Origin: Nitrospira sp.
GTDB taxonomy: Bacteria > Nitrospirota > Nitrospiria > Nitrospirales > Nitrospiraceae
DNA: 34,406 nucleotides
Assembly (NCBI GenBank): GCA_009885705.1
Contig: VFKF01000466.1
Span: forward strand, 1 to 34,406
Reading direction: 5' to 3'
Shown: positions 1 through 34,406 of the stretch, in pieces
How the letters are laid out: every line of letters starts with the position of its first letter
How positions within the stretch are numbered: the first letter of the stretch is position 1
The notes under the pieces: generated by a model
What the model saw: the letters and a program-made list of their open reading frames with translations, nothing else
Told to the model about the DNA's origin: nothing
Database searches by the model: none
Made by a program: the position numbers and the translations under genes

Positions 1-689
1 AAGTCCTCTGCTCCGACCTCGATTCGCGCCAGCTCTCCGTGTTCCCGCACACGTACATGACGAAATCCCTCAGCCTGTAGAATCTCTTCAGCCTGCTCCA
101 CGCGACGGAGGCTCTCGATCGTGATTGGAGTGCCGCGCGGAATTCGTGAAGAGAGGCAGGCCGCTGCCGGCTTATCCCAATTCGAGAGTCCTAACGCTTG
201 GGCGAGTGCCCGTACGTCGGACTTGGAGAGAGAGGCTTCGACCAGCGGGCTTCGAACTTTCCACTCGCGAGCGGCTTTGATTCCTGGCCGATCGTCACCG
301 AGATCGTCGAGATTCGTCCCATCTACAACCCATCGTCGTGCTCGCGGCTCGCGTAGTCCGTCCAGCAATTGATAGAGGTCGGTCTTGCAATGGAAGCAGC
401 GGGCTGCATCGTTCTGCACGAAGGCTGGGATATCGAGTTGATCGGTATAGACCAGTTCATGCCGCGCGCCGATCTCCAAGGCCACCTGCTTCGCACCGTC
501 GAGTTCGATCGTGGGAAACGTCGGAGAGACAGCAGTGACGGCCAACGCCTGTGCACCGAGTTGCTCCTGGGCAACTTTTAAGACGACGGTACTGTCAATC
601 CCGCCGGAGTAGGCGACCAGGACAGACTGCATATCAAAAATCGCCCGGCGGAGTGTCGCGAGTTTACCGTTGAGGGATTCGGTCATCAT
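1..689 (-). CDS. larE: LarE-type ATP-dependent sacrificial sulfur transferase (nickel-pincer cofactor synthesis), C-terminus cut by window edge
   Basis: Own translation of the minus strand from ATG at 689: MTESLNGKLATLRRAIFDMQSVLVAYSGGIDSTVVLKVAQEQLG...RCFHCKTDLY...KPAAACLSSRIPRGTPIT; PP-loop SGGIDST motif and CLSSRIPRG segment typical of LarE. Absent from the ORF track because it runs off the window. Confidence 0.88.
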   Translation of the reverse strand, partial: MMTESLNGKLATLRRAIFDMQSVLVAYSGGIDSTVVLKVAQEQLGAQALAVTAVSPTFPTIELDGAKQVALEIGARHELVYTDQLDIPAFVQNDAARCFHCKTDLYQLLDGLREPRARRWVVDGTNLDDLGDDRPGIKAAREWKVRSPLVEASLSKSDVRALAQALGLSNWDKPAAACLSSRIPRGTPITIESLRRVEQAEEILQAEGFRHVRVREHGELARIEVGAED

Positions 690-710
690 GGTGAGTCCCT
701 GCACTGTTGC

Positions 711-2078
711 CTACCGCTTGACCTTGGCTTTGGCGATGTTGCCCACTACCACTAAGGCGTACCGTTTGGGGTCTAGGTACTGTTTGGCGACACGCTGGAC
801 GTCTTCCTTCGTGACCCGCTCTATCCATTTTGGGTATTGCGTAAAGTATTCGAACCCCAGACCGTAAAACTCCACTTGGGCAAGCACCTGCGCGAGTTTC
901 GCGGTGGAATCAAACCGTAAGGGAAAGCTTCCGACCAAGAATGATTTGGCCTCGGACAATTCCTGGTCGGATACGGGTGAGTCGCGAATCGACTTGATTT
1001 CAGCCAGGACGCCGGTGATGGCTTGATTCGTCGTCTCCGTCTTGGTTTGGAGGTTGACCCAGAAAGAACCAGGCATCAACCGAGCGTCGAAGTGGCTCAT
1101 GATCCCATAGGCCAATCCCTGCTTGTCCCGAATCGAATCCATCAAGCGGGAGGAAAATCCACCGGCCCCCAGGATGTAATTCATCACCGTGACCGAATAG
1201 AAATCCTGGTGCGCACGCGGAAGACCCCCATGGCCAAGCACAATAGTGGATTGGGTGAGATCCTTTTCGATGAGCTGGACCGTTCTCCGCTCGACAGGCG
1301 CGGGCTTTTTCGTGCTCCGTGCTGTCGACGTCCCTTGTTTCCAGGTTTCAAAATGGGTCTGCACCAGTGTGGTGGCCTGTTCAAGCGTCACGTCGCCGAC
1401 GATGGTCAGGATGATTTGGGAGGGGGAATATTCCCGGCCATAGAAGGCTTGCACATCGGCCAGAGTGATCTTGGCAAGCGTTTCTTCCGTTCCATTGACA
1501 GGCCAGCGGTAGGGGTGTCCGTGGAAGACGAGCTGATTGAAGGCCTTCATGGCGATATGGCCAGGGTCATCGTTGTCGCTTGCCATCTCACCCAGAAGTT
1601 GGGTGCGAATCCGTTCAAATTCCTGCTTATGAAACGCAGGGCGTTGCAGCATGTCCGCGAGCAGGGTAAATCCGAGGTCGATGTCTTTTTTGAGCACGCG
1701 GGCGGAGGCGGTGGTGAAATCCTCTGAGGCTTTGGCTTCCAGGATTCCGCCGACGAAATCGATTTGCTCCGCCTGCTGTTTTGACGTACGTGTAGTTGTT
1801 CCTTCGTCCAGGAGGCTGGCGACGAGGTTCGCGAGGCCTGCCTTGTCGGAAGGATCCTGCGCAGAACCAGCCTTGATCAGCGCGTGGATTTCTACGATAG
1901 GAAGGAAATGTTGCTCAAGGACGAGCACCGTGATGCCGTTTGTCGTCACAAATTTTGTCGGCGCAATCTCTGCTGCCGCGCTGGGACCGCTTGCCAAGAA
2001 GAAGGCGCAGAGTCCCATCACGAAGATCTGGAGAGCCAGTTGTTGAGGTGCGATAGGCAATCGTCTCGCCGTTGGCAT
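711..2078 (-). CDS. M16 family peptidase-like protein, probable non-catalytic partner
   Basis: ORF with signal-peptide-like N-terminus from MPTARRLPIAPQQ; M16 fold sequence (GLPRAHQDFYSVTVMNYILGAGGFSSRLMDSIRDKQGLAYGI) but the HxxEH position reads LANLVASLLDEGT. Confidence 0.85.
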   Translation of the reverse strand: MPTARRLPIAPQQLALQIFVMGLCAFFLASGPSAAAEIAPTKFVTTNGITVLVLEQHFLPIVEIHALIKAGSAQDPSDKAGLANLVASLLDEGTTTRTSKQQAEQIDFVGGILEAKASEDFTTASARVLKKDIDLGFTLLADMLQRPAFHKQEFERIRTQLLGEMASDNDDPGHIAMKAFNQLVFHGHPYRWPVNGTEETLAKITLADVQAFYGREYSPSQIILTIVGDVTLEQATTLVQTHFETWKQGTSTARSTKKPAPVERRTVQLIEKDLTQSTIVLGHGGLPRAHQDFYSVTVMNYILGAGGFSSRLMDSIRDKQGLAYGIMSHFDARLMPGSFWVNLQTKTETTNQAITGVLAEIKSIRDSPVSDQELSEAKSFLVGSFPLRFDSTAKLAQVLAQVEFYGLGFEYFTQYPKWIERVTKEDVQRVAKQYLDPKRYALVVVGNIAKAKVKR

Positions 2079-2080
2079 GA

Positions 2081-3442
2081 TTAGGGTTTCCCCTGTTGCG
2101 CCGCGGTGGAGGGTGTTTCTGGTTGTTTGGGTGGCACGGGAATCAATGTGCCGACGGTCCGATTGTCTTCCGTCAAATAGTGGCGGGCGACATGTTGGAT
2201 ATCTTTGGCCGTCACTGCACGAATCCGTTCGACAAACTGGTCGATTTTCCGCCACCCGGCGCCGACGGATTCAGCTTGTCCGAGTAACATGGCATGCCGG
2301 AAGTTGGAGTCCTGCTCGAAGATATGGGTAGCTTCAACCTGGTTCTTCGCCCGTTGGAGTTCTTGCTCTGTCGGCGGATCGGCCTGGAGGCGTTTGATCT
2401 CTCGGTGAAGGGCTTCTTCAACTGCCTCCGGTCTTTGGCCCGGGCTCACGAGGGCATAGAAGTAGAAAAGGCCAGGATCGGTCTGCAGTAAGTTGTATTC
2501 TGCTCCAACCGCGAGCGACGATTTCTGCTCATACACGAGGCTCTGGTACAGGCGTGAACTTTTTCCATGCGACAGAATTGAATCCAGAATGTCGAGAGCG
2601 TACGAGTCTTCACTCGTAAAGTTCGGCACGCGATAGCCCATCATGACGAAAGGGACTTGTGCATCTCGCTTGAGGAGGAAGCGGCGTTCACCTTTTTGTT
2701 CCGATTCCATGGTGGCAATCAGCTTGGGTTCCGGTCCTCGCGGAATCGGCTCGAAAAGCTGCTTGATCGTGGGAAGCAGGCTGTCGGCTTTGATGTCGCC
2801 CACCACGACTAGAGTTGCATTGTTGGGTGAGTAATAGGTGTCGTAATGTCGTTGTAAGTCATCCAGGGTCATTGCATCCAAGTCGCCAAACCAGCCGATC
2901 ACCGGCCAATGGTACGGATGACTGAGATAGGCTTGGGCGAAGAGCGCCTCGACGAGCGCACCTTGGGGGTCGTCCTCTGCACGAAGGCGTCGTTCTTCCT
3001 TCACGACTTCTCGTTCCGTCGCCAACTCCTTCGTATCGAGCAGAAGTCCTTGCATGCGATCGGCTTCAAGCTCCAGGGCCAACTCGACGCGGTCGGCTGC
3101 GAGATTCTCGAAGTAGGCAGTGAAGTCCTGGCTCGTGAAGGCGTTGTCCATTCCGCCATTTTTTCGAATGAGACGGGAAAAGGTGCCCTTGGGATATTTC
3201 GCAGTACCCTTGAACATCATATGTTCAAGCATGTGGGAGAGGCCCGCACGGCCCATGACTTCGTTGCGTGAACCCACTTTGTACCAGACTTGGACGGTTG
3301 CAACCGGAGCTTTTGGCACTTCGACTAGGAGGACTTTCATCCCATTGGAGAGAATGAATTCTCGAGGCTCCGTGGCGATGGCTGGCGATGTGAAGGCGAA
3401 GAGGAGACTGCTCGCGGCGATCAGCCAGGATAGTTGCATCAT
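2081..3442 (-). CDS. M16 family zinc peptidase
   Basis: HMLEHMMFKG gives the HxxEH zinc motif; signal peptide MMQLSWLIAASSLLFAFTSPAIA; directly upstream of the second M16 gene. Confidence 0.9.
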   Translation of the reverse strand: MMQLSWLIAASSLLFAFTSPAIATEPREFILSNGMKVLLVEVPKAPVATVQVWYKVGSRNEVMGRAGLSHMLEHMMFKGTAKYPKGTFSRLIRKNGGMDNAFTSQDFTAYFENLAADRVELALELEADRMQGLLLDTKELATEREVVKEERRLRAEDDPQGALVEALFAQAYLSHPYHWPVIGWFGDLDAMTLDDLQRHYDTYYSPNNATLVVVGDIKADSLLPTIKQLFEPIPRGPEPKLIATMESEQKGERRFLLKRDAQVPFVMMGYRVPNFTSEDSYALDILDSILSHGKSSRLYQSLVYEQKSSLAVGAEYNLLQTDPGLFYFYALVSPGQRPEAVEEALHREIKRLQADPPTEQELQRAKNQVEATHIFEQDSNFRHAMLLGQAESVGAGWRKIDQFVERIRAVTAKDIQHVARHYLTEDNRTVGTLIPVPPKQPETPSTAAQQGKP

Positions 3443-3491
3443 GTGTCGGGAATAGGGCCAGGTCATAATTGGATGGAATGCACAGCGCATG

Positions 3492-4598
3492 CTAGCAACG
3501 GGGCTCAATTTGTGTCAAGGCGCGTCCTGCATACTCGGGTGAAAGATTGCCCAATTGGCCGCAGGCGCCTAGCACATCACGGCCGCGGCTCTTGCGGATG
3601 AAGGCGTCAATGCCGCCATGTGTGAGTATCGCCTGAAATGCGAACACGTTCCGGTCGGTCGGCCGTCGGAAGGGATTGCCAGGAAACTCGTTAAAGGGAA
3701 TCAGGTTCACCTTGCAGCGGAGTCCCTTGAGTAGTTTCACCAGGCGATGGGCGTCCTCGTCGCGGTCGTTCACGCCGGCGAGCAACACATATTCAAAGGT
3801 CAGTCGCCTGGTCGGGGCAAGCGGGTAGCGCCGGCAGGCGGCCATGAGGGTCTTGAGCGAGGCGATTTGGCTGGCCGCCGGCATCAATTGTTGGCGTTGC
3901 TCTTCCGTCGTGCCGTTCAATGAGATGGCGAGATTCACCCCGAGTGCGGCTACATCCTTCAACCGTGCGGCGAGTCCCGCAGTCGACACGGTAATGCGGC
4001 GCGGCGACCAGCCCAGCCCCCATGACTTGTTCGTGAGGCAATGGATGGCGGTGGAGAGCGCGTCGATATTGGCAAGGGGCTCCCCCATGCCCATGAAGAC
4101 GAGGTTGGTCAGGCGTTCGGTGCCGGTCAAATGGTCCTGAGACGTCAGCACCTGATCGACGATTTCATGTGCCTTGAGGTTTCGCTTCAGTCCCATGGTG
4201 CCGGTGAGGCAGAAACCGCAATCCAGCATGCAGCCCACTTGGGTTGAGACGCAGAGCGTGAGTCGATCCTCGTCAGGAATGAGTACCGTTTCGATGCGGA
4301 GTGCGTCGTCCAATGTGAGCAGCAGCTTGCGCGTATGGTCGGTCGATTCAAGCACGGAGCAGTCTTGCGTGCGCGAAATCGTGGCGACCTCAGCCAGTTG
4401 TTCTCGATCGTTCTGCGAGAGATCGGTCATCTGCGCGATGCTGCGGGTGCGCCGTTGATAGAGCCAGCGGAGAATTTGACCGGTTCGGTAGCGGGGCCAT
4501 CCGAATGGCTGCAGGAGCCGACTGAGACCTTCTTCTGTCAGCGACAAGAGATTGGTCGGAGCGGGACTCGATGGGAGGGCGTGGTTCTCAAACTGCAT
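3492..4598 (-). CDS. rlmN: 23S rRNA (adenine2503-C2)-methyltransferase RlmN
   Basis: Radical SAM CMLDCGFC (CxxxCxxC), GTMGLKRNL, NLVFMGMGEPLAN, LIPFNEFPGNPFRRP motifs. Confidence 0.95.
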   Translation of the reverse strand: MQFENHALPSSPAPTNLLSLTEEGLSRLLQPFGWPRYRTGQILRWLYQRRTRSIAQMTDLSQNDREQLAEVATISRTQDCSVLESTDHTRKLLLTLDDALRIETVLIPDEDRLTLCVSTQVGCMLDCGFCLTGTMGLKRNLKAHEIVDQVLTSQDHLTGTERLTNLVFMGMGEPLANIDALSTAIHCLTNKSWGLGWSPRRITVSTAGLAARLKDVAALGVNLAISLNGTTEEQRQQLMPAASQIASLKTLMAACRRYPLAPTRRLTFEYVLLAGVNDRDEDAHRLVKLLKGLRCKVNLIPFNEFPGNPFRRPTDRNVFAFQAILTHGGIDAFIRKSRGRDVLGACGQLGNLSPEYAGRALTQIEPRC

Positions 4599-4714
4599 AG
4601 TGGCACACTACCATAGCCTTAAAAAGTGGAACAAGGTAGAGGGTTCAGATGGCTCTGCTGGCAACGGGGAAAGGACGCTGTTATATATGATAGGAGTCGA
4701 GAGGGAGGCCACGC

Positions 4715-6988
4715 GTGCGCACCGGTACATATCATTTGACTATTCGAAATCTATTTCTTGTCGCAAGCCTTGTCCTCTGTGGGGTTGCGCTGCCCTCGGG
4801 CCAGGCATTTGCGGGTCCTGTCCCTCCGTCGGCATTGAGTGACGGTGCAGTCTGTGAGGGGGCAGAAGAATGCTTCCACGCAGCCGCGCTGCCGAAGGAA
4901 CGGCTCGGTAAGGTTCTGAGCAAAGAACAAGTGGTGTTGCTGAAGCTTGAGCGGCTTCAGCAGCTGATGGAGCGGTTTCCTGCCACGATCTGGGCGAAGC
5001 GCGCCGGATTGTTGTCCGGGGTACTGCTTCTTGAGCGAAATCCTGCCGTAGCCATGCAGTTTCTCCGTGCAGCACAGCGAGACGTCCCGCTGTTGGACGA
5101 CTATATCCGGCTATGGATCGGAGAGGCGTTGTTGAATCTTGGAGACGCCAAACCCGCAGCCGCTATGTTTGAAACCCTTTCCCTGACGGCACCGGACTCG
5201 CCGTTGTTGGTGAAGGCCGCCTATCGGGCCGGAGAAGCGTGGTATCAGGCCTCGAGTTGTCACGAAGCGACGGCCTGGATTGCCAAAGCGGTGGCGATGA
5301 GCGTGAAGGAATTGGAGACTCCCCAGGCGTTGCTCAGGCAAGGCGCTTGTCAGCTGCGAGAGAATAATATCGTTGAGGGTCGTGAAACCCTTACGCAGTT
5401 GTGGACCAGGTTTGCGGCCAGTGGAGAAGCGAAAGAGGCGGAGGCGCTGCTGGCGTCGAATCTTGGTGGCGAGCCTTGGGTCGTCCAGTCGAACGAGCGG
5501 CTCGCTCGGGCGCAGGTGTATCTTGGGCAAGCGTTCCATGCCGAGGCGATTGAGGAACTTCGAAAGTTTCTTGCGGCTGACCTCCAGTCGCCGCGGCGCA
5601 CCGAAGCGAAGCTGAAGCTTGGGATTGCACAGGTTCGGCTGAAGCAGTACGACCAAGCCCGAGAGACGTTTCGTGCGCTGGTGAAAGATGGCGCGGCTGA
5701 ATCGTCCGAAGCCTCCGTGTGGCTCGCACGCGTCTATCTTCGCCAAGGCCTGGGTGACAAATTGCTCGATCTTGCGCGGACCATGCCCGCGTCGTTGTCC
5801 GCAGAGCAGAAAGGCCAGATCACGCTTTTCGCCGGCATTTGGCTGGAAGATCAGGGCCGCTTCGACGAGGCGATTGCGCGTTATCGGCAGGTGGCAAAGG
5901 CTGGCGAGCCGGCCTCTCAACGGGCCGAGGGGCAGTGGCGTGTCGGCTGGGAGTATTACCGGCTGGCGCGTTATCGTGAGGCGTCCGACCAGTTGCATAT
6001 GCTCGTGGATCAGCACGACGGCGATTTCGAGCCGCAGGCGCTCTATTGGATGGGACGGGCGGCTGAGCTGAGCCAGCAGCCTCAGGCTCGCGATGCCTAT
6101 GTGAGGCTCTGCCAACGATACGTCCATACCTATTATTGCCAACTGGCTCGTGAGCGGATCGATATTCCGTTGTTGGAGTCTCCTGCCCCAGAATCAGTCT
6201 CGACCGCCGTTGCGGTAGACGGCGGCATATCTGGAGGTGGTGAGGCCGCGCGTTCGGTGTCGGCCAAGGCCGAAATCGAGCAGCAGCCTGCCTATCGACG
6301 TGCTATCGAGCTAAAGACGTTGGGGTTGGATTCGGATGCCGCACGAGAATTGGCGGGATTGACGGAGCTTTATAGCCGAGATCCCGACCTTCTCATGGTG
6401 CTTTCGACATTACTGAACGAGGCTGGTGCTTATCACCATGCCCTCCGGCTCGCGCGGGCCAAGTTCCGGGATAAGCTGGAGCGGACTGGAGGTGCTGTCG
6501 ATCCATCGCTGTGGCAGGTGGCCTATCCAACAGGTCTTCTACCCACGATCAAGGGGGAGGGGGCCAAAGGTGTCGATCCCTATCTGGTGGCGGCGATCAT
6601 ACGAGAGGAGAGTCAGTACGATTGGCGGGCGGTATCGCGGGTCGGTGCAATCGGCTTGATGCAGGTGATGCCGGGTACGGCAAATGCTGTTGCCCAGCGA
6701 CTGGGGCTTCCCGCAGTTGGTCGGGATGATCTCTTTGACCAAGAGACGAATATTCGCCTGGGTGTTCGCTATGTTGAACAATTGCTCGAACAGTTCTCCG
6801 GGAACGTGGCCTATACGATTGCCTCATACAATGCCGGGCCAATTGCGGTTGGGAATTGGATTGCGCTGCACCGTGGGCGAAGCCAGGATGAATTCGTTGA
6901 ATTGATCCCCTATCAGGAGACGCGGCAGTATGTGAAACGTGTTCTGCGGAGCTACCGAGAATATGCCCGGCTGGGCAAGGCTTCCTAG
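4715..6988 (+). CDS. Soluble lytic murein transglycosylase (TPR-rich N-terminus, SLT domain C-terminus)
   Basis: GTG start; C-terminal VAAIIREESQYDWRAVSRVGAIGLMQVMPGTANAVA and YNAGPIAVGNW SLT motifs; N-terminal helical repeats. Confidence 0.92.
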   Translation: MRTGTYHLTIRNLFLVASLVLCGVALPSGQAFAGPVPPSALSDGAVCEGAEECFHAAALPKERLGKVLSKEQVVLLKLERLQQLMERFPATIWAKRAGLLSGVLLLERNPAVAMQFLRAAQRDVPLLDDYIRLWIGEALLNLGDAKPAAAMFETLSLTAPDSPLLVKAAYRAGEAWYQASSCHEATAWIAKAVAMSVKELETPQALLRQGACQLRENNIVEGRETLTQLWTRFAASGEAKEAEALLASNLGGEPWVVQSNERLARAQVYLGQAFHAEAIEELRKFLAADLQSPRRTEAKLKLGIAQVRLKQYDQARETFRALVKDGAAESSEASVWLARVYLRQGLGDKLLDLARTMPASLSAEQKGQITLFAGIWLEDQGRFDEAIARYRQVAKAGEPASQRAEGQWRVGWEYYRLARYREASDQLHMLVDQHDGDFEPQALYWMGRAAELSQQPQARDAYVRLCQRYVHTYYCQLARERIDIPLLESPAPESVSTAVAVDGGISGGGEAARSVSAKAEIEQQPAYRRAIELKTLGLDSDAARELAGLTELYSRDPDLLMVLSTLLNEAGAYHHALRLARAKFRDKLERTGGAVDPSLWQVAYPTGLLPTIKGEGAKGVDPYLVAAIIREESQYDWRAVSRVGAIGLMQVMPGTANAVAQRLGLPAVGRDDLFDQETNIRLGVRYVEQLLEQFSGNVAYTIASYNAGPIAVGNWIALHRGRSQDEFVELIPYQETRQYVKRVLRSYREYARLGKAS

Positions 6989-6998
6989 GGGCCGTTTC

Positions 6999-7027
6999 TT
7001 GACAAGATTTAGACAAGTTTCTATAGT
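6999..7027 (+). promoter_or_regulatory. Sigma70-type promoter upstream of zapB-like/zapA
   Basis: TTGACA (6999-7004), 17-nt spacer, TATAGT (7022-7027). Confidence 0.75.
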
Positions 7028-7072
7028 GCGCCACAACCTGTAGGGGCTAATTTTAAGGAGAGGACTGAGGGA

Positions 7073-7336
7073 ATGGCACTCGATCGATTGGACGCGCTTG
7101 AAGACCGCATTAAAGACCTTGTGAAGCTGATTCAAGAATTAAAGAAGAAGAATGCGGCTGCTGAAGAAGAGTTAAAGGTTGTTCGGCAGCGACTTGCGGA
7201 GAAGGATGATTCGAATCGGCGCTGGGAACAAGAGCGTCTTGATATCAAGTCCCGTATCGAAAAAGTCCTCGGCGACGTTGAGTTGTTGGAGTGCTTTGAA
7301 GAACGCAAGGAGGTGGCCCTTGACGAAGACCATTGA
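7073..7336 (+). CDS. Small coiled-coil protein, ZapB-like
   Basis: 87-aa heptad-rich sequence (DRLDALEDRIKDLVKLIQELKKKNAAAEEELKVVRQRLAEKDD) immediately upstream of, and overlapping, zapA. Confidence 0.7.
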   Translation: MALDRLDALEDRIKDLVKLIQELKKKNAAAEEELKVVRQRLAEKDDSNRRWEQERLDIKSRIEKVLGDVELLECFEERKEVALDEDH

Positions 7337-7616
7337 CGTGGAAATCTATGGCCAACGGTTTGCGATCCGCGGGGAGGCGGACGAGGGGTATATTCGGCGG
7401 CTCGCGAGTTTTGTCGATAGCCAGATGCGCAGTCTCGCGGAGGGAATGAATACGACAACTCCGTCGAAGCTCGCCGTGTTGACGGCGATCAACCTGGCCC
7501 ATCAATTGTTCGAAGTTGAACGGAAGCGCGCGCAGGGTGATGCGGATGTTGAGCGGCGAATGACGTCGCTCATGGAATCGATCGAGGAGCAGGTTCCGAC
7601 CTCGCTCTTTCGCTAG
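7320..7616 (+). CDS. zapA: Cell division protein ZapA
   Basis: TTG start giving TKTIDVEIYGQRFAIRGEADEGYIRRLASFVDSQMR...KLAVLTAINLAHQLFE; overlaps the preceding ORF by 17 bp. Confidence 0.85.
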   Translation: MTKTIDVEIYGQRFAIRGEADEGYIRRLASFVDSQMRSLAEGMNTTTPSKLAVLTAINLAHQLFEVERKRAQGDADVERRMTSLMESIEEQVPTSLFR

Positions 7617-7792
7617 ATTCAACTTGCAAAGGGTAGCCCCCTTTGATATCGTGAATTGTATTGTTGGGACGTTGTGGAGTTGACGGTCGGGATACAATCA
7701 GGTTATGCTCAAACCGGTTTCGTGATCCGGGAAGATGATGCAGTCGCCGCGGAATAGATGTGGGTTCTTGATGCTGGTGATATTGAGACAAG

Positions 7793-7798
7793 TAGAAT
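7793..7798 (+). promoter_or_regulatory. Candidate -10 element for the 6S-like RNA
   Basis: TAGAAT at 7793-7798, about 7 nt before the predicted RNA 5' end; weak -35 TTGATG at 7768-7773 with a 19-nt spacer. Confidence 0.4.
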
Positions 7799-7804
7799 TT
7801 GTGC

Positions 7805-8000
7805 AAGGGTTCGTCCTCCTCATGTATAACCTTCTCGACATGTTGGGCAAATTCATGGAGTTCCTGCTGCCATCAGGCAGTGCGGTATATGGAGGCAGTC
7901 TTCGGTTGCTTCCCGTTCGCGCACTCGATCCTCTCAAGCGGATGAGGGGATGGCAACGTAGCGGAACCTCGTGGAATCTATCCGGCATGGGACGTACTCA
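7805..8000 (+). ncRNA. ssrS: 6S RNA-like structured non-coding RNA
   Basis: Hand-folded rod: closing stem CGTCC(7812-7816)/GGACG(7990-7994) continued by GGGT/ACTC; TTC/GAA, GAG-TTCC/GGAA-c-CTC, GCT/AGC, GCCATC(7869-7874)/GATGGC(7949-7954); apical hairpin AGTGCG(7879-7884)/CGCACT(7920-7925) with inner GGAGGC/GCTTCC. Lies directly downstream of zapA, a recurrent 6S RNA location. Not verified with a covariance model. Confidence 0.6.
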
Positions 8001-8147
8001 TTCGCTCAAGCCATCAAGATCTTCATCCCCGTGGAGTCCATTCTCGGAGTGAGTCTGTAGACCGCGTGTTGGGCTATACCCTTCCGTTCAGCTAATCTTC
8101 CACTGCGCTCCCACATCAGGATAGAACCGTCGACCAACCTTGTATCA

Positions 8148-8180
8148 AGACGAGGCTGAGAAGCCGGGTGTTTCTCGTCT
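8148..8180 (+). other. Leader hairpin in the rny 5' region
   Basis: AGACGAG (8148-8154) / CTCGTCT (8174-8180) perfect 7-bp stem enclosing GCT-GAGA-AGC, ending 15 nt before the rny start. Confidence 0.45.
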
Positions 8181-8195
8181 CGGGACTGTAGGGGG

Positions 8196-9773
8196 GTGAG
8201 TCAAATTACTACTTCAATTTTTGCCTATCTATTGACAGGACTCGTTGGAGGACTGTTCGGAATCGGGATTTTCGAACTGATTCGTCGTTCTTCTGGCGCG
8301 ACGAAGAAGGCGCAAGAAGAGGAGCAGGCTCGCCAGTCTGTGCAGAATGCTCAGCGGGAGGCGGACAATATTGTCAAAGAAGCCAAGCTGGAAGCGAAAG
8401 ATCTGCTGCTGCAGTCGAAATCGGAACTTGAAAAAGAGCAGAAGGCCAAGATGGCTGAGCTCGCTGTTGTCGAAAAACGCTTAATTCAGCGCGATGAAAC
8501 CATCGAGAAACGAATTAGCGCGATCGACAAGCGAGAAAGCGATACGCAGAAGCGAGACCTGGAGCTGCTGAAGCGGGAAGAAAAGTTGACGGTAAAAGAG
8601 TCGGCTTGTGCTCGGGCGGAGAAGGAGCATTGTGAGGCGCTGGAACGTGTCGCAGGCATGACATCCGACGAAGCGAAGAAGCAGCTCATCCATGAAATGG
8701 AAAGTCAGGCTCGGCTGGAGGCTGTCGGGCTTGCGAAGCGGATCTTAGAAGAAGCCCGGGAGAATGCGGAACGGGAAGCGCGCGAGATCATTACTTGCTC
8801 AATTCAACGAGTGGTGCGTGATTACGTGTCCGAGTCCACGATTTCCGTGGTCCAGATCCCGAACGACGCGATGAAGGGGCGGATCATTGGACGGGAAGGG
8901 CGCAATATCCGTGCGATCGAGGCTGCGACGGGGATCGACTTAATCATCGATGAGACCCCAGAAGCGGTGATTATCTCCGGCTTCGATCCGTTGCGTCGGG
9001 AGATTGCCAAGGTGTCGCTCGAACGGCTCATGCATGACGGGCGCATCCATCCGACGCGGATCGAGGAGATCGTTGAGAAAGTCAAAGTCGATATCGATAA
9101 GCTGATGTATGAAGAAGCCGAGAAAATCATTTTTGAGTTGGGCCTCTCTGATTTTCACCCTGAGTTGATCAAAGTACTTGGTCGGCTCAAGTACCGGACG
9201 AGTTATGGTCAGAACAACCTCTATCATGCGCGTGAAGCGGCCTATATCTGCGGCATCATGGCGTCGGAGCTCGGCCTCGATGTGAAGTTGGCAAGACGAG
9301 GGGCGCTGCTCCACGATATCGGGAAAGCCGTCAGTCACGAAGAAGAAGGTCCCCATGCCATGTTGGGCGCCGAAATCGCCAAGAAGTATGGCGAGAGTGA
9401 GAAGATTATCAATGCCATCGCAGGGCATCACGAACAAGTGGAGCCGATCTGTCCAGAGTCCGTTTTGGTGGCTGCGGCCGAAGCGTTATCTGCCGCCAGA
9501 CCTGGAGCTAGACGTGAGGCCTTGGAGACCTATGTGAAGCGGTTGGAGAAGTTGGAATCGCTTGCTACGACGATCAAAGGGGTGCAGAAAGCCTATGCCA
9601 TCCAGGCAGGCCGGGAGATTCGCGTCATCGTTCGACAGGAAGATATTACAGATGCCGAGTCATTCCAACTGTCGCGGGACCTGGCGAAGAAGATCGAGCA
9701 GGAGTTGACCTATCCAGGCACGATTCGTGTGACCGTCATTCGAGAGAGCCGGTATGTGGAGTATGCCAAGTGA
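8196..9773 (+). CDS. rny: Ribonuclease Y
   Basis: N-terminal TM segment, long coiled coil, KH domain (GRIIGREGRNIRAIEAATGIDLIIDETPEAV), HD domain (LLHDIGKAV). Confidence 0.96.
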   Translation: MSQITTSIFAYLLTGLVGGLFGIGIFELIRRSSGATKKAQEEEQARQSVQNAQREADNIVKEAKLEAKDLLLQSKSELEKEQKAKMAELAVVEKRLIQRDETIEKRISAIDKRESDTQKRDLELLKREEKLTVKESACARAEKEHCEALERVAGMTSDEAKKQLIHEMESQARLEAVGLAKRILEEARENAEREAREIITCSIQRVVRDYVSESTISVVQIPNDAMKGRIIGREGRNIRAIEAATGIDLIIDETPEAVIISGFDPLRREIAKVSLERLMHDGRIHPTRIEEIVEKVKVDIDKLMYEEAEKIIFELGLSDFHPELIKVLGRLKYRTSYGQNNLYHAREAAYICGIMASELGLDVKLARRGALLHDIGKAVSHEEEGPHAMLGAEIAKKYGESEKIINAIAGHHEQVEPICPESVLVAAAEALSAARPGARREALETYVKRLEKLESLATTIKGVQKAYAIQAGREIRVIVRQEDITDAESFQLSRDLAKKIEQELTYPGTIRVTVIRESRYVEYAK

Positions 9774-10549
9774 AGGTTCTCTTCATCGGCGATATCTTTG
9801 GAGAGCCCGGGCGTCGTGCGGTGGCCCGAGCCGTTCCCAGACTGGTCGCTCAGCGGCAGATTGATATTGTTATTGGGAACGGTGAAAACGCGGCCGCCGG
9901 GTTTGGCATCACGCCTGAGTTGGCGGAAGAGTTGTTCGACATGGGTCTTGCCGTCATTACGACAGGAAACCATGCCTGGGATAAGAAGGAAATTCTCGAC
10001 TATTTCCCCCGTGAGCCGCGCCTCCTTCGGCCTGCCAATTATCCGAGCGGTGCGCCTGGGTATGGCAGTGTGGTGGTCGAATCGGCGGGTGGGGAGCAGC
10101 TCGGCGTCATGCAGCTGATGGGGCGAGCCTATATGCCGACGTTGGATTGCCCGTTTCAGGTTGCCAAAAAAGAGCTGGCCGGATTGAAGAAGCGAGTGGC
10201 TGCCGTGATTGTGGATATGCATGCAGAGGCCACATCTGAAAAAATGGCGATGGGGCATTATCTGGACGGCGAGGTCGTGGCCGTGGTCGGGACCCATACG
10301 CATGTGCAAACAGCGGACGATCAGATTTTCCCGAAGGGGACGGCCTATATGACGGACATCGGCATGACCGGCCCCCTCCATTCCGTGATCGGGGTAAAGA
10401 AGGAATTGGCGATCGAAAAATTTCTGACCGGGATGCCGAGGCGCTTCGAAGTGGCCTCCGGACCCTCCGTTTTTTGTGCGGTTCTGATCGAGCTTGATGC
10501 GCGTCTCGGGAAGGCCCTTTCGATCGAACGCATTCGCATCATCGATTAA
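9770..10549 (+). CDS. YmdB/TIGR00282-type metallophosphoesterase
   Basis: MKVLFIGDIFGEPGRRAV, GNGENAAAGFGI, TTGNHAWD, VVGTHTHVQTAD; GTG start overlapping the rny stop by 4 bp. Confidence 0.93.
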   Translation: MKVLFIGDIFGEPGRRAVARAVPRLVAQRQIDIVIGNGENAAAGFGITPELAEELFDMGLAVITTGNHAWDKKEILDYFPREPRLLRPANYPSGAPGYGSVVVESAGGEQLGVMQLMGRAYMPTLDCPFQVAKKELAGLKKRVAAVIVDMHAEATSEKMAMGHYLDGEVVAVVGTHTHVQTADDQIFPKGTAYMTDIGMTGPLHSVIGVKKELAIEKFLTGMPRRFEVASGPSVFCAVLIELDARLGKALSIERIRIID

Positions 10550-10561
10550 AGGAGTCTCACC

Positions 10562-11944
10562 ACGAGTTCTCCCGGTTTCCCTGACCTCTTTTCTCAGCCC
10601 TCTCCTCCGAAACAGGTCTTTACGGTTTCGGAGTTGACGGGACTACTCCGCACCTCCATCGAAGAACAATTCTCGGACATCTGGCTGGAAGGTGAACTCT
10701 CCAACCTTCGTGCTCCAGGGTCGGGACATGTCTATTGCACACTGAAGGACAAGACGAGCCAGATTCGCGCGGTGTTGTTTCGGTCCAGCGCGGTTCGGCT
10801 GCGCTTTGCCTTGCAAGAGGGGATGCAGGTAATCGTGCGGGGGCGGCTCACGGTGTACGAACCGCGTGGTGAATACCAGATTGTCCTCGATACGGTGGAG
10901 CCGAAGGGTGTCGGCGCGCTTCAGTTGGCATTTGAACAGTTGAAAGAGCGACTGGCCGAAGAGGGGTTGTTCGACCAGGATAGAAAGAAGCCTCTTCCGG
11001 CGTTTCCCGGGACTGTGGGTGTCGTCACCTCGCTGACCGGCGCAGCCATACGGGATATTCTTGCCGTGCTTCGACGCCGCTGGCCGACGATTCACATTTT
11101 GATCGCTCCAGTTCAAGTTCAGGGGGAGAGCGCCGGACGTCAAGTTGCCGAGGCGCTCGCTGCATTGAACGAATGGGGCTCCGTGGATGTCATCATTGTC
11201 GGGCGGGGCGGAGGGTCGATGGAGGACCTCTGGAGTTTCAACGAAGAGATCGTCGTGCGTGCAATTGCGGCTTCCCATGTGCCAGTTGTGTCGGCGGTCG
11301 GGCATGAAATCGATGTGACGTTGTCAGACTTTGTGGCCGATCTCCGTGCGCCGACTCCGTCGGCGGCAGCCGAGGCAGTTGTTCCAGTCTTGGCGGAGAT
11401 CGTGGAGCGATTACGAGAGCTGACCGTCCGTATGGGACAGATGATGCTCCGGCATTGCGCGTTTGAGCGGCAGCGGCTGGATGCAGGCATTCGAGGTGTG
11501 ACGGATGTCCGTTTCCGTCTCCAGGCAGCGGCGCAACGGACAGATGATATGGTGGATCGGTTACACGAGATGCTTCAGCGCCTGCTCACGTCAGGGCGGG
11601 AACGGGTGCATGAAGCACAGCGCGATCTATCCGGTCTCAATCCTATTCTCGCGATCAAGCAAGGGTTAGCAACCGTCCCGCAATTTTCACAGCGCCTGGA
11701 GGGGCAGATGGGCGTGGTCTTGACGCAACATCGTCATCGCGTCCATGCCCTGCTGGCGCAGCTCCATACGCTCAGTCCGTTGGCAGTACTTGGACGCGGG
11801 TACAGCATCCTTCAGACTGTGCCGGCAGGGAAGATTCTCCATCGAGCGAACGATGTGGAGGTTGGCCAGGAGTTGGAGGCGCAATTGGCAAGTGGGCGAC
11901 TGAGTTGCACGGTCACGCGGGTGTTCGACGATTCCGCAGTTTGA
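10562..11944 (+). CDS. xseA: Exodeoxyribonuclease VII large subunit (start proposed at ACG 10562; the ORF track starts at TTG 10634)
   Basis: KQVFTVSELTGLLRTSIEEQFSDIWLEGELSNLRAPGSGHVYCTLKDKTSQIRAVLF and GRGGGSMEDLWSFNEEIVVRAIAASHVPVVSAVGHEIDVTLSDFVADLRAPTPSAAAE motifs. AAGGAG at 10549-10554 lies 7 nt before ACG 10562. Confidence 0.93.
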   Translation, partial: TSSPGFPDLFSQPSPPKQVFTVSELTGLLRTSIEEQFSDIWLEGELSNLRAPGSGHVYCTLKDKTSQIRAVLFRSSAVRLRFALQEGMQVIVRGRLTVYEPRGEYQIVLDTVEPKGVGALQLAFEQLKERLAEEGLFDQDRKKPLPAFPGTVGVVTSLTGAAIRDILAVLRRRWPTIHILIAPVQVQGESAGRQVAEALAALNEWGSVDVIIVGRGGGSMEDLWSFNEEIVVRAIAASHVPVVSAVGHEIDVTLSDFVADLRAPTPSAAAEAVVPVLAEIVERLRELTVRMGQMMLRHCAFERQRLDAGIRGVTDVRFRLQAAAQRTDDMVDRLHEMLQRLLTSGRERVHEAQRDLSGLNPILAIKQGLATVPQFSQRLEGQMGVVLTQHRHRVHALLAQLHTLSPLAVLGRGYSILQTVPAGKILHRANDVEVGQELEAQLASGRLSCTVTRVFDDSAV

Positions 11945-12005
11945 AATTGCAAGGTGGTCGAGTATAATGGCGCTCTATATCGGTGAATGAATAACGAGGC
12001 GTACT

Positions 12006-12254
12006 GTGGCAGCGGTAAAGTTTGAACAGGCAATGGCGCGGTTGGAAGCCATTGTCGGCGAGTTGGAGAAAAGCGATCTTCCCTTGGACGAATCGCTCAG
12101 GATCTTCGAAGAGGGCATTCGCCTCTCCAAGAATTGCCTCAAGATTTTGGAAGAAGCCGAACATAAAGTAGAAGTGCTCGTGCAAGATAAGAACGGCAGG
12201 AAACGAATTCACGCCTTCTCCCCAGACGACGAAACCGATGAGCCGTCCTCCTAG
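12006..12254 (+). CDS. xseB: Exodeoxyribonuclease VII small subunit
   Basis: KFEQAMARLEAIVGELEKSDLPLDESLRIFEEGIRLSKNCLKILEEAEHKVEVL; GTG start, downstream of xseA. Confidence 0.95.
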   Translation: MAAVKFEQAMARLEAIVGELEKSDLPLDESLRIFEEGIRLSKNCLKILEEAEHKVEVLVQDKNGRKRIHAFSPDDETDEPSS

Positions 12255-12307
12255 GTTCCCTGGTAGGGCTCCTCTATCCGCCTCCATTTGTCGTAATGCT
12301 TCCCTAA

Positions 12308-13099
12308 GTGACTATGGCGACCACTCCTCGTGTTCACAAAGAACGGTTGGACCGCGTGTTGCTGGTGCAGGGCTTGGTGCCGAGCCGGGAGGCCGCAGCT
12401 CGAGCAGTCTTGGCGGGCGGAGTTTCTGTTGATGGGATCATGGTGGATAAGCCTGCGAAGCTGGTGCCGCTGGATGCGCGGATTGAGGTCGTGCAGCCTG
12501 CGTTATTCGTCAGTCGATCAGGCGACAAGTTAGCCGCGGCTCTTGACGCATTTCACATAGATCCACGCGGGGCAATTGGTATGGACGTCGGCTGTTCGAC
12601 CGGCGGGTTCACCGATTGTTTATTGCAGCGCGGCGCGACTCGTATCTACGCCATCGATGTGGGGTATGGGCAGTTCGAGTGGAAGCTTCGTCAGGATTCT
12701 CGTGTTGTCTTGCTCGAACGGACTAATATTCGGTATGTTGACCGTGCTGCGGTTCCTGAGCCGATCGATCTGGCGGTCATCGATGTATCCTTTATATCGC
12801 TGACCCTAGTCTTGCCCGCCGTTGTGCGCCTCCTCAATAGCTCCGCGGCGGTTGTCGCGTTAGTCAAACCACAGTTTGAAGTTGGTAAGGGACAAGTGGG
12901 ACGAGGAGGAATCGTGCGGGATGATGCACAACGCGAGGCAGTGACTGAGAAAGTCATTGCTTGTGCGACGCAGTTGGGGCTTCAGTTGAAAGGCGTGCTC
13001 GATTCTCCTGTGATAGGACGAAAAGGGAATCGGGAGATTCTTGTTGGCTTTAGTATTGGCAACCACAGCATGATTGGGACTGCGGGGGGTAGAGGATGA
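12308..13099 (+). CDS. tlyA: TlyA family rRNA (cytidine-2'-O)-methyltransferase
   Basis: S4 domain (ERLDRVLLVQGLVPSREAAARAVLAGGVSVDG) plus FtsJ-like MTase (GMDVGCSTGGFTDCLLQRGATRIYAIDVGYGQ). Confidence 0.92.
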   Translation: MTMATTPRVHKERLDRVLLVQGLVPSREAAARAVLAGGVSVDGIMVDKPAKLVPLDARIEVVQPALFVSRSGDKLAAALDAFHIDPRGAIGMDVGCSTGGFTDCLLQRGATRIYAIDVGYGQFEWKLRQDSRVVLLERTNIRYVDRAAVPEPIDLAVIDVSFISLTLVLPAVVRLLNSSAAVVALVKPQFEVGKGQVGRGGIVRDDAQREAVTEKVIACATQLGLQLKGVLDSPVIGRKGNREILVGFSIGNHSMIGTAGGRG

Positions 13100-13127
13100 T
13101 GACTATTCATTGGCGATGGGGGCATGC

Positions 13128-14051
13128 ATGAAGGTACTCGTGACGGGAGGTGCCGGCTTTATTGGCTCCCATGTGGTCGATCGTCTTGTCCAGGAAGGAC
13201 ATGAGGTTGTGGTGGTGGACAATCTCTCCACAGGAAAGCGGAAAAACATCAATCGTGCCGCTCGCTTCTGCAAGATGGATATCCAGAGCTGGCGGCTTGA
13301 GCGGGTATTTCGAAATGAGCGGCCCCATATCGTCATGCATCTTGCGGCACAGATGGACGTCAGGAAGTCTGTGGAAGATCCGGTCTTCGATGCCCAGGTG
13401 AATATTCTTGGAATGCTGAATGTCTTGCAGCAAGCAGTCAGGCACGGTGTGCGGAAGGTGGTGTTCTCTTCTTCGGGTGGAGCGATCTATGGTGAGCAGG
13501 AGATCTACCCCGCTTCTGAGTCCCACGTTACGCGGCCGCTATCGCCCTACGGCATCAGTAAGTTGTGCGGAGAGCAGTACCTCTCGTACTACCAACGGGT
13601 GAGTGGGCTTCAAGTGGTGAACTTGCGCTACGCGAATGTCTATGGCCCTCGTCAGGATCCTGATGGAGAGGCCGGGGTAGTTGCGATCTTTATTCAGAAG
13701 TTGCTGAACAACGAGCAAGCGATTATTTATGGAAATGGACGGCAAACGAGAGACTTCGTCTATGTCGAAGATGTTGTTGAGGCAAATCTTGCGGTGATGA
13801 GTCAGGAAATACAAGGAACGTATAATGTTGGCACAGGGCAAGAAACGTCAATCAACGATTTGTTGAGGCTTCTCATTACGCATACGAATTCAACCTGCAA
13901 GGAAGTTCATGGGCCAGCCAGAAAGGGCGAGCAGGCACGAAGCGTCATTGATTCCACGAAGCTCCGTCAGGAATTGTCTTGGGAGCCGAGAACCGAACTC
14001 AGCGAAGGGCTCAAGCGGACCGTCGAATATTTCCGTGAGCGTATGGGCTAG
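13128..14051 (+). CDS. NAD-dependent epimerase/dehydratase (extended SDR, UDP-glucose 4-epimerase-like)
   Basis: MKVLVTGGAGFIGSHVVDRL Rossmann motif, YGISKLCGEQY (YxxxK), NLRYANVYGPRQDP. Confidence 0.9.
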   Translation: MKVLVTGGAGFIGSHVVDRLVQEGHEVVVVDNLSTGKRKNINRAARFCKMDIQSWRLERVFRNERPHIVMHLAAQMDVRKSVEDPVFDAQVNILGMLNVLQQAVRHGVRKVVFSSSGGAIYGEQEIYPASESHVTRPLSPYGISKLCGEQYLSYYQRVSGLQVVNLRYANVYGPRQDPDGEAGVVAIFIQKLLNNEQAIIYGNGRQTRDFVYVEDVVEANLAVMSQEIQGTYNVGTGQETSINDLLRLLITHTNSTCKEVHGPARKGEQARSVIDSTKLRQELSWEPRTELSEGLKRTVEYFRERMG

Positions 14052-14103
14052 TAGCTGCTGGCCTGTTGAGGATTAATGGGCGTCGAACGTATCGTCCCCA
14101 GAG

Positions 14104-14424
14104 CTAGTATCGAGGAACGGTTCCATCCACCTGAGTCGACCAGGCGTCGATTCCACCCACTAGATTTTTTACAGTACTGAACCCTTGTTGGAGCAGAAAG
14201 TTCGTCGCATCGGCGCTTCTCATCCCATGGTGGCAGATGGCGATGATCTCCGAATCATGGCTTAACTGAGCCAGCGATTGAGGAAGTGTTCCAAGAGGAA
14301 TGAGGGTTGAGCCTTCAATCTTTGCAAGGGAATATTCCCAGTCTTCCCGTACATCGACCAGTACCAGCTTGTCGCCCTTATCAAGTCTTGCTTTCAGTTC
14401 TTTTGGGGAAATGGCATAGCCCAT
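14104..14424 (-). CDS. Rhodanese-like domain protein
   Basis: VLVDVREDWEYSLAKIEGSTLIPLGTL...IIAICHHGMRSADATNFLLQQGF; active-site Cys in CHHGMRS. Confidence 0.88.
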   Translation of the reverse strand: MGYAISPKELKARLDKGDKLVLVDVREDWEYSLAKIEGSTLIPLGTLPQSLAQLSHDSEIIAICHHGMRSADATNFLLQQGFSTVKNLVGGIDAWSTQVDGTVPRY

Positions 14425-14793
14425 TGAGTCGCCTCCTTAATTATGGGCATCATATGTGAGGGGTGAAAAGGCTGTCAATGATCAAGGCATTCTGTTTTTC
14501 TGGGTACTGCTGGGTTCGTGAGTGGTGTAGTAAGCCGATGATATTTGAGCAAAGGTGATACGCGCCTGTACATTTTTGTCACTTTGATGTCTTTATGTGA
14601 TCTCGACGACACGATTTAAGAGAGATGAACCGTGTTATTTGTATGATAGAACAGCATAACTTATTGATAAAGCTGTAAAAGTAAGTATTTGCCTAGATGG
14701 CAGGTCCGGAAATTGCGTTATCAGGCCATCAGGAATGAAGGAGATATAGGTGGAAAGGGAGGAGAAAGGTGTTTTTCAAGGGGCGCTTCTCCT

Positions 14794-15126
14794 ATGAAAA
14801 AGGTCTCAACGAAGGTTCTCATTGTTTTGGTGACAACGGCAAGTCAGAAAGAAGCGGTAAGGATTGGGGAGAAAATGGTGAATGCCAGACTGGCTGCCTG
14901 TGCGAATGTCATCCCCGGTATCAAGTCGATCTATCGGTGGAACGGAAAAGTTATCAAATCAGGAGAGACGCTCCTGATGCTGAAATCCACAGCGCTTCGG
15001 TACCAGGCACTTGAGAAGGCGATTAAGGCGATGCATAGTTATGAGACTCCTGAGATCGTGGCAGTGGAGATCAAGACTGGCCTCGATCAATATATGAGGT
15101 GGGTCCGGACTGAGACTCATATGTAA
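14794..15126 (+). CDS. cutA: Divalent-cation tolerance protein CutA
   Basis: VLIVLVTTASQKEAVRIGEKMVNARLAACANVIPGIKSIYRWNGKV...ETPEIVAVEI; ATG at 14794 preferred over the ORF-track start 14689. Confidence 0.92.
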   Translation: MKKVSTKVLIVLVTTASQKEAVRIGEKMVNARLAACANVIPGIKSIYRWNGKVIKSGETLLMLKSTALRYQALEKAIKAMHSYETPEIVAVEIKTGLDQYMRWVRTETHM

Positions 15127-15166
15127 TTGTTTATATTGATTATTTTGTCGTGGTTAATGTGAGGGG

Positions 15167-15195
15167 TTGACCGAAGCAACCTAGATAGGTACACT
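15167..15195 (+). promoter_or_regulatory. Sigma70-type promoter upstream of the M23 peptidase gene
   Basis: TTGACC (15167-15172), 17-nt spacer, TACACT (15190-15195). Confidence 0.6.
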
Positions 15196-15249
15196 CGCCG
15201 AGGACTATCTTGGACAGCTGGGGAGTCCATTGAGCAGGGGGTAAAGGTT

Positions 15250-16287
15250 ATGGGACAAGTAAACGGTACGGAAAATAGCGATGCCTATACCGTCGTAATC
15301 TTTCGTGGCTCAACAGCCAAGCCTCTCCGGTTTAGTTTCCCGCGCAAATTTGTCAGTAAGCTGTTGATTGTCGGAGCAATTCTCATACTAGCCGACATTC
15401 TGATCATTTCGCATTATGTGATCAGAACTGGCGAGGTTTGGGAGCTCTCAGCATTCCGAGCAGAAGCGATGAGTGCACGGGAGCAGACAGCCGCTTTCTC
15501 AGGAGCTGTCGATGATCTGAAGAAGCGATTAACTGGCATGAAGGAGGTCAATCAGCGGCTCCGTGTCATGTTGGGAATCGAGGCCCCGAAGACGGGGGAT
15601 GTTGTGAATGGTCGGGGAGGTGAGGACGGGCCTCTTCCAGAGGGGAACACTGTTTCCCCGACTGAGAAAACTATTAAGACCGAAGACGGGGGGGGGCATC
15701 CCAGTTCGGCAGAGTCTAGCCAGTCTACTCCTGGGACTCAAACAAGCCATTCTGTCGATTCGAATGGTCTCACCGAGCAGGAGATAATCGCCTCAATTAA
15801 GGATGGCATTGACTGGTTAGCGAAAGAAGCTACGACCCAGGAGCAATTCCTTCAAGAACTCTCTTTAGCAGCTGAGCAGAAGTCTTCCAGGTGGGCAGCA
15901 ACTCCCTCTATATGGCCGGTTAAAGGATGGGTCACTTCTGGATTCGGGCCGAGGGTTTCCCCATTTACTGAAAAGCCTGCTTGGCACGATGGGCTGGATA
16001 TTGGCGCTGCGGCCAATGCTCCGGTCCAGGCTCCGGCTCAGGGACGGATCACAACAGTCGGTTTCGATCCTAAGTTGGGCAACCTTGTGAAAATCGACCA
16101 TGGGTTTGGTATCGAAACCCTCTATGGCCATCTCGCTAAGGCTTTGGTTAAAGAAGGGCAACGGGTCAAGCGTGGCGAAGTTGTTGGTTTAGTCGGTAGC
16201 AGCGGGTTAGCCACGGGACCTCATTTGCATTACATGGTTAAGGTCCATGGGCAGACGTTCGATCCGGTAAAGTATATTCTCGAATAG
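15250..16287 (+). CDS. M23 family metallopeptidase / LytM-domain protein, membrane-anchored
   Basis: N-terminal TM helix (LLIVGAILILADILIISHYVI), coiled coil and low-complexity linker, HDGLDIGAAANAPVQAPAQG and GPHLHYMVKVHGQTFDPVKYI. Confidence 0.92.
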   Translation: MGQVNGTENSDAYTVVIFRGSTAKPLRFSFPRKFVSKLLIVGAILILADILIISHYVIRTGEVWELSAFRAEAMSAREQTAAFSGAVDDLKKRLTGMKEVNQRLRVMLGIEAPKTGDVVNGRGGEDGPLPEGNTVSPTEKTIKTEDGGGHPSSAESSQSTPGTQTSHSVDSNGLTEQEIIASIKDGIDWLAKEATTQEQFLQELSLAAEQKSSRWAATPSIWPVKGWVTSGFGPRVSPFTEKPAWHDGLDIGAAANAPVQAPAQGRITTVGFDPKLGNLVKIDHGFGIETLYGHLAKALVKEGQRVKRGEVVGLVGSSGLATGPHLHYMVKVHGQTFDPVKYILE

Positions 16288-16456
16288 TTCGGTCGGTTTC
16301 CCATTCCAATCAGTGGTCTTGTTATTTGCTGAATGGGTTTATGACAAGGCCACATCTTATGCAGTCGTCAGACCCCACGTAATCCCCGGCTCGCTCAATT
16401 GCCTATGTTATACTCTCGCGCCTGTAAGGTGATGAAGGCACGAGGGGACTTGTTTT

Positions 16457-18139
16457 ATGACAGACATCGAGATCAATCGATCGGTGAAGGCACGTCCGAT
16501 TCAGGATGTCGCCGATCAACTTGGCCTCCGAGAGAGCGAATTACTTCCGTTTGGACGGCTGAAGGCGAAGGTCTCACTCGATGCACTCGATCGGCTCAGA
16601 TCTGCTCCCCTGGGTCGGTATGTACTGGTCACTGCCATAAACCCAACTCCGCTTGGGGAGGGCAAGACGACCACTTCGATCGGCCTTGCCATGGGCCTCT
16701 CCCGTCTCGGGCATCGAACGGCCGTCACACTTCGACAGCCTTCGTTGGGGCCGGTATTCGGGATCAAAGGTGGAGGAACCGGGGGAGGGCGAGCACAGGT
16801 TCTTCCGATGGAGGACATCAACCTCCACCTGACTGGCGATGCCCATGCAGTATCTGCCAGTCACAACCTCCTCTCAGCATTTCTCGATAATCATCTATTC
16901 CATGGGAATGAACTCCATGTAGATCCGAATCGAATCACCTGGCCTCGGACATTGGGGATCAGCGATCGGGCACTCAGAAAGATCTCGTTGGGTGAGGGGG
17001 TTGTAGGACGCTCGGGTGAATTTGTCATTACCGAAGCGTCAGAGGTCATGGCGATGCTCGCGTTAGCCTCGAGCCAAGCAGACTTACGACAGAGGCTTGG
17101 ACAGATCATCGTCGGGTTTACAACGAGTGGGAAACCGATACGGGCGGAAGAGCTTGGCTGTGCCGGGTCCATGGCTGTCTTGCTCAGGGAAGCATTATTG
17201 CCGAACTTGGTTCAGACCTTGGAGGGAACGCCGGCGTTTGTCCATGCGGGTCCCTTTGGCAATATCGCCCATGGGAATTGTTCGATTCTTTCCGATGCCA
17301 TCGCGCTACGTTGTGCAGATTATGTCGTCACGGAGGCCGGGTTCGGGAGCGATCTTGGGGCAGAGAAGTTCTTCAATATCAAGTGCCGCCTCTCTGGATT
17401 CAAGCCTGCAGCGGCTGTGGTCGTGGCGACTCTACGGGCACTCAAACTTCACGGGGGTGGTGGAACGGTCAAAGTTGGCACGCCGCTCCCGGCAGGGCTG
17501 ACCGGGCCGAATCAGGAAGCCTTGGTCAAAGGCTTCGCGAACCTTGAGCAGCACATTGCGAATGTGAAAGCCCATGGAATTCCGGTGGTGGTGGCGGTCA
17601 ATGCGTTTGTCGATGATCCGGCGGCGGAGCTGGAATGGGTTCGAGCACGGTCCCGGGAAGTTGGCGCGGTCGATGCCGCAGTTTCAACCCATTGGGCCGA
17701 TGGCGGCAAAGGGGCTGAAGATTTAGCCCGGGCGGTGGCCAAGGCGACAGAGCAGCCGTCCACATTTAAGCATCTCTATGACGTCACCTGGCCGATTAAG
17801 AAGAAAATTCAGACCATTGCCACGCAGATGTACGGAGCCTCAGACGTGTCGTTTGACGCAGCAGCAGAACGAGACATTGATCTGGCGCAGCAGCTCGGGC
17901 TAGATCAGTTGCCTATCTGTATGGCCAAGACACCGTTATCGCTGTCGCACGATCCTGCGTTGAAGGGCCGCCCATCGGGGTTTACGCTGCCGATCAAGGA
18001 GGTCCGAATGCTCGCGGGGGCAGGGTTTCTCACCGCGGTCTGTTCCGGCATTCAACTGATGCCTGGATTGCCGAAGAAGCCGGCAGGCGAACGGATTGGA
18101 ATTGATCCAGCGACTGGGGAGATCGTGGGGCTGTCCTGA
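16457..18139 (+). CDS. fhs: Formate--tetrahydrofolate ligase
   Basis: YVLVTAINPTPLGEGKTTTSIGLAMGL, LRQPSLGPVFGIKGGGTGGGRAQVLPMEDINLHLTGD, FTLPIKEVRMLAGAGFL. Confidence 0.97.
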   Translation: MTDIEINRSVKARPIQDVADQLGLRESELLPFGRLKAKVSLDALDRLRSAPLGRYVLVTAINPTPLGEGKTTTSIGLAMGLSRLGHRTAVTLRQPSLGPVFGIKGGGTGGGRAQVLPMEDINLHLTGDAHAVSASHNLLSAFLDNHLFHGNELHVDPNRITWPRTLGISDRALRKISLGEGVVGRSGEFVITEASEVMAMLALASSQADLRQRLGQIIVGFTTSGKPIRAEELGCAGSMAVLLREALLPNLVQTLEGTPAFVHAGPFGNIAHGNCSILSDAIALRCADYVVTEAGFGSDLGAEKFFNIKCRLSGFKPAAAVVVATLRALKLHGGGGTVKVGTPLPAGLTGPNQEALVKGFANLEQHIANVKAHGIPVVVAVNAFVDDPAAELEWVRARSREVGAVDAAVSTHWADGGKGAEDLARAVAKATEQPSTFKHLYDVTWPIKKKIQTIATQMYGASDVSFDAAAERDIDLAQQLGLDQLPICMAKTPLSLSHDPALKGRPSGFTLPIKEVRMLAGAGFLTAVCSGIQLMPGLPKKPAGERIGIDPATGEIVGLS

Positions 18140-18142
18140 TGG

Positions 18143-19003
18143 TTAGCGATGCTTCAGGTATTGAAAGAATTCTGAATCTGGACTCACTACCAGGGTGGAC
18201 TTATCTTTGAAGGCTTTCTTGTAGGCTTCCATCGATCGGGTAAATTCAAAGAACTTTGGATCCTGCCGATAGGCGTCGGCGTAGACTTTGAAAGCCTTCG
18301 CATCCCCTGCGCCTCGAAGCTCCTCAGATTCTTTATAGGCCTGCGCGAGAATGATCTCACGGTCTTTCTCTGCTTCAGAGCGAATCTTTTGTGCTTCCTC
18401 GGCGCCTTCTGCGCGGTACTGCTTCGCTTGTCGTTCTCGTTCAGCCTGCATTCTGGCAAACACGGCCTTTTCGTTCTGCTCGGGAAGATCGGCGCGTTTG
18501 ATCCTCACATCCTGAATCTCGATCCCATAGGCGGATGCCTTCTCATTCGATCGTTGAGTCACGATTGCCATGAGGTCATGACGACCGGTCGCGACGATTT
18601 CAAGGAGATCATGGCGTCCGAGTTCGACTCGGAGTTCCGAGTAAATAATGTCGTGCAGCCGCTGGTAGGCTCCCCGTTGGCTCTGAAAGTTCTGATAAAC
18701 CTTCAACGGGTCGACAATTCGCCATTTGGCGTAGTTGTCAAGCAGGAGGGTCTTCTTATCTTGCGTGATGACATCTTGGGGGTCCGAGTCGTAATCTAGC
18801 AAGCGCTTATCGAAGTACGTGACCTCTTGAATAAACGGCACTTTCAGATAGAGGCCCGGCTCTGTGATATTGCGCTTGGGTTTTCCCAGTTCGACAACAA
18901 TCGCGTTTTGCGTGATGTCCACGATGAAGAGTGGTGAGGCGCCTAGGATGAACAGCCCGATGACCACCACCAGCAGTGCAATGATGAACCCCTGCTTGGT
19001 CAT
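18143..19003 (-). CDS. hflC: Protease modulator HflC
   Basis: SPHFH/band-7 protein (VDITQNAIVVELGKPKRNITEPGLYLKVPFIQEVTYFDKRLLDYD); paired with hflK, 4-bp overlap. Confidence 0.94.
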   Translation of the reverse strand: MTKQGFIIALLVVVIGLFILGASPLFIVDITQNAIVVELGKPKRNITEPGLYLKVPFIQEVTYFDKRLLDYDSDPQDVITQDKKTLLLDNYAKWRIVDPLKVYQNFQSQRGAYQRLHDIIYSELRVELGRHDLLEIVATGRHDLMAIVTQRSNEKASAYGIEIQDVRIKRADLPEQNEKAVFARMQAERERQAKQYRAEGAEEAQKIRSEAEKDREIILAQAYKESEELRGAGDAKAFKVYADAYRQDPKFFEFTRSMEAYKKAFKDKSTLVVSPDSEFFQYLKHR

Positions 19004-20034
19004 GATTTTGGCTCCTCGGAGGCGGCACTGGCCTTGGATTTGAGACGTTCAAGGGGAAGATACGGCAACACGCGATCGCCTGCCTTGCCATCGATGATGA
19101 CTTTCTCGATGTTCGGCAGAATCTCTTCCATCGTTTCGATGTAGAGCCGCTTGCTGATAATGTCCTTGGCCTGGTTATATTCTTTCAAGGTGGCCGTGAA
19201 ACGGTTGGCTTCACCCTGTGCACGGTTCAGCCGTGCCTGGGCATAGCCTTTGGCCTGGTTTACGACCTGCGCCGCCTCACCCTTGGCTTTGGGGAGAATG
19301 TCGTTGCGATAGCTCTGTGACTGGTTGATCAGTTTCTCTCGATCTTCCTTGGCATTCGTCACGTCCTTGAATGCAGCAGCCACGGCTTCGGGAGGATCGA
19401 CATCCTGAAGCTGGATGGCGGCGACCTGGACGCCTCCGTGATATTGGTCAAGAATCGATTGGAGGAGGACCAGGGTATCTTGTTGGATTTGGGCTTTGCC
19501 GGTCGTCAAGGCCTCGTCGATCTTGCTCTTGCCGACCACTTCGCGCATGGAGGCCTCGGCGGCTTTGCCGATGGTCTCATGGATTTCCGCCACGCTGAAG
19601 AGATAGTTTGCTGACTCTTTGATCTTGTATTGGACGATGAACTCAATGGCCAGAATGTTCATGTCGCCGGTGAGCATCAAGGCTTCTTGCGCCAGCATCT
19701 GCTGACGGCCTTGCCGATCCGTGCGGAAGCCCACCTCAATCCGATGAAGCTTTTCAACTTTTGGCTGCAGAACGGTTTCGATCAGAGGGATCTTCCCATG
19801 GGGGCCTGGTCCGACGGTCCGGACCGGGACGCCGAACCGCTTCACGACGCCCTCCTCGTCAGGGGCGACGATAAAGGCGCTTTGCCAAGCGAGGAAGACG
19901 ACCAGGGCGGCGAGGGCGACATTTCTGAAGCCACTCGAGGGCATCAGATTCTTGAATTGCGATTGGGCTTGCTTGAGGGCATCCTCAAGCGGGTCGCTCT
20001 TCTTGCTCCAAGGATCTTTGGGGTCCCAAACCAT
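19000..20034 (-). CDS. hflK: FtsH protease activity modulator HflK
   Basis: GVVKRFGVPVRTVGPGPHGKIPLIETVLQPKVEKLHRIEVGFR..., GEANRFTATLKEYNQAKDIISKRLYIETMEEIL. Confidence 0.94.
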   Translation of the reverse strand: MVWDPKDPWSKKSDPLEDALKQAQSQFKNLMPSSGFRNVALAALVVFLAWQSAFIVAPDEEGVVKRFGVPVRTVGPGPHGKIPLIETVLQPKVEKLHRIEVGFRTDRQGRQQMLAQEALMLTGDMNILAIEFIVQYKIKESANYLFSVAEIHETIGKAAEASMREVVGKSKIDEALTTGKAQIQQDTLVLLQSILDQYHGGVQVAAIQLQDVDPPEAVAAAFKDVTNAKEDREKLINQSQSYRNDILPKAKGEAAQVVNQAKGYAQARLNRAQGEANRFTATLKEYNQAKDIISKRLYIETMEEILPNIEKVIIDGKAGDRVLPYLPLERLKSKASAASEEPKS

Positions 20035-20127
20035 ATAGGGTATGTATCCGATGATGGTCGCGAAGGAACTCTATCGGGGGCACCTTAGCAGACTGCAAGA
20101 AGTTTACGCAATCAGGATCGGTCTCCC

Positions 20128-20157
20128 TTGACCCATCATGAATTCTTGATGTATAAA
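20128..20157 (+). promoter_or_regulatory. arsR promoter with embedded ArsR operator
   Basis: TTGACC (20128-20133), 18-nt spacer, TATAAA (20152-20157); near-palindrome ATCATGAATTCTTGAT (20135-20150) in the spacer. Confidence 0.72.
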
Positions 20158-20163
20158 GGAGGC

Positions 20164-20484
20164 ATGACTATGCTGTCTGGGAAGAATCGAGCCAAAACAG
20201 CCGAGCTCTGTCATGCGCTGGCGGATGAGACCAGGCTGGATATTCTGGATCAGCTCAAGGAGGGCGAGCGGTGCGTCTGCGAACTGACCGATGCCCTTCA
20301 GACTGGGCAGTCGCGTCTATCTTTTCACTTAAAGGTATTGAAGGACGCAGGTTTGATTCTCGATCGACCGGAAGGCCGCTGGATTTACTACGCCATCAAT
20401 TCCGAAGCGGTTGCGGAGCTTGAAGCACTTGTCGGCTCGCTCAAAGCAACCAGGAAAACCGTTCGGCCTAGCTCGCGCTGTTAA
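20164..20484 (+). CDS. arsR: ArsR family metalloregulator
   Basis: LCHALADETRLDILDQLKEGERCVCELTDALQTGQSRLSFHLKVLKDAGLILDRPEGRWIYYAI; CVC metal-site motif and wHTH; ATG 20164 preferred (the ORF-track start 20128 lies in the -35 box). Confidence 0.93.
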   Translation: MTMLSGKNRAKTAELCHALADETRLDILDQLKEGERCVCELTDALQTGQSRLSFHLKVLKDAGLILDRPEGRWIYYAINSEAVAELEALVGSLKATRKTVRPSSRC

Positions 20485-20501
20485 CTTTTTTTGCTTAATC
20501 A

Positions 20502-20517
20502 ATCAAGTATTATTGAT
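20502..20517 (+). promoter_or_regulatory. Second ArsR-type operator upstream of acr3
   Basis: ATCAAGTATTATTGAT = ATCAA-N6-TTGAT, same geometry as the operator at 20135-20150. Confidence 0.6.
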
Positions 20518-20534
20518 GCCGTGGAGGTCCCGCA

Positions 20535-21611
20535 ATGAAAACGCCGCCGGTAGTAGAAAAGCAGCTGAATCCTTTTGAGCGCTATCTGACGATTTGGGTT
20601 GCGCTCTGCATGATCGTGGGTATCCTACTCGGGCAGGGGGCGCCGGACCTTGTCCAATCAGTGCGGGCGATGGAGTTCGGTCAAGGCAGCCATATCAACC
20701 TGCCAATTGCGGTGCTGATCTGGCTGATGATCGTGCCGATGATGATGAAAGTCGACTTCGCCTCGATTCGCCACGTCGGGACGCGTCCGACCGGGCTCGT
20801 GATTACGTTGTTGGTCAATTGGGTGGTCAAGCCGTTTTCGATGGCATTTTTCGCCTGGCTCTTCTTCCGCGTCGTGTTTGCCGCATGGATCACGCCTGCT
20901 GAAGCCGATCAGTACATTGCAGGGACGATCATTCTAGCTGCTGCCCCCTGCACCGCGATGGTCTTTGTCTGGAGCTATCTGACGGACGGAGACCCTGCCT
21001 ATACGTTGGTCCAAGTGTCCGTGAACGATCTCATTATGCTGGTGTTGTTTGCGCCGATTGTCGGGCTACTGGTAAGCGGTGCCTCGTCCTTATCCGTTCC
21101 CTTCGATGTCCTGCTGTATTCGGTCCTGGCGTTCATTGCGATTCCTCTGGCGATCGGGTGGGCACTCCGGACGTGGCTCGTGCGGCAACAGGGCCAGCGG
21201 TGGGTTGACGACGTGCTCTTGCCGAGATTCGCCCCGATCACCATTGTGGCCTTGCTCCTCACCTTGGTCTTTATCTTCGCCTTCCAGTCGCAGAACATCA
21301 TGGGCAAGACGGTTCACGTAGCCTTGATTGCCGTGCCGATCCTGCTTCAGGTGTATGTGAATGCGTCATTGGCCTATGGGCTCATGTATCGATTTCATGT
21401 GCCCTACGCGATTGCAGCTCCGGGTGCGTTGATCGGGGCCAGCAACTTTTTCGAATTGGCGGTGGCGACAGCCATTGCGCTGTTCGGGCCCGAGTCTGGT
21501 GCGGCCTTGGCAACGGTGGTGGGAGTATTGGTGGAGGTGCCGGTCATGTTGTCGGTCTGTGGGATTTGCAATCGGACCAGGCATTGGTTCAGGCCAGAGG
21601 TGGCAGCATGA
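20535..21611 (+). CDS. acr3: ACR3 family arsenite efflux transporter
   Basis: FERYLTIWVALCMIVGILLG, APCTAMVFVWSYLTDGDPAYTLVQVSVNDLIMLVLFAPIVGLL, multiple TM helices; flanked by arsR and arsC. Confidence 0.95.
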   Translation: MKTPPVVEKQLNPFERYLTIWVALCMIVGILLGQGAPDLVQSVRAMEFGQGSHINLPIAVLIWLMIVPMMMKVDFASIRHVGTRPTGLVITLLVNWVVKPFSMAFFAWLFFRVVFAAWITPAEADQYIAGTIILAAAPCTAMVFVWSYLTDGDPAYTLVQVSVNDLIMLVLFAPIVGLLVSGASSLSVPFDVLLYSVLAFIAIPLAIGWALRTWLVRQQGQRWVDDVLLPRFAPITIVALLLTLVFIFAFQSQNIMGKTVHVALIAVPILLQVYVNASLAYGLMYRFHVPYAIAAPGALIGASNFFELAVATAIALFGPESGAALATVVGVLVEVPVMLSVCGICNRTRHWFRPEVAA

Positions 21612-22033
21612 AGGAGCGGGTCCTCTTCCTCTGCACCGGCAATTCGGCTCGAAGCCAGATGGCGGAAGGTTGGTTGCGGCATCTAGCGGGCGACCGATTT
21701 GAGGTCTTCAGTGCGGGGACCCATCCGGTCGGTCTAAACCCAGGATCGGTGGAGGCCATGGCCGAGGTCGGGATCGATATCTCACAACACCGATCCAAAT
21801 CGGCGACGGAATTCACGGCCATGCCCATCGATTATGTGATCACGGTATGTGACCGCGCCAAAGAGACCTGTCCTCGTTGGTCAGGAGCCGTTCGACTTAT
21901 CCACTGGAGTTTCGACGATCCGGCAGCCCTGCCCGATGCGGCTGAACGCCGGCAAGTATTTCGGCGAGTCCGCGACGAAATCGCCACGGCGATTCGGCAG
22001 TTTCTGTCAGATCGAGAGAGGCAGGGAAGTTAA
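21608..22033 (+). CDS. arsC: Arsenate reductase, low-MW phosphatase/thioredoxin-coupled type
   Basis: MKERVLFLCTGNSARSQMAEGWLRHLAGDRFEVFSAGTHPVGLNP...VITVCDRAKETCPRW. Confidence 0.93.
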   Translation: MKERVLFLCTGNSARSQMAEGWLRHLAGDRFEVFSAGTHPVGLNPGSVEAMAEVGIDISQHRSKSATEFTAMPIDYVITVCDRAKETCPRWSGAVRLIHWSFDDPAALPDAAERRQVFRRVRDEIATAIRQFLSDRERQGS

Positions 22034-23070
22034 GCCGTGACCGAGCCGCCGCATGATGAGCCGGTTCCGGCGGTGCAGCCATAGCAATGGTTGCGGGTCG
22101 TGATCTGCCGCTGATTCAGTTGGACCGGATCGAAGTCGCGGATGTGGGCGGGCGCGCCATGGTCGATCGGCAGATCTAGCATTTGGTTGAAGTCGCAGTC
22201 GTAGAGCTTCCCATCCCAGCTCACGGAGATCGTGTAGCGGCACATGACACCGGCAGCGGCAGCGGGGTTGAAGGCGTTGGCTAACCGTTCCATATACTGC
22301 TCGTAGTTCCCACTCTCCACCAGAAACTCCAGGTATCGGCTCACCGGCATGTTGGTGATCGTGTAGAGATGGTTGAATTCGACCCCATGCTTAGCCTGGA
22401 GCTCTTTCCGGAACTGCGCTTCGATGGCCCCTTGCTTGGGCGGAAGAAAGGCGCCGACCGGATTGTAGACAAGGTTGAGGGCGAGGCCGCTGCCGGGCTG
22501 GCCATAGCCGAGCCGATTGAGCAGATGCAGGGCCTCGATCGATTTCTGAAAAATTCCGTCGCCCCGCTGAGCATCGGTTTGACTGGCCTGGTAGGAGGGG
22601 AGCGAGGCGATAATTTCGACCTGGTGAGCGGCCAGGAATTCGGCCAAGCCTGCCTGTGAAGGAATCAGCAGCACCGACAAATTACAGCGGTCCATCACAT
22701 GCCGTCCGAGTGTGCGGGCCTGTTCGACCAGCCAGCGAAAGTTGGGGTTCAATTCCGGCGCCCCCCCGGTAATATCTACCGTGGGAATATCCGTCTTGGC
22801 GAGAGCCTGCATGCAGAGTTCGGCTGTCTCACGTGACATGCTTTCCGTGCGATCGGGGCCTGCGTCCACATGACAATGGCGGCAGGTCTGGTTACAGAGT
22901 TTGCCGACGTTGATTTGGAAGACCGTCATTCCAGAGGCGTGGAGTGAAGACATCCCGGCCTGAGTCAGGCGGGTTTCAAAGGGAGTGAGCCCGGTTGTGG
23001 TGCCGAGAATGCGCAGCTGTTCAGTCGAAGAGGCGAGGGGATTGTGACGGCCTAGGAGGGTGAGCGCCAT
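22030..23070 (-). CDS. arsS: ArsS-type radical SAM/Cys-rich protein (arsenosugar biosynthesis)
   Basis: VGKLCNQTCRHCHVDAGPDRTESM (CxxxCxxC), C-terminal NHCYGCTAGTGSSCGGSVTA; start 23070 or 23088. Confidence 0.88.
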   Translation of the reverse strand: MALTLLGRHNPLASSTEQLRILGTTTGLTPFETRLTQAGMSSLHASGMTVFQINVGKLCNQTCRHCHVDAGPDRTESMSRETAELCMQALAKTDIPTVDITGGAPELNPNFRWLVEQARTLGRHVMDRCNLSVLLIPSQAGLAEFLAAHQVEIIASLPSYQASQTDAQRGDGIFQKSIEALHLLNRLGYGQPGSGLALNLVYNPVGAFLPPKQGAIEAQFRKELQAKHGVEFNHLYTITNMPVSRYLEFLVESGNYEQYMERLANAFNPAAAAGVMCRYTISVSWDGKLYDCDFNQMLDLPIDHGAPAHIRDFDPVQLNQRQITTRNHCYGCTAGTGSSCGGSVTA

Positions 23071-23078
23071 CGTCGCCT

Positions 23079-24266
23079 TTAGCAGCATCCGCCCGTCGGC
23101 GCGCAGTTCACCGCGTCGCCGCCCACAGGCAGGCTGGCGCGATTGAGGATGGCGAAGTGCGTGGCATAGCCCTCTGTTTCGAGCACCCTGCGTGTCTTGG
23201 AGCAGATTTCGACCGGTTCACCGCGCCGGAAGACATGGTGGTCATCATCATCCGCTTCCAGGAACGGGCCGGCCAAGAGGGCGTAGTCGCCTTTCCAGGA
23301 ACAGGGAACCTGTTCAGGCAGCACGGCCGTCCATCGCGGGTCCGCCCGGTTGAGCCACTGAGGAGCATCGGAGAGCATGAATAGTGATGCGAAGGGTGGT
23401 CGGCTCAGTAAGAGAGCCAGCTCCGGAGTGAGCGGCTGGGGAATCCCGCGTATGTACGTGGTGCCTCGCTCATCGACCACGCGGCTGAAGGGGCCACAAA
23501 GGGTGGCGTAACGCGCCGGGCGTACGGGTGCATCAGCGGGAAGCTTGTAGCCGGTCAAGGTGACGGAGAAGAAATGGATGCCGTCGATCCGTTGCCAGGG
23601 GGACGATGTGAGGAGATGAAGACCGACGAACCCGGCTTCGGTCATTCCCGCCATGTAGTCGGTCAACGTCAGGGCGCCGGATAAACAGTCGCCCCATTTC
23701 TCCGCATCATGTGCCAGATATTGCGGCACGGGCTGGTCGGCGACGATATCGGAAATTGTGAACCGCCCGCCCGGCTTGGCCACGCGGAACATCTCGCGAA
23801 AGACCTTCCGCTTGTCGGGAGCCAGGTTGATCACGCAGTTTGAAATAATTAGGTCGATGGTGTTGTCGGTGACCGGCATGGCGTCGGCCATCCCCTTCTT
23901 AAACTCGACATTGGAAGCGGGATAGCCAAGGTTGGTGGCGACCACGACGGCGTGCTTGCGGGCGATCTCCAGCATCGTATCGGTCATATCGATGCCGATC
24001 ACGCGACCGGTCGGACCGACGAGGCGCGAGGCTTCAAAACAGTCGATGCCGCCACCGGAGCCGATGTCCAGCACCGTTTCGCCTGGACTGACCGTTTTCA
24101 GTCCGGCGGGGGTGCCGCAGCCGTAGGAAATCTTGAGGACCTCATCCGGGATGAAGGATTTGAGGTTCGCCATGTCGTAATTGGTCGGGCAGCACATCTG
24201 CTCACCCGTATTGGCGGCCCTGGCGTAGCGCTCGCTGACTTTCTGCTCAATTTCGTCGATGGGCAT
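23079..24266 (-). CDS. arsM: ArsM-type arsenite methyltransferase with C-terminal extension
   Basis: CCPTNYD, ISYGCGTPAGLKTVSPGETVLDIGSGGGIDCFEASRLVG, LIISNCVINLAPDKRKVFREMFRVAKPGGRFTISDIV; C-terminus NCAPTGGCC. Confidence 0.9.
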   Translation of the reverse strand: MPIDEIEQKVSERYARAANTGEQMCCPTNYDMANLKSFIPDEVLKISYGCGTPAGLKTVSPGETVLDIGSGGGIDCFEASRLVGPTGRVIGIDMTDTMLEIARKHAVVVATNLGYPASNVEFKKGMADAMPVTDNTIDLIISNCVINLAPDKRKVFREMFRVAKPGGRFTISDIVADQPVPQYLAHDAEKWGDCLSGALTLTDYMAGMTEAGFVGLHLLTSSPWQRIDGIHFFSVTLTGYKLPADAPVRPARYATLCGPFSRVVDERGTTYIRGIPQPLTPELALLLSRPPFASLFMLSDAPQWLNRADPRWTAVLPEQVPCSWKGDYALLAGPFLEADDDDHHVFRRGEPVEICSKTRRVLETEGYATHFAILNRASLPVGGDAVNCAPTGGCC

Positions 24267-24418
24267 CGTGTCCTCGCGGTTTGGCAGAGAGATGGATGGC
24301 TTTCCATGTATCAATACTGACGCCTGTCCGTCAACTCCTGCCTAATTCTGGCGATTTGTCCTGCGACAGGCCTTCTGAGAGTCGGGCGGCAAACGTGTTT
24401 CTTACAAAGGGATCTGCG

Positions 24419-24447
24419 AAAAAAAGGGGGAGCCGAAGCTCCCCCTT
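24419..24447 (-). terminator. Rho-independent terminator of the P460 gene
   Basis: AAGGGGGAGC-CGAA-GCTCCCCCTT perfect stem (24424-24447) with an A-tract at 24419-24425 on the plus strand, i.e. a T-tract on the minus strand after the stem. Confidence 0.9.
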
Positions 24448-24459
24448 CCGAACGTCTCT

Positions 24460-25059
24460 CTACATCCGTCCGCGCTTGTCGAAGTACTCATCGTACCGAT
24501 GCACAAAGTCTTTCTGCGCGAGCGGCATGTGGCAGGCGCGGCACTTCGTGAAGTCTTCCATCAGGGGTTTGCTGGTGGCATCGTAGGCGGCGTAGGCCCA
24601 ATCGCCGTTTTTCAGACTGTCGGGGAGCTTGTCGCCCCAGCCCTGCTCCTTGCCCATCACGAACACCTTAGCCAGGTCGCCTTTTACCGGCTTCCCGTCT
24701 ATGCCGGTCGCCAGCTTATCGCCATCCATCGTGGCCTTGTAGATCTCCATGACCATCACGGTCCCATTCGGGAAGGGTTGGCCTGCCGAGGTTCTGGCGC
24801 CAGTGCGATTGATGTAGATGTCCCGCACCTGCTTGGCCTCACCCTTCGGAATATCCAGCAGGAACTTGGGCCAGGACTTGTAGTCGGCGGGAAGGGCTAC
24901 GGAGCCATCAGGTCCAGAGGGGGCTGCCATTGAGGGGGACATTGCCGGCTTGGTATCGGCAGCCATCATCTTGGAGCCGGATGACTCTGTCGTGTTGCAG
25001 CCGCCCAAGGTGAGCAGCAATCCAGCGAAGACAAGAGACGAGGCAAACTGTTTGTGCAT
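24460..25059 (-). CDS. Cytochrome P460-family lipoprotein with c-type heme motif
   Basis: Lipobox LLTLGGC; SWPKFLLDIPKGEAKQVRDIYINRTGARTSAGQPFPNGTVMVMEIYKA; CRACH heme-binding motif near the C-terminus. Confidence 0.85.
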   Translation of the reverse strand: MHKQFASSLVFAGLLLTLGGCNTTESSGSKMMAADTKPAMSPSMAAPSGPDGSVALPADYKSWPKFLLDIPKGEAKQVRDIYINRTGARTSAGQPFPNGTVMVMEIYKATMDGDKLATGIDGKPVKGDLAKVFVMGKEQGWGDKLPDSLKNGDWAYAAYDATSKPLMEDFTKCRACHMPLAQKDFVHRYDEYFDKRGRM

Positions 25060-25452
25060 GGTAAGCCCTCCTATCAGTCATGAATGGTGTGTGGAGCTCA
25101 GGGAACATTGAGCCGGTACGGCTTCCTCTCACCGTCTCTACGACGCCCGGCACCGTTTGGATGTTTGTCAGCAGGCCGAAGATTCGATCAAGTCGTAATA
25201 ATGTGTAAAGCCCCGTTCCCTCATGCCTACGGGGTCTCAAGAAGACGTAAGCTCCTCACATTGCAGCCTTATCCCGAGGGTGTTCCGATTCCCCTTCACG
25301 GTCTACACCTTCGCGTCATCGGCGACACAGTGCCGGCCATCCTGTCCAAGTAGCTGATATTGTAGAAGAAACTACGTATGGCTCTCTGGTACGGGATCTG
25401 CGTGGGCAGGAGATGGTATGGCGCGATTCATTTTTAACCAGGGAGGTGCAAG

Positions 25453-25656
25453 ATGAAGAAGTATCTGAGTATCATCGCCGTGGCCGCGTTATTCGGATTC
25501 AGTGTGGGGACGATGCCGAGTTATGCCGGAGCGCAGACGTCGCCGCCCATGCCGTCCCCGACGGATGAGAAGGAGAAGGACAAGAAGCCCAGTGTGCCGC
25601 GCGCCGACGATGACAAGGGCGTCGACAAGAAAAAGGACGATCGTAGCGGCCGCTGA
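25453..25656 (+). CDS. Small secreted, highly charged protein
   Basis: 67 aa, clear signal peptide MKKYLSIIAVAALFGFSVGTMPSYAGA then PTDEKEKDKKPSVPRADDDKGVDKKKDDRSGR; good RBS (GGGAGGT). Confidence 0.65.
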   Translation: MKKYLSIIAVAALFGFSVGTMPSYAGAQTSPPMPSPTDEKEKDKKPSVPRADDDKGVDKKKDDRSGR

Positions 25657-25674
25657 GGCCGTCCTCGTACGGCA

Positions 25675-25702
25675 GCGGGGTATGGAAACGGCCATGCCCC
25701 GC
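25675..25702 (+). terminator. Strong hairpin downstream of the small secreted protein (possible transcript 3' end, no T-tract)
   Basis: GCGGGGTATGG-aaacgg-CCATGCCCCGC, 11-bp stem with one G-U. Confidence 0.4.
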
Positions 25703-25767
25703 CGACCGTGCCGCTAGGCCGTTGCCAGCAGCGAGACTGCCGTGAGAGCCATCCAGACTCCATCGCG

Positions 25768-26325
25768 TCAGAAGAGCTTGGGTGGAGCGAGAGGATCGAC
25801 CGGTTGAGGGTAGACGATCCTGTCTCCGTCGATGACGGCGAACGGCGTCAGGCGATGTTCGTCTGCCTTGACCGGCGAGAGAATATGTCTGACCGTCCAG
25901 CCCCTGCTTATGAGCGCATCGGCAATCAAGGATCGGTGGCAGCGCCAGGGGACAGCTTCGGCACACATGATCGCGATGGGACCGTTCCTGCCATAGGTCA
26001 TGAGCTCTTGTAGCGCATTCCAGAACTCGCCCTGCTGCATATAGTCGGCATAGCCTCGAAAGCTGGCATTTCTCCATCCATCATTGATCGAATCCTTTCG
26101 GGCCTTTCGCAGGCCGCCAAGCGCTGGCATGTGGAGATAGGTGAGGCTTGCCTCCCTCAGGGTTTCGGCGAGAGTTTCTGAGTTGAATTGTGGGTTGTGC
26201 CGCGACCGTGGAACGGTTCGCACGTCGACGAGGAGATTGATAGAATGGGCAGGGAGAAGATCGGTGAACTCACTGATCGGTCTGGTCGAATGGCCGATGG
26301 TCCAGATGGTCGGTGGGTCAGGCAT
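25768..26325 (-). CDS. DUF488 family protein
   Basis: IWTIGHSTRPISEFTDLLPAHSINLLVDVRTVPRSRHNPQFN...IAIMCAEAVPWRCHRSLIADAL. Confidence 0.93.
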   Translation of the reverse strand: MPDPPTIWTIGHSTRPISEFTDLLPAHSINLLVDVRTVPRSRHNPQFNSETLAETLREASLTYLHMPALGGLRKARKDSINDGWRNASFRGYADYMQQGEFWNALQELMTYGRNGPIAIMCAEAVPWRCHRSLIADALISRGWTVRHILSPVKADEHRLTPFAVIDGDRIVYPQPVDPLAPPKLF

Positions 26326-26379
26326 CGTTCAGTGTGGCACAGCACACGAGGAATCGCCATCAGCCTGATCGGACGAGGC

Positions 26380-26871
26380 TCAATCCGGCGGCAATTTATC
26401 GGGATCGATTTCAAGGAGCCGCAATCGGCCGTTGGTAATGTGTTCGGTCTTGTAGAGGCGGTCGCCCAGTTGCATCGTGCCGACGAGCAGCGACCCGTTG
26501 ACGACAAAGGTGAAGTCCCCCTTCGAGGGCGGTTTGAAGGTGCCGCGGATCACGGCAGTATCGTTGCTGCGGGAGATGGTCGAGGAGATATCCAGCTCAT
26601 AGTTGGCACCATCGAACAGTTCGACGGTAATTCTGGGATGGGGCCTAGCTCCGGCATCCTTGAGGACCTGGAGCAGGGGAAGGTCGAGCACGATCTCACG
26701 ATCGCGGAGTACCCAGGGCCTGCGCGGCGTCGGTTGATCGGTCGCGGGAGGAGCCGGGACTGTCTGCCATAAGCTTTTCGGAGCCGGACGTTCATCGGCC
26801 GAGACGATCTGAGGGATGACCCCGCTCAGCATTGCTACGGTGAGAAGCAGTTGAGTCAATCGATGGACCAC
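26380..26871 (-). CDS. Secreted stand-alone propeptide-like protein, homologous to the prodomain of the adjacent metalloprotease
   Basis: Signal peptide, then ~110 aa co-linear with residues preceding the protease domain of the neighbouring gene (LFD, LD, RG, GT, RLYK, RL.E.D...LPPD); ends exactly at LPPD. Confidence 0.8.
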   Translation of the reverse strand: MVHRLTQLLLTVAMLSGVIPQIVSADERPAPKSLWQTVPAPPATDQPTPRRPWVLRDREIVLDLPLLQVLKDAGARPHPRITVELFDGANYELDISSTISRSNDTAVIRGTFKPPSKGDFTFVVNGSLLVGTMQLGDRLYKTEHITNGRLRLLEIDPDKLPPD

Positions 26872-26985
26872 AGAGTCGTCTCCTTATGTCTCGGGTCGAG
26901 TGCCGTTCGATCATTATATAGAGCGGAACGGCTGGGTGCGATGGTGAAGGGTGCAGGAGTCTCGCTCGTGGGTATGTCCTTGCGG

Positions 26986-28407
26986 TTAGGGGGAGACGAC
27001 TCTCAAGTTGGTCGGCGCAGCCGGAGGCGTCAGATTTGCGACCGATGTACGCCAGGCAGCGACTGTTTGACGCACGTCGTTCATGGAGCGGGCATTGTCG
27101 GCAGAGTTTGCCGGATCGGCGCTGTAGTCGATCCCGGCCGGTCTGCCGTTGATGAGGATGTTTGGGTTGGAAAAGTACTTCACGCGCGGGCAGGAGACGG
27201 TCGGGCAGGCGTAGGCCATGATCGTCCTGAATTTTCCGATTTCGTCCCGGTATCCGAACGAATAGGGAGAGACTCCCGTGCCGCCCGTGGCCCGGTCATG
27301 TGCGTTGCCCATGTTATGGCCCATCTCGTGAGCGAGGGTATTGTTCGCGACGCAGTCGCGCGCCGTCACGCTGAACGCGGAACTGGCGAAACTGGCCCGA
27401 GGGCCGTTCGCCATGACATAGGCGATGCCGCAATAGCCGCCGCCGTTGTCGACGATCAACGCAACGAGATCGGCCCGGTACTGATCGCGCAGCTGATGGA
27501 CTTGATCCATGATTCCGTCGGTCGTGCTCCGCAAGCGAGAGAGATCGGTATCGATGACACCCGATTCCGTATAGGCCACCTCGGCCATATGGACAAGCTG
27601 GAGCTGCATAGCGATCCGGCTGTTACTGTAGGCTTGATTCGCCGAATCGACGCCTAACTGGATCAACGCCTCGATCGCCGCCTGGCCGCCTTCCTGGGTT
27701 TTCGCCGCGGTCGTGTAGACCACCAGCAGGTCGACAAGGGTATCGCCGACTGCTGCGGCAGTCGGATCGGTAGGCGGCGCCGTTCCTCCGGCAGGAGGAG
27801 CGGCGCTGGCGGTCGCGTCGTCGGCGACGACGAGGGGATGGTGATCCGGGGGGAGGGACTCCTCGTCCACTTCCACCAGTCGGTGAGCGATTCCGCCGGT
27901 CGATTCGATCTTGTACAGACGTTGGTTCGACAGAATCGTCCCGGCGATGGTCGTGCCCTGAGCGACCAAGGTGACGTCGCTCCCTGCCTCTCCCCGCAGC
28001 CGTCCCCGCCAGATTTTCGTCTGTTTCGGATGCTCGCGCAGCGGCTCGAGATCCAGCACTCGCGTTCCGGCATCGAAGAGGTTCATCGTGACTTCCGGTT
28101 GCGCCTCAACGCGTGGGCGATGTAAGAGCTCGAGCGCGGCAGGGTTGAGCGTCATGCTGCGATGCCGCCTCACCCATCGTTTGGTGATCGGTGGCGTCGG
28201 CAGTGCCTGGGCGATAGGAGGAGGTATGACGCTTGGGGTCTCTGAGAATAACGGAGTCTGGGGTGGCGTCGACGCACCTTTGACGAGGGGAGGGGTCCCG
28301 AAGGTCATCGCACCGAGACAGAGGACTATCGCACTCGCTGTACGCAACGAGTGTCGGTGCATTGCACCGTTTTTCAGTGGCAGTGGATGCGGGGTCATCG
28401 GCTCCAT
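26986..28407 (-). CDS. Secreted reprolysin-like (M12-type) zinc metallopeptidase with N-terminal propeptide
   Basis: HEMGHNMGNAHD zinc motif (HExxHxxGxxH); propeptide-like N-terminal region; C-terminal stub TPPAAPTNLRVVSP. RBS GGGAGGG before ATG 28407. Confidence 0.88.
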   Translation of the reverse strand: MEPMTPHPLPLKNGAMHRHSLRTASAIVLCLGAMTFGTPPLVKGASTPPQTPLFSETPSVIPPPIAQALPTPPITKRWVRRHRSMTLNPAALELLHRPRVEAQPEVTMNLFDAGTRVLDLEPLREHPKQTKIWRGRLRGEAGSDVTLVAQGTTIAGTILSNQRLYKIESTGGIAHRLVEVDEESLPPDHHPLVVADDATASAAPPAGGTAPPTDPTAAAVGDTLVDLLVVYTTAAKTQEGGQAAIEALIQLGVDSANQAYSNSRIAMQLQLVHMAEVAYTESGVIDTDLSRLRSTTDGIMDQVHQLRDQYRADLVALIVDNGGGYCGIAYVMANGPRASFASSAFSVTARDCVANNTLAHEMGHNMGNAHDRATGGTGVSPYSFGYRDEIGKFRTIMAYACPTVSCPRVKYFSNPNILINGRPAGIDYSADPANSADNARSMNDVRQTVAAWRTSVANLTPPAAPTNLRVVSP

Positions 28408-28607
28408 GGAACGTCCCTCCCTCATGTGGCAACCTGTCGTAGGCCAAGGAGAGAGCAAGGGCGGTGCCTTTCCCTGGGGTCGGCTCTCTCGGGGGGGGTG
28501 GCGCGGCGCTCTGTAATATCAAGCGATTCGAAGGCGGACAAAAAATGGCAGGGAGAGGATCTGTAGGAATATCCTGTCATAGGGAACAGAAATGGAGGGT
28601 GGCGCCT

Positions 28608-28919
28608 TCATATCTTCGAGGCGAGAGAGGCCCAGGCGAGGAGATCGTCCGGCGCTTCTAAGATGTCGACCTGAACCTCATAATAATTCTTGAGCGTCTG
28701 AGTGGAGGTGGGAGTGAAGGGCTTCATGCCCCGGTCTTTGTATAGACTGATCGTCTTTGGGGTCACTTTAAAGTAGAGCCGGCCCTTGTGGATAATGCCG
28801 AAGAACCGGTCCCCTTGGTAGAGTCCGTATCCACCGAACATGGCGCGGGAGGTCAGGCCCCGCAACCCGCTGAGTTGATCCAGAACGAAGTCTCGAAACC
28901 CGTCGTGTTTCGGTGCCAT
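28608..28919 (-). CDS. TfoX N-terminal domain protein
   Basis: FVLDQLSGLRGLTSRAMFGGYGLYQGDRFFGIIHKGRLYFKVTPKT. Confidence 0.88.
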   Translation of the reverse strand: MAPKHDGFRDFVLDQLSGLRGLTSRAMFGGYGLYQGDRFFGIIHKGRLYFKVTPKTISLYKDRGMKPFTPTSTQTLKNYYEVQVDILEAPDDLLAWASLASKI

Positions 28920-28927
28920 GGCGGAGG

Positions 28928-29788
28928 TTAGAGCGGTTTGCGCGCTGCGACCATTCGCACCGCCATGGGGAATACGATGCGGCCACCGCGTCTGTAGTTG
29001 GATGCGGCCTGAGTGATGCGCTGCTTGACGTCTTGTTTCTGCGCGTCAGTCAGCTTGGCCATCAGATTTTGGACCGGCGCGGCGATTTCCATCAGGCTGG
29101 TGTAGTACTCGTCCGCCGAGGCATAGGACCATTCGGCGAGAAATTCCTGCTCCGTCACATCGATCAATCCAGCCTGTTGGAACAGGCCGGCCAACTCGCC
29201 CGATTTGGCCAATCTGAAAATCCCCGGGGCGGCTGGATCCGGCGGCGGCAGTTCGATGACTTGTTTGATGGCGGCCATGGAGAGTCCGATCGAAGGGTTC
29301 TTCTCCGGCGCGGACCAGACCGCGGTCGCAACCCAGGCTCCCGGTTTCAAGACGCGGGCGATTTCGTCGGCGGCCTTTGGAATCTCAGGAAGAAACATTA
29401 AACAGAAACGGCTTGTCGCGGCATCAAACACATTCGCCTCAAATGGAAGCGCCGTCACATCGCCTGCTTGGAACGTGATGTGGTTGAGCCCTAGCCTGTT
29501 CGCTTTGCGCCGTGCGACCTCAAGCATCTGTTCGGCGAGGTCCATCCCGATGACGCTGCCGTTCGGCCCAACAGTCTGTGCTCCGAGCAGCGCGGGATAG
29601 CCGGTGCCGGAACCCAAATCGAGAACCTTCATTCCCGTATGCAGACGCGCATCGGCGACGAGCCGGTGGTTCAAGAACGCCATCTGCTCGTCGAAGTAGC
29701 GGTCCCACTTTTCCCATCCGCCGGCGACCCGATTCCAATCCTGACGTTGACCTTCGATGACTTGCTGCGCGGTCGGTTGTGGCGCCAT
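28928..29788 (-). CDS. Class I SAM-dependent methyltransferase
   Basis: MKVLDLGSGTGYPALLGAQTVGPNGSVIGMDLAEQMLEVARRKA; IARVLKPGAWVATAVW. Confidence 0.9.
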   Translation of the reverse strand: MAPQPTAQQVIEGQRQDWNRVAGGWEKWDRYFDEQMAFLNHRLVADARLHTGMKVLDLGSGTGYPALLGAQTVGPNGSVIGMDLAEQMLEVARRKANRLGLNHITFQAGDVTALPFEANVFDAATSRFCLMFLPEIPKAADEIARVLKPGAWVATAVWSAPEKNPSIGLSMAAIKQVIELPPPDPAAPGIFRLAKSGELAGLFQQAGLIDVTEQEFLAEWSYASADEYYTSLMEIAAPVQNLMAKLTDAQKQDVKQRITQAASNYRRGGRIVFPMAVRMVAARKPL

Positions 29789-29839
29789 GGGGTACCTCTC
29801 TACGTATGTCGAATGACCATTGACGAATGACGGTCCGGT

Positions 29840-30103
29840 TTATCCGCCGCTCAGAGCACAGACGATATAGATGTGGTCGCCTGGTTCAATTGGGACGGCG
29901 AGGTGGGGAGCCTGTTCTCCATTCACAAAGATGCGAATGTGCGGTCTGATCGCATCCTGCTCGGTGACGATACGAAAACGAAGACCTGGGTAGCGCTGAT
30001 CCAATGTCGATAAGATCTCGGCAAGAGTCTGGCCTTGGACCTCCACGTCGCTCTTGTGCGTATAGGAGCGAAGTGCGCTCGGGATATGCACGGTCACAGT
30101 CAA
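29840..30103 (-). CDS. MoaD/ThiS-like small sulfur-carrier/ubiquitin-fold protein
   Basis: MTVTVHIPSALRSYTHKSDVEVQGQTLAEILSTLDQRYPGL...IRIFVNGEQ...GDHIYIVCALSGG, C-terminal GG; TTG start overlaps the upstream stop (TTGA). Confidence 0.9.
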   Translation of the reverse strand: MTVTVHIPSALRSYTHKSDVEVQGQTLAEILSTLDQRYPGLRFRIVTEQDAIRPHIRIFVNGEQAPHLAVPIEPGDHIYIVCALSGG

Positions 30104-31248
30104 AACTCCGCGGCCTCCACCGAGTAAATTTCAGGCAGGTGCCGGGCCACGCAGGTCCAGGTCACGCCCGCGTTCCGGCTCGCCCAGATCTCGCCCTGCG
30201 TCGTCCCGAGATAGAGTCCCACCGGATCCTGTGCATCTCTGGTCATGGCCTGACGTTTCACGGTCCACCAGGCGTTCGCGCGGGGGAATCCTTTATCCAG
30301 CCGCGTCCAGCTCTTGCCCGCGTTCTTCGTCACGTATGCCGCCGGCTTGCCCTCTGGACTGACGCGTGGCCACACGGTGGCCGCATCCATCGGGAACACC
30401 CAGGCGATGTCCATATTACGTGGATGGACGACCATCGGAAACCCGACGTCGCCGACCTTCTTCGGCATATTCTTTCCAATCCGAACCCATTCGTTCGACG
30501 GCCGATCGATTCGATAGATGCCGCAATGGTTCTGTTGATAGAGCCGATCCGGGTTGCTTGGACAGAGCCGGATGCAATGGGGATCGTGGGCGGTCGGTAT
30601 GCTTCGATAGAACCCCTCTACCACGTCCAGACCTTGAATGAGCGGTGTGAAGGTCTTCCCCCCATCGATGGATTCATGGACTCCGCCCCCGGACATGCCG
30701 AAGTAGAGGTGTGTGGGATCGCGCGGGTCTACGGTGATCGAATGAAGTTTCGGGCCATCCGGCGTGCCGTCCTGCACCGTACCCATCCACTCGCGGTACT
30801 GCGGATCGTCGTTGATAGACGAAAACGGCTTCCAGGTGACACCACCGTCATTGGATCGGAAGAGGCCTTGCGGGGAGGTTCCGGCGTACCAGGCGTCAGG
30901 CTCGTTCGCATGGCAGGGCGTCAGCCAGAAGACATGATCGACCGACCGGCCTTTCTGGTCTTCCGGTATTTTGGCAAAGGCCGGCGGGTTCGTCGCTTCC
31001 TTCCAGGTTCTGCCCTTATCGATTGACCGAAAGATGGTCGGTCCCAAATGCCCGGTGCTGGCTGCCATCAAGATCGTGCGCCGGTCCCGTGGGTCGGCGA
31101 CGACATGATGGACGATGTTGCCGAGGAAGATCGGCGCCGAGACCTTCCATGTCCGCCTCGTCCGGTCGCTTTTGAGAGTAAAGGCACCCTTTCTAGTTCC
31201 GATCAAGAGCGTCACGGCTCCGCTCTTTGGGGCACTCGACGATTTCAT
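30100..31248 (-). CDS. BNR/Asp-box beta-propeller protein (sialidase-like fold)
   Basis: Five Asp-box-like motifs: SIDKGRTW, SNDGGVTW, SIDGGKTF, TKNAGKSW, SRNAGVTW. Confidence 0.88.
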   Translation of the reverse strand: MKSSSAPKSGAVTLLIGTRKGAFTLKSDRTRRTWKVSAPIFLGNIVHHVVADPRDRRTILMAASTGHLGPTIFRSIDKGRTWKEATNPPAFAKIPEDQKGRSVDHVFWLTPCHANEPDAWYAGTSPQGLFRSNDGGVTWKPFSSINDDPQYREWMGTVQDGTPDGPKLHSITVDPRDPTHLYFGMSGGGVHESIDGGKTFTPLIQGLDVVEGFYRSIPTAHDPHCIRLCPSNPDRLYQQNHCGIYRIDRPSNEWVRIGKNMPKKVGDVGFPMVVHPRNMDIAWVFPMDAATVWPRVSPEGKPAAYVTKNAGKSWTRLDKGFPRANAWWTVKRQAMTRDAQDPVGLYLGTTQGEIWASRNAGVTWTCVARHLPEIYSVEAAEF

Positions 31249-31268
31249 CTTCAGCCTCCGTTTGACGG

Positions 31269-31703
31269 CTACTTCAACGTCTGGAGCGTCTCGCGCAGTT
31301 CTTTCAATTCGGTCACCAGGAGATCCAGGTGCTGGTCGCGCTGCGGTTGATCGTCCTTGAACTTCCAGAGCCGCCCGAAGATGGCGCCGAGCTCTTTCTT
31401 ATGTGTCTTGGCCAGGTCGTAGGCCGGTGTTTTAGCCTGCGCGTCGGTCACGCCGCAGAAGGAATCCATGAGGGCGTGCAGTTGGTTGTGAAGGTCGTCG
31501 AACGCGGTATCGACGCCCTTGCCGCCCTTGGCTTTCGCCGCTGTGGCCTCCATCATGTTCGTCAGATTGATCATCGTTTCGACGCCGCTGGCACCCTTGG
31601 CCTGCGTCGCATAGTCGCCCGCCCGTGGGTAAAACAAATAGCTGCAGCCGCTGAGGCTGAGTAGCAGGACTGAGGCAGTGAGAAATCCTATTTCGCGTCG
31701 CAT
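31269..31703 (-). CDS. Hypothetical lipoprotein
   Basis: Lipobox LLSLSGC; helical mature domain; co-directional with neighbours. Confidence 0.75.
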   Translation of the reverse strand: MRREIGFLTASVLLLSLSGCSYLFYPRAGDYATQAKGASGVETMINLTNMMEATAAKAKGGKGVDTAFDDLHNQLHALMDSFCGVTDAQAKTPAYDLAKTHKKELGAIFGRLWKFKDDQPQRDQHLDLLVTELKELRETLQTLK

Positions 31704-31716
31704 GGCAACCTCCCGG

Positions 31717-32118
31717 TTAATGAGTACGTCGAGCCGTCAAGTATTTTTTCCATGGCGTCCAATAATGTGTCCGCCATCCCTCGTCGATGAGGGCATAGGT
31801 GTGAGCCGGCACGTTCGCCTGAATCAACTCGATCTGTCCGCCTCGGCCGGCCTCGCTGAACAGGAGTGTGAGGATCGAATCCGTATCGCCTGGCTTCCAA
31901 CTGTCGGCCCGCCAGGATTGGACGATCATCCGATGGGGGACGACGACGAGGGTCTTTCCCCGCAGCCCGCCGACGAAGATGGAGAAACGCGCGCCGACCT
32001 TGCGGCTGATCGCAGCCTTGCCCCCGATCGCGGCAGCGTGCTGTTTCGCGTCGAGATAGAGGTCGAATAGCTCGCGTGGCGACGCGGCGAACCGGACAGT
32101 TTGGTGGATGATCTTCAT
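31717..32118 (-). CDS. SRPBCC/AHSA1-like domain protein
   Basis: MKIIHQTVRFAASPRELFDLYLDAKQHAAAIGGKAAISRKVGARFSIFVGGLRGKTLVVVPHRMIVQSWR. Confidence 0.88.
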   Translation of the reverse strand: MKIIHQTVRFAASPRELFDLYLDAKQHAAAIGGKAAISRKVGARFSIFVGGLRGKTLVVVPHRMIVQSWRADSWKPGDTDSILTLLFSEAGRGGQIELIQANVPAHTYALIDEGWRTHYWTPWKKYLTARRTH

Positions 32119-32151
32119 GGGTCGTTTCTCCCTCCCGAGCTCGGAGGTGGA

Positions 32152-32520
32152 TCACATGGCTTTTCTCCGATGGATCATCACCGAATTGCCATCCGGATCT
32201 GATACGGCAGCCATGCGGCAGACCGGCGTCTCGAACGGTTCCAGAACGAATGTGCAGCCGCTCGATTTGAGGCGCGCGATCGCGCCGTCGAAATCGTCTA
32301 CTTCCAGCCCGACCGATCCGCCTCCGGGAGAGGGTTTCCACTCGGGTGCGCCGTTGCCGATGGAGAGGGTGCCGGTTCCGATATCGTACTCCACGAATCC
32401 CTGATCTCCGGTTCCGAAGCAACGCGACTCCGTCAACCCCAGCACCCCTTCATAGAACGCTCGCGCCCGGCGCAGGTCTGTCACGGGATAACCCACAAAT
32501 GCAATCTCGACCACTTTCAT
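32152..32520 (-). CDS. VOC (glyoxalase/bleomycin-resistance-like) family protein
   Basis: VVEIAFVGYPVTDLRRARAFYEGVLGL...FVEYDIGTGTLSIGN...SDPDGNSVMIHR. Confidence 0.9.
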   Translation of the reverse strand: MKVVEIAFVGYPVTDLRRARAFYEGVLGLTESRCFGTGDQGFVEYDIGTGTLSIGNGAPEWKPSPGGGSVGLEVDDFDGAIARLKSSGCTFVLEPFETPVCRMAAVSDPDGNSVMIHRRKAM

Positions 32521-32539
32521 GAGACACCTTTCTCTTCCG

Positions 32540-33139
32540 CTACGATTTCCGAATGTACGTGATCTCCAGAAACTTCATCTCTTTGCCATGCCCGTGACTG
32601 CCGTACATCTCGAAGGTCTGGTTGTTGTTGTCGATGATCTTCCAGACCGCGCGGTGCGACATCTTGCCGCCGCCCGGCTCCGGGTGCGAGCCCTTCAAGG
32701 TGATGGTCTTGCCGTCGGCGCTGGCCGTGCCGTCCATGAAGAAAATCCCCGTTCCCATGCTATCGATCCAGGCGGTGACATACTTCTTGGTCAAGTTGTC
32801 GTATCCATCGATGCCGATGCCGGAGAAGGGCTGTCCCATCATCTGGCTGTGGTATTCCTGGTAGAGAAAGCGTCCGTCGAGCAATGTCTTCATCTCTGCC
32901 GTGCCGGCTGATTCCGTCGGAGGCTTCCCTGGCTCCATCCATTCCTTGGTGTTTGTCGTCCAACTGCCGGCCAGTCCCGCAAACTGTTTGTGCGGCTTGC
33001 CGGGCGTGCCCAGCTTCTTCCAGAGCTCCATCATGGCCTGCTGGTCCATCGGCTTTTCGTGTTTTTTCTCTTTGGCGAGGGCCGGCGAAAGGGTCAGCAC
33101 AACGCTCAGTGTTGCAACTGCGAATTGGACGAAACGCAT
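32540..33139 (-). CDS. Secreted DUF1579-like protein
   Basis: Signal peptide; HKQFAGLAGSWTTNTKEWMEPGKPPTESAGTAEMKTLLDGRFLYQEYHSQMMGQPFSGIGIDGYDNLTKKYVTAWIDSMGTGIFFMDGTASADGKTITLKG. Confidence 0.85.
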   Translation of the reverse strand: MRFVQFAVATLSVVLTLSPALAKEKKHEKPMDQQAMMELWKKLGTPGKPHKQFAGLAGSWTTNTKEWMEPGKPPTESAGTAEMKTLLDGRFLYQEYHSQMMGQPFSGIGIDGYDNLTKKYVTAWIDSMGTGIFFMDGTASADGKTITLKGSHPEPGGGKMSHRAVWKIIDNNNQTFEMYGSHGHGKEMKFLEITYIRKS

Positions 33140-33154
33140 GGCGGCCTCCTTGGT

Positions 33155-33682
33155 TTATTGCTCAGCCAATTGTTTCAGATTGGCCAAGCCGGTTTCAAAG
33201 TCTTTTCCGACCATCTTATCCATGCCGATCACCAGATCCATGACTTTCATCATGAAGGGCTGCGGGCCATGCATGGCCCAGGTTAGGGTTGTGGCAGTAC
33301 CCCCACCCTCCAAGGTGAATTCGGCTTGGTTGTGAGCTTCAAATGGTTTCAGAAAGTCGAGCTTGATTACGACTCGTGATGAAGGAACGGTGCTGACAAT
33401 CTCCATGCGTCCCGTGCCGACATCGTTATTGCCGTCCCAGTCGAGCACGGCACCCGCTCCCTGGGGCGCGCCGCTGTAGACCTTCTTCATTGCGGGATCC
33501 ATCTTTTCCCATGGCGACCAGGAAGCCCACTGATGCAGATCTTCGATGAGTCCGAAGACGTTCTCCGGCGGAGCCGCGATGGTTGACGACCGTTGAATCC
33601 GGAACGTATCGGGCTTGGTTGTCGCATAGGTGAGAAGACTGGCGACTAGCAGGGCTCCGATGATGCCGATCTTCTTGAACAT
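33155..33682 (-). CDS. SRPBCC family (polyketide-cyclase-like) protein
   Basis: FRIQRSSTIAAPPENVFGLIEDLHQWASWSPWEKMDPAMKKVYSGAPQGAGAVLDWDGN; N-terminal hydrophobic segment. Confidence 0.88.
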   Translation of the reverse strand: MFKKIGIIGALLVASLLTYATTKPDTFRIQRSSTIAAPPENVFGLIEDLHQWASWSPWEKMDPAMKKVYSGAPQGAGAVLDWDGNNDVGTGRMEIVSTVPSSRVVIKLDFLKPFEAHNQAEFTLEGGGTATTLTWAMHGPQPFMMKVMDLVIGMDKMVGKDFETGLANLKQLAEQ

Positions 33683-33815
33683 GGTGAGGCCTCCTCTCTA
33701 TGACGGATACTATACTGAATTGGCGATGACGAGCACCGTCTTGTTGAGGGCACGGATAGAGTTTGCGTGAGTCGAGTAGTCATTCCGGAAGCATCTCCAA
33801 ATAGTAGCGCACGTG

Positions 33816-34400
33816 TCAGTCGAGGATCGTCAGCGCGGTCTCCGCAGTCTGTCTCACGACGTCGGCCGGTGTGCCGGCTTTGATCATCACGATCGTGCCC
33901 TGCATTATGGTGACCAGAACACGCGCCAGCGAGAGGGGGTCTTTGCCGCTCCCCAGTCCGCCTTCTTGTTTGGCGCGGGTCAGCAGCTTGAAGAACGCGG
34001 CTTCCAGCATCTGCAGCCGTTCCGACACTTTCAGGGCGATGTCTTTCTCATGTGGGGCCAGCTCTACCAGGGTGTTGGTCATCATGCAGCCTCGGCGTAA
34101 CGGATCGGAGAGGCCGAATTCCAGCATGGCGACGATGAATTGGCGAATGAGAGGAAGTGCCGGGCCCGGTTGGCTCAGGATGGAGATTCTGCTGCCGACA
34201 CCGCCGCCCATGCAATAGAGGTCCATGGCTTTCAGGAACAACTCGCGCTTGTCGCCGAAGGTGGCGTAAAGGCTGCCGCGATTGATGTCCATCGCAGTCA
34301 GCAGATCTTGCATCGAAGTGGCTTCGTAGCCCTTGTGCCAGAAGACCTGCATGGCCTTCTCAAGCGCTTCATCCGGATTGAAAGCTTTTGGGCGAGACAT
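33816..34400 (-). CDS. TetR family transcriptional regulator
   Basis: FNPDEALEKAMQVFWHKGYEATSMQDLLTAMDINRGSLYATFGDKRELFLKAMDLY. Confidence 0.93.
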   Translation of the reverse strand: MSRPKAFNPDEALEKAMQVFWHKGYEATSMQDLLTAMDINRGSLYATFGDKRELFLKAMDLYCMGGGVGSRISILSQPGPALPLIRQFIVAMLEFGLSDPLRRGCMMTNTLVELAPHEKDIALKVSERLQMLEAAFFKLLTRAKQEGGLGSGKDPLSLARVLVTIMQGTIVMIKAGTPADVVRQTAETALTILD

Positions 34401-34406
34401 ACAGGC

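Follow-up and report, generated by a model that had tools for sequence, protein, structure and literature searches.

A stand-alone prodomain-like protein encoded beside a reprolysin-like metalloprotease in Nitrospira, and its retention where the protease is lost

Does a secreted protein which matches the propeptide of the protease encoded next to it act on that protease in trans, or has it acquired a role of its own? This question is raised by contig VFKF01000466.1, part of a MAG from the Nitrospira family, the whole 34,406 nt of which constitute the window analyzed here. A minus-strand gene at positions 26986 to 28407 encodes a secreted, reprolysin-like zinc metalloprotease of 473 aa and is followed on the same strand, across a 114-bp spacer (26872 to 26985) in which that strand has no terminator-like site, by a GTG-initiated open reading frame (26380 to 26871) encoding a prodomain-like protein of 163 aa, here termed the orphan. 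The orphan opens with a hydrophobic leader, of which aa 1 to 25 (26797 to 26871, minus strand) form a predicted signal peptide ending VSA/DE in the window copy; a strict A-x-A site, typically AWA/DE, occurs in 34 of 63 orthologue leaders, which suggests that the leader is cleavable. The remainder is represented by a cysteine-free domain rich in beta structure in its AlphaFold2 model (the beta-domain, aa 33 to 163; 26383 to 26775, minus strand), which terminates in LPPD. The pair is flanked upstream by a small TfoX-like gene (28608 to 28919) and downstream by a DUF488-like gene (25768 to 26325), both on the minus strand and named by sequence inspection. Inspection also indicates an arsenic-type block at positions 20128 to 24314 of the window, apparently comprising an ArsR-like regulator, an open reading frame of transporter size, a low-molecular-weight phosphatase/ArsC-like protein, an ArsM-like methyltransferase and an arsenosugar-type radical SAM protein, and the methyltransferase and radical SAM genes of this block are syntenic near many orphan loci.

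The orphan yielded no significant match to Pfam or NCBIfam. BLASTP, in a single comparison, aligned its residues 8 to 163 with residues 28 to 188 of the protease over 161 columns, from the leader to the last orphan residue (31% identity, 44% positives, E = 1e-19), while a profile of 63 orphans recovered the cis prodomain of the window genome (aa 46 to 188; 27844 to 28272, minus strand) with an E value of 1e-23, and a tblastn search of the whole genome with the protease identified the orphan as the sole second site (E = 8e-18). These BLASTP and profile matches to cis prodomains establish homology with the domain preceding the reprolysin catalytic domain, a likeness which extends from end to end and is far beyond chance. 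The proposal in an earlier note on this DNA that the orphan is a complete domain with its own signal sequence, encoded beside the protease, is supported. The same note held that the orphan stops exactly at the end of the propeptide, which is accurate in that the whole beta-domain is present but requires amendment at the C terminus: the last orphan residue is the D of LPPD, aligned with D188, from which the cis copy continues ...LPPDHHPLVVADD... The cis-only tail, D188-H-H190-P191-L-V-V194 (27826 to 27846, minus strand), carries four residues (D188, H190, P191, and V194) which are invariant in 35 proteases, whereas the stand-alone Nitrospira copies end at PPD or similar and are missing the cis D-x-H-P. 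No C-terminal latency tail, be it a Cys switch or an equivalent, was present in the orphans, and most of their mature parts contain no Cys. The orphan comprises the entire folded beta-domain minus the tail which leads into the catalytic domain.

The protease possesses a reprolysin domain (Pfam Reprolysin_4, 83 bits; Reprolysin_5, 77.7 bits) and an HExxHxxGxxH zinc site, HEMGHNMGNAH (27298 to 27330, minus strand), in which H360, E361, G363, H364, N365, G367, and H370 are invariant in 35 proteases. Among NCBIfam models it scored 156.7 bits against Mep72 (cut-off, 645) and 42.7 bits against metallo_CpaA, both far under the cut-offs; as the former falls short of the equivalog threshold, the enzyme (family M12B) is best described from its profile scores as Mep72-like rather than as Mep72.

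The AlphaFold2 model of the orphan (pLDDT 85, with values of about 90 to 96 over most of residues 51 to 160) was compared with the PDB, and its first six matches were the CpaB chains of entry 6o38 (E = 8e-4 to 9e-3, probability 1.00), followed by a seventh match with an E value of 0.2 and, at rank 15, by the ADAM17 prodomain (8snm; E = 0.58). Chains G, H, K, L, M, and N of 6o38 (117 to 130 residues) were assigned to CpaB, and chains A, C, and F (514 to 573 residues) to CpaA, on the basis of their lengths and the associated papers. For the protease, the model is of low overall quality (pLDDT 55.6), and for this reason the zymogen interface which it implies was discarded; at this quality, its best fold matches were the ADAM17 zymogens 8snl, 9q7y, and 9o54 (E = 3e-6 to 3e-5) together with CpaA, and CpaB chains were matched by its prodomain part as well. 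The likeness between CpaB and the orphan is structural only: the orphan-family sequence profiles (A1 and A3) did not find 6o38/CpaB in the PDB up to an E value of 10, and the top match of a mixed profile of cis and stand-alone copies was the ADAM17 propeptide at a nonsignificant E value of 0.46. The model comparisons suggest, but do not prove, a common fold for CpaB, the prodomains of ADAM17 type, and the orphan family.

To what extent the two genes belong together was assessed across 175 genomes of the family Nitrospiraceae. The orphan was present in 87 of these, in one case as a short partial match at a contig end; genomes G138 and G142, which are matched only via the prodomain of the protease itself, are not included among the 87. 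An orthologous catalytic domain was identified in 46 genomes, in addition to four distant metzincins, and 44 of these 46 encode the orphan directly downstream of the protease on the same strand, so that about half of the orphan-bearing genomes have the protease as a partner. Such pairs reside in at least three unrelated gene neighborhoods, being located between methyltransferase/TfoX and DUF488 genes in the genus of the window, within a different block in a second large genus, and within a third block in a divergent group, O-A. The conserved adjacency in relatives which the earlier note had proposed as a check is, therefore, widespread, and the occurrence of the pair in 44 genomes, with orthologues in closed assemblies, rules out a MAG artefact. 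Tandem duplicates are, however, born adjacent, which makes adjacency alone weaker evidence of a functional pair. In G138 and G142 the protease is present without an orphan although the contig continues, and the orphan is accordingly not indispensable to the protease. The protease frame of G138 (L117:6711-8936, minus strand) spans 741 aa and matches the family in its first 432 residues only, and the gene was possibly fused or altered after the orphan was lost. In the closed genome G048 (L103:6182-10430, plus strand), two orphan lineages lie side by side, an O-A pair being followed some 2 kb on by a separate, solo orphan of the group O-B.

In approximately 43 genomes the orphan occurs without an adjacent protease. 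At least 30 of these solo-orphan genomes are 90% or more complete, three of them (G092, G046, and G116) are single-contig assemblies, and assembly gaps are ruled out as the explanation in such genomes and wherever one contig spans both flanks. A whole-protease profile applied to 21 solo genomes left 18 without any further metzincin of this class, the exceptions (G158, G085, and G117) each having one distant metzincin elsewhere, and a Reprolysin_4 search of the solo genomes agreed. Solo relatives of the window can be aligned across both flanks, with the TfoX-like and DUF488-like genes kept and the protease alone missing; in the four closest of them, roughly 110 to 160 bp remain where it would lie. 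A search of 34 solo loci for protease remnants revealed no clear one, the only trace being a 25-residue match in L003 with an E value of 0.22. In G131 (L118:2015-2826, minus strand), by contrast, the last 69 protease residues survive, interrupted by in-frame stops and adjoining an intact orphan, between flanks which are approximately 94% identical to those of a paired relative. Taken with the clean syntenic absences, this scar indicates that protease loss with retention of the orphan does happen, and the paired or solo state requires nine changes on the orphan tree.

Stand-alone copies beside a metzincin were also identified in two other Nitrospirota families. At L113:4078-6862 (minus strand; G332), a 212-aa stand-alone prodomain is encoded downstream of a 658-aa metzincin and, in contrast to the orphans of Nitrospira, retains a tail (FPDEEQPIPIS), in which Q replaces the H of the corresponding cis sequence (SMHPRPV). 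At L112:3788-7257 (minus strand; G323), a 175-aa copy is encoded upstream of a 975-aa metzincin, and a block of approximately 60 residues is nearly identical between this copy and the cis one, a sign of recent gene conversion or duplication. An AU test rejected a single clade for all stand-alone copies (P = 5e-5), a result to which gene conversion in L112 could contribute, and those of these two families are probably separate in origin from the orphans of the Nitrospiraceae. No such stand-alone neighbor was observed for the related metzincins examined elsewhere; with respect to plasmid-borne genes, the comparison covered two environmental relatives, both devoid of a stand-alone neighbor.

Phylogenetic analysis of 111 domains over 112 columns, in which the inner forks are partly unresolved, grouped all Nitrospiraceae orphans in a single clade (support, 100/96), from which the cis prodomains are separated. 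The deepest split among the orphans divides O-A, with six loci, each paired with a protease which is just as divergent, from O-B, which contains the window orphan and harbors both paired and solo copies. Reading frames were intact in the stand-alone copies examined, and codon models returned omega values of 0.090 to 0.096 for paired O-B orphans, 0.217 for O-A, and 0.054 to 0.165 for solo orphans, as against 0.135 to 0.171 for the cis prodomains. Constraint on the stand-alone copies thus equals or exceeds that on the attached ones in most groups, and purifying selection is not relaxed overall where the orphan is solo.

The orphans further possess a set of conserved positions, most of which fall within aa 71 to 150 (26422 to 26661, minus strand). 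In O-B these comprise K71, A73, A75, R76, P77, E92, S97, T98, R101, R109, K113, N147, G148, and P157, which are kept in ancient solo and paired copies alike and not in cis prodomains; most are not conserved in O-A, where S97 is kept too. A second set (W53, L67, D119, G131, D156, and D163) shows the reverse, being maintained in all groups which are associated with a protease and relaxed in the ancient solo copies, a pattern which is suggestive only. The simplest reading is that the orphan has two jobs, one linked to the protease and one not, and selection in solo genomes strongly indicates a function independent of the protease in the clade of the window.

It is tentatively proposed that the orphan derives from a metzincin prodomain which became a separate gene long ago, that it serves as a CpaB-like prodomain in trans, and that it has gained a protease-independent function. 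For the paired genomes, an exported protease accompanied by a trans prodomain is the best reading: the orphan would be exported to the periplasm, where its barrel would dock on the metzincin catalytic domain and either aid folding of the protease or hold it quiet until secretion. The cis domain would consist of the barrel plus an active-site plug, and the stand-alone protein of the barrel without the plug. Because the orphan has no C-terminal tail of the kind that reaches the zinc site in zymogens and in CpaB, it is envisaged to act mainly as a chaperone or holdase, the plug being supplied by the cis prodomain. In the lineage of the window, the domain is additionally presumed to have gained a function which does not involve the protease and is borne by the orphan-specific patch, and this would explain how the orphan survives repeated protease loss. 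The trans-acting prodomain pair suggested in the earlier note is consistent with the predicted CpaB-like fold and the adjacency, but falls short as a full account: an orphan kept under selection in some 43 genomes without an adjacent protease must have a role beyond solely inhibiting or chaperoning that protease.

The nearest parallel is CpaA-CpaB of medically relevant Acinetobacter, in which the metzincin gene is likewise followed directly downstream by that of its partner. CpaB is required for the stability and secretion of CpaA, whose active site its C-terminal tail blocks (PMC7542363, PMC4713064). The orphan shares the predicted fold and, like CpaB, is presumed to be periplasmic. CpaB, however, is membrane anchored and carries the active-site tail, whereas the orphan has no residues beyond the beta-domain, and hence no tail of the CpaB type, and is apparently soluble; the Nitrospira protease, moreover, retains its own cis prodomain, and the orphan often survives without a protease, such that solo copies do not display the CpaB trait of adjoining a metzincin substrate. 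GspK-like genes were found in most genomes, but the search also scores in organisms without a T2SS, and it was uninformative as to T2SS dependence. ADAM17 (M12B) offers a second parallel, in that its cis prodomain appears to resemble that of the Nitrospira protease in modeled fold and zymogen arrangement. On the catalytic domain of ADAM17, the prodomain barrel occupies the face away from the cleft, the zinc is plugged by the C-terminal tail, and ADAM17 made without the prodomain fails to traffic (PMC12184519). The ADAM17 prodomain is always in cis and employs a cysteine switch, in place of which the Nitrospira protease has no Cys and an invariant D-x-H-P.

A doubtful alternative, though the best of those considered, is that a duplicated prodomain was recruited in the distant past to a periplasmic task unrelated to the protease, such as binding another client or ligand, its adjacency being a relic of tandem birth. 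The solo genomes, mostly without a metzincin of this class and including the three single-contig assemblies, the undiminished constraint in solo lineages, and a patch which is independent of protease presence would all be expected on this account. It is less easily reconciled with the retention of the orphan directly downstream of 44 of 46 proteases, in three contexts and despite divergence to 31% identity, with the absence of the patch from O-A, the most divergent paired group (six of six loci paired), or with the second set of residues, which protease-associated domains have in common.

Even less probable is a dedicated inhibitor which blocks the neighboring protease by binding to its mature form in the periplasm, with other or foreign metalloproteases as the targets of solo copies. 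Beyond the identity of the domain, such a role has precedent in SUB1-ProM, a stand-alone propeptide-like inhibitor encoded beside its protease (PMC6993865), and in BamI, which is encoded beside Mep72, is co-transcribed with it, binds it, and relieves its toxicity (PMC4334185), the Nitrospira protease being itself Mep72-like. SUB1-ProM and the I29-family inhibitors (PMC6993865, PMC4089206) share with the orphan the synteny of a stand-alone propeptide paralogue with protease genes; they are, however, proven inhibitors belonging to subtilisin or cathepsin families with unrelated folds, whereas the orphan is a likely tail-less metzincin prodomain. The Mep72-BamI system of Pseudomonas aeruginosa similarly combines a related catalytic domain with an adjacent partner gene and so gives, after CpaA-CpaB, a further precedent for a partner encoded next to a protease of this class, although bamI flanks its protease gene on the opposite side, preceding it in the construct and operon of the cited study, and its product BamI (PA2782) is described as partly unfolded. 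The orphan, for its part, has neither the tail due to enter the cleft nor a Cys switch, most solo genomes contain no metzincin target, and two genomes possess the protease without the orphan. With that tail missing, the analogy to I9-type inhibitors drawn in the earlier note is weaker than that to a chaperone, and an inhibitory role is accordingly the less likely of the two.

That the orphan is nonfunctional, either a decayed protease (or chance open reading frame) or a duplicate awaiting loss, can be set aside as extremely improbable, for while it is a partial copy of a neighboring gene in a family in which protease loss occurs, its homology, intact frame, omega of 0.05 to 0.22, and single old clade contradict the decay which the earlier note had named as its refutation, and in G131 it is the protease that has decayed.

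No earlier report of an M12B prodomain fold occurring alone in bacteria was found in the open-licence papers which were searched, and the family described here would represent such a fold living alone under selection. CpaB-like action in trans, as proposed for the paired genomes, offers a testable account of how metzincin-dedicated chaperones of the CpaB type arose, namely by the movement of a prodomain into trans. With cis and trans copies in the same pair, together with natural losses of the protease, Nitrospira renders the chaperone, inhibitor and autonomous roles experimentally separable. It is conceivable, if short of probable, that a metzincin prodomain has here escaped its protease and been turned into a periplasmic protein which functions autonomously, has a conserved binding patch of its own, and outlasts the loss of the protease; CpaB, ADAM prodomains and the orphan family would then form one superfamily, in which a latency and folding domain has repeatedly become a separate gene, in the Nitrospiraceae clade and in two further families of the Nitrospirota.
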